NCBI RefSeq assembly: GCF_003574835.2
Contig: NZ_CP063196.1
Location: 3,658,001-3,722,000 of the forward strand
Source: Thermobifida halotolerans
GTDB lineage: Bacteria; Actinomycetota; Actinomycetes; Streptosporangiales; Streptosporangiaceae
Reading direction: 5' to 3'
DNA length: 64,000 bases
The notes beneath the pieces were generated by a model, which ran no database searches, was not told the origin of the DNA, and saw only the letters and a list, made by a program, of their open reading frames with translations. The position numbers and the translations under genes are program-made. This document shows positions 1 through 64,000 of the stretch, piece by piece. Positions within the stretch are counted from its first letter, which is position 1, and every line of letters begins with the position of its first letter.

Positions 1-52
1 GGAATTCCTCCTTGAGTTCGGCGACCGCGGCTACCTTATCCGGCCTCGGCAT
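1..52 (-). CDS. rplJ: 50S ribosomal protein L10, N-terminal fragment (runs off the window)
   Basis: Only the first 17 codons are inside the window. They read MPRPDKVAAVAELKEEF from an ATG at 50-52, which is the characteristic actinobacterial L10 start. L10 anchors L7/L12 dimers at the ribosomal stalk. Its position downstream of rplK-rplA and a small lipoprotein gene is the standard actinobacterial order, and rplL is expected beyond the window. A GGAAGG ribosome binding site lies just upstream of the ATG. The product is well supported although only a fragment is visible. Confidence 0.9.
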   Translation of the reverse strand, partial: MPRPDKVAAVAELKEEF

Positions 53-112
53 GGGACTCCTTCCAACGGTGAACACCGGTCGAGGTCCCCGTGCGGCGGG
101 CAGCGCGGTTGC

Positions 113-147
113 GACAGAAAAAGCCCCGGCGCAGGCGCACGGGGCTC
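113..147 (-). terminator. Terminator-like hairpin in the rplJ leader (probable attenuator)
   Basis: On the minus strand a 7-bp GC stem (AGCCCCG at 122-128 pairing with CGGGGCT at 140-146) is followed directly by a run of T. It lies about 60-95 bases upstream of the rplJ ATG, inside the untranslated leader. L10 leaders are known autoregulatory RNAs bound by the L10(L12)4 complex. This hairpin is therefore more likely a conditional attenuator for rplJ-rplL than a plain terminator of the upstream gene; that reading is inference. Confidence 0.6.
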
Positions 148-325
148 GGGACCACGAGCGTGACAGGGCACACAGGAGGTCCAGAAGCTCACAGCAACCT
201 GCGCGGGCCGCCCAACGTGTGTGGGACCTTAGGTCACCCGACGGGTGACGACCAGCGGTCTTCGGCGACTACCAATGCTAGGCGATGCCGGACACCGCGT
301 CGAACGGGAACGGCGGCACGGCGGA

Positions 326-1108
326 TCAGCCGCCCATGCTCCCGAGTTCCTCACCGAGGGCCGACATGTCCATGATCTGGTCCTCGGCGGGGAACTCGAT
401 GGCGACCTCGGAGTTGAACTCCAGGAAGTCCATCCTGACCTCCGTGGCGTCGGAGTCGACGAACTCGAACCGGTGCGGCAGTCCGTCCTCGCGGACCCAC
501 AGGGTGAACGGCACCTCCGTGATCCCCGCTTCCTCGTAGAGGCGACGCGCCTCCTCCCCGGCCTGCGGATCGAGCCCCTCCAGCGCGTCATCGACGCTGT
601 AGCTGCCGGCGTACCTGGTGGTGGGGACGCCGTCGACCTCCTCGGTCCCCTCTTCCTGGACGTCCTCGCTGGCGAGCAGCTTGTCCAGCTCCTCGAAGGG
701 GTCCTGCATCCCCTCCTGCTGCTGGAACGCGTCCTCGCCCGCGTCCATGCGCAGCCAGCCGTCGGTGTCGTTGCCCATCAGCATCTCGCTACCGCGGACG
801 AGGATGGTCAGCTCGCCTTCGGGCGTGCCCATCACCATCTCGACCGTGGGCTCGGGGGAGGCCATGTAGGCGATCTCCATTTCGAGGTCCTCCCCCTCGG
901 AGCTTCCCGTCACCCTGGCGCGGTAGCTCTCCACCTCCTGGGTGTCGTCGACGAGGCTCTTGATCCGGTCGAAGACCCCCTCCGCGGATTCGGAGGCGGA
1001 ACTCGACGGGGCCGCCGCCTGCGCGGTCTCCTCGGTGTCACCACTGCAGGCCGTCATCGCCACAGCCACCGCTCCAGCGGCGAGGGCAGCGCCAAACTTA
1101 CGCACCAT
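326..1108 (-). CDS. LppX/LprAFG-like secreted lipoprotein
   Basis: The 260-residue protein has a short basic N-terminus, a hydrophobic stretch and a lipobox ending MTAC with the acceptor cysteine at residue 21, so it should be a lipoprotein anchored on the outer face of the membrane. The body resembles actinobacterial LolA/LppX-type lipoproteins: alternating polar strands, acidic patches and no catalytic motif. The ATG at 1106-1108 was chosen because AGAAGGACAGG precedes it and an upstream in-frame ATG would spoil the signal peptide. It lies between rplA and rplJ, the usual place for such a lipoprotein gene in these genomes. A role in lipid or hydrophobic ligand carriage is known for the family but not shown here. 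Confidence 0.75.
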   Translation of the reverse strand: MVRKFGAALAAGAVAVAMTACSGDTEETAQAAAPSSSASESAEGVFDRIKSLVDDTQEVESYRARVTGSSEGEDLEMEIAYMASPEPTVEMVMGTPEGELTILVRGSEMLMGNDTDGWLRMDAGEDAFQQQEGMQDPFEELDKLLASEDVQEEGTEEVDGVPTTRYAGSYSVDDALEGLDPQAGEEARRLYEEAGITEVPFTLWVREDGLPHRFEFVDSDATEVRMDFLEFNSEVAIEFPAEDQIMDMSALGEELGSMGG

Positions 1109-1238
1109 GTCCTGTCCTTCTAGGCCGCTCTCCGGCCTTCTGTACGGCACAGACCGAGACGACCCTATCCACGGACAGCGACGTTTCGGGCATCGGAGAC
1201 TTTTTGCACCGCTGCTCCCGTCTCCACCGAAAACGCCG

Positions 1239-1274
1239 ACGGGCGCCCCTCCCGGAGACGGGAGGGACGCCCGT
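1239..1274 (-). terminator. Intrinsic terminator downstream of rplA
   Basis: A 15-position stem with a single mismatch (left arm 1239-1253, right arm 1260-1274) and a 6-base loop lies 23 bases after the rplA stop. A short T run follows on the minus strand. It separates the secE-nusG-rplK-rplA transcript from the lipoprotein gene. Confidence 0.75.
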
Positions 1275-1296
1275 GGACGCGTTCGGCGGTGGAACG

Positions 1297-2001
1297 TCAG
1301 GCCGCGGCGGTGACCTTCACGACGTTGGGGTCCACCGGGATGCCGGGGCCCATCGTGGTGGTCAGCGTGGCCTTCTTGATGTAGCGGCCCTTCGCGGCGG
1401 ACGGCTTGAGGCGCAGCACCTCGTCGAGGGCGGCGGCGTAGTTCTCCACCAGCCTGTTCTCGTCGAAGGAGATCTTGCCGATGATGAAGTGGAGGTTGCC
1501 GTGGCGGTCGACGCGGAACTCGATCTTGCCGCCCTTGATGTCGGAGACGGCCTTGGCGACGTCCATGGTGACCGTGCCGGTCTTGGGGTTGGGCATGAGA
1601 CCGCGCGGACCGAGCACGCGGCCCAGGCGACCGATCTTGCCCATCAGGTCCGGGGTGGCCACGACCGCGTCGAAGTCGAGGAAGCCCTTCTGGATCTCCT
1701 CGACCAGGTCGTCGTCGCCGACGTAGTCGGCGCCCGCGGCCCGCGCCTGCTCGGCACGCTCACCGGTGGCGAAGACCAGGACCCGAGCGGTCTTGCCGGT
1801 GCCGTGCGGCAGGTTGACGGTGCCGCGCACCATCTGGTCGGCCTTGCGCGGGTCGACGCCCAGACGCAGGGCGACCTCGACGGTCGCGTCGAACTTGACG
1901 GTGCTGGTCTCCTTGGCCAGCCTCACGGCCTCGACCGGCGTGTAGAGCCGGTCGCGGTCGATCTGCTCGGCCGCTTTGCGGTAGACCTTGCTGCGCTTCA
2001 C
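1297..2001 (-). CDS. rplA: 50S ribosomal protein L1
   Basis: The 234-residue protein has the length and sequence of bacterial L1, including the conserved [14 protein letters not shown] segment near residues 130-145 that contacts 23S rRNA. L1 forms the mobile L1 stalk of the large subunit, assists release of deacylated tRNA and in many bacteria represses its own L11-L1 mRNA. It follows rplK with a 94-base gap and is closed by a strong hairpin. The ATG at 1999-2001 is preceded by a plausible purine-rich site. Confidence 0.97.
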
Positions 2002-2095
2002 GAGTACTCCTGTTGAGAGGTTTGTGGTGTGGGCCAGCGCCTGGCCCTGCCACGGAAGGAACGGGAAGAAGAGGGAGCGCCGGACGGCGGCCCGG

Positions 2096-2524
2096 CTACT
2101 TGACCTCGATGCCCATGGAGCGGGCGGTGCCGGCGATGATCTTCTCGGCGGCGTCCAGGTTGTCGGTGTTCAGGTCGGGCAGCTTGGTCTGCGCGATCTC
2201 CCGGACCTGGTCGCGGGTGATGGAACCGGCGGTGCTGCGGCTCGGGTCGGTGGCGCCCTTGTCCACACCGGCGGCCTTGAGGATGAGCGTGGGCGCGGGC
2301 GGCGTCTTGGTGATGAAGCTGAAGGTGCGGTCCTCGTAGATGGAGATCTCTACGGGGATGACGCTGCCGCGCTGGGACTCGGTGGCGGCGTTGTACTGCT
2401 TGCAGAAGTCCATGATGTTGACGCCGTGCGGACCGAGCGCGGTACCGACGGGCGGCGCCGGGGTGGCCTGGCCAGCGGGAAGCTGGACCTTCACCAGAGC
2501 CGCGAGCTTCTTCTTCGGAGGCAT
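2096..2524 (-). CDS. rplK: 50S ribosomal protein L11
   Basis: The 142-residue protein begins [18 protein letters not shown] and carries the proline-rich switch ([17 protein letters not shown]) and the C-terminal 23S-binding KTPPA and [18 protein letters not shown] segments typical of L11. It forms the GTPase-associated centre with L10 and is the thiopeptide (thiostrepton) target region. The ATG at 2522-2524 gives the family's usual length; an upstream in-frame start would add about 39 unrelated arginine-rich residues. It precedes rplA in the same orientation. Confidence 0.97.
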
Positions 2525-2703
2525 TTCGGGTCCTTGTCTGATTCGCGAGTGATCGTGGCCCCGGGCCCCGCGTGCGCGGCGGGGCGCACGGCCGCACCGT
2601 GACCAGGGCAGCCGGTGCTGTGGAAGCGCCCCCGGGCACACGGGGGCGTGCGCGACCGCCGGGACCGTGCCGGCCGCGCGGGCGCCCCGTGGGAACGGGG
2701 CAC

Positions 2704-2730
2704 GACGGACCCGCCGGAGGCGGGCCCGTC
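2704..2730 (-). terminator. GC-rich hairpin between nusG and rplK
   Basis: A 12-position stem with one mismatch (2704-2715 with 2719-2730) lies 24 bases beyond the nusG stop. No T run follows on the minus strand, so it could be a weak terminator, a processing site or a pause. The remaining 230-base gap up to rplK is GC-rich with further small hairpins and no gene. Confidence 0.4.
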
Positions 2731-2754
2731 AAGTCTAAGCGAACCGCCAGTCTC

Positions 2755-3510
2755 TCAGATCTTGGAGACCTGGTTGAATGCCAGTTCCACCGGGGTCTCG
2801 CGGCCGAAGATCGACACCAGCACCTTGAGCTTCTGGGTGTCGGGGTTGATCTCGCTGACCGTGGCGGGCAGCGTGGCGAAGGGGCCGTCCATGACGGTGA
2901 CGGACTCGCCGACCTCGTAGTCGACGTCGCTGCGCGGCTCGGCCTCCTTCTTCCCGACCTGCTCCTCCTCGACCTCGGGCTCGGGCGCCAGCAGGTCCGC
3001 GACCTCCTGGAGACTCAGCGGGGCGGGACGGTTGGACAGGCCCACGAAGCCGGTGACCCCGGGCGTGTTGCGGACGGCCGCCCAGGACTCGTCGGTGAGA
3101 TCCATGCGGACCAGCACGTAGCCGGGCAGCACCTTCTCGGTGACCTGCTGCCGCTTGCCGCTCTTGACCTCCGTGACCTCCTGCGTGGGCACCTCGACCT
3201 GGAAGATGTACTCCTCCATGTTGAGCGACTGGGTGCGGCTTTCCAGGTTGGCCTTCACCCGGTTCTCGTAGCCCGCGTAGGTGTGCACGACGTACCAATC
3301 GCCGGGCAGCAACCGGAGTTCGGCCTTGAATTCCTCGACCGGGTCGAGCTTGGGAGCCTGGGCCTCGGAGGCGTCGCTCTCCCGGGCCTCGACCTCGTCG
3401 GCAACCTCAGCAGCTTCCGCCTGCTCGGCACGCGGACCGGTCTCTTCCGCCGACGACTGATCCCGATCCTCGTTGGGGAGGTCGTCAGAGGTCAGTGGGG
3501 ACTCGGACAC
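2755..3510 (-). CDS. nusG: Transcription termination/antitermination factor NusG
   Basis: The 251-residue protein has an acidic, low-complexity N-terminal extension of about 75 residues, as is usual in actinobacteria. The NGN domain follows ([19 protein letters not shown] and the [16 protein letters not shown] segment), then a C-terminal KOW domain ([19 protein letters not shown]). NusG binds RNA polymerase and couples it to ribosomes or Rho. The GTG at 3508-3510 was preferred because it begins the extension after a GAGAAAGAG sequence; an in-frame ATG exists at 3562-3564 with poorer context. It is co-directional with secE, 132 bases upstream. Confidence 0.93.
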
Positions 3511-3642
3511 GGCTGCTCTTTCTCTCGTCGGATAAGCGCTCACTGCTGGCTTGTGAAAACACAAGAGGCCAGCACTGCCAGCTTATGGTCTCACCGGAGA
3601 CGATGAGACCGTTCTGACCGTGCCGACCTCGGATGTGCCGAA

Positions 3643-3891
3643 TCAGGCCGCGGGGCCCACCAGGCCGTAGAGCCAGGTGACGCCTTCACCGAAGCCGAAG
3701 TTCAGAAGGGACACGTAGCCGATCATGACCAGCACGAACACGATGACCACAATGGTGTAGGTGACGAGTTCGCGCTGGGTTGGCCAGCGAACCTTGCGAA
3801 GTTCGGCGACGACCTGCTTGGTGAACGTCACCGGACCGGTACGACGCTTGCGCTCCTTCTCGGGCTTGGCGTCCGTGTCAGTCTGTGTCAC
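3643..3891 (-). CDS. secE: Preprotein translocase subunit SecE
   Basis: This is an 82-residue protein with a basic N-terminus, the conserved FTKQVVAELRKVRWPTQREL amphipathic helix and a single C-terminal transmembrane segment (residues about 47-70). That is the compact single-span SecE of Gram-positive bacteria, which clamps SecY in the Sec channel. It heads the secE-nusG-rplK-rplA cluster just downstream of tRNA-Trp. Confidence 0.95.
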   Translation of the reverse strand: MTQTDTDAKPEKERKRRTGPVTFTKQVVAELRKVRWPTQRELVTYTIVVIVFVLVMIGYVSLLNFGFGEGVTWLYGLVGPAA

Positions 3892-3939
3892 CTCAGGTCC
3901 TTAGGATCGGGAACACTCTGCTCTCAGAGTCTCACTTGC

Positions 3940-4011
3940 AGGGCAGGAGGGACTCGAACCCCCAACCGCCGGTTTTGGAGACCGGTGCTCTACCAATTGA
4001 GCCACTGCCCT
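3940..4011 (-). tRNA. tRNA-Trp (anticodon CCA)
   Basis: The minus strand folds as a 72-base cloverleaf. The acceptor stem is AGGGCAG/CTGCCCT, the D arm GGCTC...GAGC, the anticodon stem CCGGT/ACCGG around CTCCAAA, and the T loop TTCGAGT. The CCA tail is not encoded. It lies immediately before secE, the usual position in actinobacteria. Confidence 0.96.
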
Positions 4012-4253
4012 TGGTCGTGCTGGTTACACGATAGCCGGTCCCGGGACGTCACGACCATGACGGAGCACGAGCGTCCGTTATGGACCTGCCATCGGTTGCC
4101 AGAGTCTATGCCAATCCGGGGCGGGAACCAACCCGAAATCCGTATTCGCTGGTGAACACGGAGTTTCGGAGAGCGACCCTCCGTGACCTCTCCCCGCCCG
4201 TACAAGCCGACCGACACGTGGAGCGGTCGACCCGCGCATGGAACGATGGAACC

Positions 4254-5462
4254 ATGACTGACCGACCTCGTATCTCCGCACGCATCGGCGGCATCTCCGA
4301 ATCGGCGACCCTGGCGGTGGACGCCAAGGCGAAGGCCATGAAGGCCGCCGGACGTCCCGTCATCGGGTTCGGAGCCGGGGAACCCGACTTCCCCACGCCC
4401 GACTACATCGTGGAGGCCGCGGTGGCGGCCTGCCGCGAGCCCCGCTTCCACCGCTACACCCCGGCCGGGGGCCTTCCCGAGCTCAAGGAGGCCATCGCGG
4501 CCAAGACGCTGCGCGACTCCGGCTACCGGGTGGAACCGAGCCAGGTCCTGGTCACCAACGGCGGCAAGCAGGCCATCTACGAGGCGTTCGCCACCCTGCT
4601 CGACCCGGGTGACGAGGTCATCGTGATCGCGCCGTACTGGACCACCTACCCCGAGTCGATCAAGCTCGCCGGCGGGGTCCCGGTCTACGTGGTCACCGAC
4701 GAGTCCACCGGCTACCTCGCCGACGTCGAGCAGTTGGAGGCGGCGCGCACCGAGCGCACCAAGCTGCTGGTGTTCGTCTCGCCCTCCAACCCGACCGGCG
4801 CGGTGTACCCGCCCGAGCGGGTCCGCGAGATCGGCCGCTGGGCGGCCGAGCACGGGCTGTGGGTGCTCACCGACGAGATCTACGAGCACCTGGTCTACGG
4901 CGGCGCGGCGTTCTCCTCGCTGCCGGTCGAGGTGCCCGAACTGGCCGACCGCACCGTGGTGGTCAACGGCGTGGCCAAGACCTACGCCATGACCGGCTGG
5001 CGGGTCGGGTGGGTCATCGGCCCCAAGGACGTCGTCAAGGCCGCGGGCAACCTGCAGTCGCACGCCACCTCCAACGTCGCCAACGTCTCGCAGGCCGCGG
5101 CGCTGGCCGCCGTCTCGGGCGACCTGTCGGCGGTGGAGGAGATGAGGACGGCCTTCGACCGCCGCCGGCAGACCATCGTGCGCATGCTCAACGAGATCCC
5201 CGGGGTGCTGTGCCCCGAGCCGCAGGGCGCCTTCTACGCCTACCCGTCGGTCAAGGAGCTCCTGGGCAGGGAGATCCGGGGCCAGCGGCCGCAGACCTCC
5301 AGCGAGCTGGCCACGCTGATCCTGGAGCACGCCGAGGTGGCGGTCGTTCCCGGTGAGGCCTTCGGCACCCCGGGCTACCTGCGGCTGTCCTACGCGCTGG
5401 GCGACTCCGACCTGGCCGAGGGCGTGGGCCGCATCGCCAAGCTGCTGAACGAGGCGAGCTGA
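4254..5462 (+). CDS. aspC: Pyridoxal-phosphate aminotransferase, aspartate/prephenate type
   Basis: This 402-residue class I/II aminotransferase should transfer amino groups between aspartate (or prephenate) and 2-oxoglutarate. Visible landmarks are the N-terminal [12 protein letters not shown] motif, [34 protein letters not shown] and the PLP-lysine motif [18 protein letters not shown] near residue 242. The C-terminal substrate arginine region (YLRLSYA) is also present. The ATG at 4254 was chosen because it begins the conserved [19 protein letters not shown] start. It is divergent from tRNA-Trp-secE, as in other actinomycetes. The exact substrate is inferred from family and position. Confidence 0.9.
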
Positions 5463-5501
5463 CCCTCCGCTCCGTCCGACGGCGCCGTCACGGTCGGAAC
5501 C

Positions 5502-5545
5502 GGGACGCCGCCGTCCGCCACCGCGGTGGCGGACGGCGGCGTCCC
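5502..5545 (+). terminator. Perfect 21-bp hairpin after the aminotransferase gene
   Basis: Left arm 5502-5522 and right arm 5525-5545 are exact reverse complements around a 2-base centre, 40 bases past the aspC stop and 47 bases before the deaminase start. No long T run follows, which is common for actinobacterial terminators. It is symmetric, so it could act in both directions. Confidence 0.7.
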
Positions 5546-5591
5546 CGCGCATCGGGCAGCGCCGGGGAGCGCTTTGCGGCACCCTTGTGTC

Positions 5592-6620
5592 ATGAGACGT
5601 CCTATCGACCGACTTCCCAAAGCCCACCTGCACCTGCACTTCACCGGCTCGATGCGGCACACCACCCTCGTGGAGCTGGCCGCCGCGCACGGCGTGCACC
5701 TGCCGCACGCACTGGTCGAGGAGTGGCCGCCGAAACTGCGGGCCACCGACGAGCGGGGGTGGTTCCGGTTCCAACGGCTCTACGACATCGCCCGGTCGGT
5801 GCTGCAGGCCCCCGACGACCTGTACCGGCTGCTGCTGGAGACCGCCGAGGACGAGCGCGCGGCCGGAACGGGATGGTTGGAGATCCAGGTGGACCCCGGC
5901 GGCTACGCGTCGCGTTTCGGCGGGCTGACCGCGACACTGGAACTGGTGCTGGACGCCGCCCGGCAGGCCGAGGCGGCCACCGGGGTGGGCGTCGGCGTGA
6001 TGGTGGCGGCCAACCGGACCAAACACCCGCTGGACGCCAAGACGCTGGCCCGGCTGGCCGTGCAGTACGCCGGACGCGGCGTGGTGTCGTTCGGGCTGAA
6101 CAACGACGAGCGGCGGGGGCGGGCGCTGGACTTCGAGGGGGCGTTCCGGATCGCGCGCCGCGCCGGTCTGCTGTCGGCGCCGCACGGCGGGGAGCTGGGC
6201 GGGCCGCGCAGTGTCCGCGAGTGCCTGGACCTGCTGGCGGCCGACCGGATCGGACACGGCGTGCGCGCGGTCGAGGACCCCTCCCTGGTGGACCTGCTGG
6301 CCGCGCAGGAGGTCACCCTGGAGGTGTGCCCGACCTCCAACGTGGGGCTGGGCGTGGTGGACGACGTCGACCAGGTTCCGCTGCGCCGCCTCTTCGACGC
6401 GGGGGTACCGATCGCCCTGGGCGCCGACGACCCGCTGCTGTTCGGCCCCCGCGTGGCCGAGCAGTACCGGATCGCCCGCGAGGTGTTCGGTTTCTCCGAC
6501 CCCGAACTGGCCGAACTGGCCCGGATGTCCATCCGCGCCTCGGGGGCGCCGGAGGACCGGAAGAAGGAACTGCTGTCGGGTGTGGACTCCTGGCTGGCGG
6601 CCCCGGAACCGGCGGCGTGA
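5592..6620 (+). CDS. add: Adenosine deaminase family amidohydrolase
   Basis: The 342-residue protein carries the ADA metal and catalytic motifs in order: PKAHLHLHFTGS (zinc His pair, residues about 10-18), SAPHGGELGG (zinc His and catalytic Glu), RIGHGVRAVEDP, EVCPTSNVGLG and ALGADDPLLFG (zinc Asp). The family converts adenosine or a related 6-aminopurine nucleoside to the inosine form. The first motif reads HLHFTG rather than the textbook HLDG/HLEG, marking it as the actinobacterial subgroup found next to aspC. Substrate specificity is therefore less sure than the chemistry. The ATG at 5592 starts just before the first motif. Confidence 0.85.
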   Translation: MRRPIDRLPKAHLHLHFTGSMRHTTLVELAAAHGVHLPHALVEEWPPKLRATDERGWFRFQRLYDIARSVLQAPDDLYRLLLETAEDERAAGTGWLEIQVDPGGYASRFGGLTATLELVLDAARQAEAATGVGVGVMVAANRTKHPLDAKTLARLAVQYAGRGVVSFGLNNDERRGRALDFEGAFRIARRAGLLSAPHGGELGGPRSVRECLDLLAADRIGHGVRAVEDPSLVDLLAAQEVTLEVCPTSNVGLGVVDDVDQVPLRRLFDAGVPIALGADDPLLFGPRVAEQYRIAREVFGFSDPELAELARMSIRASGAPEDRKKELLSGVDSWLAAPEPAA

Positions 6621-6674
6621 CCCTCCCCGTCCCCTGCGACCGCCGCGGCTCCGGTGCCGCTCCTCGGTGCGCGG

Positions 6675-7280
6675 TCAGAACAGCAGCGCGCTGAGCCCCT
6701 GCCAGGTCATCACGAGGCCGGCGAGGAAGAAGAGGACGGCCGCACCGATCCGGATGGCCTGCTCGGGCAGTCTCTTGCCCAGCAGCATGCCGAGGGCGAT
6801 GCCCAGGGCGTCGGCCGCGACCATGCCCACGGTGGAGCCGATCCACACCGCGAGCCAGGCCAGGGGGGCCGAGGCGTGGTCCGCGCCGACGGCGATGGTG
6901 GCGAGCATGGTCTTGTCGCCGAGTTCGGCGAGGAAGAAGATCGTGGCCACGGTCAGGAGGACCGGTCCCATCCGGCGGGTCGCGGCGCGCTCCTCGTCCC
7001 TGTCGGTGAGTTCGTCCCCGCGCAGTGTCCACACGCCGAAACCGAGAAAGGCCAGGCCCGCGACGAGGGAGATCCAGTCGCCGGGCAGCGCCATCCCCAG
7101 GACCTCGGCCAGCAGGACGCTGATGCCGTGGACGGCGACGGTGGCCGCGGTGATTCCGAGCAGCACGGTCCGCACCCGGTAGCGGCTGGCCAACGACATC
7201 GCCACCAACTGGGTCTTGTCTCCCATTTCGGCGACGAGGATGGCTCCGGTGCTCATGCCCAGAGCGCCGAGAAACGTCAT
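6675..7280 (-). CDS. GDT1/TMEM165 (UPF0016) family cation transporter
   Basis: The 201-residue integral membrane protein has two inverted-repeat halves of about three spans each, each opening with the family signature E-x-G-D-K-T (AEMGDKTQ near residue 18 and AELGDKTM near residue 117). The family exports Mn2+ or Ca2+ by exchange. A yybP-ykoY manganese riboswitch lies directly upstream, which argues for Mn2+ efflux. The ATG at 7278-7280 was chosen because it places the first motif at the usual distance. The gene is convergent with add across a 54-base gap. Confidence 0.88.
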   Translation of the reverse strand: MTFLGALGMSTGAILVAEMGDKTQLVAMSLASRYRVRTVLLGITAATVAVHGISVLLAEVLGMALPGDWISLVAGLAFLGFGVWTLRGDELTDRDEERAATRRMGPVLLTVATIFFLAELGDKTMLATIAVGADHASAPLAWLAVWIGSTVGMVAADALGIALGMLLGKRLPEQAIRIGAAVLFFLAGLVMTWQGLSALLF

Positions 7281-7360
7281 TGGAATTTCTGCCCTTCGTT
7301 TCACACCGCCGGGCAGAAGAAAAGCGGACGCCGTTCTTCGACCCGGGAAAACCGACCGGA

Positions 7361-7467
7361 TCGAAGGTCTCGTCCGCCTGGTACCTGCGGTGGCTCGTGT
7401 GACCGGGCCCACTTCCGGGTGCGGACCAGTGTGTCGACCACACGGATTGAGGACTACTCCCCCTCGA
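7361..7467 (-). ncRNA. yybP-ykoY manganese riboswitch upstream of the GDT1 transporter
   Basis: On the minus strand this segment opens with TCGAGGGGGAGTAG and closes with GAGACCTTCGA, which pair to form P1 around the multi-arm core. The conserved GGGGAGTAG loop and a second conserved arm (GCCACCGCAGG) are visible. Both features, and the placement 80 bases before a GDT1 gene, match the yybP-ykoY class, which senses Mn2+ and turns on exporters. Expression should rise at high manganese. The call rests on motif recognition without a covariance search. Confidence 0.85.
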
Positions 7468-7632
7468 CTGCTCCCACCGTAGTGAGGGAAACAGAAAACG
7501 GCAATTCATTGGAATGGCTATTTCCGACCGAACCCGAGGCAAATAAGAAAGTTCGGTACGCCTGACTTTTTTGTTGAGAGGACCGGGGATTTCCGGGCCC
7601 CGGGGTCGGGGCCCGGACTCCGGCACCTCCGG

Positions 7633-8703
7633 TCAGAGCGTGACGCCGACCATCACGGGTTCGTTCACCAGGGTGATTCCGAACACCTCCGCCACGCCCG
7701 CGCGCACCTCGCGGGCCAGCGCCAGCAGGTCGGCGGTGGTGGCGCCGCCCCGGTTGGTCAGCGCGAGGGTGTGCTTGGTGGAGATGCGGGCCGGGCCGGT
7801 GCCGTACCCCTTGGGGAATCCCGCGTGCTCGATCAGCCAGGCCGCGGAGGTCTTCACCCGGCCGTCCTCGCCGGGGTAGGCGGGCGGGGTCGCCTCCGGA
7901 CCCAGCAGTGCCGCGACCCGTTTGGTGAAGTCCGCGAACTCGGCGGCGGACAGGATCGGGTTGGTGAAGAAGGAACCGGCGCTGCGGCTGTCGGGGTCGT
8001 TCGGGTCGACGACCATGCCCTTGCCCCTGCGCAGGGTCAGCACGGCCTCGCGGGCGTCGGCCAGCGGAACGCGCTCGCCCGTGTCCACCCCCAGGGTGCG
8101 GGCGAGTTCGGCGTACCTGACCGGGCGGCTCAGCTTGGACCGGGTCAACTCGAAGGCGACCTCGCACACCACGTAGCGGTCGCGGCCCTTGAAGACGCTG
8201 TCGCGGTAGGCGAAACCGCACTCGGCGGCCGGGAGGACGCGGACCCGGCCCTGTTCGCGGTCGTAGACCGTGACCTCGACGATGGTCTGGCTGACGTCCT
8301 GGCCGTAGGCTCCGACGTTCTGGATGGGGGTGGAGCCGACCCGGCCGGGAATGCCGGAGAGGCACTCGACGCCGGACAGCCCCTCGGCCACGCAGCGTGC
8401 CACGAACGGCTCCCACTCGACTCCGGCGTCCGCGCGCACCAGCACCGTGTCGCCGTCGACGTCGGTGTGGGAGACGCCGGAGGAGTCCACGTAGACGACC
8501 GTGCCCGCGAAGCCCTCGTCCGCCACGACCAGGTTGCTGCCGCCGCCCAGCACCAGCAGCGGCACCCCCTCGCGGTCGGCCTCGCGGACGGCGTCGACCA
8601 GTTCCTCCGTGCTGGCTGCGGACCGGAAGAGAGCGGCGGGGCCGCCGAGACCCAGCGTGGTGTACTCGGCGAGCGGCACGTTGCGGGCGGAAGCGGTGGA
8701 CAC
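7633..8703 (-). CDS. murB: UDP-N-acetylenolpyruvoylglucosamine reductase
   Basis: MurB is the FAD enzyme that reduces UDP-GlcNAc-enolpyruvate to UDP-MurNAc with NADPH in peptidoglycan precursor synthesis. The 356-residue protein shows the FAD-binding LVLGGGSNLVV and the GIPGRVGSTPIQNVGAYGQD loop. It also has the catalytic serine region SAGSFFTNPIL and a C-terminal SAAWLIEHAGF-KGYG-STKHTLALTNRG, giving the type I architecture. The start is GTG at 8701-8703. It follows hadA-hadB after a hairpin, as in other actinomycetes. Confidence 0.95.
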   Translation of the reverse strand: MSTASARNVPLAEYTTLGLGGPAALFRSAASTEELVDAVREADREGVPLLVLGGGSNLVVADEGFAGTVVYVDSSGVSHTDVDGDTVLVRADAGVEWEPFVARCVAEGLSGVECLSGIPGRVGSTPIQNVGAYGQDVSQTIVEVTVYDREQGRVRVLPAAECGFAYRDSVFKGRDRYVVCEVAFELTRSKLSRPVRYAELARTLGVDTGERVPLADAREAVLTLRRGKGMVVDPNDPDSRSAGSFFTNPILSAAEFADFTKRVAALLGPEATPPAYPGEDGRVKTSAAWLIEHAGFPKGYGTGPARISTKHTLALTNRGGATTADLLALAREVRAGVAEVFGITLVNEPVMVGVTL

Positions 8704-8733
8704 GGTGGCACCTCTGGTGAGTGGAAGTGGAAA

Positions 8734-8777
8734 CGGTCCCGTGCCGCGGCCGACCCCGGGCGGGCGGCACGGGACCG
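8734..8777 (-). terminator. Hairpin between hadB and murB
   Basis: Fourteen bases at 8734-8747 are exactly complementary to 8764-8777. On the minus strand the stem lies 7 bases after the hadB stop and is followed by a short T run, so it probably ends or attenuates the hadAB transcript before murB. Confidence 0.6.
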
Positions 8778-8783
8778 GCGCGG

Positions 8784-9209
8784 TCAGGCCAGGCGCACCA
8801 CGGCGGTGGAGCGCGCCAGGACCTTGGCTCCGGCGGAGCGGGCCGTGATGGCGACGACGACCTGGTTGTTGTCGAGTTTCTTTGTGACGGTTCCGCCGAC
8901 CACGAGTTCGGCGCCGGTGTCGTCGTCGGGAACGACCACGGGAGCGGAGAAGCGGACCCCGTACTCCACGATCGCTCCGGGGTCGCCCACCCAGTCGGTG
9001 ACCAGACGGCCCGCCTGGGCCATGGTGAACATGCCGTGGGCGATCACGCCGGGCAGACCCACCTCGCGGGCGACCCGCTCGTTCCAGTGGATCTCGTTGA
9101 AGTCGCCGGAGGCCCCGGCGTAGCGGACCAGGTCACGGCGGCGTACCGGGTAGGTCCGTTCGGGCAGCTCGGTGCCCACCTCGACGTCGGCGTACCGGAC
9201 AGCGGTCAT
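8784..9209 (-). CDS. MaoC-like (R)-hydroxyacyl dehydratase, HadB type
   Basis: This is a 141-residue single hot-dog domain. It contains the hydratase 2 motif (YAGASGDFNEIHWNERVA then GLPGVIAHGMFTMA) with the Asp/His catalytic pair near residues 36 and 41. The partner gene hadA lies 15 bases upstream, and the two homologues form a heterodimer in mycobacteria and relatives. There the dimer dehydrates 3-hydroxyacyl-ACP in fatty acid elongation. Here the mycolate role is unlikely, so a general acyl-chain function is inferred. Confidence 0.82.
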   Translation of the reverse strand: MTAVRYADVEVGTELPERTYPVRRRDLVRYAGASGDFNEIHWNERVAREVGLPGVIAHGMFTMAQAGRLVTDWVGDPGAIVEYGVRFSAPVVVPDDDTGAELVVGGTVTKKLDNNQVVVAITARSAGAKVLARSTAVVRLA

Positions 9210-9224
9210 CTGGGCTGCTCCTTC

Positions 9225-9683
9225 TCACTTCTCGGCCGGGGCGGCGCTGCGCACGACGAGCATGTTGACCGAGGTGACGACGTGCTCCCCGGCCACGGTG
9301 GCGATCTCGCTGTCCAGCGTGAGCATCTCGTTGCCGCCCAGCGCCTTGATACCGGTGATCGTGGTCCGGCAGGTCACCAGGTCCCCTGCCTGGAGGGGGC
9401 GGCTGTAGCGGAAGCGCTGGTCCCCGTGCACCACCCGGGAGAAGTCCAGTCCGAGTTCGGGGTCGGCGACGGCCTGTCCGACGCCCTCCATGCCCAGGAT
9501 GACGGGGAAGGTGGGCGGCGCGATGACGTCGGTGTACCCGGCCTCCTTGGCGCGGGCGGGGTCGCGGTAGAGCGGGTTGGGGTCCGAGATCGCGTCCGCG
9601 AACTCGCGGATCTTGACGCGGGTCACCTCGTAGGGTTCGGGGAGTTCGTACACCCGTCCCAGATAGTCGCGGTTGATCGCCAT
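9225..9683 (-). CDS. MaoC-like dehydratase N-terminal domain protein, HadA/HadC type
   Basis: This 152-residue FAS1-like dehydratase domain has the start INRDYLGRVYELPEPYEVTR, the motif FADAISDPNPLYRDPARAKEAG and APPTFPVILG. It lacks the complete hydratase Asp/His signature, as expected for the stabilising or acyl-binding subunit of a HadAB pair. The ATG at 9681-9683 is preferred over one five codons upstream because GGAAAGGACG precedes it. It is co-directional with rpmG upstream and hadB downstream. Confidence 0.82.
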   Translation of the reverse strand: MAINRDYLGRVYELPEPYEVTRVKIREFADAISDPNPLYRDPARAKEAGYTDVIAPPTFPVILGMEGVGQAVADPELGLDFSRVVHGDQRFRYSRPLQAGDLVTCRTTITGIKALGGNEMLTLDSEIATVAGEHVVTSVNMLVVRSAAPAEK

Positions 9684-9755
9684 CGACGTCCTTTCCACAC
9701 CGTGTGCGTCTCATCATGCCGGGTCGCGCGCGGTGACCGGAACAGCGCCAACACA

Positions 9756-9795
9756 CCGGTAGCCCAGTGAGCGGGAGTGCTCACTGGGCTACCGG
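9756..9795 (-). terminator. Perfect 17-bp hairpin between rpmG and hadA
   Basis: Arms 9756-9772 and 9779-9795 are exact reverse complements around a 6-base loop. It lies about 100 bases past the rpmG stop and 73 bases before the hadA start, so it likely ends the tRNA-rpmG transcript. Confidence 0.65.
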
Positions 9796-9897
9796 GAAGT
9801 CCAGACCGTGTCCGGTCGGAACCTGGGGAATCCACCGCGACCGCTGGGGGTGGGCCGCTCCGCCCGCCTCTGGTGTCGACGGTCGGCGGAGCGCTGC

Positions 9898-10062
9898 CTA
9901 GCGGGTTTCCTTGTGCTCCCGATGCGTGCGGCAGTTCGGGCAGTACTTCCTCAGCTCAAGGCGGTCGGGGGTGTTCCGACGGTTCTTGCGCGTGATGTAG
10001 TTACGGTGCTTGCACTCCTGGCAGGCCAGGGTGATCTTCGGCCTCACGTCGGTGGCAGCCAC
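9898..10062 (-). CDS. rpmG: 50S ribosomal protein L33 (zinc-binding form)
   Basis: A 54-residue protein starts at GTG 10060-10062 and reads [20 protein letters not shown] through to a CPNC pair near the C-terminus. The two pairs ACQEC and YCPNC are the zinc-ribbon cysteines of the C+ form of L33. That form is part of the large subunit under zinc-replete conditions. GAGAAAGG lies upstream. Its position just after tRNA-Met and tRNA-Thr and before the had genes is the standard actinobacterial order. Confidence 0.95.
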
Positions 10063-10148
10063 GTTGGAGTGCCTTTCTCACTGAACAACAGACGGACACT
10101 GAAAAAAACCCGCGGGAACCCCGGTGTACCAGGGGATCTCGCAGGTAG

Positions 10149-10221
10149 TAGCGGAGGCCGGACTTGAACCGACGACACAGCGATTATGAGCCGCTTGCTC
10201 TACCGACTGAGCTACTCCGCC
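10149..10221 (-). tRNA. tRNA-Met, elongator (anticodon CAT)
   Basis: This is a 73-base cloverleaf with acceptor GGCGGAG/CTCCGCT, D arm GCTC...GAGC, anticodon loop CTCATAA and T loop TTCAAGT. The 1-72 pair is G-T and the T arm lacks initiator features, so it is the elongator methionine tRNA. No CCA is encoded. Confidence 0.92.
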
Positions 10222-10330
10222 TAGAGCCGGGAATCCGTACTCATCTGCGATGATACCGGACCCCGATCAGACCGGCGGCCGAATCGTCCGCCGACCGACC
10301 ACCTGAGTGGATCGGATCTCAATCAAGTGG

Positions 10331-10406
10331 TGGAGCCCCTTTACGGAATCGAACCGTAGACCTTCTCCTTACCATGGAGACGCTCTGCCGACTGAGCTAA
10401 AGGGGC
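10331..10406 (-). tRNA. tRNA-Thr (anticodon GGT)
   Basis: A 76-base cloverleaf includes an encoded CCA end. The acceptor is GCCCCTT/AAGGGGC, the anticodon stem TCTCC/GGAGA around ATGGTAA, and the T loop TTCGATT. It is followed 109 bases later by tRNA-Met in the same orientation. Confidence 0.94.
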
Positions 10407-10529
10407 ACGCTCCTGCGGCTTCCCCCCTTTCGGGGTTCCGCCCTTCGCGTTGACTCGAATATACATGGCTTCCGGGGTGCTCTGCCAACTCGAAACCGTC
10501 CTGGGCCCCGCGGCCGGCCTCCCGCCGTC

Positions 10530-12611
10530 TCAGTCCGCCACCCAGACGTTGGACATGGCGTCGCGCTGGATGGTCCGGATGGTCGCCGCAAGACCGAGTC
10601 TGCGCAGCGCGTCGGGCAGGCGGGTGTCGTGGGTGAAAACGACGAGCTGGCGGTGGCGTCCCACCTCGGCCAGCACCGCGGCCAGCCCTTCCACGGTCTC
10701 GGTGTCCATCGCCTGGACGGGGTCGTCCAGCAGCAGGAAGCCGAACGGGTTGCCCGGCACCAGGGTGCGCGGCAGGCAGATGGACAGCGCGAGGGCCTGG
10801 AACTCGCCCTGGCTGAGCAGCCCGGGCGCGCTGTCCGGCCCGTCGGTGCCGTCCACGCTGACGTCGACCGCGACCCGCCGCTGCGCCCCCCTGCCGACCA
10901 GACGCAGCGACGCCAGGTCGATGTGCCGCTCCTGACGCAGCCGCGCCCACACCTTCTCGGCCTGGGCGGCCAGGGGGTTCAGCCGCTCGGCGCGCATCTC
11001 GCGGGCCACCGCGGTGAACCACTCGAGGGCCTGCCGGGCCGGTTCCAGCCTCCGGTGCGCCGTGAGCGCCTCACGCGCGTCCTCGACCCAGGCGCCCAAC
11101 TGCTCGGCGAGTCCGGCCCATCCGTCGGTGGGGTCGGTGAGGCGCTCGGTGGCGGCCTTGCGCGCGGCGATCGCGGCCGAGCGCAACCGCCGCCCCTGGG
11201 TCTCGATGTGCGCGGCCAGTTCCGCCAGGTCGGTGATCTCGGCCCCGGCCGCCCAGTCGGCCCAGATCCGCCCCAGTTCGCTGTCCGGCGGCAGCCACGA
11301 GGGCGGCGGCGCCATGAGGAAGCGCGCCTGGTCTCGGGCGTCCTCCGCGCGCTGGTAGGCGGCGGCGGTGCTCGCGGCGACCGGCTCCAGCCGGGCGATC
11401 TCGGCGCGGGCCCGGTTCACCCAGGCGGGCCCCAGCGCGTTGTGGGCGCCGCAGGTGGGGCAGTCGGTCTCGGCGGGGTGCCGCTCGTGGTGGTCGAGGG
11501 CCTGCCGCAGCAGTTCGACCACGCCGCGCGCCCGGTCCCCCTTGGTGCCCGCGGCCATGGCGATCTCCATCGCGGCCCCGCGCAACTCACTGACCACGTC
11601 GTTGATGAGGGAGCGCTCGGGCACCGCCAGGCGGCGCAGGCGGCGCAGCACGACCTGCTGGGCGGGGTCGGCGGGTCCGTCGTCGGCGGCGATGGCGGAG
11701 AGTCGGTCGAGGTCGAGGGAGGACGCGGTCAGCAGTTCGGCGGCGGAGCGCGCCCGGGGATCGGCGCTGGCACGCAACTGGTCCAGCAGGTAGGGCAGGT
11801 CGCGGGCGGGCCGCTGCTCGGTCTTGGCGAGCTTGTCGCAGGCCCGGGCCAGGCGGCGTTCGGTCTCGGCGAGTTCGTTCAGGCCGAGCAGCGCGGTCAG
11901 GGTGTCGTACAGTTCGGCCGACCGCCCGGTGACGGTGCGTCCCAGTTCGTCGTAGGAGAGGAACGGCCGGTACCTGGAGAGGTCCTCGCCCCAGCCGAGG
12001 CTGGCCAGGCTGCCGGTCTCGCCCGTGGGCAGGACGACCTCGCCGCGTGCGGAGCGGACGCTGTCGCCGGTCCAGACGCGGGTGACCCGGGTGGTTCCGG
12101 GCTCCCCGGCGCGCTGGAGTTCGACGGTGACCTCGGTGACGTCGTCGAAGTGCAGGTTGCGCCAGCCGTCGCGCCAGGCCGCGGGCATGCCGTCCCAGCG
12201 CAGGTTGCGTCCGGTCAGCGCGGCCTCGACGGCCTCGGCGAAGCTGGACTTGCCGGAGCCGTTGCGGCCGACGATCACGGTCAGGCCGGGACCGGGCGGG
12301 AACTCGAGGGTGGCGGCGCGTCCGATGCCGCGGAAGCCCTGGACCCGGATCCGGTTGAGATAGCAGCGGCGGAAGTTCCGTGCCGGCGTGACCGGTTCGG
12401 GGGGCGGGTAGGGCAGGTCGATGCTCTCCCCGCGGGCGCAGGCGGCCAGGGCGTCGTCGCCGTGGGTGGCCGCGACCACCCACTGGCGCGCCACAGGGTC
12501 CAGTGGTGATCGGGACAGCCGGTCCCACAGGACTCCGGTCTGGGAAGACGCCGTCTGCCGCCCCGGCTGGTCCGCGGAGAATCCGTGCTGGGAGGTCGTC
12601 ACCGTCGTCAC
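10530..12611 (-). CDS. Rad50/SMC-like AAA ATPase with a zinc-hook CxxC
   Basis: The 693-residue protein has a roughly 85-residue N-terminal extension, then an SMC-type ATPase head. The head shows LNRIRVQGFRGIG, Walker A GRNGSGKS at residues 115-122, an ABC signature LLSQGEF near 598, Walker B GFLLLDD near 625 and an H-loop VVFTHD. Between the heads are helical segments and a single CPTCG (Cys384, Cys387) that could form a Rad50-style zinc hook. The coiled coil is short compared with Rad50. It sits directly downstream of the JetABC-like genes, where a JetD nuclease would be expected in a Wadjet operon, with a 162-base gap. The start is GTG at 12609-12611 after GGAGCAGG. A DNA-end or plasmid-directed role is inference. 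Confidence 0.72.
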   Translation of the reverse strand: MTTVTTSQHGFSADQPGRQTASSQTGVLWDRLSRSPLDPVARQWVVAATHGDDALAACARGESIDLPYPPPEPVTPARNFRRCYLNRIRVQGFRGIGRAATLEFPPGPGLTVIVGRNGSGKSSFAEAVEAALTGRNLRWDGMPAAWRDGWRNLHFDDVTEVTVELQRAGEPGTTRVTRVWTGDSVRSARGEVVLPTGETGSLASLGWGEDLSRYRPFLSYDELGRTVTGRSAELYDTLTALLGLNELAETERRLARACDKLAKTEQRPARDLPYLLDQLRASADPRARSAAELLTASSLDLDRLSAIAADDGPADPAQQVVLRRLRRLAVPERSLINDVVSELRGAAMEIAMAAGTKGDRARGVVELLRQALDHHERHPAETDCPTCGAHNALGPAWVNRARAEIARLEPVAASTAAAYQRAEDARDQARFLMAPPPSWLPPDSELGRIWADWAAGAEITDLAELAAHIETQGRRLRSAAIAARKAATERLTDPTDGWAGLAEQLGAWVEDAREALTAHRRLEPARQALEWFTAVAREMRAERLNPLAAQAEKVWARLRQERHIDLASLRLVGRGAQRRVAVDVSVDGTDGPDSAPGLLSQGEFQALALSICLPRTLVPGNPFGFLLLDDPVQAMDTETVEGLAAVLAEVGRHRQLVVFTHDTRLPDALRRLGLAATIRTIQRDAMSNVWVAD

Positions 12612-12773
12612 AACACCTGCTCCGTTCGTGGCCTCGCCTTTGCAGATTAGGACAGATGGGGCGAATTACGTAGCGATCGCCGACTTTCGGCGGCGGGGCG
12701 GACGCGGTGTACCGCTTCCGCTCCGCCGCCACGGCCCTCCCGCTGCCCCGATCGACAACAGACGTGGCCGATA

Positions 12774-15700
12774 TCACACTCCGTTGAGGCGGCGTCGGTT
12801 GCCGTCCCAGGTGAAGTGCAGGGTGGCGATCCCGGGTTCGGCGGGGTCGCGCAGACACTCGTAGATGTTGAGCCGGGGAACGCTCGGGAAGCATCCCCAG
12901 ACGCGTTCGGAGGTGAGCACGAAGTCGAGGTCGAGTTCGACGAGCATGCCGAGGAGCCGACCGTGGGTGGGTTCGTCGACCTTGGCGAAGGCGTCGTCGA
13001 GCAGGATGAGTCGGGGGGTCTGCGGCGCGTCCAGCGCCAGCGCGCTGAACTGGGCCGCCGCGGCGGCGAACAGCACCAGGTAGGCGATGACCCGCTGCTC
13101 CCCCTGGCTGAGGGCGGTGCGGTGGGTGAGACGGCGTTCGCGTTCGGGATGCGCGGCGTCGGTGACGTAGACGGTGAAGGCGAACCAGGAGCGGTAGTCC
13201 AGGGCGGCACGCAACTGTGCCCCTCCGGTGGCGGTGGGATCGAGGCGGCGGATCGCCTCGATGCAGCGGCGCAGGGCGTCGCGCAGGCGGGTGGTCTCGA
13301 CCCGGGTGCGCTTCTCGGCGGGGCGGCTCAGCAGCGGCACCACCGCGTGGATGTCCTCGTCGGCGTCGGGGGCGAGTGTCCAGTCCAGGCGGACCCCCAG
13401 CCCCTGGGAGGTGGTGACCTCGCCCAGGACGCTGTTCATGGCGGCGATGAGTTCCCGCGCCTCGTCGATCTGGCGGGACAGGTGCCCGGCGAGTTCACCG
13501 AGGAGATGCCGTTCGTAGGCCTCCTCCTCGCGCACGGCCGCGGTCTCCTCGGCCTCGGCGATGGCCTCGCGCAGCCGTTCGGCGTAGTCGACGATGTCGT
13601 GCGCGCCGTGGTCGTCGTGGATGGTGACCCGCTTGACGCCCGCGGGCTCGGCGAGCTCGGTCCGGGCGCCGAGGGCGGGGGCGGCGGCCAGGCCGCGGTG
13701 CAGCTCCTCGTGGCTGCGCAGGATTCCGCTGTCGTCGATGTCGGAGTCGGCGGGGTCGAGCCCGGCCTCGACCGCGGTGACCAGGGCGTCGAGGTTCCTG
13801 ACGCGTTTGGTCAGTTCGTCGCCGTGTTCGGGGTCGCTCTCCGTCTCGTCGTAGGCGGCGACGGGTCCTCCGGGCGCGGCGAGGTCGAGAAGCCCGGCCG
13901 CGGCGAGCAGCCCCCGGTCGACCTCTCCGGACGGGGCGGCGAGCACGGCCCGCAGGCGGGCTCCGGCGGCCAGGGCGCGGCGGGCCTGCTCGGCCCGTTC
14001 GACGGTGGCGGCGCCGTGCCGGGTCTCCGCCGCGACCCGCTCGTCGCGGGCCCGCTGGGCGTCGCGTTCGAGTGCGGGCAGGGCCTCGTCGACCGCGCGG
14101 GCGCGGGCGCGCACCTGGGCGACGGCGGTCTCGACCTGGGCCGGGTCGGCGACGCGGGCCCGGTCGGTGAGCTCGGTCTCGCGGCGGACGGTGATCATGT
14201 CGTTGATGGCGGCGCCGGCCGCGTCCTCCGCGACGACGCGGGCCTCGCGGGCGCGTTGCCAGTCGGCGACGTGCTGCCGGTAGTCCTCCAGGCGGCCCGC
14301 GAGGATTTCGAGGTCGCGGTGGGCGGCGGAGATCTGCACGCGGAGCATGCCCAGGGAGCCGCGGATCTTGGCGAGTTCCTCGTAGTGGGCGGGCAGGCGG
14401 TGTTCCAGCGCGGGTTCGACGAGGGCGGCGCGTTGGGCGAGCGCCGTGGTGCGGGCGGCGTCGGCGGCGGCGCGGGCCGCGGTGTGGTCGCGGACGGCGG
14501 CGGCGAGCCAGGCGCGGGCGTCGTCGAGGACCGCCCAGGCCGCGACGAGTTCGGCGCCCGAGGGCACGGAGCGGTTGATCCGCAGCAGGCTCTCGTGCCG
14601 GTTGTCGATTCCCGCGCGGCGCTCCTGGGCCTCGGCGAGCAGCGCCTCGGCCATCTCGATGCGCCGCTCCGCCTTGGCCCGGTGGCGCTCCAGGGCCTGG
14701 GCGCGGGCCGCCTCGCCGATGTACTCGGCGGCGGCCTTGTGGTGGGATCCGTGGGCGACACCGAGCCGCCAGCGTCCGTCGAGGGAGACGTAGTTCTCCG
14801 GGCGGCGGCGGGGGCCGGTGGTGCTGTGGAACCAGGAGGTCTCGGACTGGGGCTGCTGGTCGTCCTCCTGGTCGGCGTGGAGCCGGACGGAGGAGAGGAT
14901 GGCGACGACGGTGCTGCGGCTGATCTTCGGGGCGTCGGACTGTTCGAGTGGGACGAGGACGTCCAGGAGGGTGCGGCCGCGCAGTGGTTCGGCGGGGCTG
15001 AGCAGCAGGTCGCGGGTGTTGTGGTCGACGACGGTGCCGTCGGGGGTGATGAGTCCGGAGAGGAGGCCGGACGCCTCCAGGGCCGCTTCGAGTCCGGCAC
15101 GCTCCTCGGAGGAGAGGTGGTCGGTGAAGTCGACCGCGAGGTACAGGGGGACTCCGGCGTCGGGGTCGCGCGGCGCGGTGGCCCAGGCGGGGCGGGGCGC
15201 GGTGACGGGCGCGGCGTCGTCGGCGCGGCGCTCGGCGAGCTCGTCGAGTTCGGCGGCGAGGTCGCGTTCCTCACCGATGGCCGCGTCCCGTGCCTCGCGT
15301 ACCCGGTCCAGCAGTGGCTCGACGATGGCGTGGGCGTCGCGGGCGACGGTTTCGGGCAGGGCCGAGGGCAGGACCCGGAAGTCGTCGTCGAGTGGGGGCT
15401 CGACGCTCTCCTCCAGGGCGTCCAGGGCGGCGTCGATGTCGGCGTCGGGTGCCGCGGCGCGCAGTGCGTTGCACCATTCGCGCACGTCGGCGGCGTAGTC
15501 GGTGCTGGCCTCGCGGACCTTCTCGATGGCGGCGTGCTCGCGTTCACGGGCGCGTTCGACGTGGTTGTCGGCCCACTCCGCCTCGCTGTTGAGGTCGGCT
15601 TCGCGGCGTTCGGCCGTCTCGAGTTCCAGCGCTCGCCGGTAGAGGTCGGCGACGGTGGCCTCGCGTTCGGCCGCGGCGGCGTCGGCACGGCCGAGCCGGT

Positions 15701-17126
15701 CGTGCAGTTCGGCGAGCCTCCTGCGCAGGGCGGTGACCTCGATCCCGGGCACGGGCGGGCGCTCGACGGCCTGTTCGAGCCCCTCGAGGTTCACCTGGGT
15801 GGTGCTCTCGCGCGGGGCGAGGGTGACGCGGACGGTCTGCGGGACCTCGCCCAGGGTGGCGGGGTCGATTCCGGAGGCGCGTGCGGCGTCGCGCAGGCCG
15901 ATGTGGAGGCGGCGCAGGCTGCCGATGCCGCGTTCGACGGCCGCGGTGTCGGTGGCGAGGCGGCGGCGGGCCTGGGCCTCGGCGGTGCGGGCGTACTCGC
16001 CGGCGACCCAGGCGGCCTCGGCGGCCCGGATGTAGGCCGACACGGCGGCGTGGCGGGCCTCGCGTTCGGCTCCGGTGGGCCCGTCCGCGGTCTGCGCCGC
16101 GCCCGCGCTCAGTGTCGCGGCGTCGGACTCGGCGGTGTCGCGGCTGCGGCGCAGGCGGTCGCGTTCCTCCTGGGCGCTGCTCTCGGCGGAGACCAGGGAG
16201 TCGAGTTCGGACTCGAGTCGGGCGAGTTCGGTGTCGCGCTCCTCGAAGGCGGTGATCTGGGCACGCACGGTCTCCGCCTGCTCGCGCAGAACACCGTGCA
16301 GGTAGCCGCGGTAGTCGCCGAGGAAGGCGGTGGCGTGCTCCTGTGCGGTGCGCAGGGCGGCCAGCCGGGCGCGGGCGCCCTCCAGGTCGGTGATGTTGCG
16401 GGCGACCTCGTCGAGGATGGCGTCGTCCATGGGCGGCAGCGCCTCGGAGAGCACGGACACGAGTTCGCCCGCTTCGAGGCGTTCGCCGACGGTGGGACGG
16501 CGCAGTCGGTAGAGCAGGTGGACGAGGTTGCGGTACCGCATGGGGTCGTTGAGGCCGAACAGGTCGCGCATGACCCGGGTGCGGTAGCCGAGCGCGGTGT
16601 CGTAGCAGTTGTCGGGGCCGACGGCGGCGCGGAGGCGTTCCACCGACAGGGGGCGGTCGCCGTCGACGAGGACCAGGTCGTCGCCGACACGGCGGTCTGT
16701 GACGAAGAACACCGCGCGCGCCTCGGGATGGTCGGGCACGGCGATGACGGCGGCGCCGAGGGTGCGCCGCTGCGGTCGGCCCTCCTCGCCGCGTCGGACG
16801 AACTCGACCCACAGGTAGCCCAGGCTGGTGTCGCCCGCCTCGGCGGTGGCGGTGTCGCCGGTCTCGGTGGCGGTGCGTCCCTCGAGCATCAGCCAGCGCA
16901 GGCTGGTGCGGCTGGTCCCGGTGGTGTCGAGGCGGCGGGCGTCGCCGTCGAGGAGGAAGGGCAGCAGCATCTCCAGCGCCTTGGACTTGCCCGCTCCGTT
17001 GCGTCCGCGCAGCAGCAGGCGTCCGTCGGCGAACTCGAAGACGTGGTCGTCGTACTGCCAGACGTTGTGGATTCCGGCGCGTTCGAGCCGGTAGCGCTTG
17101 GGGAGGGTCGTGTCCTGTCGGTTCAT
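12774..17126 (-). CDS. jetC: Wadjet type II SMC ATPase, JetC-like (TIGR02680 family)
   Basis: A 1450-residue MukB/SMC-like protein starts at ATG 17124-17126 after GGAGGACGG. The N-terminal head has YRLERAGIHNVWQYDDHVF and Walker A GRNGAGKS at residues 41-48. Long heptad-like, Ala/Arg/Glu-rich coiled coils fill the middle. The C-terminal head carries signature LSQGEQ near 1339 and Walker B LILLDD near 1373, with AFAKVDEPTHGRLL. This arrangement and the KRYRLERAGIHN opening identify the TIGR02680 family, JetC of Wadjet type II. Such complexes extrude plasmid DNA for cleavage by JetD. jetB lies 163 bases upstream. No JetD is visible, so activity as a plasmid-restriction system is doubtful. Confidence 0.82.
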   Translation of the reverse strand: MNRQDTTLPKRYRLERAGIHNVWQYDDHVFEFADGRLLLRGRNGAGKSKALEMLLPFLLDGDARRLDTTGTSRTSLRWLMLEGRTATETGDTATAEAGDTSLGYLWVEFVRRGEEGRPQRRTLGAAVIAVPDHPEARAVFFVTDRRVGDDLVLVDGDRPLSVERLRAAVGPDNCYDTALGYRTRVMRDLFGLNDPMRYRNLVHLLYRLRRPTVGERLEAGELVSVLSEALPPMDDAILDEVARNITDLEGARARLAALRTAQEHATAFLGDYRGYLHGVLREQAETVRAQITAFEERDTELARLESELDSLVSAESSAQEERDRLRRSRDTAESDAATLSAGAAQTADGPTGAEREARHAAVSAYIRAAEAAWVAGEYARTAEAQARRRLATDTAAVERGIGSLRRLHIGLRDAARASGIDPATLGEVPQTVRVTLAPRESTTQVNLEGLEQAVERPPVPGIEVTALRRRLAELHDRLGRADAAAAEREATVADLYRRALELETAERREADLNSEAEWADNHVERAREREHAAIEKVREASTDYAADVREWCNALRAAAPDADIDAALDALEESVEPPLDDDFRVLPSALPETVARDAHAIVEPLLDRVREARDAAIGEERDLAAELDELAERRADDAAPVTAPRPAWATAPRDPDAGVPLYLAVDFTDHLSSEERAGLEAALEASGLLSGLITPDGTVVDHNTRDLLLSPAEPLRGRTLLDVLVPLEQSDAPKISRSTVVAILSSVRLHADQEDDQQPQSETSWFHSTTGPRRRPENYVSLDGRWRLGVAHGSHHKAAAEYIGEAARAQALERHRAKAERRIEMAEALLAEAQERRAGIDNRHESLLRINRSVPSGAELVAAWAVLDDARAWLAAAVRDHTAARAAADAARTTALAQRAALVEPALEHRLPAHYEELAKIRGSLGMLRVQISAAHRDLEILAGRLEDYRQHVADWQRAREARVVAEDAAGAAINDMITVRRETELTDRARVADPAQVETAVAQVRARARAVDEALPALERDAQRARDERVAAETRHGAATVERAEQARRALAAGARLRAVLAAPSGEVDRGLLAAAGLLDLAAPGGPVAAYDETESDPEHGDELTKRVRNLDALVTAVEAGLDPADSDIDDSGILRSHEELHRGLAAAPALGARTELAEPAGVKRVTIHDDHGAHDIVDYAERLREAIAEAEETAAVREEEAYERHLLGELAGHLSRQIDEARELIAAMNSVLGEVTTSQGLGVRLDWTLAPDADEDIHAVVPLLSRPAEKRTRVETTRLRDALRRCIEAIRRLDPTATGGAQLRAALDYRSWFAFTVYVTDAAHPERERRLTHRTALSQGEQRVIAYLVLFAAAAAQFSALALDAPQTPRLILLDDAFAKVDEPTHGRLLGMLVELDLDFVLTSERVWGCFPSVPRLNIYECLRDPAEPGIATLHFTWDGNRRRLNGV

Positions 17127-17289
17127 CGGCCGTCCTCCGCTCCGTACCGCTCGTGCTGGTGCCCACCGCGCCGGACGGTCGGTGCGCCGGGGGTGGTGCC
17201 ATTGTCCCGGATCGGCGAGGTGTTGGGGAGGCTCTTGTCCGTGCTGTGGACGAGTGACGCGCTGGGCCCGTCCGGGGGGAGTTGTCCGC

Positions 17290-18498
17290 TCATTCCGCGC
17301 CGCTCCGGGGGAACGCCGAGTCGCGGTAGCGCGCGGCGGCGGCGAGGAGCCGCCAGCCCGCCGTCGGGTGGTCCGCGTCCACGGCGACGCGGTCCAGCAG
17401 ACGGCTGTCGCGGAGCAGTTGCAGGACACGTGCGGCGAGGTCGTCGGGGTCGGGGACGTGGCTGAGGACGGTGCGCGACCACTGCCGGGTGTCGTCGTCG
17501 ACGACCGAGGCGAGTTCGGCGTCGAGCAGCTCGGCGGGGATCGGGACGGCGTGGCTGAAGGACGGTGGGGCGAGCATGGTGGCGAGGCGGGACAGCAGGG
17601 TCAGGGCGGCCTGGCCGACGGGGCCGGGGCCGGGGAAGGTCGCGGGCTGCTCCGCTCCTCGGGCGTCGGCCGCGGTGTCGCCGGGCATGATCAGGGCCAC
17701 GCCCTCGGCCCGGACCTCGGTGTCGCAGCCGAGCAGTTCGGCGAGTTCGGCCGCGGCCCGCCACTGGTGTCCGGCGAGTCGGGCGCGGTGGGCGGTGTCG
17801 AGTTCCGTGCGGTAGATGACGGCGGTCTCGGCGAGGAGGCGACGCAGGGTGAGTTCGACCGCGCGGGCGTCGGAGGAGACGGCGTCGCTCTGGGTGAGGT
17901 CGATGAAGTCCTCCGGGGTGGTGGTGGAGTGCGGTGCGCGGGCGAGCACGTGCGCGGCGACCCCGTGGTCGACGTCCAGGGCGACCTCGCGGGTTCCGTC
18001 CGTGGCGTAGTCGGCCAGGCTGCCGCTGGTCTCGGTGAGCGCGCCCCAGGCGACGAGCCTGGTGAGCCCGGCGACGAAGGCGCGGCGCTCCCCGAGGCGG
18101 CTGCGGGGGTCGATGTCGAGTCCGGCGTCCCGGGCCGCGGCGCGCACTCCGGAGGCGAGCTCGGCGACGGTGGTGCGGGGGTCGGCGTCGGCGAGGGCTG
18201 CGAGGGTCAGGGTCAGATAGGTGTAGGCGCGGGGGGTGAACGGTGCGCCGCTGTCCCGGTGCAGCGGGGTGGCGACCGTGTGGACCAGGCCGGTCTTGAC
18301 GAGCCTGGCGTGGTCGTCGGCGACGACCAGTTCGTAGCCGAGGACGCGCTGGAAGCGCCGGATGAGCCAGTCGGAGTGGGCGTGGACGAGCGCGAAGTCC
18401 TCGGGGTGGCTCCGCGCGGTGATGAGCGGGTCCGTCAGCAGTCGACGGGCCGCGGCCTGGCGCTCGATGGTGAGAGCGATGTCCTCCTTGGCCGCCAC
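17290..18498 (-). CDS. jetB: Wadjet type II kite-like subunit, JetB (TIGR02678 family)
   Basis: The 402-residue soluble protein is rich in winged-helix-like segments. The order ARRLLTDPLITA, WLIRRFQRVLGYEL, HRDSGAPFTPRAYTYLTLTL and LVAWGALTETSGS matches the TIGR02678 family that accompanies TIGR02680 ATPases. In Wadjet it is a small regulatory subunit bound to the SMC heads. The start is GTG at 18496-18498, with a purine-rich GGAAGG about 13 bases before it, so the start is uncertain by a few codons. It is followed by jetC and preceded 66 bases upstream by the jetA fragment. Confidence 0.78.
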   Translation of the reverse strand: MAAKEDIALTIERQAAARRLLTDPLITARSHPEDFALVHAHSDWLIRRFQRVLGYELVVADDHARLVKTGLVHTVATPLHRDSGAPFTPRAYTYLTLTLAALADADPRTTVAELASGVRAAARDAGLDIDPRSRLGERRAFVAGLTRLVAWGALTETSGSLADYATDGTREVALDVDHGVAAHVLARAPHSTTTPEDFIDLTQSDAVSSDARAVELTLRRLLAETAVIYRTELDTAHRARLAGHQWRAAAELAELLGCDTEVRAEGVALIMPGDTAADARGAEQPATFPGPGPVGQAALTLLSRLATMLAPPSFSHAVPIPAELLDAELASVVDDDTRQWSRTVLSHVPDPDDLAARVLQLLRDSRLLDRVAVDADHPTAGWRLLAAAARYRDSAFPRSGAE

Positions 18499-18564
18499 GG
18501 TCTGGCGTCACCTTCCTGACTGGTGCGTGTTGGGTGGGCTTGCGGACGGTCGGGAGCGGGGCCG

Positions 18565-19329
18565 CTACGCCTGGGGGGCGGTGGTGTCCGGCGTCCCGTC
18601 CGTCTCCGTGTCGGTCTCCTCCGCCCCGTCCCGATCGTCCCGGTCCTCGGACCCGTCCCGGTCCTCGGTCTCCTCCGCCCCGTCCCGGTCCTCGGTCTCC
18701 GACCGGTCGAGGTCGACCTGGGCGTAGGAGGTGGCGCGCAGCCGCAGCCCGTTGAGGGTGAGATCGCCGCCGTCCTCTCCGATGACGAGTACGGCGCCGG
18801 GATCATGGCGCACGTGCAGGCGGATGTCGAGTTCGAGGTCTCCCGCGCTGACCGGGCCGGCGGTCGCGTCACCGGAGCCGAGGGCGCGGGTGAGGAGTTC
18901 CATGAGGACGCCCAGCGCGGCTTCGGCCATGGCGAGACGGCCGGTGCGGGGGGTCGGTGCGGCCAGCAGGGAGCGCACCTCCTCGGCGGCGGAGCGCCGC
19001 CAGTGGGCGGCGGCCTCGGCCGTGTCGCGCAGCCGCGCCTGCTGTGCGCTGTGGTCCTCCACCGCGGCGAGCGAGCCGTGGCCGCCGGGACGCGCCGTCG
19101 AGGTGTCGGCCGCGGGGGTGTCCCACCAACTGGCCGCCGCCGCGACGGCGTCCTCGGTGCTTCCGCCCAGGTGCCTGGCCGGGTAGAGGGCGAACGCGGC
19201 GGTGTACAACCGGTGCGCGGTGGCGGTGTCGGCCTGCTCGAACCAGGACGCCAGCCTGAGCACGGCGGCCCGGCCGTGCGGCGTCTCCGCACGTCGGCTC
19301 TCCGACTCCCGGATCACTGAGTCACCCAC
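18565..19329 (-). CDS. Truncated JetA-like protein (TIGR02677 C-terminal half) with acidic repeat tail
   Basis: The 254-residue frame opens at GTG 19327-19329 and soon reads AAVLRLASWFEQADTATAHR and AAFALYPARHLGG, which normally lie in the second half of TIGR02677/JetA kleisin-like proteins of about 500 residues. Nothing resembling the N-terminal half is found in any frame up to the next gene, so this looks like a 5' deletion. The last 45 residues are almost only D, E, R, T, G and S in imperfect repeats (TEDRDGAEETEDRDG), unlike the rest. The start has a poor ribosome binding site. It may be a remnant or a shortened but expressed kleisin. Confidence 0.65.
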   Translation of the reverse strand: MGDSVIRESESRRAETPHGRAAVLRLASWFEQADTATAHRLYTAAFALYPARHLGGSTEDAVAAAASWWDTPAADTSTARPGGHGSLAAVEDHSAQQARLRDTAEAAAHWRRSAAEEVRSLLAAPTPRTGRLAMAEAALGVLMELLTRALGSGDATAGPVSAGDLELDIRLHVRHDPGAVLVIGEDGGDLTLNGLRLRATSYAQVDLDRSETEDRDGAEETEDRDGSEDRDDRDGAEETDTETDGTPDTTAPQA

Positions 19330-19472
19330 ACCTCAGCAGACTAGAGACATCCCGCTACTGTTGCGTCCCGAATCCGCTGAGATCTGGCTCGCTCCTGTCC
19401 GAAATCCAGGTTGTGAGCTGCCGATTCACCGGGAGTGGAAGTCTTGGGAACCGGTGCGCACCGGGCCGGGTC

Positions 19473-19501
19473 CGGTCGCCGCCGGGAAGCGGCGGCGACC
19501 G
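19473..19501 (-). terminator. Hairpin after the SnoaL-cupin gene
   Basis: Eleven bases at 19473-19483 pair exactly with 19491-19501 around a 7-base loop, 11 bases past the stop at 19513. It separates that gene from the jet island. Between here and 19329 there is no gene. Confidence 0.6.
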
Positions 19502-19512
19502 AGCGGGCGCCG

Positions 19513-20232
19513 TCAGTCGCGGTCCTTGGCGTAGTCTCCCGAGGTCTCCCAGTCGAGGAGGACGACGGTCTGCTCGCCGACCACCCAGGCGTCGTGTCCG
19601 GGCGCGATCCGGATCGTCTCGCCCTGCGCGGCCTCGAACTCGCTTCCGTCGGCCATCCGGATGCCGAGCGTGCCGGAGAGGATGTAGCAGAAGTGGGTGT
19701 AGGTGCACAGGTCGGTGCCCGCGATCGGCTTCACGTGCTGCGACCAGCGCCAGCCCGGCTCGAAGACGGCGCGGGAGACGTCGTTTCCGTTCATCCGGAG
19801 CAGTTCCACGCGGCCCTTCTCGAAGGTGCGGACCTCGTCGGCGTCGGCGAAGGTCCGCTTCTGGGTGCGCGGCGGAGTGGCGGTCCCGCTCTCGTCCCAG
19901 GCCTGGACGCTGGACTGCCGCACGATCCTGCCGCTGCGCAGGTCGAGCATGGACATGACCATGACCTTGGAGTCGTCGGGGTAGGTGCACCTCTCGACGT
20001 AGGCGGCGTGGTCGCCCTGGACGACGAACTGCTGGACCTCGTGGCGCATGTCCTGGGCGAAGATGTCGCGCAGCGACCTGCCTATGGCGTCGCGGCCGTG
20101 CAGTGCCAGCGGTTCGCTCGGCGGCCGGGTCTGGTCGATGAGCACGTAGTCGGCGTCGTTGTCGAACCTGGCGAGTATCGCGTCGACGTCGCGGCTTTCA
20201 ATGGCGCGGCTGATCTCTTCCTGAAGAGTCAC
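19513..20232 (-). CDS. SnoaL-like/DUF4440 domain fused to a C-terminal cupin domain
   Basis: The 239-residue protein falls into two folds. Residues about 1-110 are a SnoaL/DUF4440-like domain (ISRAIESRDVDAILARFDND, RDAIGRSLRDIF). Residues about 135-235 are a cupin with the two conserved blocks (PGWRWSQHVKPIAGT and THFCYILSGTLGIRMADG...GETIRIAPGHDAWVVG). The metal-ligand pattern of the first cupin block is incomplete, so binding may not involve a metal. The GTG at 20230-20232 was chosen for the strong GGAGGCAGCC before it. Function is unknown, possibly a small-molecule sensor or isomerase. It is co-directional with the TetR gene 124 bases upstream. Confidence 0.75.
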   Translation of the reverse strand: MTLQEEISRAIESRDVDAILARFDNDADYVLIDQTRPPSEPLALHGRDAIGRSLRDIFAQDMRHEVQQFVVQGDHAAYVERCTYPDDSKVMVMSMLDLRSGRIVRQSSVQAWDESGTATPPRTQKRTFADADEVRTFEKGRVELLRMNGNDVSRAVFEPGWRWSQHVKPIAGTDLCTYTHFCYILSGTLGIRMADGSEFEAAQGETIRIAPGHDAWVVGEQTVVLLDWETSGDYAKDRD

Positions 20233-20356
20233 GGCTGCCTCCAAACCGGGGTCCCGGTGGTTCCCCTCATAGGTCAGCCTGCACACGGCGGGCCCCCGGA
20301 GTAACCCAAGCCGGAGTCATCTCCGCGTGAAGTCTTCGGGTGCGCTCCGGTCGGCC

Positions 20357-20974
20357 TCACCCGGTGGGGCGCGCGGCGGTGATCCGGCGGAAGGCCGCTT
20401 CCATGGCCTCTGTGAGGCCGGTCCGGCCGCTCTCCGCGGCGACCAGCGCCGTGCGGTAGCACGCCACGGCCGTCCCCACGGCGAGGGTCGCGGTCTCGGG
20501 GGTGGCTCCGTACCGGGTGAGCAGGTCGGTGGCGGTCTGGACGTAGCGCTGTTCCTTCAGCAGGTTGCGCGCGGTCAGCGCGGGGTTGTCCCGGATCAGC
20601 CGCTCGCGCACGCTCTTCCACTCCGACCGGGCGATGCGCGCCGCGACCTCCCGCACGCCCGCGTGGGCGACGGCGAGGGAGTCCTCCAGCGAGTCACCGA
20701 TGGGGGCCAGGGGGGAGGCGGCCCGTTCGATCTCCGCGGTGAGCGCGTCCAGCAGCACTCCGTCCTCGGCGAAGAGAACCTCCTGCTTGTCGGTGAAGTA
20801 CCGGAAGAAGGTGGTGCGTCCGACCTCGGCGCGTTCGGCGATCTCGTTCACCGTGACCGCCTCGAAGCCGCGCTCGGCGAACAGGCCCATGGCCGCCTCG
20901 ACGATCGCGTCCCTGGTGCGGAGCTGTTTTCGTGCGCGGAGTGAGAGACCGCTGCGCTCGTCCACTTCTGCCAC
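20357..20974 (-). CDS. TetR/AcrR family transcriptional regulator
   Basis: The 205-residue protein has an N-terminal helix-turn-helix (AVTVNEIAERAEVGRTTFFR, residues about 40-59, then YFTDKQEVLF) and a helical ligand-binding C-terminal domain typical of TetR repressors. It is divergent from an SDR gene, and a 15-bp-arm dyad lies between them. It therefore most likely represses itself and the SDR. The ligand is unknown. Confidence 0.9.
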   Translation of the reverse strand: MAEVDERSGLSLRARKQLRTRDAIVEAAMGLFAERGFEAVTVNEIAERAEVGRTTFFRYFTDKQEVLFAEDGVLLDALTAEIERAASPLAPIGDSLEDSLAVAHAGVREVAARIARSEWKSVRERLIRDNPALTARNLLKEQRYVQTATDLLTRYGATPETATLAVGTAVACYRTALVAAESGRTGLTEAMEAAFRRITAARPTG

Positions 20975-21009
20975 GTGCCCAGGGTAACCGGGCCCACTTC
21001 CCCTATTTC

Positions 21010-21043
21010 GTGGAACCTAGTACCTTTTGGTACTGAGTTCCAC
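21010..21043. promoter_or_regulatory. Dyad operator between the tetR and SDR genes
   Basis: Arms 21010-21024 and 21029-21043 match at 13 of 15 positions (GTGGAACCTAGTACC facing GGTACTGAGTTCCAC) around TTTT. It lies 36 bases upstream of the tetR start and 40 bases before the SDR start. This is the expected position and size for a TetR-family operator controlling both promoters. Confidence 0.7.
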
Positions 21044-21082
21044 ATTGGTGCGCGGTACGCCGCGCGGAAAGGCGGAAGACAG

Positions 21083-22003
21083 ATGAACGCGACCAGATCC
21101 GTGCTCGTCACCGGCGCGTCGTCCGGCCTCGGCAGGCACGCCGCGGCCGACTTGGCCAAAGCGGGCTGGCACGTGGTGCTGGGCTGCCGCGACGTACAGC
21201 GGGGAGCGGACGCCGCGGCGTGGATCCGCGGTCGGCACCCCGACGCGAGCCTGGAGGTCCTCGAGATGGACCTCGCCTCCCTGGCCTCGGTGAGATCGGC
21301 GGCGCCGCGACTCGCGTCGGCGGACCGGCCGCCGCTGCACGCCGTGGTCTGCAACGCGGGGGTCCAGGTGGTCGACGGCATCCGGAGGTCCGCCGACGGC
21401 CACGAACTGACCTTCGCCACCAACCACCTGGGCCATTTCCTGCTGGTCCGACTGCTGCTCGACCACATCGCCGAACCGGGGCGCGTGGTGTTCGTCGCCA
21501 GCAACACCCACCTCGGCCCGGAGCACAGCTACGGCTTCCCCGGGCCGGTGTGGGCGGATCCGATCCGGCTCGCCGACCCCGAGCGCTCCCCCGTGGACGG
21601 CTCCCCGAAGGGCGGTCGGCAGCGCTACGCCACCTCCAAGCTCGCCAACGTCTACACCACCTACGAGCTGGCCCGTCGCCTGGGCGAGCGGCGGATCACC
21701 GCCAACGCCTTCGACCCGGGGCTGATGCCGCAGACCGGCCTGTCCCGCGACTATCCGCCGCTGCTGCGGCGGATCTACCTGGCGCTGGCCCCGGTGATGA
21801 TCCGTCTGCTGTCCCGCGCGTACTCGGTGGAGGACGCGGCCTCCGCCCTGGCCTGGCTGGTGGACTCCCCCGAACCGGCCGAGGTGACCGGCGGCTACTT
21901 CGTGCTCAGGCGGCAGCAGCCCAGCTCCCCGGAGTCCTACGACCAGGAGCGCGCGGCCGAGCTGTGGCGCGCCTCAGAGGAGCTGACCGGCGTGCGGGTC
22001 TGA
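21083..22003 (+). CDS. Short-chain dehydrogenase/reductase (SDR) family protein
   Basis: The 306-residue protein has the classical SDR cofactor motif TGASSGLG (residues about 10-17), the NAG motif CNAGVQ, FATNHLGHFLL and the catalytic YATSK (Tyr-x-x-x-Lys) near residue 182. The long insert between the catalytic serine region and the Tyr resembles the retinol dehydrogenase/protochlorophyllide reductase-like subgroup. It should reduce or oxidise a carbonyl with NAD(P)(H); the substrate is not evident. The ATG at 21083 follows GGCGGAAGACAG. It is divergent from a tetR gene with a shared operator and is probably controlled by it. Confidence 0.85.
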   Translation: MNATRSVLVTGASSGLGRHAAADLAKAGWHVVLGCRDVQRGADAAAWIRGRHPDASLEVLEMDLASLASVRSAAPRLASADRPPLHAVVCNAGVQVVDGIRRSADGHELTFATNHLGHFLLVRLLLDHIAEPGRVVFVASNTHLGPEHSYGFPGPVWADPIRLADPERSPVDGSPKGGRQRYATSKLANVYTTYELARRLGERRITANAFDPGLMPQTGLSRDYPPLLRRIYLALAPVMIRLLSRAYSVEDAASALAWLVDSPEPAEVTGGYFVLRRQQPSSPESYDQERAAELWRASEELTGVRV

Positions 22004-22034
22004 ACGGCCCCGGACGGGAGCGGCGGAGCGCAAA

Positions 22035-22075
22035 GAAGCGGCCTCCACCGGGTTTTCCCCGGTGGAGGCCGCTTC
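22035..22075. terminator. Perfect 18-bp hairpin, bidirectional terminator
   Basis: Arms 22035-22052 and 22058-22075 are exact reverse complements around a TTTTC loop. The element lies between the plus-strand SDR gene and the minus-strand tRNA-Tyr, which converge here. A short T run follows on the minus strand. Confidence 0.75.
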
Positions 22076-22084
22076 TGTGAGGTG

Positions 22085-22166
22085 TGGCAGGTGTAGGGTT
22101 CGAACCTACGTAGGCTGAGCCGGCAGATTTACAGTCTGCTCCCTTTGGCCGCTCGGGCAACCTGCC
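22085..22166 (-). tRNA. tRNA-Tyr (anticodon GTA), class II with long variable arm
   Basis: This is an 82-base cloverleaf with acceptor GGCAGGT/ACCTGCC, anticodon stem GCAGA/TCTGC around CTGTAAA, a long variable arm and T loop TTCGAAC. The anticodon GTA and the class II shape identify tyrosine. CCA is not encoded. Confidence 0.94.
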
Positions 22167-22402
22167 TGGTGGCGCGCTCGCCTTTCGCCTCGCGCATGAA
22201 CGAGGATAGCGGACAGCGGCGCAGACACGAAATCGAATACCCGCGCCCCACGCCCCGCGCCCCACGGTGTTCGGACCTCCGGCGGGCTAAGCTCTGTCAC
22301 TGCTGTGGCCGGGGCGGCGCGCCGCCCCGGCCACCGACCGATCGCCGTCCGGGGCCGCACCAGGCGGCCCCGGCCCAACACACCTCGGGGGTGCGAGCAC
22401 AC

Positions 22403-22900
22403 GTGGCTGCCGAATCCAGCTTCGACATCGTCTCCAAACTCGACCGGCAGGAGGTGGACAACGCGGTCAACCAGACCGGCCGGGAACTGTCCCAGCGCTT
22501 CGACTTCAAGGGGACGGGCTCGACCATCTCCTGGTCCGGCGAACACGCGGTGGAGATCAAGTCGACCTCCGAGGAGCGCGCCAAGGCCGCGCTCGACGTG
22601 TTCAAGGACAAGCTGGTCAAGCGGGGCGTCTCCCTGAAGGTTCTGGACGCTCCCGACGAACCGAGGGTGTCGGGCAAGGAGTACCGCCTGCCGATCGCGC
22701 TCAAGGAGGGCATCAGCTCCGAGAACGCCAAGAAGATCTCCAAGATGATCCGGGACGAGTTCCCCAAGGGCGTCAAGGCGCAGATCCAGGGCGACGAACT
22801 GCGGGTCAGCTCCAAGAAGAAGGACGACCTCCAGGCGGTCATCACCATGCTGAAGAACAGCGACCTGGACGTGGCACTGCAGTTCGTGAACTTCCGGTAG
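22403..22900 (+). CDS. YajQ family nucleotide/RNA-binding protein
   Basis: The 165-residue protein has the family start [20 protein letters not shown] and ends [20 protein letters not shown], with two ferredoxin-like domains between. YajQ proteins bind nucleic acid, and in some species cyclic di-GMP, modulating transcription or translation. The GTG at 22403 was chosen because it gives the usual length and start ([10 protein letters not shown]). Upstream in-frame ATGs would extend into the tRNA-Tyr gene. The ribosome binding site is weak. Confidence 0.93.
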
Positions 22901-23025
22901 GGGTCCGGGCCGTCCCGGCCCCGGGCGGAGGGCGTCCAGGAGTGCCCCGCCGTCGGCCCGTGCCCCGGAGTTCCTCTCGCCAGGCCCTCGGCTCTCACCG
23001 GTTCCCCGGCCCCGGGGAGGCCGGA

Positions 23026-23895
23026 TCAGTCGCGGCGCCACCGTTCGGCCAGGGCCTGCAGGCGCCGGACGCGCTCGCGGGTGGGCGGATGGACGGCGAA
23101 GAGCCGTCCCGCCCGCTGGTCGGCGAACGGGTTGGCGATCATCAGGTGCCCCGAGGTGAGCAGCCCCCGGTGGGCGGGCAGCGGATGGGTGCGGGCCGTG
23201 ACCTCGATCCGGCGCAGGGCGTTGGCCAGACCGGTCGGGTCCCCGGTGAGGCGGGCCGCGGCCTCGTCCGCGTCGAACTCGCGCGCCCGGCCGACGGCGG
23301 AGCGGATGACCATCGCGGCGAGGGGGCCGACCGCCAGGAAGATCAGTCCCTCCAGCAGGCCCTGACCGTCCTCGTCCTCGGAGTCGGCCAGGGGCAGCAG
23401 GAGGGACAGCGCGGTGAGGGACGTGATGCTCAGCGCGAGCATCGCGGCCACCGTGCCCACGATGGTGTCGCCCCTGCGCAGGTGGGTCAGTTCGTGCGCG
23501 ATGACGCCGCGCAGTTCGCGTTCGTCGAGCAGCGCGAGCAGCCCGGTGGTGCAGCACAGGGTGGCGCGTCGGCGGCTCCACCCGGTGGTGAAGGCGTTGG
23601 GCGCGACCGTGGGCGACAGGTACAGCCGGGGCATGGGCTGGCGCGCCTCGGTGGCGAGTTCCCGGACGATCCGGTACAGGCCGGGCCGCTCGATCTCACT
23701 GACGGGACGGGCGTGCATCGCACGCAACGTCATGGTGTCGCCGAACAGATAGACGAGGCCGTTGACAACGATGACGGTGACCACGGCCAGCTTGAGTCCG
23801 ATGATCCCGCCGCACGCCCACCCCAGGACGATCACCAGCATGGAAAGACCGGCCACGAGCGCCACCGCACGGAACGCGTTGTGCCGCACGATCAC
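23026..23895 (-). CDS. htpX: M48 family membrane zinc metalloprotease, HtpX-like
   Basis: The 289-residue protein has two N-terminal membrane spans (residues about 8-55), the zinc motif HELTH with HLRRGD near residue 134, and two central spans. The third ligand region REFDADEAAARLTG follows. HtpX-type proteases clip damaged or misfolded membrane proteins on the cytoplasmic side. The start is GTG at 23893-23895, but a second GTG two codons later has better spacing from GGAGGGGG and may be the true start. Its 3' end converges with yajQ. Confidence 0.88.
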   Translation of the reverse strand: MIVRHNAFRAVALVAGLSMLVIVLGWACGGIIGLKLAVVTVIVVNGLVYLFGDTMTLRAMHARPVSEIERPGLYRIVRELATEARQPMPRLYLSPTVAPNAFTTGWSRRRATLCCTTGLLALLDERELRGVIAHELTHLRRGDTIVGTVAAMLALSITSLTALSLLLPLADSEDEDGQGLLEGLIFLAVGPLAAMVIRSAVGRAREFDADEAAARLTGDPTGLANALRRIEVTARTHPLPAHRGLLTSGHLMIANPFADQRAGRLFAVHPPTRERVRRLQALAERWRRD

Positions 23896-24055
23896 TCCCC
23901 CTCCGTGCCCGCATGGTCTTGACCTGCCCGCTCAGTTCACCGTGACCAACGTCCGGGCCAGGCCTGTGCGTTCCCCGGAGGAGGCGAGGAACCTCACCTC
24001 CGCGCGGCGCGTCTCCCACGTCCACCCCTCCCAAACTGTGCGAACCATAGTCATC

Positions 24056-24061
24056 TATAGT
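24056..24061 (+). promoter_or_regulatory. -10 element TATAGT for a leaderless transcript
   Basis: TATAGT ends seven bases before the GTG at 24068, so transcription should begin at or within a base of that GTG. The -35 region is poor. The spacing is the classic layout of actinobacterial leaderless genes. Confidence 0.55.
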
Positions 24062-24067
24062 GCGACT

Positions 24068-24166
24068 GTGATTTCCGCTACCAGGATCCCCTCCGGAGGG
24101 TTCACACCCGTCAGACGGCGACATGTGGACCTGCTCCGGATCAACGGCGGGCTGTGTCCGCCCTGA
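24068..24166 (+). CDS. Leader peptide of the RHVDL-R...LC class, leaderless
   Basis: This 32-codon frame starts at GTG 24068 and ends RRRHVDLLRINGGLCPP then TGA. The RHVDLLR core with a cysteine close to the C-terminus matches a known class of actinobacterial leader peptides. Those are usually found ahead of sulfur or cysteine-linked genes and are proposed to control downstream expression through ribosome stalling at cysteine. A 9-bp stem begins inside its stop codon. The next gene is korA, 284 bases further, an iron-sulfur enzyme. The regulated gene and the signal are inference. Confidence 0.65.
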   Translation: MISATRIPSGGFTPVRRRHVDLLRINGGLCPP

Positions 24167-24384
24167 GACCGCGACCGGTTCTCGGGACCGCTCCCGGCGA
24201 CCCGGCCCGCGGTCTCCCACCCCGACCCTTCCGGCATGTTCCTGTTTCGGATACGCGTAGGCTTCTTCAACGAAGTCTGAAGGCGAGTGCGGCTACGGCA
24301 TGGCCGCCGACCGCCGCACTAGGGTGAGAGCACCTTGGAACAGCGACTGACGCCGTGGCGGACCAGCCACCCCTCGCCACGGCG
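24165..24384 (+). promoter_or_regulatory. korA upstream region with two stem-loops
   Basis: GAGACCGCG (24165-24173) pairs with CGCGGTCTC (24208-24216), beginning at the leader-peptide stop codon. Further on, CGCCGTGGCG (24351-24360) pairs exactly with CGCCACGGCG (24375-24384), ending 66 bases before the korA start. They are candidates for an attenuator linked to the leader peptide and for a 5'-UTR structure of korA. No other gene is present between 23896 and 24450. Confidence 0.4.
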
Positions 24385-24450
24385 AGACTGAGGCAAACCC
24401 CAAGCCGCCGCGTTCCGCGTGGCGACTTCACTAGGAGGTCGGCGATCTCA

Positions 24451-26304
24451 GTGCCCAAAGAGATCCAACAACTCGACCGTGTCATCATCCGCTTCGCCGG
24501 GGACTCCGGCGACGGCATGCAGTTGACCGGTGATCGGTTCACCCAGGAAACCGCGTCCTTCGGCAACGACCTGTCCACACTGCCGAACTTCCCGGCGGAG
24601 ATCCGTGCCCCCGCCGGGACGCTGCCCGGCGTGTCCAGCTTCCAGCTGCACTTCGCCGACCACGACATCATGACCCCGGGCGACGCCCCGAACGTGCTGG
24701 TGGCGATGAACCCGGCCGCGCTGAAGGCGAACCTGGAGGACATGCCCAAGGGCGCCACGATCATCGTCAACACCGACGAGTTCACCAAGCGCGCCCTGGG
24801 CAAGGTCGGCTACGCCGCCAGTCCGCTGGAGGACGGGTCGCTGGCCGACTACAAGGTCAGCCCGGTGCCGTTGACCTCGCTGACGGTCAAGGCGCTGGAG
24901 TCCTTCGACATCTCCAAGAAGGACGCCGAGCGCGCCAAGAACATGTTCGCGCTGGGACTGCTGTCGTGGATGTACAACCGTCCCACCGAGGGCACCCTCG
25001 ACTTCCTGCGGACCAAGTTCGCCAAGAAGCCCGAGATCATGGCCGCCAACATCGCGGCGTTCAAGGCGGGCTGGAACTTCGGCGAGACCACCGAGGACTT
25101 CGCGGTCTCCTACGAGGTCAAGCCGGCCGCGCTGCCCTCGGGCCGCTACCGCAACATCACCGGCAACCTCGCCCTGTCCTACGGGCTGATCGCCGCCTCC
25201 CGACTCACCGGGCTCCCGTTGTTCCTGGGCTCCTACCCGATCACCCCGGCCTCCGACATCCTGCACGAGCTGTCCAAGCACAAGCGGTTCGGGGTGCGCA
25301 CGTTCCAGGCCGAGGACGAGATCGCCGGCGTGGGAGCCGCGCTGGGCGCCTCCTTCGGAGGGGCGCTGGGCGTGACCACCACCTCGGGTCCGGGCATGGC
25401 GCTCAAGGCCGAGACCATCGGCCTGGCGGTGATGACCGAGCTGCCGCTGGTGGTCATCGACGTGCAGCGCGGCGGCCCCTCCACCGGTCTGCCCACCAAG
25501 ACCGAGCAGGCCGACCTGCTGATGGCGATGTTCGGCCGCAACGGCGAGTCGCCGCTGCCGGTGCTGGCGCCGCGTTCGCCGTCGGACTGCTTCACCATCG
25601 CGGTCGAGGCCGCGCGCATCGCCACCAAGTACCGCACCCCCGTCATCCTCCTGTCCGACGGGTACCTGGCCAACGGCTCCGAGCCGTGGCGGATTCCGGA
25701 CGTGGCCGAACTGCCCGACCTGGAGGTGGAGTTCGCGCACCGGCCCAACGGCGACGACGGCGAGTTCCTGCCGTACCTGCGGGACGCGCAGACGCTGGCG
25801 CGCCCGTGGGCGGTGCCGGGCACGCCCGGGCTGGAGCACCGCATCGGCGGCATCGAGAAGAGCAACCGGACCGGTGAGATCTCCTACGCCCCGGCCAACC
25901 ACGACCTGATGGTGCGCACCCGGCAGGCCAAGGTCGACGGCATCGCCGCCGACATCGAGCCGCTGGAGGTGGACGACCCGACCGGTGACGCGGACGTGCT
26001 CGCGCTGGGCTGGGGCGGCACCTACGGGTCGATCGCCACGGCGGTGCGCCAGATCCGCCGGGCGGGCGGCAGAGTGGCACACGCCCACCTGCGGCATCTC
26101 AACCCGTTCCCGGCCAACCTGGAGGAGGTGCTGCGCCGCTACGAGCGGGTGGTGGTGCCCGAGATCAACCTCGGCCAGTTGGCCCTGCTGCTGCGCGGCC
26201 GCTTCCTGGTCGACGTCATCAGCTACACCAAGGTGCGTGGCCTGCCGTTCAAGTCCGAGGAACTGGCGGGTGTGTTGCAGGAGGTCATCGACCGTGCCGA
26301 GTGA
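24451..26304 (+). CDS. korA: 2-oxoacid:ferredoxin oxidoreductase, fused gamma-alpha subunit
   Basis: The 617-residue protein joins an N-terminal gamma domain (IRFAGDSGDGMQLTGDRFTQE; residues about 1-190) to an alpha domain with GSYPITPASDILHELSKHK and the thiamine-interacting FQAEDEIAGVGAALGASFGG. With KorB it forms the enzyme that oxidatively decarboxylates 2-oxoglutarate (or another 2-oxoacid) to the CoA thioester and reduces ferredoxin. This replaces or supplements the 2-oxoglutarate dehydrogenase complex in actinobacteria. The start is GTG at 24451, with AGGAGG 12 bases upstream. It overlaps korB by 11 bases. Confidence 0.92.
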   Translation: MPKEIQQLDRVIIRFAGDSGDGMQLTGDRFTQETASFGNDLSTLPNFPAEIRAPAGTLPGVSSFQLHFADHDIMTPGDAPNVLVAMNPAALKANLEDMPKGATIIVNTDEFTKRALGKVGYAASPLEDGSLADYKVSPVPLTSLTVKALESFDISKKDAERAKNMFALGLLSWMYNRPTEGTLDFLRTKFAKKPEIMAANIAAFKAGWNFGETTEDFAVSYEVKPAALPSGRYRNITGNLALSYGLIAASRLTGLPLFLGSYPITPASDILHELSKHKRFGVRTFQAEDEIAGVGAALGASFGGALGVTTTSGPGMALKAETIGLAVMTELPLVVIDVQRGGPSTGLPTKTEQADLLMAMFGRNGESPLPVLAPRSPSDCFTIAVEAARIATKYRTPVILLSDGYLANGSEPWRIPDVAELPDLEVEFAHRPNGDDGEFLPYLRDAQTLARPWAVPGTPGLEHRIGGIEKSNRTGEISYAPANHDLMVRTRQAKVDGIAADIEPLEVDDPTGDADVLALGWGGTYGSIATAVRQIRRAGGRVAHAHLRHLNPFPANLEEVLRRYERVVVPEINLGQLALLLRGRFLVDVISYTKVRGLPFKSEELAGVLQEVIDRAE

Positions 26305-27358
26305 GAACAACAGCAACGGGTCCGCGTTCCGCGGCCTGAGCCTGGTGCCCGCGAGCACCACCCAGTACAAGATGAAGGACTTCAAGTCCGACCAGGAGGT
26401 GCGCTGGTGCCCCGGCTGCGGGGACTACGCCATCCTCTCGGCCTTCCAGGGCTTCCTGCCCGAGTTGGGGGTGCCGCGCGAGAACATCGTGGTCATCTCC
26501 GGCATCGGCTGCTCCTCCCGGTTCCCGTACTACCTGTCCACCTACGGCATGCACTCGATCCACGGGCGTGCGCCCGCGATCGCCACGGGTCTGGCGGCCT
26601 CCCGTCCGGACCTGAGCGTGTGGGTGGTCACCGGGGACGGGGACGCGCTGTCGATCGGCGGCAACCACCTCGTCCACGCGCTGCGCCGCAACGTCAACCT
26701 CAACATCCTGATGTTCAACAACCGGATCTACGGGTTGACCAAGGGCCAGTACTCCCCCACCTCCGAGACGGGCAAGGTCACCAAGTCCTCGCCCATGGGC
26801 TCGCTGGACACCCCCTTCAACCCGGTCTCGCTCGCGCTGGGCGCCGGCGCCACGTTCGTGGCGCGCACCGTGGACTCGGACCGCAAGCACCTGACCGGGG
26901 TGCTGCGCGCCGCCGCCGACCACCCGGGCGCGTCCTTCGTGGAGATCTACCAGAACTGCCCGATCTTCAACGACGACGCGTTCGCGCCGGTCAAGGAGCC
27001 GGGCGAGCGGGACATGCGGCTGCTGCGCCTGGAACACGGCCAGCCGCTGACGCTCGGTGAGGACCGGGGCGTGGTGTTCGGCGACTACGGCGAGCTGGCC
27101 GTCGCCGACGTGGCCGAGGTGGGCGAGGACCGGCTGGTGGTCCACGACGCCCACCGCGACGACCCGGCCTACGCCTTCGCGCTGTCCCGACTGGACGAGC
27201 CCGCGTTCGCGCACGTGCCCGTCGGTGTGTTCCGCAACGTGGACCGGCCCACCTACGACCAGGCCATGAGCGACCAGGTCGCCCTGGCCGAGCAGTCACA
27301 GGGCCCCGGTGACCTGGCCGAACTCCTCGCCGGCAACGACACCTGGACCGTCGGCTAG
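26294..27358 (+). CDS. korB: 2-oxoacid:ferredoxin oxidoreductase, beta subunit
   Basis: The 354-residue protein carries the N-terminal cluster motif WCPGCGDYAIL (residues about 36-46), GIGCSSRFPYY and the thiamine diphosphate motif VTGDGDALSIGGNHL...MFNNRIYGLTKGQYSPT. Conserved cysteines hold a single [4Fe-4S] cluster that passes electrons to ferredoxin. The GTG at 26294 overlaps the end of korA, indicating translational coupling. A hairpin terminator follows at 27381. Confidence 0.93.
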   Translation: MPSENNSNGSAFRGLSLVPASTTQYKMKDFKSDQEVRWCPGCGDYAILSAFQGFLPELGVPRENIVVISGIGCSSRFPYYLSTYGMHSIHGRAPAIATGLAASRPDLSVWVVTGDGDALSIGGNHLVHALRRNVNLNILMFNNRIYGLTKGQYSPTSETGKVTKSSPMGSLDTPFNPVSLALGAGATFVARTVDSDRKHLTGVLRAAADHPGASFVEIYQNCPIFNDDAFAPVKEPGERDMRLLRLEHGQPLTLGEDRGVVFGDYGELAVADVAEVGEDRLVVHDAHRDDPAYAFALSRLDEPAFAHVPVGVFRNVDRPTYDQAMSDQVALAEQSQGPGDLAELLAGNDTWTVG

Positions 27359-27380
27359 CAACGGGTCCGAAACGGTCCCC

Positions 27381-27412
27381 ACGGGCGCGCACCGAGTCGG
27401 GTGCGCGCCCGT
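27381..27412 (+). terminator. Terminator hairpin after korAB
   Basis: Thirteen bases at 27381-27393 pair exactly with 27400-27412 around a 6-base loop, 22 bases past the korB stop. A TT follows. It ends the korAB transcript. Confidence 0.75.
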
Positions 27413-27480
27413 TGCGGTGCCCGCCCCGCCTCCACACGGCACCGGTCGGATTCCGGGCACACGCGATGACAAATATTCAT

Positions 27481-27522
27481 GAAACGTTTCCTTCTTCGCC
27501 TCCGGACAAGGAAGGAAACGTT
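27481..27522. promoter_or_regulatory. Nested inverted repeats upstream of the PAP2 gene
   Basis: GAAACGTTTC (27481-27490) is a perfect 10-base palindrome of the LacI/cre type. It is also part of a larger exact inverted repeat: AACGTTTCCTTC (27483-27494) faces GAAGGAAACGTT (27511-27522). The second arm ends 14 bases before the GTG of the next gene, so a bound protein would block expression. This AT-richer block stands out from its surroundings. The regulator is unknown. Confidence 0.55.
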
Positions 27523-27536
27523 AACCTCTGTCATTT

Positions 27537-28283
27537 GTGACCACCTTCTTCCGCCGTTCCTCCGTTCCCGCACCCGTCGCTCCTCCACCGACCCGTCCGG
27601 GAGGCGGCGCCCGCCCCCTCCCGGACGCCAGAGGCACGCTGGCCGTGGTGGCGACCGCGGCCGCGGTCCCGTTCCTCTCCCTGGTCGCGCTGGTTGTCGG
27701 AGGCTGGGGTCCGCTGCTGTCCCTGGACTCCGCCGTCGCGGAACGGTCGTACACGTGGGTGCGCCCCCGCCCGGAACTGGCGCACGGACTCCAGTTGTGG
27801 ACGGAGGCGTTCGGCACCTGGTCGATGCGGATCGTCTGCCTGCTGACCGCCGCCTGGCTGGCGGTGCGCCGCCTCTTCGTCACCGCCCTGTGGGCGTGCA
27901 CGGCGGTGTTCACCGCGAATCTGGCCGGGCTGGTCACCAAGCTCACCGTGGCGCGCCCCCGACCCGAGTTCGCCGATCCGGTCTCCGTGGGCGTGGGCCC
28001 CTCCTTCCCCTCCGGTCACGCGCTGATGGCCGTCGTCGGCGCGGGGGTGCTGCTGCTCGCGGTTCTGCCGCTGCTGCGGGGGGTCTGGCGCGGCGTGGCG
28101 TGGGTCGCGGCGGTCGCCGTCGCGGCGAGCACCGCGCTGAGCCGTCCGCTGCTGGGCGTGCACTGGCTCAGCGACATCGCCGCCGGGGCGAGCCTGGGCG
28201 TGTGCGTGCTCGCGTTGACCCTGCTGGCCTGGACGTTCCTGCCCGCGGCGGTGCGCCGCTGGGATCTCCCGGTCCGTCCCTGA
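27537..28283 (+). CDS. PAP2 superfamily phosphatase, integral membrane
   Basis: This 248-residue protein has about six transmembrane segments and the three acid-phosphatase motifs: KLTVARPRP (residues about 135-143), PSGH (about 157-160) and SRPLLGVHWLSD (about 201-212). Members dephosphorylate lipid phosphates such as phosphatidate or undecaprenyl diphosphate on the outer face of the membrane. A proline-rich N-terminal tail of about 30 residues precedes the first span. The start is GTG at 27537. Specificity cannot be read from the sequence. Confidence 0.88.
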   Translation: MTTFFRRSSVPAPVAPPPTRPGGGARPLPDARGTLAVVATAAAVPFLSLVALVVGGWGPLLSLDSAVAERSYTWVRPRPELAHGLQLWTEAFGTWSMRIVCLLTAAWLAVRRLFVTALWACTAVFTANLAGLVTKLTVARPRPEFADPVSVGVGPSFPSGHALMAVVGAGVLLLAVLPLLRGVWRGVAWVAAVAVAASTALSRPLLGVHWLSDIAAGASLGVCVLALTLLAWTFLPAAVRRWDLPVRP

Positions 28284-28351
28284 ACCCGTCCGGTCCGCGA
28301 CGGTCCGGGGATCTCACAGGACTGTCGGGCATCAGGCGTTACCCTTCGGTT

Positions 28352-29014
28352 ATGCGTATCGTCATCGCCGGAGGACACGGCAAGATCGCCCTGCGTCTGG
28401 AGCGGCTGCTGGCCGCGCGCGGCGACTCCCCCGTGGGCCTCATCCGCAACCCCGACCATGCCGACGACCTGCGTGCGGCCGGAGCCGAACCCGTGGTCGT
28501 CGACCTGGAGACGACCACCGTCACCCAGTTGACCGAGAAGGTGATGGGCGCGGACGCGGTCGTGTTCGCCGCCGGAGCCGGTCCCGGCAGCGGAGCCGCG
28601 CGCAAGGGGACCGTGGACCACGCCGCCGCGGTCCTGCTGGCCGACGCGGCCTCGCTGGCGGGGGTGCGCCGCTACCTGATGGTGTCGGCGATCGGGGTGG
28701 ACGAGGGGCCCCCGCCCGACGCCGACCCGGTGTGGGCGGCCTATGTCAACGCGAAGAAGGCCGCCGACGACGACCTGCGGAGCCGCGGCGAGCAACTGGA
28801 CTGGACGATTCTGCGCCCGGGGCGGCTGACCGACGAGCCGGGAACCGGGAGGGTCCGGCTCGCGCCCAAGGTGGAGAGGGGACCGGTCCCCCGGGACGAC
28901 GTCGCCGCGGTGCTCGTGGCCCTACTGGACGCTCCGGCCACCGTCGGCCACGTTCTGGACCTGGTCAGCGGGGACACCCCGATCAGTGACGCGGTGGCCG
29001 CCGTCGGCGGTTAG
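28352..29014 (+). CDS. NAD(P)-binding Rossmann protein, atypical SDR (NAD(P)H-binding/NmrA-like)
   Basis: The 220-residue protein starts with MRIVIAGGHGKIALRLERLL, a glycine-rich dinucleotide motif (GGHGKIA). It then shows AVVFAAGAGPGSG, LMVSAIGVDE and a Y-x-x-x-K-like YVNAKKAADDDL, and ends with the DWTILRPGRLTDEPG segment. This is the pattern of small atypical SDRs that act as NAD(P)H-dependent reductases or redox sensors. No partner gene indicates the substrate. It follows the PAP2 gene after 68 bases. Confidence 0.82.
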   Translation: MRIVIAGGHGKIALRLERLLAARGDSPVGLIRNPDHADDLRAAGAEPVVVDLETTTVTQLTEKVMGADAVVFAAGAGPGSGAARKGTVDHAAAVLLADAASLAGVRRYLMVSAIGVDEGPPPDADPVWAAYVNAKKAADDDLRSRGEQLDWTILRPGRLTDEPGTGRVRLAPKVERGPVPRDDVAAVLVALLDAPATVGHVLDLVSGDTPISDAVAAVGG

Positions 29015-29314
29015 CGAACACGGTCGCGGGGCCGCGCCGTGGACCTCCCCGCCCCGCCGACGCGCGGTCGGCGCGCTCCACCACGGAGCCGGGGGTCCGG
29101 GCGCGTGCCCCGCACGCACCCGGCGGCGCGCCGAGTCGCCGGGGAATGTGCGCCGATTCGTGTCCTCCCACGGCAAACTCTCTCGGCCCCCGGTGGCTCT
29201 AAAGGGGCAAAGAGGGCATCATGGTGGAGATGGCCCACGGGTCTTCTCCGCGACAGGCGCGGATGACAGCAGCGCTCGACAGCGCTCGTCAAGGGCAGAT
29301 GGGTACGGTTACAG
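29015..29314. other. Intergenic region with no gene seen
   Basis: Three hundred bases separate the Rossmann protein from the next start. The first half is very GC-rich with small hairpins. The second half, from about 29195, is less GC-rich and probably holds the promoter of the downstream gene. No convincing coding frame was found on either strand. Confidence 0.4.
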
Positions 29315-29833
29315 ATGAGCGTCACACAGGTCGTCAGGGACAGCACCGTCGTCGAGCACGCCAAGGTCGCAGCTCAGCAGAAACGCAGGATGTTCGTGGT
29401 GCAACTGCGCGTCAACACCTACGACGAGCCCTCCAGCAGCGTCCGGCCGGGCCTGACCCGCATCCTCGAGGGCATCGAGGAGGCCGGTTGGCGTCTGGAG
29501 CAGATCTCCTACACCCAGGACGCCAACGGTGAACCCGCCCAACTCTGCGTCTTCCGTCCCGCCCCCGGCAGCGAGCCCGAAGGGGCCGAGGAGAAGAAGG
29601 CCGAGGCCGAGCAGCAGCCCCAGCCGCAGCCGCACACCGGCCAGCAGCAGCCCTACCAGCAGGACCCCTACGCCAACAACTACCAGTACCCGCAGGGGCA
29701 GCAGTACGACCCGCAGCAGGGCTACGGGCAGCAGCCCTACCCCGGTTACGGCCAGCAGCAGGGCTACGGGCAGCAACCCTACCCCGGTTACGGCCAGCAG
29801 CCCTATCCCGGCTACGGCCAGCAGCAGTGGTGA
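29315..29833 (+). CDS. Conserved small protein with a Q/Y/P/G-rich repeat tail
   Basis: The 172-residue protein has two parts. Residues 1-85 form a compact alpha/beta-looking domain (RMFVVQLRVNTYDEPSS, ILEGIEEAGWRLEQISYTQD) that I do not recognise by family name. Residues 100-172 are almost entirely Gln, Tyr, Pro and Gly in a repeat of the form QQGYGQQPYPGYG, with no charged residue after the Asp in QQYDPQQ. There is no signal peptide or membrane span. Such tails promote self-association or condensate formation in other proteins. A cytoplasmic scaffold role is possible but unproven. Confidence 0.75.
   Translation: MSVTQVVRDSTVVEHAKVAAQQKRRMFVVQLRVNTYDEPSSSVRPGLTRILEGIEEAGWRLEQISYTQDANGEPAQLCVFRPAPGSEPEGAEEKKAEAEQQPQPQPHTGQQQPYQQDPYANNYQYPQGQQYDPQQGYGQQPYPGYGQQQGYGQQPYPGYGQQPYPGYGQQQW
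29714..29830 (+). repeat. In-frame tandem repeat encoding QQGYGQQPYPGYG units
   Basis: A 39-base unit (13 codons) is repeated almost exactly, then again with one extra CAG codon, then as a partial third copy ending at the stop. Copies differ only at synonymous positions such as CAG/CAA and CCC/CCT. This points to recent duplication. Confidence 0.8.
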
Positions 29834-29849
29834 GGTCCTGACAGTCGAA

Positions 29850-29880
29850 CGGCCTCCGGCCCCCGTGGGCGCGGAGGCCG
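29850..29880. terminator. Hairpin between convergent genes
   Basis: Nine bases at 29850-29858 pair with 29872-29880. The hairpin lies between the Q/Y/P/G-rich protein gene and the convergent acetyltransferase gene, so it may stop either transcript. Confidence 0.5.
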
Positions 29881-29926
29881 CCGTGTTCGGGCGGCCGGAC
29901 CGGCTCCCGGCCGGTGCCGCGCGGTC

Positions 29927-30643
29927 TCACCGCCACGTGTGCCAGCGGGCCTCGGACACCTTGTCGAAACCGAGGTCAGCGCCCACCGCCAGCCCCTCGG
30001 GACTGGCGGCCGCGACCGCCCCCCGGTCCGGGCGGTCGGCGAGCGCACGGCTCAGCAGAAGCCGCGCGATTCCGCGTCCCCGCTGTTCGGGGAGGGTGAC
30101 CAGCCAGTGGACTCCCACCGTGGCGCCGTCGTCGTAGGTGCAACACGCCGCGGCCGGGACCCGTTGCCTGCGGACCAGCCACACCCGCAGACCGGGCACG
30201 GCGAGCGCGTCGGCGGGCAGCAGCCGTCCCGGAACGGGCGGCCACAGGTCGAGGTGGGGGAATCCGTGGACGATGACGTTCTCGGCCTCGCGCAGTTCCT
30301 CCGGACCGGTGACCCGGAGGAACTCCAGGTCCGCTTTCTCCGGTGCTCGGCGGACCGGCATCGGCGGTCTGGCCATGATCGGCCGCCGGACCGTGCGGAC
30401 TCCCGTGCTCCCGGGCGGGTGGAGCGTGCCGAAGGGGTCGTCGACCAGTCCCGCCTTGGCGTCGAGGAAGGCGCGGGCGGCGGCGGGGAGTTCGCGCAGT
30501 GGTCGGCGCGTGACGACGCGGACGAGACCGAGCCGCGGTTGGCTGAGGACCACCAGTTCGGGACTGTCGTGGAGAACCTCGGTGTGGGTGTGGCCCAGCG
30601 CGATCCACAGCGCGGCGGTGTTGGCCGCGTAGCTTTCCGGCAT
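29927..30643 (-). CDS. GNAT family N-acetyltransferase
   Basis: In this 238-residue protein the C-terminal half is a GNAT fold. It shows VGVHWLVTLPEQRGRGIARL, where Q/R-x-x-G-x-G/A binds acetyl-CoA (residues about 175-195), followed by LLLSRALADRPDRG and a terminal GADLGFDKV segment. The N-terminal half is a less conserved alpha/beta region. It should acetylate an amine; no substrate is suggested by the neighbours. The start is ATG at 30641-30643. Confidence 0.8.
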   Translation of the reverse strand: MPESYAANTAALWIALGHTHTEVLHDSPELVVLSQPRLGLVRVVTRRPLRELPAAARAFLDAKAGLVDDPFGTLHPPGSTGVRTVRRPIMARPPMPVRRAPEKADLEFLRVTGPEELREAENVIVHGFPHLDLWPPVPGRLLPADALAVPGLRVWLVRRQRVPAAACCTYDDGATVGVHWLVTLPEQRGRGIARLLLSRALADRPDRGAVAAASPEGLAVGADLGFDKVSEARWHTWR

Positions 30644-30740
30644 TGCCCGTCTCCGTGATGGAACCGACCTGCCTTCCGCAGCCTAGCCTCTCGTCCGCGG
30701 GCGCGGGGACCGAGGGGCGGGATTCCCGGTGTTTTCCGGC

Positions 30741-30771
30741 TTGCACCTGACGTCGCGTCAGGTCCTAGCGT
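30741..30771 (+). promoter_or_regulatory. MerR-type promoter with dyad in a 19-bp spacer
   Basis: A -35 TTGCAC (30741-30746) and a -10-like TAGCGT (30766-30771) are 19 bases apart. Between and overlapping them lies the exact inverted repeat ACCTGACG/CGTCAGGT (30745-30752, 30756-30763). An over-long spacer with a central dyad is the signature of promoters activated by MerR-family proteins. It should control the MerR gene directly downstream. Confidence 0.7.
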
Positions 30772-30813
30772 CGTTTCCGCCGCCCCGGGGTGGGGCGGTG
30801 CGAGGAGGAAGAG

Positions 30814-31569
30814 ATGCGTGAGCGCGGCGGACGGTTCTGGAAGGTCGGCGAACTGGCCCGGCTGACCGGGCTGACCGTGCGCACGCTGCACCACTACGAA
30901 CACGTGGGAGTGCTGCGGCCGTCGGCCCGCACCCCGGCGGGGCACCGGCTCTACGGCGAGGCCGACGTGCGACGGCTCTACCAGGTGGTGGCGCTGCGCG
31001 AGCTGGGTCTGCCGCTGGAGGCGATCGGCACCGTGCTGGCCGGGGACGTCGACCTGGCCGAACTGCTGGGCGACCACCTGGCGCACGTCGACCGGAGACT
31101 GGCCGCGCTCCGGTCGCTGCGCGACAGGCTCACCGCCCTGGCGGCTGCCGCACGCTCGGCGCGCGGACTGCGTTCCGACGACCTCCTCGGTCTGATGGAA
31201 GAGGTGACCACGATGGAAGAGACCATCCGCAACCACTACACCGGGGAGCAGCTCGCCTACCTGGAGCGGCGCCGCCGGGAGCTCGGCGACGAGGCCGTCG
31301 CCGCGGTCGAGGCCGAGTGGCCGCGGCTCATCGCCGAGGTGCGCTCCGAGATGGCGGCGGGCACCGACCCGGCCGACCCGAAGGTGCGGGCGCTGGCCAC
31401 ACGGTGGACGGAACTGGTGGAGATGTTCCACGGCGGCGACGAGGGCGTGCGCGACTCCCTGCACCGGATGTACCAGGAGCGCGGCGACGGGATCGCCGAG
31501 CAGTACGGCGGCCCGACGTCCGACATGATCGCCTACGTCCAGCGGGCGATCGACTCCTCCGCGTCCTGA
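30814..31569 (+). CDS. MerR family regulator with TipAS-like ligand domain
   Basis: The 251-residue protein has an N-terminal winged HTH (WKVGELARLTGLTVRTLHHY, then EHVGVLRPSARTPAGHRLYG). A dimerisation coiled coil and a C-terminal helical domain (METIRNHYTGEQLAYLERR-like, VRALATRWTELVEMFHGGD) follow, resembling the TipAS antibiotic-binding domain. TipA-type proteins bind thiopeptides or other peptides and activate multidrug genes. The ATG at 30814 follows GAGGAGGAAGAG. A MerR-type promoter with a dyad lies upstream, so it is probably self-activated. No transporter gene is adjacent. Confidence 0.86.
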   Translation: MRERGGRFWKVGELARLTGLTVRTLHHYEHVGVLRPSARTPAGHRLYGEADVRRLYQVVALRELGLPLEAIGTVLAGDVDLAELLGDHLAHVDRRLAALRSLRDRLTALAAAARSARGLRSDDLLGLMEEVTTMEETIRNHYTGEQLAYLERRRRELGDEAVAAVEAEWPRLIAEVRSEMAAGTDPADPKVRALATRWTELVEMFHGGDEGVRDSLHRMYQERGDGIAEQYGGPTSDMIAYVQRAIDSSAS

Positions 31570-31648
31570 ACCGGATGAGCGGCCCCCGCCCGCGGGTCAG
31601 GTGGGCGGGGGCCGCGGATCGGACGGCGCCGACCGGCGTGGCCCGGCG

Positions 31649-31676
31649 TGTCACACCGGCGGGCGCGCGGTGCGTC
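31649..31676 (+). promoter_or_regulatory. ECF41-type promoter upstream of its own sigma gene
   Basis: TGTCACA (31649-31655) and CGTC (31673-31676) are 17 bases apart, the known bipartite target of ECF41 sigma factors. The GTG start of the sigma gene is 10 bases after the CGTC, so the transcript would be leaderless or nearly so. This indicates positive autoregulation. Confidence 0.7.
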
Positions 31677-31685
31677 CTGACAGGT

Positions 31686-32591
31686 GTGAGCGTTGAGATC
31701 TTCGAACAGCACCGTGGCCTCCTCACCGGGGTGGCCTACCGGATCCTGGGCAGCGCGGCCGACGCCGAGGACGTGGTCCAGGAGGCGTGGCTGCGCTGGT
31801 CCGCCGTGGACGCCGCGGACGTGGCCGAACCCAGGGCCTACCTGATCAGGGTGGTCTCCCGGCTGGCGATCGACCGGCTGCGGCAGGCGGCGGCGCGCCG
31901 GGAGTCCTACGTGGGTCCGTGGCTTCCCGAGCCGGTCAGCACCGAGCCGGACGCCGCCGAGCGCGCCGAACTCGTCGAGTCGGTGGAGTTGGCGCTGCTG
32001 GTGGTTCTGGAGACGCTCTCCCCGCTGGAACGCGCGGTGTTCGTGCTGAGGGAGGCGTTCGACCTGCCCCACGCGGAGATCGCGCGGGCGGTGGGGCGGT
32101 CGGAGGCGGCCGTCCGGCAGCTCGCCCGCCGGGCCCGCGACCACGTCCACGAGCGCAAGCCCCGGTTCGACGCGGACCGGACGCGGCGGCGGCAGCTCAC
32201 CGAGCGGTTCGCCGCCGCGTGCCTCACCGGCGATCTGGACGGTCTGACCGGACTGCTCGCCCACGACGTCACCCTGGTCGGCGACGGCGGCGGCAGGGGC
32301 AAGGCGCCGCTGCGGGTGATCACCGGAGCCGACAGAGTCTCCCGGTTCTTCCTCTCGATCACCAGCGAGCGGAACCTGCGCCGGGCACTGGAACCGCTCG
32401 GCGCGGCCCCCGACGCGCTCGGAGTCGCGATCACCGAGGTCAACGGCTGGCCCGCGGTCGTGGTCACGGCCGCGGGCCAGCCGATCACCGTGATATCGCC
32501 GGTGGTCGCGGCCGGGCGAATCCAGACGGTCTACCTCATCACCAACCCGGAGAAGATGTCACATCTGCGGCTGCCCGATCCGTCCCGGTGA
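31686..32591 (+). CDS. ECF41 (SigJ-like) RNA polymerase sigma factor with SnoaL-like C-terminal domain
   Basis: The 301-residue protein has region 2 (FEQHRGLLTGVAYRILGSAADAEDVVQEAWLRW) and region 4 (LSPLERAVFVLREAF and HAEIARAVGRSEAAVRQLAR). A C-terminal extension of about 130 residues of SnoaL type contains the ECF41 marks GDGGGRGKAP and the terminal NPEK. That extension replaces an anti-sigma factor and tunes activity. The start is GTG at 31686, close to the end of an ECF41 promoter. It is translationally coupled to an FAD oxidoreductase one base downstream, the usual partner type. The inducing signal is unknown. Confidence 0.9.
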   Translation: MSVEIFEQHRGLLTGVAYRILGSAADAEDVVQEAWLRWSAVDAADVAEPRAYLIRVVSRLAIDRLRQAAARRESYVGPWLPEPVSTEPDAAERAELVESVELALLVVLETLSPLERAVFVLREAFDLPHAEIARAVGRSEAAVRQLARRARDHVHERKPRFDADRTRRRQLTERFAAACLTGDLDGLTGLLAHDVTLVGDGGGRGKAPLRVITGADRVSRFFLSITSERNLRRALEPLGAAPDALGVAITEVNGWPAVVVTAAGQPITVISPVVAAGRIQTVYLITNPEKMSHLRLPDPSR

Positions 32592-32592
32592 C

Positions 32593-33750
32593 ATGAACAC
32601 CATCACCGTCATCGGCGGCGGGATCTCCGGACTGACCGCCGCCATCGCAAGTGCTGAGCAAGGCGCCGACGTCACCCTGTTCGAGGCGCACCGAACCCCG
32701 GGCGGCCGGGCGCGTTCCACGGCCGCGCCCCACGTCGCCAACGACGGGCCGCACGTCCTCTACTGCGACGGCGCGCCCTTCTCCTGGCTCGCCGAACGCG
32801 GGCTGGTCCAGCCGTTCGTCCGGCCGGGCCTGCGGGAGTTGTCCAGGATACGGCTCCGCCACGAGGGGAGGATCACCGGGAGGCCGCCGTCGGGGCTGCT
32901 GCGGGCCGCCGCCAGGCGGAGGGCCGCCGCCCCGGTGGACCGCGACTTCGCGTCGTGGGGGACCGAGCTGTTCGGCGCCGAGGGGGTCCGCGCGGTCTCC
33001 GGACTGCTCGGCGTGGTCACCTACGACGCCGATCCGGGCCGGTTGTCGGCGGCGTTCGTCTGGGAGCGCTTCGGCCGGGCCGCCGCTCCGCGCTACCCGA
33101 CCGCCAGGTACGTGGTGGGGGGCTGGCAGGCGATGGTGGACCGGATGGTCGAGCGTGCGCGCGCCCTGGGTGTGCGCGTCGAGACCGGGACGCGGGTCGA
33201 CCGACTGCCGTCGGACGGGCCGACGATCGTGGCCACCTCCCTGGACGCGGCCCGGACCCTGCTGGACGACGACTCGCTGCGCTGGGAGAGTGGCCGGTCA
33301 CTGCTGGTCGACCTGGGGCTGCGGAGCCGCAGGGGTGAGCCGTACCTGGTCTTCGACCTGGACGAGGGTGGTTTTGTCGGCAGGTACTCCCAGCCGGACC
33401 CCTCCCTGGCCCCCGCCGGTGAGGACCTGGTCCAGGCGCAGATGCCGGTGCGGCCCGGTGAGTCCCGCTCCGACGTCCGGGCGCGGCTGGAGCGGCTGGT
33501 CGACGCCGCGCTGCCCGGCTGGCGGGACCGGGTGACCTGGCGGCGCGACCAGATGATGGCGGGCCGCAGCGGCGCCCTGGACCTGCCCGGCCGCTCCTGG
33601 CGCGACCGCCCGGCCGTCGACCGGGGCGACGGCGTCTACCTGGCGGGGGACATGGTCGCCGCGCCCGGCCTGCTCGGCGAGGTGTCGATCACCAGCGCCC
33701 TGACCGCCGTCCGCGCGGCGCTGGGCCGGAGTGCGGCGCGCGTCGCCTGA
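32593..33750 (+). CDS. FAD-dependent amine oxidase/phytoene desaturase-like oxidoreductase, ECF41 partner
   Basis: The 385-residue protein has the N-terminal FAD motif VIGGGISGLTAAIASAEQGA with the following FEAHRTPGGRA. The C-terminal FAD-binding segment is GVYLAGDMVAAPGLLGEVSI. The middle resembles NAD(P)-binding protoporphyrinogen or phytoene oxidase-like proteins but is short for them. The ATG lies one base after the sigma gene stop, so the two are co-expressed. ECF41 sigma factors typically control such an adjacent oxidoreductase, decarboxylase or epimerase; the substrate is unknown. Confidence 0.85.
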   Translation: MNTITVIGGGISGLTAAIASAEQGADVTLFEAHRTPGGRARSTAAPHVANDGPHVLYCDGAPFSWLAERGLVQPFVRPGLRELSRIRLRHEGRITGRPPSGLLRAAARRRAAAPVDRDFASWGTELFGAEGVRAVSGLLGVVTYDADPGRLSAAFVWERFGRAAAPRYPTARYVVGGWQAMVDRMVERARALGVRVETGTRVDRLPSDGPTIVATSLDAARTLLDDDSLRWESGRSLLVDLGLRSRRGEPYLVFDLDEGGFVGRYSQPDPSLAPAGEDLVQAQMPVRPGESRSDVRARLERLVDAALPGWRDRVTWRRDQMMAGRSGALDLPGRSWRDRPAVDRGDGVYLAGDMVAAPGLLGEVSITSALTAVRAALGRSAARVA

Positions 33751-33795
33751 GCGGCCCCGCCGGTCTCCTCCGGGCGGGAGGACGCTTGGCCCCCA

Positions 33796-33833
33796 CCCCC
33801 TTTGACGTACAAGATCCTGTACGTCAAAGGGGG
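33796..33833. promoter_or_regulatory. Perfect 16-bp inverted repeat ahead of the yefM remnant
   Basis: CCCCCTTTGACGTACA (33796-33811) and its exact reverse complement (33818-33833) flank AGATCC, ending 5 bases before the yefM ATG. The inner TGTACG/CGTACA halves recall the TGTACA core of YefM-YoeB operators. It is most likely the autoregulatory operator of the toxin-antitoxin locus. It might also serve as a terminator for the upstream oxidoreductase. Confidence 0.65.
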
Positions 33834-33838
33834 TTTCG

Positions 33839-33985
33839 ATGAAGGTGATGAGCTACTCCGGGTCCCGCGCGAAGTACGCCGAGACCGCCTATCTGCTCCG
33901 CAGTCCGGAGAACGCCCGGCGGCTGGTCACCGCGATCGAGCGACCGGAGTCCGACGGCGGCGCACGGCACGGGCTCGTCGAGTGA
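33839..33985 (+). pseudogene. yefM: YefM-type antitoxin with an internal in-frame deletion
   Basis: The 48-residue frame begins MKVMSYSGSRAKYAE, the normal YefM start, and continues directly with TAYLLRSPENARRLVTAIER, the normal C-terminal toxin-binding part. About 35-40 residues that should lie between (the end of the DNA-binding fold and the V-I-V-S-L-D-x-Y-E-S segment) are missing. It is probably unable to bind DNA or fold properly. It overlaps the toxin start by 4 bases (GTGA). Confidence 0.75.
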
Positions 33986-34405
33986 AACCCGTCTGGGACG
34001 AGTCAGCCTGGGACGACTACGTCTGGTGGCAGGCCGAGGGCCGAAAGATCCTCACTGAGGTTTGACGGTCGCCTTCGCGACGGACACCGGCCGTGCGGAG
34101 AGGAGGGGACGGCCGATCGGCCCAGGGCGTTCCACACCAACCCCCACGACGGGACACCACCGGCCACGGCCAACCCGTGGTCGCCCGCCGCGGAACCGAA
34201 CACTCAAACCTCAGTCAGACGCATCAGCGCTCTTGTCAAGGACGTCATGCGCAACGGCAACGAGGGGATCGGCAAGCCCGAGCCGCTCAAGCACGGTTTC
34301 CAGGGCTACTGGTCGCGCCGTGTCAACGACGAGCACCGACTGGTCTGCAAGATCGCCGGAGACGAGATCCGCATCGCTGCCTGCCGTTACCACTACGGGA
34401 GGTAG
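33982..34405 (+). pseudogene. yoeB: YoeB-type mRNA interferase, split by a MITE
   Basis: The 5' part starts at GTG 33982 and encodes MKPVWDESAWDDYVWWQ through KIL, then meets a stop inside an insertion. The 3' part resumes at 34215 and encodes RISALVKDVM, GKPEPLKHGFQGYWSRRVND and IAACRYHYGR to TAG at 34403-34405. Removing 163 bases (insertion plus one copy of a TCA duplication) restores an open YoeB frame reading KILRRISALV with the catalytic Glu, Arg and His-Tyr end intact. The interruption disables the toxin, in step with the damaged antitoxin. Confidence 0.88.
34055..34214. mobile_element. 160-bp MITE with 11-bp terminal inverted repeats inserted in yoeB
   Basis: Exact terminal inverted repeats CTGAGGTTTGA (34055-34065) and TCAAACCTCAG (34204-34214) bound a segment with no coding frame of note. 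The segment is flanked on both sides by TCA (34052-34054 and 34215-34217), a 3-bp target duplication. Excising the element with one TCA rebuilds the conserved yoeB frame. Size, ends and duplication fit a non-autonomous miniature element mobilised by an unidentified transposase elsewhere. Confidence 0.85.
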
Positions 34406-34538
34406 TCCGCCACGCGGTTCCGGGGAACCGGTGGCGGAAAGCCCCGCCCCGCGTCCCGGCTCCCCGACCGCGGACGTCCGCAGCGCCCTCCCCGTTCTCG
34501 GGGATGTTCCCCGACCGGGACACCTGCGGTACCGGAGG

Positions 34539-35201
34539 TCATCCCTCGGTGCTGGCCACCCCGATCGGGCAGGTCGCGCCCGTTCCGCCCACACCGCAGT
34601 AGCCGTGCGGGTTCTTGGCCTCCGACAGGTACTGCTGGTGGTAGGGCTCGGCGAAGTAGAACGGGGTGGCCGGGACGATCTCGGTGGTGATGGGGCCGTA
34701 GCCCATGCGGGTCAGCACCGGTTGGAAGGCGTCGCGGCTGGCCTCGGCCGCGGCGCGCTGGGCCTCGTCGTGGTAGAGGATCATCGAGCGGTACTGGGTG
34801 CCCACGTCGTTGCCCTGCCGCATGCCCTGGGTGGGGTCGTGGCCCTCCCAGAACACCTTGAGCAGTTCGGTGTAGGAGATGCGCTCGGGGTCGAAGACCA
34901 CGCGCACGGCCTCGGTGTGGCCGGTGCGTCCCGAGCAGACCTCCTCGTAGGTGGGGTTGGAAGTGTAGCCGCCCGCGTAGCCGACGGCCGTGGTGATGAT
35001 GCCGGGGCCCAGCCGCCAGAAGGTGCGCTCCACACCCCAGAAGCAGCCCATGCCGAACTCGGCGATCTGGGAGCCTTCGGGGTAGGGCGGAGCCAGCGGG
35101 GTTCCCAGGACCTCGTGGCGGTCCGGAACCGGCATCGGGGTGTCGCGGCCGGGCAGGGCGTCGGCCCGGTCGACCATCGTCGTCTTCGTGAAGCCGAACA
35201 T
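34539..35201 (-). CDS. msrA: Peptide methionine (S)-sulfoxide reductase
   Basis: The 220-residue protein contains the MsrA active-site motif [13 protein letters not shown] (Cys near residue 53), [21 protein letters not shown] and [12 protein letters not shown]. The [14 protein letters not shown] segment near the C-terminus supplies the resolving Cys. It reduces methionine-S-sulfoxide in oxidised proteins with thioredoxin. An N-terminal extension of about 45 residues is typical of the longer actinobacterial forms. It is divergent from rarD. Confidence 0.95.
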
Positions 35202-35300
35202 GCTTTCAGGCTATCCGCGCCGTCCAGTGTCCGGACGTTCCCGGCGGGCGGGTCCCTGCGCGGGAACGGTATGCCCGTGGTCCGCCCGGTACCCCTTCTC

Positions 35301-35306
35301 TATAGT
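35301..35306 (+). promoter_or_regulatory. -10 element TATAGT ahead of rarD
   Basis: TATAGT ends nine bases before the GTG start of rarD, so the transcript would have only a few untranslated bases. No clear -35 is seen. Confidence 0.45.
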
Positions 35307-35315
35307 CTGACCCTC

Positions 35316-36245
35316 GTGCCTGATTCGAACAAGGGCGTGCTCTACGGCGCGAGCGCGTACTTCCTGTGGGGGTTTCTCCCCCTGTACTGGCCGTTGATCA
35401 CTCCTCCCGCCACACCGACCGAGGCCCTCTTTCATCGGATGATTTGGTCATTGGTGGTTGTGGTGGGGGTGTTGCTGGTCCGGCGGGACTGGCGGTGGCT
35501 GGACGGCCTCCTGCGCAGCCCCCGGCAACTGCTGCTGCTCACCGCGGCCACACTGCTGATCACCCTCAACTGGGGCTGCTTCATCATCGCGGTGACCAGC
35601 GGCCACACCCTTCAGTCCTCCCTCGCCTACTTCATGAACCCGCTGGTGAGCGTGGCGCTTGGCATGCTGGTCCTCCGGGAGCGGCTGAGTCGGGCCCAGT
35701 GGGTCGCCGTCGCGCTCGGCGTGGTCGCCGTCGCCGTGCTGGCCCTCGACTACGACACGCCGCCCTGGCTGGCGATCGCCATGGCCCTCGCCTTCGCCGG
35801 CTACGGCCTGCTGAAGAAGTCCGTGCGGCTGGACGGGGTGCAGAGTCTGGCCGCCGAGACCGCGATCATGTTCCTCCCCGGGACCGCGGTCGTGGTCTAC
35901 CTGGAGTCCACCGGATCGGGCACCTTCCTGTCCGTCTCCCCCACTCACTCGCTGCTGCTGGTCGGCACCGGAGTGCTGACCGCCGTTCCGCTGATGCTCT
36001 TCGGCGCGGCGGCGCAGCGCCTCCCGCTCAGCATGGTCGGCCTGCTCCAGTTCATCGCGCCGGTGATGCACTTCCTGATCGCGTGGCTGGTCTTCGGCGA
36101 GGAGCTGTCGGCGGTCAGGTGGTTCGGGTTCGTCGTGGTGTGGGCGGCACTCGCGGTGTTCGTCGTGGACATGCTCGGCCGCACCCGCCGCGCGTCCCGA
36201 CCACCGCGCGCCGCCGCCCCGGAGCCGACGGCCGAACCGGGCTGA
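35316..36245 (+). CDS. rarD: RarD-type EamA/DMT superfamily transporter
   Basis: This 309-residue protein has about ten membrane spans arranged as two EamA repeats. It opens GVLYGASAYFLWGFLPLYWPL, and ITLNWGCFIIAVTSGHTLQSS and LAYFMNPLVSVALG are characteristic of RarD. The family is associated with chloramphenicol sensitivity and metabolite export, but substrates are mostly undefined. The GTG at 35316 lies close to a TATAGT -10 element. The C-terminus is a short Arg/Pro/Ala-rich cytoplasmic tail. Confidence 0.88.
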   Translation: MPDSNKGVLYGASAYFLWGFLPLYWPLITPPATPTEALFHRMIWSLVVVVGVLLVRRDWRWLDGLLRSPRQLLLLTAATLLITLNWGCFIIAVTSGHTLQSSLAYFMNPLVSVALGMLVLRERLSRAQWVAVALGVVAVAVLALDYDTPPWLAIAMALAFAGYGLLKKSVRLDGVQSLAAETAIMFLPGTAVVVYLESTGSGTFLSVSPTHSLLLVGTGVLTAVPLMLFGAAAQRLPLSMVGLLQFIAPVMHFLIAWLVFGEELSAVRWFGFVVVWAALAVFVVDMLGRTRRASRPPRAAAPEPTAEPG

Positions 36246-36441
36246 GAAACCGGTGCCGGGAAGTCAGGCGGGCAGGGCATTCCACTCCAGCGCCCGAGGC
36301 GACCCACCACAGACGCCCACCTGGATTGCCGCACCCTCTCCCCGGCTTTCCGGCATCGGTTTCCAGATGCCCCCGACCCCGGGGGATCGCAGGCAGCCTT
36401 CACCCCAGGGGCCTCGGGGCCGAGGTCCCACGACCAATGCC

Positions 36442-36475
36442 GGAAGGGCGGTCCACCGCGGTGGACCGCCCTTCC
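36442..36475. terminator. Perfect 16-bp hairpin between convergent genes
   Basis: Arms 36442-36457 and 36460-36475 are exact reverse complements. It lies 22 bases past the end of the minus-strand PRC-barrel gene and downstream of the plus-strand rarD gene, so it can serve both. The 36246-36440 stretch before it holds no gene. Confidence 0.7.
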
Positions 36476-36497
36476 GTGTTCCGTCTCGGAACACCGC

Positions 36498-37283
36498 TCA
36501 GCTCCTACGGCGACGGGAGCGTCCGGATCCCCCCTCCTCCTCGTCGACCTCGATGTGTTCCTTGCGCAGCTCCCCGCGGACCCGCTCGGTGTCGCTGACC
36601 TCCTCCTTGGAGACGCGCACCCGCTCCACGGGCACCTCTTCCTTGCCGACCACCGGGCGCTCCTCGTGGAGGGTGATCTCCTCCTCCTGCTCGCCCATCC
36701 GGCCGGTGCCCGCCTCTCCGGTCACGGGCTCGCGCTCGACACGGAGCCTCTCACGGCGGACCGGGACGTCCTCCTCGAAGGGCTCGTTCTCCACGCTCTT
36801 GTGTACCCGCGCCCGACCGCTCTCCGTGCGCTCGACGCCGACCCTGGCCTGCTCCTCGGAGCGGGTGATGGACGCCTCCTCCCCCTCCCGGGGCATCGTT
36901 CCCGCGGCCTGCGCCCGGGGCTCGCGCTCCGCCGTGTCCTGCTCCTCGGTCGCCCGCGGTCCCGGAACGTTTGGCTGCACACCGTAGTGCCGGTAGAGCT
37001 CGGCTTCCTGCTCGGGGGAGAGGTGGCCGCCGACACCGAAGCGGGGAGAGTCCTTGATCAGGCTCTTGGAGAACGGAACACGCAGGTCCTGATCGGTGAC
37101 CTCGGCTCCAGCCAGCGGGACGAAGCTCTCCTGGTTGCCGAACATGCCGGTCTGGACCGTCACCCACGTCGGTTGGTGGGTCTGGTCGTCGCGGTAGACC
37201 TGTCCGATCTTGCCGACGTTGTTGCCGTCCTGGTCGATCAGCCTGTGCCCGACCAGCTCCTGGATTCCGGGCCGAGGTGCCAT
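36498..37283 (-). CDS. PRC-barrel and DUF2382 (YsnF/AvaK-like) stress protein
   Basis: The 261-residue protein begins with a PRC-barrel domain (residues about 5-80; ELVGHRLIDQDGNNVGKIGQ and QESFVPLAGAEV). A linker and then a highly charged C-terminal DUF2382 domain follow, with repeated E-R-V-R-V and P-V-x-K-E-E-V-P-V-like strands. Such proteins are common in actinobacteria and linked to general stress or desiccation. No catalytic residues are visible. The ATG at 37281-37283 after AGGGAG was chosen; an upstream ATG would add 19 arginine-rich residues. Confidence 0.83.
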   Translation of the reverse strand: MAPRPGIQELVGHRLIDQDGNNVGKIGQVYRDDQTHQPTWVTVQTGMFGNQESFVPLAGAEVTDQDLRVPFSKSLIKDSPRFGVGGHLSPEQEAELYRHYGVQPNVPGPRATEEQDTAEREPRAQAAGTMPREGEEASITRSEEQARVGVERTESGRARVHKSVENEPFEEDVPVRRERLRVEREPVTGEAGTGRMGEQEEEITLHEERPVVGKEEVPVERVRVSKEEVSDTERVRGELRKEHIEVDEEEGGSGRSRRRRS

Positions 37284-37459
37284 GCGAATCAACTCCCTTG
37301 GTCTCTGCCGCCTCAGGCGGTTGCTCGCTGCGCTACCCAACCGGCATCGCAGCAGTTCAGAGACTCGGTTACCCGATCGGGCATGGGGTGACCCCCGGCC
37401 TTACCCGACACATACCCAGAAAAGGACATGTCGTGACCGTCCCGGCGACTCCTCGCAGA

Positions 37460-38464
37460 TCAGCCGCTGCGCTCCACGACGTAGTCGCACAGTGCCAGGA
37501 ACGCGTCCCTGGCCGGGCAGTCCGGAAGAGTGGTCAGCTCCGACCGGGCCCGATCCGCCCAGGACTCCAGGTCGGCCCGTGCCTCGCGCATCGCCGGATG
37601 GGCCCGCAGCAGGCCCAGGGCCTCGGCGGTCTCCGCGTCGTCCAGCGGACGTCCCAGCAGGGAGCGCAGCCGTGCGTGCTCGGGCTCCTCCCCCCGCAGC
37701 GCATAGAGCATCGGCAGGGTCAGCACCCCCTCCCGCAGGTCGGTTCCGGGAGTCTTGCCGGACTGGGCGGTCTCGCTGGCCACGTCCAGGATGTCGTCGG
37801 AGAGCTGGAAGGCCGTCCCCAGCGCCTCACCGGCCCGCGTGACCGTCTCGACCACATCGGGACCGGTCCGTCCGAACATCGCGCCGAACCGGGCGGAGGA
37901 GGCGATCAGCGAGGCCGTCTTGTCGGCGATGACGTCCAGGTAGTGCTTCATCGGATCGGCTCCCGCGCGCGGCCCCGCGGTCTCGAGGATCTGCCCCCGG
38001 ACCAGGCGGCCGAAGGTCTGCGCCTGCAACCGCACCGCCTCGGTGCCCAGATCCGCCAGGATCTCCGAAGCGCGCGCGAACACGTAGTCGCCGGTCAGGA
38101 TCGCGATCGCGTTGCCCCAGCGCCGGTTGGCGCTCGGGCTGCCCCGACGCAACTCGGCCTCGTCCATGACGTCGTCGTGGTAGAGGGTGGCCACATGGGT
38201 CAGTTCGACCACCGCCGCGGCCGGAACGAGGTCGGGGTTGCCCGCGTCACCGAAACGCGCGGCCAGCAGCACCAGGGTGGCGCGGAAGCGCTTGCCTCCG
38301 GCGGCCAGCAGATGCGCCGCCGCCTCGTTCAGCAGCGGGTCGCTCTCCGCCACCGTTTCGCGGAGCAGCTTCTCCACCTGCTCCAGCTCTGCCTGGACCT
38401 CCCGGGCGAGCGCTTCGTCAATACTCGGCAGCGTCAGAAACCCGCTCGGGACAGCACCGCTCAC
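37460..38464 (-). CDS. Trans-polyprenyl diphosphate synthase (menaquinone side chain)
   Basis: The 334-residue isoprenyl diphosphate synthase has the first Asp-rich motif LYHDDVMDEAELRRG (residues about 94-107) and the second LSDDILDVASETAQSGK (about 218-234). GGKRFRATLVLLAARFG lies near the N-terminus. It condenses isopentenyl units into the long all-trans chain of menaquinone. It is downstream of nuoN on the same strand with a 138-base gap, near menG and a quinone-tail reductase. The start is GTG at 38462-38464. Chain length cannot be read with certainty. Confidence 0.88.
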   Translation of the reverse strand: MSGAVPSGFLTLPSIDEALAREVQAELEQVEKLLRETVAESDPLLNEAAAHLLAAGGKRFRATLVLLAARFGDAGNPDLVPAAAVVELTHVATLYHDDVMDEAELRRGSPSANRRWGNAIAILTGDYVFARASEILADLGTEAVRLQAQTFGRLVRGQILETAGPRAGADPMKHYLDVIADKTASLIASSARFGAMFGRTGPDVVETVTRAGEALGTAFQLSDDILDVASETAQSGKTPGTDLREGVLTLPMLYALRGEEPEHARLRSLLGRPLDDAETAEALGLLRAHPAMREARADLESWADRARSELTTLPDCPARDAFLALCDYVVERSG

Positions 38465-38602
38465 CTGAAAGCTCCACCTGTCAACAGGGCGCGCGATACC
38501 TCACGAAGCGAAGTACCGCGCGCTCTCGCAACGAACACAGACTGACTCAGAAGTTATCCGACGCCGACTCCGCGACCAAAGCGGGTGTCGGTTTCCTCCC
38601 GT

Positions 38603-40252
38603 CTACCGAACGAACAGGGCCTCGGAGACGGTTCCGTCCGCCGTCGTCTCACCGGCCGCTTCCGCCGACGGCTGCGGAACCAGGTTGTCCAGCACCGGTC
38701 CGGGGAACACCCCCAGGACCAGGGTCGCCGCGACCCCGAGTCCGACAACGCTTCCGGTGAGCGCCCCCGCCCTGAGTACCCGGGGCGCGGTCTCGGCGGG
38801 TTCGGCGAAGAACATCAGCACGATGATGCGCACGTAGAAGAACGCGGTCACCGCGCTGCTGAGCACGCCCACGACCACCAGCGGGGTCGCCCCGGCCGCC
38901 ACCGCCGCCTCGAACACCGCGAACTTGCCGATGAATCCGCTGGTCAGCGGAATACCGGCGAAGGCGAGCAGGAACAGGCCGAGGGAGGCGGCCAGGAACG
39001 GCGAGGTGCGTCCCAGTCCCGCCCACTGCGTCAGGTCACCGGCTTCGGCGCCGCCCTCGGCGTTGCGTACCAGGGTGACGACCGCGAACGCGCCGACCGT
39101 GGTGAAGCCGTAGGCGGCCAGGTAGAACATGGCTCCGGCCAGGCCGTCGGCGCTGGCCGCCACGACCGCGGTCAGCATGAAGCCCGCGTGCACCACCGAG
39201 GAGTAGGCCAGCAGCCGCTTGATGTCGCGCTGGGTGACCGCGATGACCGCGGCGAGCACCATGGTGAGGATCGCCACGACCCACAGCATCGGCCGCCACT
39301 GCGCCACCGACGCGCCGAAGGCCACGTAGAACACCCGCAGCAGGGCGCCGAACGCGGCGACCAGGGTGCCGGAGGCCATCAGCGCGGTGATCGGTGTGGG
39401 GGCGCCCTGGTAGACGTCGGGCTTCCAGTTGTGGAAGGGAACCGCGCCGACCTTGAACAGCAGGCCCACCCCGATCAGCGCGATGCCGATGAGCAGCAGC
39501 GGCTCGCCTCCGTCGATCAGTCCGCCCTCGCTGGTCGCCCGGTTGACGGCGGCGAAGTTCACCGAGCCCGCGTAGCCGTACACCATGGCGATGCCGAACA
39601 GGAAGAACGCCGAGGAGAACGAGCCCAGCAGGAAGTACTTGACCGCGGCCTCCTGGGAGAACAGGCGACGGCGGCGGGCCAGCCCGCACAGCAGGTACAG
39701 CGGGAGGCTCATCACCTCCAGGGCGATGAACATGGTGAGGAAGTCGTTGGCGGCCGTGAACAGTTGCATGCCCAGCACCGCGAACATCACCAGCGGGTAG
39801 ACCTCGGTGTGCTGGGTTCCGGCGAGGATGTGCGAGCGCTCCTCGTCGCTGCCGGGAACCGCGGCGGCCTGCGCGGTGAAGGCGCTCTCACCGTCCCGGT
39901 TCTCGGCGATCAGCAGCAGGCTGGCGAAGGCCAGCACCAGGATGACGCCCTGGAAGAACAGGGCGGGCCGGTCCACCACGACGGTCGCGAAGGCCACGGT
40001 GACGCCCGCGCCGTCCGCCGGCAGCGCGCCCACCTGGAGGACGGTCAGCACGAAGGCCGCGCCGATTCCGAGCAGGGCCAGCGTCAACTGGGTGATCCGG
40101 CGGTACCGCGCGGCCACGAACGCCTCGGCGAGCACGCCGAGGACACCGGCCGCGAACACCACCAGCAGCGGTGACAGCAGCCCGTAGTCGATGTCGGGAG
40201 CCTGGGTGACGACTGTCGGGGTCCCGGCCTCCGACAGGCTCAGCGGAATCAT
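38603..40252 (-). CDS. nuoN: NADH-quinone oxidoreductase subunit N
   Basis: This 549-residue antiporter-like subunit of complex I has about 14 spans, with the conserved proton-channel lysines in the middle helices (AVKYFLLGSFSSAFFLFG and VPFHNWKPDVYQGAPTPITA). It is the distal-arm subunit thought to pump one proton. Its ATG overlaps the nuoM stop (ATGA). It is the last nuo gene. Confidence 0.96.
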   Translation of the reverse strand: MIPLSLSEAGTPTVVTQAPDIDYGLLSPLLVVFAAGVLGVLAEAFVAARYRRITQLTLALLGIGAAFVLTVLQVGALPADGAGVTVAFATVVVDRPALFFQGVILVLAFASLLLIAENRDGESAFTAQAAAVPGSDEERSHILAGTQHTEVYPLVMFAVLGMQLFTAANDFLTMFIALEVMSLPLYLLCGLARRRRLFSQEAAVKYFLLGSFSSAFFLFGIAMVYGYAGSVNFAAVNRATSEGGLIDGGEPLLLIGIALIGVGLLFKVGAVPFHNWKPDVYQGAPTPITALMASGTLVAAFGALLRVFYVAFGASVAQWRPMLWVVAILTMVLAAVIAVTQRDIKRLLAYSSVVHAGFMLTAVVAASADGLAGAMFYLAAYGFTTVGAFAVVTLVRNAEGGAEAGDLTQWAGLGRTSPFLAASLGLFLLAFAGIPLTSGFIGKFAVFEAAVAAGATPLVVVGVLSSAVTAFFYVRIIVLMFFAEPAETAPRVLRAGALTGSVVGLGVAATLVLGVFPGPVLDNLVPQPSAEAAGETTADGTVSEALFVR

Positions 40253-41814
40253 TCGTCTGCTCCTTCCTGGCCGCCGGCCTGGTCAACACCCACCGCCGGA
40301 GCGGGGTCGCTGACGTCGACCTGCTGCATGGTCTGCTCCACCGCGGGGTTGATCACGTCCAGCAGCGGCTGGGGGAAGACCCCGAAGAGGATGATCACGG
40401 CGATGAGCGGGGACACGGCCCACAGCTCGCGGCCGGAGAGGTCCCTGACGCCCGCCAGCTTCTCCTTGACCGGCCCGGTCATGGTGCGCTGGTACAGCCA
40501 CAGGATGTAGAGCGCGGCCAGCACCACGCCGACGGTGGCGATGACCGCGGGCACCGGAAGGACCGTGAAGGTGCCGACGAACACCAGGAACTCGCTGACG
40601 AACGGAGACAGCCCCGGAAGCGCCAGGCTGGACAGTCCGGCCACCAGGAAGGTTCCGGCGAGCACCGGAGCCGTCTTCTGCAGGCCGCCGTAGTCGGCGA
40701 TCAGCGCGGACCCGTTGTTGCGGGCGATGAGGAAACCCACGATGAGGAACAGCGCACCGGTGGAGAAGCCGTGGTTGACCATGTACAGCGCGGCGCCCGA
40801 CTGCCCCTGCGAGGTCATCGCGAAGATGCCCAGGGTGATGAAGCCGAAGTGGGACACCGAGGTGTAGGCGATGAGGCGGAGCATGTCGCTCTGCCCGATC
40901 GCCGCGATCGCGCCGTAGACGATGCTGACGAGGCTGAGCGCGACCACCGGCCAGACGAACCACCTGGCGGCCTCGGGGAACAGTTCCAGGCAGTACCGCA
41001 GCATGCCGTAGGTGCCGACCTTGTCCAGCACGCCCACCAGCAGCACCGCGGTGCCCGGCCGGGAGCTTCCGGCTGCCGTGGGCAGCCAGGTGTGCACCGG
41101 CCACATCGGGGCCTTGATGGCGAAGGCGGCGAAGAACCCGAGGAACAGCCAGCGGGCCGCAGTGGTGTCCACCCCGGCGAGCAGTCCCTCGGAGCCGACC
41201 AGGTCGCTCCACAGGAACGTGCCGTTGCCGGCCTGGGCGCTGTAGACGTACACGCCGATCACCGAGACCAGCATGAGGAGTCCGCCCAGGAGGCTGTAGA
41301 GGAGGAACTTCACCGCGGCGCGGCGGCGCTCCTCGCCCCGGCCGTACCGTCCGATCATGAAGTAGACCGGGATCAGCATGGCCTCGAAGAGGACGTAGAA
41401 GAGGAAGACGTCGGTGGCGGCGAAGACCCCGATCATCATCGCCTCGAGGAGCAGGATGAGGGCGAAGTAGCCCTTGCCGCGGTCCGCGGCCTCGTCCTGC
41501 TCCTTCCAGGCCGCCAGGACGACCAGCGGCACGAGCAGTGCGGACAGTGCGATCAGGGTCAGCGCGATGCCGTCGACGCCCACCGCGTAGTGCACGCCGA
41601 AACGCGCGATCCACGGGTGGACCTCGGTGAACTGGAGGCGGGCGCCCGCGGGGTCGAAGTTCAGCGCCATCGCGCCGACGACGGCGAGCACGACCAGCGT
41701 GCAGGCCAGGGTGACCCGCTTGGCGAGTCCCACCCGCTCGCGTGGGATGAGTGCCACGATCAGCGAGCCCAGGGCGGGCAGCGCGATCGCGAGTGTCAGC
41801 CAGGGGATGGTCAT
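40249..41814 (-). CDS. nuoM: NADH-quinone oxidoreductase subunit M
   Basis: This 521-residue antiporter-like membrane subunit is recognisable by FEAMLIPVYFMIGRYG, FFAAFAIKAPMWPVHTWLPT and ASMRL-like helices (SDMLRLIAYTSVSHFGFITL). It forms part of the proton-pumping distal arm of complex I. It overlaps nuoN by 4 bases and follows nuoL after 53 bases, one of the larger gaps in the cluster. Confidence 0.97.
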   Translation of the reverse strand: MTIPWLTLAIALPALGSLIVALIPRERVGLAKRVTLACTLVVLAVVGAMALNFDPAGARLQFTEVHPWIARFGVHYAVGVDGIALTLIALSALLVPLVVLAAWKEQDEAADRGKGYFALILLLEAMMIGVFAATDVFLFYVLFEAMLIPVYFMIGRYGRGEERRRAAVKFLLYSLLGGLLMLVSVIGVYVYSAQAGNGTFLWSDLVGSEGLLAGVDTTAARWLFLGFFAAFAIKAPMWPVHTWLPTAAGSSRPGTAVLLVGVLDKVGTYGMLRYCLELFPEAARWFVWPVVALSLVSIVYGAIAAIGQSDMLRLIAYTSVSHFGFITLGIFAMTSQGQSGAALYMVNHGFSTGALFLIVGFLIARNNGSALIADYGGLQKTAPVLAGTFLVAGLSSLALPGLSPFVSEFLVFVGTFTVLPVPAVIATVGVVLAALYILWLYQRTMTGPVKEKLAGVRDLSGRELWAVSPLIAVIILFGVFPQPLLDVINPAVEQTMQQVDVSDPAPAVGVDQAGGQEGADE

Positions 41815-41867
41815 TGGTTCAGATCCTCACCTGCTGGTCTGGTGTGCGGCCTGGGGAGGTGGTGTGC

Positions 41868-43814
41868 CTACGCAAAGCCCACTCCCAACGTGGTGGCCAC
41901 GACGACGGCCGCGCCGAAGAGCATGGTCAGTGCGTAGCTGCGGGCGAACCCGGTCTGGATCAGGCGCAGGTTCTCCGAGCTGTCGCGGACCCAGCGCGCG
42001 ACGCCGTTGACGACGCCGTCCACGGCGTGGTCGTCGAAGGCGACGGTGGCCCTGGTGAGCTGCTGTCCGGGCCGCATGAGCAGGCCCTCGTTGATGGCGT
42101 TGCCGTACAGCTCCTCGCGGGCCGCGACGGTGACGAAGTTGCCCCTGGGCGCCGTGACCGGCACCTCGCCGCGGGCGTAGCGCAGCCACGCGTACGCCAC
42201 GCCGACGACCATGAGCGCCAGCGCGGCCAGCGAGTACGGGCTGGTCAGCATGTGGACCAGGTCGAACTCGTGGTGCGGGGCGCCCACGACGGGGGCGAGG
42301 AAGTGGGCGAAGGTGTAGTTGACCACCAGGATCGCGCCCAGCGCCACCGATCCGGCGGCGAGGATGCCCATCGGGACCGTCATGACGGACGGGGACTCGT
42401 GCGGGTGGGCGTCGTCGGCCCAGCGCTTCTCACCGAAGAAGGTGAGGAACATGATCCGGGACATGTAGAAGGCGGTGAGTCCGGCGCCCAGCACCGTGAC
42501 CCAGCCCAGGATCTGGCCGGTGACGCCGCCGGAGTCGAACGCCGCCTGGATGATGCCCTCCTTGGTCCACCAGCCGGACAGGAACGGGACCCCGATGATG
42601 GCGAGGTAGCCCGCGCCGAAGGTGGCGAAGGTGACCGGCATGGCCTTGCGCAGTCCGCCGTAGCGGCGCATGTTCACCTCGTCGTTCATGGCGTGCATGA
42701 CCGATCCGGCGCCCAGGAACAGCCCGGCCTTGAAGAAGCCGTGCGTGACCAGGTGGGCGATGGCCGCGGCGTAGCCGATCGGGCCGAGCCCGGCGGCCAG
42801 CGTCATGTAGCCGATCTGGCTCATGGTGGAGCCCGCCAGCGCCTTCTTGATGTCGTCCTTGGCGGAGGCGATGACCGCGCCGGCGAGCAGGGTGGCCGCG
42901 CCGACGACGGTGACCACCAGTTGCGCGGTGGGCGCGGCCTCGAAGATCGGCCCCGAGCGCACGATCAGGTAGACACCGGCGGTGACCATGGTCGCGGCGT
43001 GGATGAGGGCCGACACCGGGGTGGGGCCCTCCATCGCGTCGAGCAGCCACGCCTGCAGCGGAAGCTGCGCGGACTTGCCGCACGCGCCCAGCAGCAACAG
43101 CAGGCCCACGGCGGTCATGACGCCCTGGCCCGCTCCGTCGACCGCGTCGAACAGGGGGGTGAAGGCGACCGTGCCGAAGGTCGTGAACAGCAGCATGATC
43201 GAGACCAGCAGGCCGATGTCGCCGACCCGGTTGATCAGGAACGCCTTCTTGGCCGCGACCGCCGCCGACGGCTTGTGCTGCCAGAACCCGATCAGCAGGT
43301 AGGAGGCCAGACCGACGCCCTCCCAGCCGAGGAACAGCACCGCGTAGTTGTCGGCGAGGACCAGCACGAGCATGGCCGCGACGAACAGGTTGAGGTAGGC
43401 GAAGAAGCGCCGACGGTTCTCGTCGTGCGCCATGTAGCCCACCGAGTAGATGTGGATCAGCGATCCCACACCGGTGATGAGCAGCGCGAAGGTGATCGAC
43501 AGCGGGTCGACGAGCAGACCGAGGTCGATGTCGAAGCCGCCGACCCTGATCCACTGGTAGACGTGGACCGCGACACTGCGCTCCTCGGGGGCGCGCCCGA
43601 GGAGCTGCACCAGGCTCAGCACCGCCCAGGTGAAGCTGGCCAGCGCCGCGGCGACGGCGAGCCAGTGCCCCCAGGCGTTGGTGCGTCTGCCGCCCAGCAG
43701 CAGAACCGCCGCGCCCAGCAGGGGGAGGGCGATCATGAGCCAGGCGTAGGAGAGTACGCCGCCGTCGGCCGCGGTGGTGACCGCGTGCACGTCGGCGGCC
43801 AGCGTGGACGTCAT
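41868..43814 (-). CDS. nuoL: NADH-quinone oxidoreductase subunit L
   Basis: This 648-residue subunit is the largest antiporter-like one, with conserved segments [33 protein letters not shown] and [20 protein letters not shown]. The C-terminal end would form the lateral amphipathic helix along the membrane arm. The ATG is at 43812-43814, 18 bases after nuoK. Confidence 0.97.
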
Positions 43815-43832
43815 CGTCGTCGTGCCCCCGCC

Positions 43833-44132
43833 CTAGTTCTTGAGCAGGCTGGCGTCGTCAACCGACGCGGACCTGCGGGTCCGGAAGATCTGCATGATGA
43901 TGGCCAGGCCCACGACGACCTCGGCCGCCGCGACCACCATCACGAAGAATGCGATGACCTGGCCTTCGATGCCGCCGTGCATCCGGGCGAAGGCGACGAA
44001 GGCGAGGTTGCAGGCGTTGAGCATCAGCTCGACGCACATGAACACGATGATCGCGTTGCGCCGCACCAGGACGCCGACGGCGCCGATGGTGAACACGATC
44101 GCCGCGAGCACGATGTAGTTCATCGGGTCCAC
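43833..44132 (-). CDS. nuoK: NADH-quinone oxidoreductase subunit K
   Basis: This 99-residue, three-span subunit has the conserved [20 protein letters not shown] and [16 protein letters not shown], in which a membrane glutamate is essential for proton transfer, and ends [13 protein letters not shown]. The GTG at 44130-44132 ([12 protein letters not shown]) is preferred over the ATG three codons later. GGGAGG lies at the right distance, and other actinobacterial NuoK proteins start at this point. It overlaps the end of nuoJ by 13 bases. Confidence 0.94.
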
Positions 44133-44986
44133 GAGCCCTCGTCCTCCCGTTGTCCGTCGCCGTCGGCGGCCGGTCCGTCCGACCGTTCGTCCCTGTCGGG
44201 GGCCGCGCCGATCGTGTACCTCATGTCCTCGGGAACACCGTGCTGCTCCTCGGGGTTGCGTGCGGCCAGCACCGGGTTGAGCGAGAGCTCGGAGACCGAG
44301 CCGTCGGGCAGCAGCGCCGGCATGTCGATGGCGTTGTGCCGGGCGTAGGTGCCGGGACCGGGCAGCGGGGTCGGGTGGTCGCCGCGGATGCGGTCCTGCG
44401 ACATCTGCCGCTGGGTGCGCTTCTTCTTGGTGCGGGCGGCGTGCGCCAGCACCAGGGCGCCGAGGACCGCCGTGATGAGCAGTGCCCCGGTGGCCTCGAA
44501 GGCGACGACGTAGCGGTAGATGACCTCGCTGGCGATCCACGGGATGCTGCCGCCCGCGGCGGCGACCCCGGCGGCCAGGCCGACCGGTGCGCCCGCCGTG
44601 ATGGTGCCCAGCCCGCTGACCAGCGGGACGAGGAAGCACAGCGCGATGACCGCGGTCAGCAGCCGGTGTCCCCTGATCGTCTCCACCAGGGAGTCGGAGG
44701 AGCTGACGCCCACCAGCATGAGGACGAACAGGAAGAGCATCAGCACGGCGCCGGTGTAGACGACGATCTGCACGACCATCAGGAACGGCGCTTCGTTGAC
44801 GCCGTAGAAGACCGCGAGGCCGATCATCACCACGGCCATCATGAGCGCCGAGTAGACGGCCTTGCGGCTGAAGACCACACCGAGCGCGGCGAGCACCACG
44901 ACGGTGCCCAGGACGTAGAAGGTCGCGGTCTCGCCGCCTCCGACGGAGGCGGCGACGGCCGTTGTCTGGAGCGGGACGGTGTTCAC
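44120..44986 (-). CDS. nuoJ: NADH-quinone oxidoreductase subunit J
   Basis: The 288-residue protein has five membrane spans in the first 190 residues ([20 protein letters not shown] and [20 protein letters not shown]). A hydrophilic tail of about 100 residues, rich in Asp, Pro and Arg, follows, as in other actinobacterial NuoJ proteins. The GTG start overlaps the nuoI stop (GTGA). Confidence 0.95.
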
Positions 44987-45534
44987 TGAACAGCCTCGCT
45001 GTTCTGCTCGTCGGCACGGGCCGCCGCGGTGTCGTCGCGTCCGAGCCGGTAGTAGTCTTCCTCGGTCTCACCGAGCCGCATGGGGTGCGGCGGCGCCTCC
45101 ATCCCCTCCCGCAGCGGGGCGAGCAACTGCTCCTTGGTGTAGATGAGGCTCTCGCGGCTGTCGTCGGCGAGCTCGTACTCGTTGGTCATGGTGAGCGCCC
45201 GGGTGGGGCACGCCTCGATGCACAGCCCGCACAGGATGCAGCGCAGGTAGTTGATCTGGTAGACGCGCCCGTAGCGCTCGCCCGGGGAGTAGCGCTCCTC
45301 CTCGGTGTTGTCGCCGCCTTCGACGTAGATGGCGTCGGCGGGGCAGGCCCAGGCGCACAGCTCGCAGCCGATGCACTTCTCCAGTCCGTCGGGCCAGCGG
45401 TTGAGCTGGTGACGACCGTGGAAGCGGGGCATGGTGGGCGCCTTGACCTCGGGGTACTCGACGGTCGGCACCTTCTTGAACATCGTGTGGAAGGTGACGC
45501 CGAACCCCTTGACGGGATTGAGCCACTCAAGCAC
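44983..45534 (-). CDS. nuoI: NADH-quinone oxidoreductase subunit I (2x[4Fe-4S])
   Basis: This 183-residue ferredoxin-like subunit has two clusters bound by [12 protein letters not shown] and [12 protein letters not shown] (residues about 54-65 and 99-110). They carry electrons to the terminal cluster N2. The GTG at 45532-45534 ([11 protein letters not shown]) was chosen because AGGAGG lies about 7 bases upstream; an in-frame GTG five codons earlier would sit on that site. The 5' end overlaps nuoH by 8 bases. Confidence 0.95.
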
Positions 45535-46897
45535 CGGAAACCTCCTCACGCTTGGGGGCCGAGGTCGGCTGGAAACGGGGTTCCTCCGCGGCCACGCTGC
45601 TGCCGTAGTGCGGAGCGGTCATGGGGGGCACGGGGAAGCCCCCGTACATGGGGTCCTCGCGGCGGGCCCGCAGCTCGGCCTCGCGTTCGGCCGCCTCCCG
45701 CGCCTTCGCCTGTGCCGCGGCGCGGCTCCAGGCCCACAGCGCCGCGAAGACCAGCAGACCGAACACGCCGATGACGATCGCCGTGACGTAGCCGGGGTAC
45801 TGCTGGTTGTTGAGCACCCGGATGACGGCGACCGCGGTGATCCAGACCAGTTGGACGGGGATGAGGACCTTCCAGCCGAGCTGCATGAGCTGGTCGTAGC
45901 GGACCCGGGGCAGCGAGCCGCGCGCCCAGATGAACAGGAACATCACGCAGGCGAACTTGACGAGCCACCACAGCGCGGGCCACCAGCCCTCGTTGGCGCC
46001 GGGCCAGAAGGTGGTGATCGGCGGCGGCGCGAGGTAGCCGCCGAGGAACAGGGTGACGCTCAGCGCCGCGACGGTGACCATGTTGACGTACTCGGCGAGG
46101 AAGAACATGGTGAACTTCATCGAGGAGTACTCGGTCATGAACCCGCCGACGAGTTCGCCCTCGCCCTCGGCGAGGTCGAAGGGCAGCCGGTTGGTCTCAC
46201 CGATCATCGTGATCAGGTAGATCACGAAGGACGGGAACAGGATGATCGCGAACCAGATGCTCCGCTGGGCCTCGACGATCCCCGAGGTGCTGAGCGTCCC
46301 CGCGTAGATGAACACCGCGACGAAGGACAGGCCCATCGCGATCTCGTAGCTGATCACCTGGGCCGACGCGCGCAGACCGCCCAGCAGCGGGTACGGCGAG
46401 CGCGAGGACCATCCGGCGAGCACGATGCCGTAGACGCCGATGGAGGCGGTGGCCAGCACCAGCAGGACCGCGACCGGCAGGTCGGTCAGCTGCAGCCGGG
46501 TCTGCACGCCGAACATGGTGACCTCGGGGCCCACGGGGATCACCGAGAAGGCGATGAAGGCCGGGATCGCGGCGACCATGGGGGCCGCGATGTAGACGGC
46601 CCGGTCGACGGTGCGCGGGATGAGGTCTTCCTTGAGCGACAGCTTCACGCCGTCGGCCAGGGACTGCAGCAGGCCCCACGGGCCGAACCGGTTGGGGCCG
46701 TGGCGCTGCTGCATGCGGCCCATGACCTTGCGGTCGGCCATGATCATCATCAGCACGCACAGCATGAGGAAGACGAACACGGCCAGGGCCTTGATCAGGA
46801 TGATCCACCAGGGATCGTTGCCGAACGCGTCCAACCCCGGTTCGGCGTTCAGGGCCGCCGCGCTGACGGCCGCGGCCGTGTCGGTGGTCGGTGTCAC
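45527..46897 (-). CDS. nuoH: NADH-quinone oxidoreductase subunit H
   Basis: The 456-residue subunit has eight spans that anchor the peripheral arm and form the quinone chamber. Conserved regions are [42 protein letters not shown] and [20 protein letters not shown]. The C-terminus is an extended charged cytoplasmic tail of about 65 residues. The start is GTG overlapping the nuoG stop (GTGA). Confidence 0.96.
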
Positions 46898-49377
46898 TTC
46901 TCACTCCCAGCACTCGTCGCGGCTCCGACGGTCGCGCCGTTGTCGGCGGACAGGGACACCACGGTCCCCGTGCTCGCGCCGAGGTCGCGCCGGACGGCGC
47001 AGCCCGCGGCGTTGGTCGGCAGCCACACCACGCGGTCCGGCATCTCGGTGATGACGGTCGGGACGCGCACCGCTCCGGCCGGTCCCTCGACCCGCAGCGT
47101 CTGCCCGTCGGCGAGGCCGATCTCGGCGGCGGTGGCGGCCGAGATCCGGGCGGCGGCGGGGCGGGCGGTTCCGGCCAGGTGGGGTTCGCCGTCCTGCATG
47201 CGTCCCCGTCCGAGCAGTTGGTCCCAGGTGGCCAGGACCGCCTGTCCGGCCCGCGGGGCCGGGGTCTCGGCGGGACGGGCCACCGGGGTGGGCGTCGGGG
47301 TGCCCTTCCAGGCGCCCAGTTCGGCGAGTTCGCGGCGGGCCGCGGCGGCGTCGGGCAGTCCCAGGTGGACGTCCATCTCGTTGGCGATGGCCGAGAGCAC
47401 CCGCAGGTCCGACATGGCTCCGGGCACCTTCAGCGCGGTGCCGAAGGGGCGGCCCCGCCCCTCCCAGTCGACGAACGTCCCGGACTTCTCGGCGACGGCG
47501 GCCACCGGGAACACCACGTCGGCGCGGTCGGTGACGTTGCTGGCCCGCAGTTCCAGGCTGACGATGAACGGCACCTCGGCCAGTGCGGCGCGCGCCGCGG
47601 CCGGGTCGGGCAGGTCGTCCAGGTCGACGCCCGCGATGACCAGGGCGTCGAGCTGTCCCGCGGCGGCCGCGGCGAGGATGTCCGCGGTACCGCGGCCCTC
47701 GGCGGCGGGCAGGTCCGCGACCGACCAGGCGCGAGCGACCTCGGCGCGGGCCGCGGTGTCGCCGACCGGTCGGCCGACCGGCAGCAGGTTCGGCAGCGCT
47801 CCGACCTCGACGGCGCCGCGGTCTCCGGCGCGGCGCGGCACCCAGGCCAGGCGGGCGCCGGTGCTGTCGGCGAGGCGGGCCGCCGCCGACAGCGCTCCAG
47901 GGCTCTCGGCGAGGCGTTCGCCGACCAGGATGACCGAGCCCGAGGTGTGCAGCGCCTCCAGCGCCTCGGGCGAGGCGGTGCCGAGGGAGCCCAGGACCCC
48001 CGCCTCGCCGCCGGGGACGGTGGGGATCAGCGTTCCGTCGGTCTTGGCCAGGCCCCGGCTGGCGTAGGGGGCCACGGAGAACACCCGGGCGCCGTTCTTG
48101 CGGACGGCCTTGCGCAGCCGCAGGAAGACGATGGGCGACTCGTCCTCGGGCTCGAACCCGGCGAGCAGGACCGTGGGCGCCTTCTCCAGGTCGGTGTAGG
48201 AGACCTCGATGCCGTGTCCGGCGACGCGGGCGGCGAGGAAGTCGGCCTCCTCCTCCGAGTGGGGCCGGGCGCGGAAGTCGATGTCGTTGGTGCGCAGCGC
48301 GACCCGGGCGAACTTGGCGTAGGCGTAGGCGTCCTCCAGGGTGAGCCGTCCGCCGGTCAGCACGCCCACCCGGCCGCGGGCGGCGGCCAGGCCGCGGGCG
48401 GCGACGGTCAGCGCCTCGGGCCAGGAGGCGACCTCCAGCGCGCGGCTGTCCTCGTCGCGCACCAGCGGGTGCCTGAGCCGGTCGGGCTGGGTGGCGTAGG
48501 TGAACGCCCACCGGCCCTTGTCGCAGTTCCACTCCTCGTTGACCTGCGGGTCGTCTCCGGCCAGCCGCCGGGTGACCTTGCCGCGCCGGTGGTCGGTGCG
48601 CTGCGCGCATCCGGCGGCGCAGTGCTCGCAGACGCTGGGCGTGGAGACCAGGTCGAAGGGGCGGGAGCGGAACCGGTAGGCCGCGCCGGTGAGCGCGCCG
48701 ACCGGGCAGATCTGCACGGTGTTGCCGGAGAAGTAGGACTGGAAGGGCTGGCCCTCGGCGGTGCCCACCTGCTCCTTGGCGCCGCGCTCCAGCAGCTCGA
48801 TGAACGGGTCTCCGGCGATCTGCGCGGAGAAGCGGGTGCAGCGGGCGCACTGGATGCAGCGCTCCCGGTCCAGCAGGACCTGGGTGGACAGCGCGATCGG
48901 CTTGGGGAAGGTCCGCTTGACGTCGACGAAGCGGCTCTCGCCCTGCCCGTTGGACATCGCCTGGTTCTGCAGCGGGCACTCGCCGCCCTTGTCGCAGACC
49001 GGGCAGTCCAGCGGGTGGTTGATGAGCAGGAACTCCATGATGCCGCGCTGGGCCTTCTCCGCCACCGGCGAGGTCAGCTGGGTCTTGACGACCATGCCTT
49101 CCATGACGGTGATGGTGCAGGAGGCCTGCGGTTTGGGCATGCCGCGCCCGTTGCCCATGTCGGGGATCTCCACCAGGCACTGGCGGCACGCGCCGACCGG
49201 GTCGAGCAGCGGGTGGTCGCAGAACCGCGGGATCTGGATGCCGAGCAGCTCGGCCGCGCGGATCAGCAGGGTGCCCTTGGGGACCTGGATCTCGAAGCCG
49301 TCGATGGTGACGGTGACGAGGTCCTCCGGCGGTACCGCGGGGCCCCCGCCCGCGGAGGTGTTGGTCGTGACTGTCAT
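46894..49377 (-). CDS. nuoG: NADH-quinone oxidoreductase subunit G
   Basis: The 827-residue iron-sulfur subunit has an N-terminal [2Fe-2S] domain ([20 protein letters not shown]) and the His-ligated cluster region ([17 protein letters not shown]). It also has [34 protein letters not shown] and a molybdopterin-oxidoreductase-like C-terminal domain without cofactor function. It carries electrons from NuoE/F toward NuoI. The ATG at 49375-49377 shares one base with the nuoF stop. Confidence 0.96.
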
Positions 49378-50693
49378 CAGGCGTCCTCTTCCACGGACTC
49401 GTTCGCCCAGCGAGTGGTGCGCTGATACGGGAACAGCTCCCAGGCGGGGGTGTGGGTGCCCGCGATGAACTCCTCCCGGAAGTACTTGATCGCCGAGGTC
49501 ACCGAGCTGGTCGCACCGTCGCCGAGCGCGCAGAAGGAGCGCCCGAGCAGGTTGTCGCAGATGTCGAGCAGCGTGTCGATGTCCTCCTGGGTGCCCTTTC
49601 CGGCCTCGATGCGGCGCAGCACCTGGACCATCCAGAAGTTGCCCTCGCGGCACGGCGTGCACTTTCCGCAGGACTCGTGCGCGTAGAACTCGATCCAGCC
49701 GCGCACGACCCGGACCACCGAGGTGGTCTCGTCGAAGATCTGGAGGGCGCGGGTGCCCAGCATGGACCCCGCCGCGCCGACGGCCTCGAAGTCCAGCGGG
49801 GTGTCCAGGTGCTCCTCGGTGAAGATCGGGGTGGAGGAGCCCCCGGGCGTCCAGAACTTGAGCCGGTGCCCGTCGCGGACGCCTCCGGCCATGTCGAGGA
49901 GCTCACGCAGCGTCACCCCGAGCGGGGCCTCGTACTGTCCGGGCCTCTCGACGTGGCCGGACAGGGAGAAGAAGCCGAATCCGGCGGACTTCTCGGTGCC
50001 CATGGAGGTGAACCAGTCGGCGCCGTTGGCGACGATGCCGGGCACGCTGGCGATGGACTCGACGTTGTTGACCACGGTCGGCGAGGCGTACAGGCCGGCC
50101 ACGGCGGGGAACGGCGGCTTGAGCCGGGGCTGGCCCCGGTAGCCCTCCAGGGAGTCCAGCAGGGCGGTCTCCTCGCCGCAGATGTAGGCTCCCGCGCCGG
50201 CGTGCACGATCACGTCGAGGTCGAAGCCGCTGCCGAGGATGTCCTTGCCGAGCAGTCCGGCCTCGTAGGCCTCGGCGACGGCGTGCCGCAGCCGCCGGAT
50301 GACGTGCAGCACCTCGCCGCGCACGTAGACGAAGGCGTGGTGGCTGTTGATCGCGTAGGAGGCGATCGCGATGCCCTCGACCAGCGCGTGCGGGTTGGCC
50401 AGCAGCAGCGGCATGTCCTTGCAGGTGCCCGGCTCGGACTCGTCGGCGTTGACGACGAGGTAGCGCGGCTTGGGGTTGTCCTTGGGCAGGAAGCCCCACT
50501 TCATGCCGGTGGGGAAGCCCGCGCCGCCGCGGCCGCGCAGCCCGGAGGCCTTGACCAGGTCGACGATGGAGTCGGGCTCCATGGTCAGGGCCTTGCGCAG
50601 GGCCTCGTAGCCGCCGTTGTCCCGGTAGGCGGCCAGGGTGAAGGAGTCGGGGCGGTCCCAGTTGCGGGACAGCACGGGAGTCAGCGTGGTCAC
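49377..50693 (-). CDS. nuoF: NADH-quinone oxidoreductase subunit F (NADH/FMN-binding)
   Basis: The 438-residue subunit has the NADH site [16 protein letters not shown] (residues about 56-71) and the FMN loop [17 protein letters not shown]. The N3 [4Fe-4S] motif [12 protein letters not shown] lies near residues 343-354. It oxidises NADH and starts electron flow in complex I. The GTG at 50691-50693 overlaps the nuoE stop by 4 bases. Confidence 0.97.
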
Positions 50694-51415
50694 TTGGTCC
50701 CCTCCTCGTCGGACGGGGCGGTCGGGGCCGCCGGGTCGGGCGCCTGCCAGCCGCGCTCGCGGGCCAGTTCGAGTCCGGCCAGCGACGGGGCCCCGGCCTG
50801 GGGTCCCTCGGCGGCGCGACCGTCGTCGAATCCGGCCAGCACCCGCGACGCCTGCTTCCAGGTGCACAGGCGGTCGGGACCGCGGGTGGGCTTGACGTCC
50901 TTGCCCAGGCGCAGGTCGTCGACGAGCTTCTTGGCCGACTCGGGGGTCTGGTTGTCGAAGAACTCCCAGTTGACCATGACCACCGGCGCGAAGTCGCAGG
51001 CGGCGTTGCACTCGACGTGTTCCAGGGAGACCCTGCCGTCCTCGGTGGTCTCGTCGTTGCCGACGCCGAGGTGCTCCTTGAGCGTGGCGAAGATCTCGTC
51101 GCCGCCCATCACCGCGCACAGCGGGTTGGTGCACACGCCCACGTGGTAGTCGCCGACGGGGCGGCGCTTGTACATCGTGTAGAACGTGGCCACCGCGGTG
51201 ACCTCGGCGGTGGTGAGGCCCAACTGGTCGGCGCAGAAGGCGATGCCGTCGTTGCTGACGTAGCCCTCCTCCGCCTGCACCAGGTGCAGCAGCGGCAGCA
51301 GCGCCGACCTCGGTTTGGGGTAGCGGGAGATGATCTCCTTGGCGTCCAGTTCGAGGCGGGCGCGGTTCTCCCCGGTGAAGGCGCCGGGGGTGTCGGGGGT
51401 TTCGGGCGTGCTCAT
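50690..51415 (-). CDS. nuoE: NADH-quinone oxidoreductase subunit E ([2Fe-2S])
   Basis: This 241-residue thioredoxin-like subunit carries the four cysteine ligands in CTNPLC and CNAACD (residues about 95-140). The C-terminal tail of about 65 residues beyond the fold is longer than in E. coli NuoE and is rich in Ala and Pro, as in related actinobacteria. The ATG at 51413-51415 overlaps the nuoD stop. Confidence 0.96.
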
Positions 51416-52716
51416 CGGTCGACGCCTCCCATCACGGGGTCGATGCTGGCCACGGCGGCGATGACGTCGGCGACGGTGCCGCCTTCGCACATGGCCGCGA
51501 CGGCCTGGAGGTGGGTGAACGAGGGGTCCCGGAAGTGCACCCGGTAGGGGCGGGGGCCGCCGTCGCTGACCGCGTGGCAGCCGAGTTCGCCCTTGGCGCT
51601 CTCCACCGCCGCGTACGCCTGGCCCGGGGGCACCCGGAAGCCTTCGGTGACCAGCTTGAAGTGGTGGATGAGGGCTTCCATGGACCCGCCGCCGCCCATG
51701 ATGTGGGCGATGTGGGAGGGCGCGTTGCCCATGCCGTCGGGGCCGATCGCGAGCTGGGCGGGCCAGCCGATCTTGGCGTCCTCGATCATCACCGGGCCCG
51801 GTTCGAGCCGGTCCAGGCACTGTTCGATGATCTTGAGGCTCTCCTCGATCTCGGCCATGCGCACCCGGTAGCGGGCGTAGACGTCGGCGCCGTCGGAGAC
51901 CGGGATGTCGAACTCGTAGTTCTCGTAGCCGCAGTAGGGCTTGGCCTTGCGCAGGTCCCAGGGCAGCCCGGCGGCGCGCAGGAGCGGGCCGGTGACGCCC
52001 AGCGCCATGCATCCGGCGACGTCGAGGTAGGCGACGTCGCGGGTGCGTGCCAGGTAGATGGGGTTGGCGTCGAGGAGCTTGCGCATGTCCCTGAGCCGCT
52101 TGGGCATCTCGGTGAGCAGTTCGCGCACCTTGCCGGCCGTGCCCGGGGGCAGGTCCTGGGCCACGCCGCCGGGACGGATGTAGGCGTGGTTCATGCGCAG
52201 GCCGGTGACCATCTCGAAGATGTCCAGGACCAGCTCGCGCTCCCGGAACCCGCTGGTCATGATGGTCGTCGCGCCCAGCTCCATGCCGAACGTGGCCATC
52301 GCGACGAAGTGCGAGGAGATCCGGTTCAGCTCCATCATCATCACGCGGATGACGTTGGCGCGCTCGGGGATCCGGTCGGTGACGCCGAGCAGTTTCTCGA
52401 CGGCCAGGCAGTAGGCGGCTTCGTTGAACATCGGCGTGAGGTAGTCCATGCGGGTCACGAACGTGGTGCCCTGCGTCCACGTCCGGTACTCCATGTTCTT
52501 CTCGATGCCGGTGTGCAGGTAGCCGATGCCGACCCGCGCCTCGGTGACGGTCTCGCCTTCGAGGGTGAGGATGAGTCGCAGCACTCCGTGCGTGGAGGGG
52601 TGCTGGGGACCCATGTTGACGACGAGGCGGTCGGTCTGGCCGCGTTGGGCGGCGGCGACGACCTCGTCCCAGTCGCCGCCGGAGGCGTCGACGTAGGTCT
52701 CGGTGGGAGTACTCAT
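51412..52716 (-). CDS. nuoD: NADH-quinone oxidoreductase subunit D
   Basis: The 434-residue 49-kDa-type subunit lines the quinone pocket with NuoB. Conserved features are [36 protein letters not shown], and [19 protein letters not shown] with the terminal DPVMGGVDR. The ATG overlaps the end of nuoC (ATGA). Confidence 0.97.
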
Positions 52717-53471
52717 GCGTACGACCTCCGCTCATCCGGCGGGGGAACCTTGGCCCCGCGGTACTCGACCGGGATTCCGCCCAGCGGGTAGTCCTTGCGC
52801 TGGGGGTGGCCGTGCCAGTCGTCCGGCATCTGGATGCGGGTGAGCCCGGGGTGGCCGTCGAAGACGATTCCGAAGAAGTCCCAGGTCTCGCGCTCGTGCC
52901 AGTCGTTGGTGGGGTAGACGCCCACGATCGAGGGGAGGTGCGGATCGGCGTCGGGGCAGGTCACCTCGAGCCGGATCTCGCGGTTGTGCGTGATGGAGCG
53001 CATCTCGTAGACGGCGTGCAGCTCGTTGCCCGTGTCGTCGGGGTAGTGGACGCCGTTGACGCCCAGGCACAGCTCGAAGCGGAGCGCCGGGTCGTCGCGC
53101 AGCCGGGTCGCCACGTCCAGCAGGTGTTCGCGCTGGACGTGGAAGGTGATCTCGCCGCGGTCCACGACGACGCGCCGGATCGCGTCCTGGTAGGAGGCTC
53201 CGACCTCCTTGAGGGAGCGTTCCAGGGTGTCGGCGACCTCGTCGAAGTACGCGGTGCGCGGGTCGTCGGGGTCGCTGTAGGGGCGCTCGGAGGCGGTGGG
53301 CGCGGGGCGGTAGACCCGGAGCCGGCCGTAGCCGGAGGTGTCCCCCGAGGTCTTGGCGCCGAACATGCCCGTGCGGGCGATCGGCGAGTCGAGGCGCTGC
53401 CGACCCAGCTCCGCAGGAGGGTTGTCCTTCTCCGGTAGGTTAGGCTTACCTTGCTGCCCGTTGGAGGTCAT
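52713..53471 (-). CDS. nuoC: NADH-quinone oxidoreductase subunit C
   Basis: The 252-residue 30-kDa-type subunit has the signature [20 protein letters not shown] and [16 protein letters not shown] near the C-terminus. An N-terminal extension of about 80 mostly polar residues is typical of actinobacteria. It links the quinone module to the matrix arm. It overlaps nuoB by 4 bases at its end and nuoD at its start. Confidence 0.96.
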
Positions 53472-54025
53472 CGTGTCGCTTCCTCCGTCTGCTGGATCAG
53501 CGGCAGTGTCCGCAGGCGCCGCTGCTCCAGTTCCTCGATCTCACGTTCGCGGTGCACGCCGAGCTTGGTGTTTTGGACCTTGTCGTGCAGTTTGAGGACG
53601 GCGTCCAGCAGCATCTCGGGGCGGGGCGGACAGCCGGGGAGGTAGATGTCCACCGGAACGATGTGGTCGACGCCCTGGACGATGGCGTAGTTGTTGAACA
53701 TGCCGCCGCTGGAGGCGCACACGCCCATGGCGATGACCCACTTCGGCGCGGCCATCTGGTCGTAGATCGTGCGCAGGACGGGCGCCATCTTCTGGCTCAC
53801 GCGCCCGGCCACGATCATCAGGTCGGCCTGGCGTGGCGTGGCCGAGAAGCGTTCCATGCCGAAGCGCGCGATGTCGTAGCGCGGGCCGCCGACCGACATC
53901 ATCTCGATGGCGCAGCAGGCCAGGCCGAAAGTCGCGGGCCACATGGACGTCTTGCGGACGAAGCCGACAACCTGTTCGACCGTGGTCAGCAGGACCCCGC
54001 TGGGCAGTTTCTCTTCGAGACCCAT
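53468..54025 (-). CDS. nuoB: NADH-quinone oxidoreductase subunit B (cluster N2)
   Basis: The 185-residue PSST-type subunit shows the tandem cysteines in [11 protein letters not shown] with [10 protein letters not shown] and [12 protein letters not shown], the ligands of the terminal [4Fe-4S] cluster N2. It hands electrons to menaquinone. The ATG is at 54023-54025, 71 bases after the nuoA stop. Confidence 0.97.
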
Positions 54026-54096
54026 CAGGCGAACCCCCTTTCCGGTTCTGCGATCTCAGTGGGACGACTGGGGATCAGGCGCAAACCGTTCATGGA

Positions 54097-54456
54097 TCAG
54101 TCCCATTCGAGACCGCCGCGACGCCACTCGTAGGCGTAGGCGATCGAGACGTTGACGAGGAACAGGATCATCACGACCAGGCCGAAGATCCCGAGTGCGT
54201 CGAGGTGCACCGCCCAGGGCACCAGGAAGATGACCTCGATGTCGAAGACGATGAACAGCATCGCCGTCAGGTAGTACTTGACCGTGAACCGGCCGCCGCC
54301 CACAGGCTGCGGAGTGGGGTCGATGCCGCACTCGTAGGCCTGGAGTTTGGTGCGGTTGTAGCGCTTGGGCCCGGCGATCGCTCCGACGACCATCGAGACG
54401 ATCACGAAGGCGGCGCCGATGCCGCCGAGCACGAAGATGGGGGTGTACAGCTCCAT
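54097..54456 (-). CDS. nuoA: NADH-quinone oxidoreductase subunit A
   Basis: This 119-residue, three-span subunit has the conserved loop YECGIDPTPQPVGGGRFTVK followed by YYLTAMLFIVFDIEVIFLVP, where an acidic pair and cysteine sit at the quinone-chamber gate. It is the first nuo gene, 80 bases downstream of the flavoprotein gene, with which it is probably co-transcribed. Confidence 0.96.
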   Translation of the reverse strand: MELYTPIFVLGGIGAAFVIVSMVVGAIAGPKRYNRTKLQAYECGIDPTPQPVGGGRFTVKYYLTAMLFIVFDIEVIFLVPWAVHLDALGIFGLVVMILFLVNVSIAYAYEWRRGGLEWD

Positions 54457-54536
54457 CGGCTAGCCGCTCCCTTGGGGTCGTACGCGGAAGAAGTTCATGC
54501 CTTACCGTCCTCGCGGAGTGGGTCTCCTGACTTGTC

Positions 54537-55841
54537 TCACGCGGCCGGCGCGATCCTGGACAGGCCGTTGATCACCCGGTCCATCGCGTCGCCGTGGCTG
54601 GGCTCGGTGAGGTTGGCCAGCAGTTTGAGGGTGAAGCGCATCAGGAGGGGCCGCGGGAGCCCGTGTTTGGTGGCGTACTTCATGAACTGCGGATTGCCGA
54701 TCATCTTCACGAAGTAGCGTCCGAGCGTGTAGTAGCCGCCGTAGGTGTCCCGGAGGATCTCCGGGTAGCGCAGCAGGGTGCGTTCGCGCGCCTGCTGGGT
54801 GGGGCGGCCGAGTGCCTGGACGGCCACGTCCGCGGCGATCCTGCCGGCCTCCATCGCGTAGGCGATGCCCTCGCCGTTGAAGGGGTTGACCATGCCGCCC
54901 GCGTCGCCGACCAGCATCAGGCCGCGGGCGTAGTGCGGGGTGCGGTTGAATCCCATGGGCAGCGCGGCGCCGCGGATCGGTCCCCGCTGGTTGTCCTCGG
55001 TGTAGCCCCATTCCTCGGGCATGCTCTGGGTCCAGCGCCGCAGCAGTTTGCGGTAGTCGACCTTCTGGAAGGAGGCGGTGGAGTTGAGGATGCCCAGTCC
55101 CACGTTGCTGGTGCCGTCGCCGACGCCGAAGATCCAGCCGTAGCCGGGGAGCAGGACCTCCCTGCCGTCGCTGTTGTCCCACAGTTCCAGCCAGGACTCC
55201 AGGTAGTCGTCGTCGTGCCGGGGGCTGGTGAAGTAGGTGCGCACCGCGACGCCCATCGGGCGGTCGTCGCGTTTGCGGATGCCCATCGCGATCGACAGGC
55301 GCGAGGAGTTGCCGTCGGCGGCCAGGACGAGGGGGGCGCGGAAGTGGCGGGTGCGGCCTTCGGCGTCCTTGGCGGCGACCCCGACGACGCGGTTGCTGCG
55401 TCCGTCGATGACGGGAGCGGTGACGTTGGTGCGCTCCAGCAGGCGGGCGCCGGCCCCGACCGCCTGCCGGGCCAGGATCTGGTCGAAGTCGTAGCGGGTG
55501 CGGACCAGTCCGTAGCCGGGGTACTCGGCGAGGTCGGGCCAGGGCAGTTCGAGTCGGACACCGCCGCCGATGATCCGCAGGCCGCGGTTGCGGATCCAGC
55601 CCTCGTCGGTCACCGGGACGCCCATCGCGACGAGCTGCTTGACGGCGCGCGGGGTGAGTCCGTCACCGCAGACCTTCTCCCGTGGGAAGGCGGTCTTCTC
55701 CAGCAGCAGGACGTCGAGACCGGCACTGGCCAGGTAGTAGGCGGCCGTGCTTCCCGCCGGGCCCGCCCCGACGACGATGACGTCCGCCTCGTCCTGCGGG
55801 GCCGTGTTGTCTGTGGCTGGGATCGGTGCTGGCTGGCTCAC
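54537..55841 (-). CDS. Geranylgeranyl reductase family flavoprotein, probable menaquinone-tail reductase
   Basis: The 434-residue FAD protein has the dinucleotide motif VIVVGAGPAGSTAAYYLASAG (first 20 of it at residues about 21-40). It also has the EKVCGDGLTPRAVKQL segment and the distal FAD motif LMLVGDAGGMVNPFNGEGIA. This is the GGR family, whose mycobacterial member MenJ saturates an isoprene unit of menaquinone. Its place at the head of the nuo operon and close to menG and a polyprenyl synthase supports that role. The start is GTG at 55839-55841. A Rex-type operator lies about 80 bases upstream. Confidence 0.85.
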   Translation of the reverse strand: MSQPAPIPATDNTAPQDEADVIVVGAGPAGSTAAYYLASAGLDVLLLEKTAFPREKVCGDGLTPRAVKQLVAMGVPVTDEGWIRNRGLRIIGGGVRLELPWPDLAEYPGYGLVRTRYDFDQILARQAVGAGARLLERTNVTAPVIDGRSNRVVGVAAKDAEGRTRHFRAPLVLAADGNSSRLSIAMGIRKRDDRPMGVAVRTYFTSPRHDDDYLESWLELWDNSDGREVLLPGYGWIFGVGDGTSNVGLGILNSTASFQKVDYRKLLRRWTQSMPEEWGYTEDNQRGPIRGAALPMGFNRTPHYARGLMLVGDAGGMVNPFNGEGIAYAMEAGRIAADVAVQALGRPTQQARERTLLRYPEILRDTYGGYYTLGRYFVKMIGNPQFMKYATKHGLPRPLLMRFTLKLLANLTEPSHGDAMDRVINGLSRIAPAA

Positions 55842-55922
55842 GGATGGTCCTGACTGCTCGGCGCGGTCTCACACGGGGATCGGGTTTGTGGCTGTCCGGA
55901 AGAGGAGATAGAACTCGCCCCC

Positions 55923-55940
55923 TTGTGAAGTGCTTCACAA
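55923..55940. promoter_or_regulatory. Rex-type redox operator upstream of the GGR-nuo operon
   Basis: TTGTGAAGTGCTTCACAA is a perfect inverted repeat of the form TTGTGAA-N4-TTCACAA, the consensus site for the actinobacterial NADH/NAD+ sensor Rex. The symmetry extends one more base pair pattern outward (CC...GG). In Streptomyces, Rex controls nuo, cyd and its own operon. Here the site would repress the flavoprotein-nuoA-N unit until NADH rises. The rest of 55842-56251 has no gene but includes an AT-richer block near 56025-56060. Confidence 0.8.
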
Positions 55941-56204
55941 GGTCTTCAAGTGGAAGTCTAGACCTTTCGGAACCCGCGAGCGACCCCAGGCCCTCCTTCG
56001 CAGAGCTTTTGGTACACGCCCGCTACCTAGGGGTTTAAAAACCGGGTTAAGAGAACCAGAGCAGGATTTGACCGTTTTGCCGGTTTCGGGACTGAAGTCC
56101 CGACAGGGTCGTGAAAGATCCCAGAACCGGACGTCTGCCGCGGAACTTCCGGCACGAAGAGTCACTGACCTGTGCCGTCGTGTTCCGGACTCGGCAGCGA
56201 AACC

Positions 56205-56227
56205 CCCGCGTCCGCCCGGGACGCGGG
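56205..56227 (-). terminator. Hairpin after menG
   Basis: Nine bases at 56205-56213 pair with 56219-56227, 25 bases past the menG stop. On the minus strand a short T run follows. It separates menG from the Rex-controlled operon. Confidence 0.55.
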
Positions 56228-56251
56228 AGCACGGCGTGCGCACGCCCCGAC

Positions 56252-56962
56252 TCAGCGCTCGCGGTGGGCGCGGTGCAGCGCCACCACTCCGAAGGTGAGG
56301 TTGCGCCAGGCCACCCTCGACCAGCCGACCTCCTGGAGCCGCCCGGCCAGGGTGGGCTGGTCGGGCCAGGCCGCGATGGACTCCGACAGGTAGGCGTAGG
56401 CGTCGGGGTTGTCGCTGAAACCGCGCGCCACGAGGGGCAGGCCGATCTCCATTCCCCGGCCCAGCAACCGGTCCAGCGGGCGCACCGGAAGGTGGCTGAA
56501 CTCACAGATGACCAGTCGCCCACCGACCCTGGTGACCCGGAGCAGCTCCGCCAGCGCCCGGTCCACGTCGTTGACGTTGCGCAACCCGAAGGAGACGGTG
56601 ACGGCGTCGAAGGTCTCGTCCGCGAACGGCAGGTTCAGCGCGTCCCCCGCCACCACGGTGACTCCCCGCCGCGAGGCTCCGCCCCGCCGCAGCGCACCGA
56701 CCCGGAGCATGCCGAGGGAGAAGTCGCAGGCGATGACCCTCGCGCCCCTGCGGGCGAAGGACTCCGAGGAGGTCCCGGTGCCGGCGGCCAGGTCGAGCAC
56801 CAGTTCACCGCTGTAGGCGTCGACCGCGTTGACGACCGCCCGGCGCCAGTGGCGCTCCCGTCCCAGCGAGAGCACACTGTTGAGCAGGTCGTAGCGGCCC
56901 GCGATGGTGTCGAACATCGCGGCGACATCCCGGGGGTCCTTGTCCAGTTCGGCACGGGTCAT
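56252..56962 (-). CDS. menG: Demethylmenaquinone methyltransferase
   Basis: The 236-residue class I SAM methyltransferase has motifs [20 protein letters not shown] and [20 protein letters not shown] plus the UbiE-type signature [20 protein letters not shown]. It makes the last step of menaquinone synthesis, C-methylation of the naphthoquinone ring. The UbiE/MenG family is shared, and menaquinone is inferred because actinobacteria lack ubiquinone. It is on the same strand as the operon that uses the product. Confidence 0.93.
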
Positions 56963-57022
56963 GGTGCACAGCCTAGAGGGTGCGCCGTCCCCCGCCGCCG
57001 GGCCCGCCCCCGCCGCCGTGGC

Positions 57023-57340
57023 TCACGCGCGCGGTTCGGAACCGTCCCGTTCCGTCTCCCCGGAGGGGGCGGCGCCGGACCGGGTCTGCTGGAGGTGGTC
57101 CTCCTTGGCCGCGCCCGCGTCGAGCCGCTCGCCCATCCCGCGCAGCCGCCCCATTCCCCGCACCAGTGAGGCCGACATCGCGTCGCGCTGCCTGGACAGC
57201 AGTACGAAACTCACCAGTCCGCTGATCAACAGCGCGAGGACAGCCGCGAGCAGTCCCCGGGCGCCCAGCAGGTACACCACACCGAAGGCGATCGCGAAGA
57301 GCAGCAGACGGGCCGCGGTATAGGCGATGAAGTTGCGCAT
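57023..57340 (-). CDS. DUF4229 small membrane protein
   Basis: The 105-residue protein has two N-terminal transmembrane segments (LLLFAIAFGVVYLLGARGLL and AVLALLISGLVSFVLL, residues about 12-48). A basic, then acidic cytoplasmic tail follows. The arrangement RNFIAYTAARL...LLSRQRDAMS matches the actinobacterial DUF4229 family, whose function is unknown. It lies 60 bases upstream of menG on the same strand, as in related genomes. Confidence 0.82.
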   Translation of the reverse strand: MRNFIAYTAARLLLFAIAFGVVYLLGARGLLAAVLALLISGLVSFVLLSRQRDAMSASLVRGMGRLRGMGERLDAGAAKEDHLQQTRSGAAPSGETERDGSEPRA

Positions 57341-57719
57341 GAGACTGCCTCACAACAGGCGGGCCGACAGATGTTCGGGACGACGGCGCGTACCGCGGTC
57401 GAGGCCGCCGTCGGCGTGTGCTCCGCCCCGGGGTTGCGTACGGCCGCTGCGGGCGGGGCGTCGTCCCTCTTCAAGCCTAAGGGGCGGTCCCCGCGGGGAC
57501 ACACGGCCCCGCCACCCGGCGCGGACCGTCCGTCCCAGGCCCCGACCAGGGGTTTCGCCGGGAAACCGTTGAGACCGACATCACGTTCCGGTCACATCTG
57601 CCCAACCCCGCCCACGCTTCCCCCTATCTTTCCGAAAACTAGGGAGGAAACGGACCAACTCGTGCACACTAGGGGATCAAACGCCCGTACCTCGTTCGAG
57701 GCGGGAGTGAAGGGGGATA
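57341..57719. other. Intergenic region upstream of bldC
   Basis: Nearly 380 bases without a gene separate two divergent genes (DUF4229 and bldC). The half near bldC is less GC-rich, with CCTCG/CGAGG symmetry near 57690-57703 and a GGGGGA purine stretch just before the bldC GTG. The bldC promoter must lie here, but I cannot place it with confidence. A long regulated upstream region is typical for bldC. Confidence 0.45.
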
Positions 57720-57920
57720 GTGAAGGTGGAAAGAGGAACTGAACGCTTGCTGACTCCAGGAGAGGTGGCCTCCCTCTTCCGGGTCGACCCCAAAACGGTC
57801 ACCCGATGGGCCGCCTCCGGACGGATCAGCAGCATCCGCACTCCCGGCGGACACCGCCGCTTCCGGGAGTCCGAGGTCCGCGCACTGCTGCACGGGGAGG
57901 CCCCTGAGCCCTCGCGCTGA
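57720..57920 (+). CDS. bldC: BldC-type developmental DNA-binding protein (small MerR-like HTH)
   Basis: The 66-residue protein is one winged HTH: LLTPGEVASLFRVDPKTVTR, WAASGRISSIRTPGGHRRFR and ESEVRALL. This is almost the BldC sequence of Streptomyces. BldC binds direct repeats cooperatively and delays differentiation by controlling sporulation genes. The start is GTG at 57720. The short C-terminal tail differs from Streptomyces. Confidence 0.92.
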   Translation: MKVERGTERLLTPGEVASLFRVDPKTVTRWAASGRISSIRTPGGHRRFRESEVRALLHGEAPEPSR

Positions 57921-58023
57921 CGGGAGTCCGCGCGGAGCCTTCCGACGACCCGACGGCACCGGTCCCACCCCGTGGTGTTCCACACCCGCACATCCAGGTC
58001 GCACCCCGGATAGGCTGGAAGAC

Positions 58024-58371
58024 ATGCTGTGGCTCGGTGGCCTGATTACGCTGCTCACAATCGTGCTCTGGGTGTACGCGTTCTTCGACGCGCTCACCAG
58101 CCCCTCAGAGGAAGTCCGCAACCTTCCCAAGGTGCTGTGGTTGATCATCATCGTCCTGTTCGCGGTGGTGGGACCGTTGCTGTGGCTCTTCCTCGGACGT
58201 CCCCGCGCGCACTCCGGCACGGCGGTCTCCTCCTCCGTGCCGGCCTCCTCCGCCGACCATCTGGACCCCTCGGACTTCCACCAGCCGTCCGGGCGGCAGC
58301 GCCCGCTCGGCCCGGACGACGACCCCGAGTTCCTCCGTCGGCTCGACAAGCGCATCAACCCGGAGGAGTGA
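58024..58371 (+). CDS. PLDc_N domain membrane protein
   Basis: This 115-residue protein has two transmembrane segments (residues about 3-22 and 40-58). The intervening sequence FFDALTSPSEEVRNLPKVLW matches the phospholipase-D-nuclease N-terminal (PLDc_N) domain. A hydrophilic tail follows, ending LDKRINPEE. Such stand-alone proteins lack the catalytic HKD motif and their role is unknown. The ATG is at 58024. Its stop codon lies inside the left arm of a long terminator hairpin. Confidence 0.82.
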   Translation: MLWLGGLITLLTIVLWVYAFFDALTSPSEEVRNLPKVLWLIIIVLFAVVGPLLWLFLGRPRAHSGTAVSSSVPASSADHLDPSDFHQPSGRQRPLGPDDDPEFLRRLDKRINPEE

Positions 58372-58412
58372 GAGGCCGCCCGCTCACTGAGCGAGCGGGC
58401 GGCCTCTCACTC
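58366..58412 (+). terminator. Perfect 20-bp terminator hairpin overlapping a stop codon
   Basis: Arms 58366-58385 and 58393-58412 are exact reverse complements around a 7-base loop, followed by TCTTCC. The stop codon of the PLDc_N gene (58369-58371) is within the left arm. Confidence 0.8.
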
Positions 58413-58549
58413 TTCCAGTCCCGTGATCCCGACACCGGCGGCCTGTTCCGCGCGGTTTCCGGCCCCGGTCCCGACGCCTTTCGGCGCTCGCCTCGCGCAA
58501 GAAATACGGCTGCTTTTGGCGTCAGGTAAGCAGCCACTCAAGGGGGATC

Positions 58550-58803
58550 ATGCGACGGGGACCAGGGAAGTGCGCGACAGCCTGAGCAGGCGTCTCGCCG
58601 AGGTACGCGCGGGCCGCACCGTGACGATCACCGATCACGGCACTCCCGTCGCCAAGACCGTGCCGATAGACCGACCCAGCACCCTCGACCGGTTGGTCCT
58701 CGAAGGCAGGGTACAGCCCGCCCGCCGCACGGAACGACGGGTTCCCACACCACATGACGCCAAGGCAACGGTAAGTGACCTTGTTGCGGCCCAGCGCCGG
58801 TGA
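58550..58803 (+). pseudogene. Phd/VapB-type antitoxin, frameshifted at the start codon
   Basis: A frame reading ATGTREVRDSLSRRLAEVRA then GRTVTITDHGTPVAKTVPI up to TGA at 58801-58803 is a clear Phd/VapB antitoxin. The only well-placed start, ATG 58550-58552 after AAGGGGG, is out of frame by one base. Inserting a single G after it (ATG-G-CGACG) would give M-A-T-G-T-R-E-V. The gene is probably silenced by a 1-base deletion. It could otherwise use a poor upstream start or the GTG at 58570. Its toxin partner is also destroyed. Confidence 0.65.
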
Positions 58804-58829
58804 TCTGCTATTTCGACACCTCGGCGTAG
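58800..58829 (+). pseudogene. VapC PIN-domain toxin remnant (first nine codons)
   Basis: GTG at 58800 overlaps the antitoxin stop (GTGA) and encodes M-I-C-Y-F-D-T-S-A, the exact start of VapC PIN toxins including the first catalytic Asp. Then TAG follows and the remaining 120 or so residues are absent in all frames. The truncation is consistent with loss of the antitoxin start. Confidence 0.6.
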
Positions 58830-59064
58830 CCACGCCACTATCGACCACTGCCGGGAAGCCAGGGCACGTTTCCGGGCGGACTCGGCCCCGGGGCACCTCG
58901 ACCGCTCCGCCAGCAGCACACCTCCTCCAGCGGGCGTCTTCTTGACAAGATCCCGCCCACCCAGGGGCTGGGATGGAAAGCCACCTCGGGCTGGGGTCCG
59001 CCGAAGCCACTCCCTTGGCTTCCCGGCATTGGGCTGAAGATCACCGCTGGTCTGCCGCGACGGG
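58830..59064. other. Non-coding stretch after the vapBC remnant
   Basis: No gene is seen on either strand. The segment around 59000-59040 (GGCTTCCCGGCATTGGG) weakly resembles a non-coding stretch near 36350. It separates the dead toxin locus from ccsB, which is on the opposite strand. Confidence 0.35.
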
Positions 59065-60060
59065 TCAGGCGTAGCTGTGCAGACCGCTGAACAGGTAGTT
59101 CACGCCGAAGAAGTTGAACAGCAGACAGGCGAAGCCCGCCAGGCTGATCCAGGCGGCCTTCTTTCCCTGCCAACCGGCCGTGGCGCGGGCGTGCAGGTAG
59201 GCGGCGTAGACGATCCAGGTGATGAAGGACCACACCTCCTTGGGGTCCCATCCCCAGTAGCGGCCCCACGCCTCGTCCGCCCAGACGGCTCCGGCGATGA
59301 CGCCGAAGGTCCACAGCGGGAAGCCCAGCACGATCATGCGGTGCGCGAGTCGGTCCAGCAGTTCGGCGCTGGGCAGCTTGGCGGCGATGCCGCTGACCTT
59401 CTCCCCCAGGGCCTGCCTGGCCTCGGTCCGGTGCGCCACCAGGTAGGTGATGGTGGCCGACCCCGAGACCATGAAGGCCCCGGTGGCCAGGATCAGCGCC
59501 GAGACGTGGATGGCGATCCAGTAGGAGTCCAGCGCCGGAACCACCGGTCCGCTCTCGGAGTACAGCCAGCGGACCGCGACACCGAGCAGCAGCAGTACCG
59601 GGATCAGCACGAACGCGCCGAGGTAGTGAGCCTTGTAGCGGACGGCCGCGAACAGGAACGCCGCCACCCCGCACAGGCAGATCGCGACGACGAACTCGAA
59701 CATGTTGCCCCACGGCCAGCGGTCGGCCGCCAGTCCCCGGGTGACGATCTGGGCCAGGTTGAGCAGCAGCCCCACGGTGGTGACGGCCATGCCGACCCTG
59801 CCGAGGAAGTGGCGGGACGCCCTGGCCTCGGGCTCCCGCTCGCGCAGGCTCACCCTCAGCCCCTCGGCGGTCTCCCCCTCGCCCGCGCCGACCGCGACCA
59901 GTCGGGTGCCCCTCAGGGACTCGCGGCGCCCGTAGGCGGCCTCGAACACGAAGAAGAACAGGGCGACCGCGTAGACCACGATCATCCCGAGGACCAGATT
60001 GTCGCTGAGATCCGACAGCGCGGGGTCGACCGCGCCGCCCGCAGCGAGAACATGCACCAC
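59065..60060 (-). CDS. ccsB: Cytochrome c biogenesis heme handling protein CcsB (ResC/CcsA type)
   Basis: This 331-residue protein has about eight spans and the conserved tryptophan-rich WWD-type motif YWGWDPKEVWSFITWIVYAA near residues 258-277. Histidines in the flanking helices (YWIAIHVSALIL, RMIVLGF) would ligate heme. With ResB it forms the system II synthetase that exports heme and attaches it to CxxCH apocytochromes. The start is GTG at 60058-60060, four bases after the resB stop. Confidence 0.93.
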   Translation of the reverse strand: MVHVLAAGGAVDPALSDLSDNLVLGMIVVYAVALFFFVFEAAYGRRESLRGTRLVAVGAGEGETAEGLRVSLREREPEARASRHFLGRVGMAVTTVGLLLNLAQIVTRGLAADRWPWGNMFEFVVAICLCGVAAFLFAAVRYKAHYLGAFVLIPVLLLLGVAVRWLYSESGPVVPALDSYWIAIHVSALILATGAFMVSGSATITYLVAHRTEARQALGEKVSGIAAKLPSAELLDRLAHRMIVLGFPLWTFGVIAGAVWADEAWGRYWGWDPKEVWSFITWIVYAAYLHARATAGWQGKKAAWISLAGFACLLFNFFGVNYLFSGLHSYA

Positions 60061-60064
60061 CGGC

Positions 60065-61651
60065 TTACTCCTTCTCCGTGCCCGACTGGCGGTCCGACCG
60101 CCGCAGTCGCTGGTTCAACTGGGTGGCCAACTCGTGGAACCGCCGCAGGGGCGCGGTCCCCTCGCTCTTGACGAGCCCACCGATCTCGACCACGGTACGC
60201 CCGTCCTCTCCCCGGCGGGCGCGAACCCACGCCCGCCGGGGCTGCACGAACAGGGTGCACAGCAGGCCCAGCACCGCCGCGACCGCGCTGGCCAGCGCGT
60301 ACGGCCGGGCGGGGTCGCTGGTGACCTGGAGGCTGACGTAGTCGCGGTGGCCGGTGAACTCGATGGTGGCCCCGTTGGGCAGCTCCCAACTGTCACCGGG
60401 AGACAGCGGCGGGGAGTCCCCGACCTCCTCCATCCGGTCGGTGTACAACTGGTACACCGACTGGGGGTTTCCGCTGTCCAGTCCCAGGTCGCCGACGAAG
60501 CCCCGGAGCACCACCACCGGGTTGCGCGCGTCCGGGAAGTCCGAGACGAGGTCGCCGCTGTCGTCGGTGGTCGCCGACGGCAGGAACACCCCGGTGAAGC
60601 CGAGCTGCTCGGGGGCGATGTCGGGGACCTTCACCACGCCGTCGGAGGTGAAGTTGCCGTCGCCCCGGTCCAGGAACGGCACCGCCTGGTCGAAGACCAC
60701 CCGACCGTCGGCGTCGGTGACCCGGAAGGTCGGGGCGTAACCGTGGCCGAGCAGGTAGACCTGTGCGCCGTCCACCTGGAGCGGGTGGTTGACCTCCAGG
60801 ACGTGGCTCCGCTCCTCCGCGTCGGGGCTCTCACGGTAGGTGAGGTCGGCGCGGTAGCTCGCGGCCTGGCCGGTCATGCTTCCCTCGTCGACGAAGGACG
60901 CCTCGAAGTCGTCGAGCCGCATCCAGAACGGCTGGATGCCGGCCGGGTCCACGGCGGTTCCCGGGTGGAAGGCGTCGTAGGAGGTCAGCGTGTTGGCGAA
61001 CTCGTCCCCCTCGGTGACCAGCATGTTGCCCCGGTAGCCGAGGAAGGAGCCGCACGCCAGTGACACCAGCAGGGCCAGCAGCGACAGGTGGAAGACGACG
61101 TTGCCGGTCTCGCGCAGGTAGCCGGTCTCGGCCGACAGCGAGTCGCCGTACTCGGCGATCCGGTGCCCCCCGAGCAGGCTGCGGGCCTCGGCGAGCGCCC
61201 GCTCGGGGGCGGCGTCGGTGGCGAAGGTCGCCGAGTACGGCATCCGGTCGAGGCGCCGCGGGGTGCGGGGCGGGCGCGCGCGCAGCAGCCGGTAGTGCGC
61301 CGCCGCGCGCGGCAGCACGCATCCCGCCAGGGAGACGAACAACAGCAGGTAGATCGCGGAGTACCAGGGCGAGGAGTAGACGTCGAACAGGTAGAGCCGG
61401 TCCAGCACCGGAGCGAGGTCGGGGTGCTCCAGGTGGTAGTTGCGGACCTCCTCGACGCTGACCCCGCGCTGGGGCAGCAGCGATCCGGGAATCGCGCCCA
61501 GGGCGAGCAGGAACAGCAGGATGAGCGCGGTGCGCATCGAGGTCAGGACGCGCCAGGCCCAGCGCGCCCAGCCCAGGGGCGAGAGCGCGGGGGCGGGGGC
61601 GGGTTCGTTCCGGACCGGTTCGGTCGCCGTGTCCGGTTGGCTTGAGGTCAC
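60065..61651 (-). CDS. resB: Cytochrome c biogenesis protein ResB/Ccs1
   Basis: This 528-residue protein has three N-terminal spans and one near the C-terminus, flanking a large extracytoplasmic domain. The features RTALILLFLLALGAIPGSLLP and VFHLSLLALLVSLACGSFLG are typical of ResB. It partners with CcsB in system II heme attachment. The GTG at 61649-61651 begins after two bases from the ccdA stop and gives the usual cytoplasmic N-terminus. Confidence 0.93.
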   Translation of the reverse strand: MTSSQPDTATEPVRNEPAPAPALSPLGWARWAWRVLTSMRTALILLFLLALGAIPGSLLPQRGVSVEEVRNYHLEHPDLAPVLDRLYLFDVYSSPWYSAIYLLLFVSLAGCVLPRAAAHYRLLRARPPRTPRRLDRMPYSATFATDAAPERALAEARSLLGGHRIAEYGDSLSAETGYLRETGNVVFHLSLLALLVSLACGSFLGYRGNMLVTEGDEFANTLTSYDAFHPGTAVDPAGIQPFWMRLDDFEASFVDEGSMTGQAASYRADLTYRESPDAEERSHVLEVNHPLQVDGAQVYLLGHGYAPTFRVTDADGRVVFDQAVPFLDRGDGNFTSDGVVKVPDIAPEQLGFTGVFLPSATTDDSGDLVSDFPDARNPVVVLRGFVGDLGLDSGNPQSVYQLYTDRMEEVGDSPPLSPGDSWELPNGATIEFTGHRDYVSLQVTSDPARPYALASAVAAVLGLLCTLFVQPRRAWVRARRGEDGRTVVEIGGLVKSEGTAPLRRFHELATQLNQRLRRSDRQSGTEKE

Positions 61652-61653
61652 TA

Positions 61654-62466
61654 CTAGATCACCGTTGTGAAGTTCGCGGTCCAGCCCTGCATGACGGCGG
61701 TGAGGTCGGTCCAGAGGCCGGTGACCAGGAGCAGTCCCACCACGACCAGCATCGCGCCGCCGACGGCGGTGACGAGCCGGTAGTGGCGCCTGACCCAGTC
61801 GAAGGCTCCCAGCGCCCGGCGGTAGAGCAGGGACGCCAGGACGAACGGCAGGCCCAGGCCCAGACAGTAGCTCAGGGACAGCAGCGCGCCCCTGCCTATG
61901 CTGCCCTCCATGAACGCCAGGGACTGCACGGCGGCCAGTGTCGGGCCGATGCACGGGGTCCAGCCCAGGCCGAACAGCACGCCCAGCAGCGGCGCCCCGG
62001 CCAGTCCGGCGCCGGGCAGCCGGTGGACGCGGAACTCGCGGTCGAACCCGGGGACGACCCCCATGAACGCCAGGCCCAGCACGACGGTCAGCGCGCCGAG
62101 GACCCGGGTGATGACGTCGGAGTGGTCGAGCAGCAGCCCGCCGACGCCGCCGACGAACACTCCGACCGACACGAAGACCGCGGAGAAGCCCGCGACGAAC
62201 AGCAGGCTTCCGGCGAGCATGGTCCACCGCCGGGAGACCAGGAGGTCGTCGACCGTGGCGACCCCCACGGCGCCGTCGCCCGCGGGGCGTTCGGCCGCCG
62301 CGCGGCGGTGCGCGGCGATGTCGGCTCCCGTCAGGCCGGTCACGTAGGACAGGTATCCGGGCACGAGCGGGAGCACGCACGGGGACAGGAAGGAGACCAG
62401 ACCGGCGGCGACGGCCAGCGGGACGGCGAGCAGGAGGGAGCCGGAGAGGATGGTCTCGGTGATCAC
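61654..62466 (-). CDS. ccdA: Thiol-disulfide interchange membrane protein CcdA
   Basis: This 270-residue, six-span protein has the two redox-active cysteines in FLSPCVLPLVPGYLSYVTG and GWTPCIGPTLAAVQS. CcdA passes electrons from cytoplasmic thioredoxin to the extracytoplasmic TlpA/ResA protein, keeping apocytochrome cysteines reduced. A loop of about 25 charged residues follows the first span. The ATG at 62464-62466 overlaps the upstream tlpA-like gene. Confidence 0.94.
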   Translation of the reverse strand: MITETILSGSLLLAVPLAVAAGLVSFLSPCVLPLVPGYLSYVTGLTGADIAAHRRAAAERPAGDGAVGVATVDDLLVSRRWTMLAGSLLFVAGFSAVFVSVGVFVGGVGGLLLDHSDVITRVLGALTVVLGLAFMGVVPGFDREFRVHRLPGAGLAGAPLLGVLFGLGWTPCIGPTLAAVQSLAFMEGSIGRGALLSLSYCLGLGLPFVLASLLYRRALGAFDWVRRHYRLVTAVGGAMLVVVGLLLVTGLWTDLTAVMQGWTANFTTVI

Positions 62467-63089
62467 GGGGAATCAGCGTCCTCGGCGGTGACCGTGTCGA
62501 CCAGTTCGGTGAGTTCGTTGTAGGTGGTGGCGCCGATGACCCGGGCGGCGATGCGGCCCTGACGGTCGATGACGAGCGTGCTGGGGATGGCCTGCGGCGG
62601 GACGGTGTCGCGGAACGCCTGCGGCACCTCGCCCGGCTGGTCGTACAGGCTGGGGTAGCCGACCTCCTGGTTGCGTTCGAACGCCTGGGCGGCGGTGCGG
62701 TTGTCCTTGATGTTGATTCCGAGGAAGCGCACTCCCTCGTCCTCGTTCTCGGCGCTGACCTCGTTGAGGACCGGGGTCTCGGCGCGGCACGGCGCGCACC
62801 AGCTCGCCCAGAAGTTCACCACGACGACGTCGCCGGAGTAGTCGGCGAGGCTGACGGGGTCGCCGTCCAGCGTCTCGCCCTCGACCTCCGGGGCCGCCTC
62901 GCGCTCCCCCGGCTCGAACAGGGTGCTGGTTCCGTCACCCGAGATGTAGCGGTCGTCCTCGCCGGCCGCCCCGGAATCGACTCCCCCGGCTCCCCCGGCA
63001 CAGCCCGCCAGCGCGACCAGTGTCGCCGCGGCGGCGACGCCGCGCAGCACAGCGGCACGCGCTCGGAAGCCGGTTCTGATGAAGGGCAT
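62463..63089 (-). CDS. TlpA/ResA-like thioredoxin-fold lipoprotein
   Basis: The 208-residue protein has a signal peptide with lipobox ALAGC (Cys near residue 30) followed by a thioredoxin fold with WASWCAPCRAETPV (residues about 97-110). The cis-proline region IPSTLVIDRQGRI is also present. It reduces the CxxCH cysteines of apocytochrome c, taking electrons from CcdA. The ATG at 63087-63089 was chosen because an earlier in-frame start would put the signal peptide far inside. It overlaps ccdA (ATGA). Confidence 0.92.
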   Translation of the reverse strand: MPFIRTGFRARAAVLRGVAAAATLVALAGCAGGAGGVDSGAAGEDDRYISGDGTSTLFEPGEREAAPEVEGETLDGDPVSLADYSGDVVVVNFWASWCAPCRAETPVLNEVSAENEDEGVRFLGINIKDNRTAAQAFERNQEVGYPSLYDQPGEVPQAFRDTVPPQAIPSTLVIDRQGRIAARVIGATTYNELTELVDTVTAEDADSP

Positions 63090-63245
63090 CGCAAAAGACC
63101 TCGTCAGCGGGATGCGGCAGAAAATGCACCAACAACGACGAAGTGTAGTAGACGCCCGGGAGAGCCTGGCGGGGGCCTGTGGATACCGCCGTGAGGACGA
63201 GTCCGCAGGGGCGATGCCCCGCACCGCCCCCCGGGATCGACGGGA

Positions 63246-63449
63246 TCAACCCGCCTCGACGAACGCCTCGCGGAGGTAGTCGTGTACGGCACGCTCCGGC
63301 ACCCGGTAGGAACGCCCCACCCGGATGGCCGGCAGCGTCCCGGAGTGCACCATTCGGTAGACCGTCATCTTGGAGACTCGCATGATCGCGGCCACCTCGG
63401 CCACAGTCAGGAACCTCACCTCTCCCAGCGAACCCTTGTTCCCGCTCAT
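63246..63449 (-). CDS. Small excisionase-family HTH DNA-binding protein
   Basis: The 67-residue protein has one winged HTH, FLTVAEVAAIMRVSKMTVYR then MVHSGTLPAIRVGRSYRVPE, of the MerR/excisionase type. Proteins like this lie next to the phosphatase-like gene in many actinomycetes and are probable transcription factors rather than phage excisionases. The ATG at 63447-63449 gives a compact domain. It may control the neighbouring cytochrome-maturation genes, which is inference from position. Confidence 0.8.
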   Translation of the reverse strand: MSGNKGSLGEVRFLTVAEVAAIMRVSKMTVYRMVHSGTLPAIRVGRSYRVPERAVHDYLREAFVEAG

Positions 63450-63748
63450 GTCCTGACGCTCTCTTTCCCGGACGTGCGCCCGCGTCCCTGTCTGCCGCGC
63501 GTACCGGCTCCCACTCTTCGCCCCGGCCGCGCTCGTGTGTCGCCCGACAACTTTCGACCCGTCCATTCTCAGAGTAAATCTCGGGTCACGCTATTAAAAG
63601 GGCGTTTTTGCACCGCGGACGGGACCGGGGGCACGGAGGCGGCGGTCGAGGTTTACCTCCTGGGTAGACCACTGCCCCCACCGGGAAAGCCCTGCGTGAA
63701 CTGTGTTTCCGTCCGGCCTCCGGACCTTTGCGGCCACGGGTCCGGATT

Positions 63749-64000
63749 TCAGACCAGTCCCGCTCGGTGGATCACGTAGTCCGAAAGCGGGCGGTAGGTG
63801 TCCGGGAGGTATCCGTCGTCCAACGGCACCGTGGTATGCAGTTTTCCTTCGTGTTCGCCCAGGAAGAGCGCAGGATCGTTACTGTCGGCGAAGCCGATGG
63901 TCTCCACCCCGGCCTCGCCCGCCGCCCCCGCGAACCCGTGGTCGGCGATGACCAACTGCGGCCACGGCGTTCCCTCCTCCGCCAGGCGGGACAGCACCGC
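63749..64000 (-). CDS. Conserved actinobacterial phosphatase-like protein, C-terminal part (runs off the window)
   Basis: The last 83 codons are present, reading PQLVIADHGFAGAAGEAGVE, IGFADSNDPALFLGEHEGK and DDGYLPDTYRPLSDYVIHRA to the stop. This C-terminus resembles proteins annotated only as phosphatase in Streptomyces (about 270 residues), where an excisionase-like HTH gene also lies adjacent. The catalytic N-terminal part is outside the window, so activity cannot be judged. The gap 63450-63748 has no gene. Confidence 0.6.
   Translation of the reverse strand, partial: AVLSRLAEEGTPWPQLVIADHGFAGAAGEAGVETIGFADSNDPALFLGEHEGKLHTTVPLDDGYLPDTYRPLSDYVIHRAGLV

Follow-up and report, generated by a model that had tools for sequence, protein, structure and literature searches.

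Does a Wadjet type II-like gene cluster with only part of JetA and no JetD represent a locus in decay, or a rewired variant? The question was raised by an earlier note on 64,000 nucleotides of Thermobifida halotolerans DNA (contig NZ_CP063196.1, positions 3,658,001 to 3,722,000; hereafter the window), which described a Wadjet type II-like SMC island at 10530-19329 and left both readings standing. T. halotolerans has a genome of 5.5 Mb and belongs to the same genus as Thermobifida fusca.

Organization of the locus

The coordinates and gene content reported for 10530-19329 are correct. The minus strand encodes, in order, a short JetA of 254 aa (18565-19329), the KITE subunit JetB (17290-18498), the SMC/MukB-like motor JetC (12774-17126, from an ATG at 17126) and a 693-aa Rad50/SMC-like ATPase (10530-12611), confirming the jetA-jetB-jetC order with a Rad50-like ATPase where JetD is expected. 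Directly downstream, on the same strand, follow tRNA-Thr(ggt) at 10331-10406 and tRNA-Met(cat) at 10148-10221, and a minus-strand tRNA-Tyr(gta) at 22084-22166 lies upstream; all three serve as landmarks of the chromosomal locus. The span 10530-19329 thus omits the tRNA genes on either side by which the locus is recognized, as well as the start and promoter block of the short JetA (19327-19348). A tRNA-Lys call at 11793-11881 on the plus strand, within the ATPase gene, was taken as false. Inspection by eye of the JetB-JetC gap in five loci for an extra gene revealed no convincing frame.

JetB and JetC are full length, as the earlier note had held. JetB aligns with positions 1-362 of 363 of DUF2398 (271 bits) and matches PADLOC JetB2 (4e-97); its match to TIGR02678 covers 1-354 of 376 at 102.9 bits, below the cut-off of 124.65. 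JetC spans the whole of TIGR02680 (1-1356/1356, 817 bits), and the core residues of its Walker A, signature and Walker B motifs are identical in 33/33 aligned rows. The ATPase matches SMC_N and AAA_23. The core residues of its three ATP motifs, together with a zinc-hook-like CPxC motif (C384, C387), do not vary across 53 aligned rows, of which 25 come from distant relatives.

A short kleisin with its own start

JetA consists of the C-terminal part of the kleisin only, with about 200 conserved residues and a variable tail. Its match is confined to positions 294-478 of 494 in TIGR02677 (below cut-off), bearing out the claim that only the C-terminal half of this profile is matched, to 292-481 of 483 in Pfam DUF2397 and to 314-509 of 512 in PADLOC JetA2. 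In alignment with the solved 500-aa JetA 9qe0, the retained segment starts at about residue 315-320. Across 150 family genomes, TIGR02677 matches at this locus (at least 28 rows) start at profile positions 288-304, and those elsewhere mostly near 2. The N-terminal 345 residues of the full JetA of Allonocardiopsis, used as query, gave no significant match in the window (best E 0.34) and nothing significant in 33 other fetched stretches or 49 other named loci.

Judged by its conserved start, JetA is short in 31 of the 32 loci that hold a JetA. A start block (consensus GTCttTAGTCTGCtGAgTT then GTG) is present in all 31, the window included, and in each a TAGTCT-like box precedes the start codon, at a spacing of 8 nt in 28; in the window, the −10-like TAGTCT stands 8 nt before the GTG. 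The block, which we take to be a leaderless-type promoter, is absent from the Allonocardiopsis stretch (L104), the first branch and the one case of a full-length JetA at this locus. A regulon search of the T. halotolerans genome returned one exact copy of the block and a second site carrying two mismatches; the reversed-pattern control returned 1. Since this start-and-promoter block is common to all 31 short-JetA loci, the short JetA is, judged from sequence, a real gene and not a product of decay. T. halotolerans also holds, at 98 kb, a JetA N-terminal stretch (model positions 25-379) fused to a JetC remnant, which could in principle serve in trans. The short JetA is the only JetA that TIGR02677 finds in T. 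fusca.

Distribution and chromosomal position

We surveyed 341 genomes of the GTDB family, that of T. halotolerans included, scoring presence by the ATPase. A match at E 1e-40 or better occurs in 96 genomes, and 72, in 18 genera, carry the ATPase at about 58% identity or more. Every genome of these 18 genera has it (40/40, 6/6, 6/6, 4/4, 2/2, 2/2 and 12 single-genome genera), in a clade that is delimited by the presence of the gene itself and checked against named genera only. ATPase and JetC are split over frames in two genomes (G179 and G198). The named carriers are Thermobifida, Nocardiopsis, Streptomonospora, Marinactinospora, Murinocardiopsis, Actinorugispora, Allosalinactinospora, Marinitenerispora, Allonocardiopsis, strain YIM 96095 and one class-level MAG. 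The genera fall mostly within the NCBI Nocardiopsidaceae; Allonocardiopsis is not listed there.

From a 150-genome sample we fetched 34 stretches from 33 relatives. The tRNA-Thr and tRNA-Met pair lies just downstream of the ATPase in 33/34, the remaining one (half a locus) stopping at a contig end, and tRNA-Tyr lies upstream in 26/34. The tRNA-Thr/Met pair was found in 0/11 stretches with other Jet loci and in 0/20 stretches, some of them short, with distant ATPases. The A-B-C-ATPase order on one strand, with no JetD at the locus, holds in 29 fetched stretches and the window, in line with what the proposed survey of relatives was meant to look for. JetA, JetB, JetC and the ATPase were all matched in 42 of 50 named loci, whose genomes partly overlap the fetched set; 41 of these 42 lie on one strand, and in L181 the ATPase is reversed. 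Five further named loci show JetC before a contig end, and in two (L148 and L152) the contig end is too close to judge. The description of the locus as an island did not hold: across 33 relatives it is a fixed, inherited chromosomal place and not an accessory island.

Selection on the locus and linkage of its genes

Over 10 pairs, dN/dS was 0.20-0.34 for JetB, 0.18-0.35 for JetC and 0.12-0.27 for the ATPase, similar to the neighbouring MurB (0.15-0.37); by these ratios JetB, JetC and the ATPase are under purifying selection. For JetA it was 0.18-0.57 in 9 pairs, higher in some. These values bear on the reading that a Wadjet II locus is decaying after loss of jetD and half of jetA. Parts are indeed missing, and the T. 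halotolerans genome does contain a genuinely decayed Wadjet remnant at another place. Retention across 18 genera, complete in each, purifying selection, invariant core ATP motifs and the conserved promoter block of the short JetA argue against decay, and we therefore reject it as very improbable. Of the two readings first offered, decay thus falls, and the rewired variant stands as regards anatomy: the ATPase occupies the place of JetD, and its divergence tracks that of JetC.

Pairwise distances correlate between ATPase and JetC at r 0.95 (0.93 without the two earliest branches, L103 and L104), close to JetB and JetC (0.94) and above the correlations with MurB (0.81 for the ATPase, 0.82 for JetC), a shorter and noisier comparison. 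Of the 48 named loci that could be judged, 47 have JetC adjoining the ATPase, so the linkage of the ATPase to jetABC that was in question extends to relatives. These observations, with the single strand and order of the 29 fetched stretches, make it improbable that the ATPase is a core gene that just happens to adjoin a JetABC remnant of separate inheritance at the tRNA locus. That explanation would fit the slower change of the ATPase (mean pairwise distance 0.29, against 0.46 for JetA or JetB), its convergent orientation to JetABC in Allonocardiopsis, and Nocardiopsis endophytica (L146), where the ATPase stands alone within 10 kb and JetC survives on another contig. Because the two are split in N. 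endophytica with JetC retained, ATPase and JetC may act apart.

Origin of the locus and a probable parallel loss of JetD

In a quick JetC tree (no bootstrap, frames chosen by similarity), the 33 JetC rows of this locus form one clade with an SH-aLRT of 99; two long, oddly composed rows (L015 and L135) remain in the tree outside this clade, and four sod-locus rows are partial (789-856 aa). Within the clade, Allonocardiopsis (L104), with full JetA and convergent ATPase, diverges first, followed by L103. Among JetD-bearing rows, the closest belong to the second Wadjet of Thermobifida, which is canonical (L126/L127). Taking Allonocardiopsis as the single early branch, we infer that JetD was lost and the ATPase gained first, and that JetA was truncated and the ATPase joined to the operon later. 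This early branch, with full JetA and reversed ATPase, is still extant.

Another JetABC lineage was found next to a superoxide dismutase gene (sod) in 13/20 stretches. Four JetD queries placed a JetD between JetC and sod in a single case, Marinactinospora (L238); the remaining 12 sod loci gave none. The TIGR02677 match is long in each of the 13, running from position 3 or 4 to 418-491, and the 12 JetD-less loci form one group in the JetC tree with the JetC of L238 (row L134). As the sod-locus JetABC is a second JetD-less lineage, JetD has probably been lost with JetABC kept at least twice in this family.

Absence of JetD and the ATPase in its place

JetD is absent from the locus, and the search for TIGR02679 elsewhere in the genome, which the earlier note had called for, likewise returned no match in the whole T. 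halotolerans genome. The model was also silent in 14 control genomes, but it matches in 81/150 family genomes and gives 225 bits to the JetD of Thermobifida L126. Among the 34 variant genomes, 18 have no TIGR02679 match anywhere, and the other 16 have matches, some of them fragments, that all lie away from this locus; for most genomes JetD absence is read from this one model. Neither a jetD, sought in 34 genomes, nor a jetA N-terminal half stands beside the locus, and on both points the earlier reading holds.

The AlphaFold model of the ATPase (pLDDT 88.2) retrieved SMC and Rad50 heads first in Foldseek (5xei at 3e-13, 7zr1), followed by JetC structures, with the type II Lamassu chain 9uxh_F (LmuACB with DNA) at rank 37. 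Among PADLOC models the nearest are defence ATPases, mad3 (1e-24) and, second, LmuB (1.7e-17); membership in MADS was not accepted from the mad3 match. Profile searches gave no nuclease domain among the matches listed. Distant relatives of the ATPase (34-46% identity) are mostly longer, at about 820 aa, and have no JetA, JetB or JetC of the window type beside them in 20 stretches.

The defence-related matches of the ATPase speak for a rewired defence system, in which JetABC would still target plasmids or phages in the absence of JetD, and the Rad50/LmuB-like ATPase would serve as its sensor or regulator. Such a system might clamp or silence foreign DNA, the mode proposed for Smc5/6, or rely on an unlinked nuclease. 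In its favour, too, all Jet parts descend from an anti-plasmid system, and in 16 of the 34 carriers JetD matches, fragments among them, occur elsewhere in the genome. As all parts have defence relatives, defence use keeps a place among the readings, and defence genes can be common too, Wadjet being reported in 42% of Actinobacteria (PMC10482375). Against it stand the clade-wide presence at one place, unlike the sporadic spread described for Wadjet and Lamassu (PMC10586767), an operon in which no nuclease or other effector was found, and the 18 carriers with no TIGR02679 match at all. We regard continued defence as a minority possibility.

A candidate chromosomal function

On balance we favour the reading that a Wadjet II core has been domesticated without its nuclease and coupled to a Rad50-like ATPase, probably acting on the Nocardiopsidaceae chromosome, a function drawn from the genomic evidence above. 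The origin proposed for MksBEF offers a precedent (PMC10586767). The locus suggests an anti-plasmid defence system converted to other use. JetC, its head bound by JetB and the C-terminal domain of JetA, would form an ATP-driven DNA clamp or loop extruder that does not cut. Paired motors in JetABC and MukBEF are described as joined through the kleisin N-terminus (PMC10586767); lacking it, the complex might run on one motor, or the hook ATPase might provide the bridge. A probable role in recognizing unusual DNA structures is ascribed to LmuB and Rad50 (PMC10586767), and the ATPase here might likewise sense ends, junctions or stalled forks and load or regulate JetABC there. The likely use would be chromosome upkeep in addition to the housekeeping SMC. 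As the housekeeping SMC is intact in the genome, the complex would be an addition, and no vacancy explains its recruitment; its replacement of the housekeeping SMC was considered and dropped on the same ground.

More tentatively, and with doubt prevailing, the locus may represent a new class of SMC machine, in which the kleisin no longer runs from neck to cap, so that neither a closed ring nor a kleisin-linked pair would form, the hook ATPase would bridge, load or sense, and core chromosome maintenance would be the role family-wide.

The locus adds, separately from MksBEF, a case that bears on the passage of SMC complexes between defence and chromosome work. Should the short kleisin prove functional, it would raise the question of which kleisin parts are required for loop extrusion by an SMC complex. 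T. fusca offers a clean test organism, since it has the operon and gave no further match to the JetA, JetC or JetD models. We found no report that combines a JetABC lacking JetD with a Rad50-like gene in this family in the titles and abstract openings of the open-licence PMC literature.

Comparison with known systems

With SbcCD/Mre11-Rad50 the ATPase shares a Rad50-like head fold and the CPxC hook motif. It differs in being shorter and in having no Mre11/SbcD-type nuclease in its operon; moreover, its 34-46% relatives stand apart from JetC, and in 15/20 stretches a small conserved frame lies directly behind them. The ATPase resembles LmuB of Lamassu in its SMC/Rad50-like character, its size (about 650-700 aa) and its short coiled coils (PMC10586767), but the operon encodes neither an LmuA effector nor LmuC, and the partners of the ATPase are JetA, JetB and JetC. 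MksBEF, the nuclease-free condensin of Pseudomonas aeruginosa, is proposed to have arisen from Wadjet by loss of JetD and works on the chromosome (PMC10586767). The present locus is likewise without a nuclease gene; unlike MksBEF, it comes from Wadjet type II, occurs in Actinomycetota, has a kleisin reduced to its C-terminal part and has added a hook ATPase. Closest is Wadjet type II (JetA2-JetB2-JetC2-JetD2) itself, the class to which we assign the solved JetA and JetC of 9qe0/9qe1 by sequence match, and with which the locus shares a homologous JetB, a full JetC, the C-terminal part of JetA and the gene order. It departs from Wadjet type II in having no JetD and a Rad50-like ATPase as fourth gene, in a JetA that lacks a counterpart to roughly residues 1-315 of the 9qe0 JetA (500 residues), and in being a core, vertically inherited locus.

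Gene neighbourhood of the ATPase

A SnoaL-like plus cupin gene lies immediately upstream of the operon (window 19513-20286, minus strand). Of the 34 fetched stretches carrying the ATPase locus, only 3 contain similar sequence; what lies between the operon and tRNA-Tyr therefore varies from genome to genome. ARAGORN calls a tRNA-Lys within the ATPase gene, on the opposite strand (window 11793-11881, plus strand), and this call is probably false.

The ATPase and JetC lie on different contigs in two Nocardiopsis genomes. In N. endophytica (locus L146) the ATPase is separated from JetC, which is retained on a contig that stops ~500 bp beyond it, and a frame judged by eye to be a putative transposase is located ~8 kb upstream. 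JetC of N. suaedae (L148) is likewise on a different contig, but in this genome the contig with the ATPase already stops 1.2 kb upstream of that gene.

Distant relatives of the ATPase, with 34-46% identity and mostly ~820 aa long, were observed at loci L105-L124 and L188-L215. A small conserved frame directly follows the relative in 15 of the 20 stretches L105-L124, and a family scan of three of these small proteins returned no clear match. The distant ATPase and the small frame may form an uncharacterised system. The source genome also encodes a fragment (L125, C1:2879382-2879657) that shares 52% identity with residues 599-690, at the C-terminus of the ATPase, and may be a leftover of the long ATPase form.

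Other Wadjet-related loci

A leftover of another Wadjet II is found at ~98-99.7 kb of contig C1 of the source genome (L223, 1977-4262, minus strand), where a single frame with a HicA/PDC-M06A-like tail fuses part of JetA (TIGR02677 positions 25-379) to a JetC fragment (1018-1203), adjoining a PDC-M06B-like gene.

A second JetABC lineage adjoins a superoxide dismutase gene (n = 13; L137, L224-L234 and L238, in genomes G102, G073, G076, G021, G054, G056, G128, G080, G107, G146, G124, G008 and G045). Four JetD queries located JetD between JetC and the superoxide dismutase gene in G045 (L238) only and not at the other 12 loci. These 12 genomes probably represent a nuclease loss parallel to that of the window operon.
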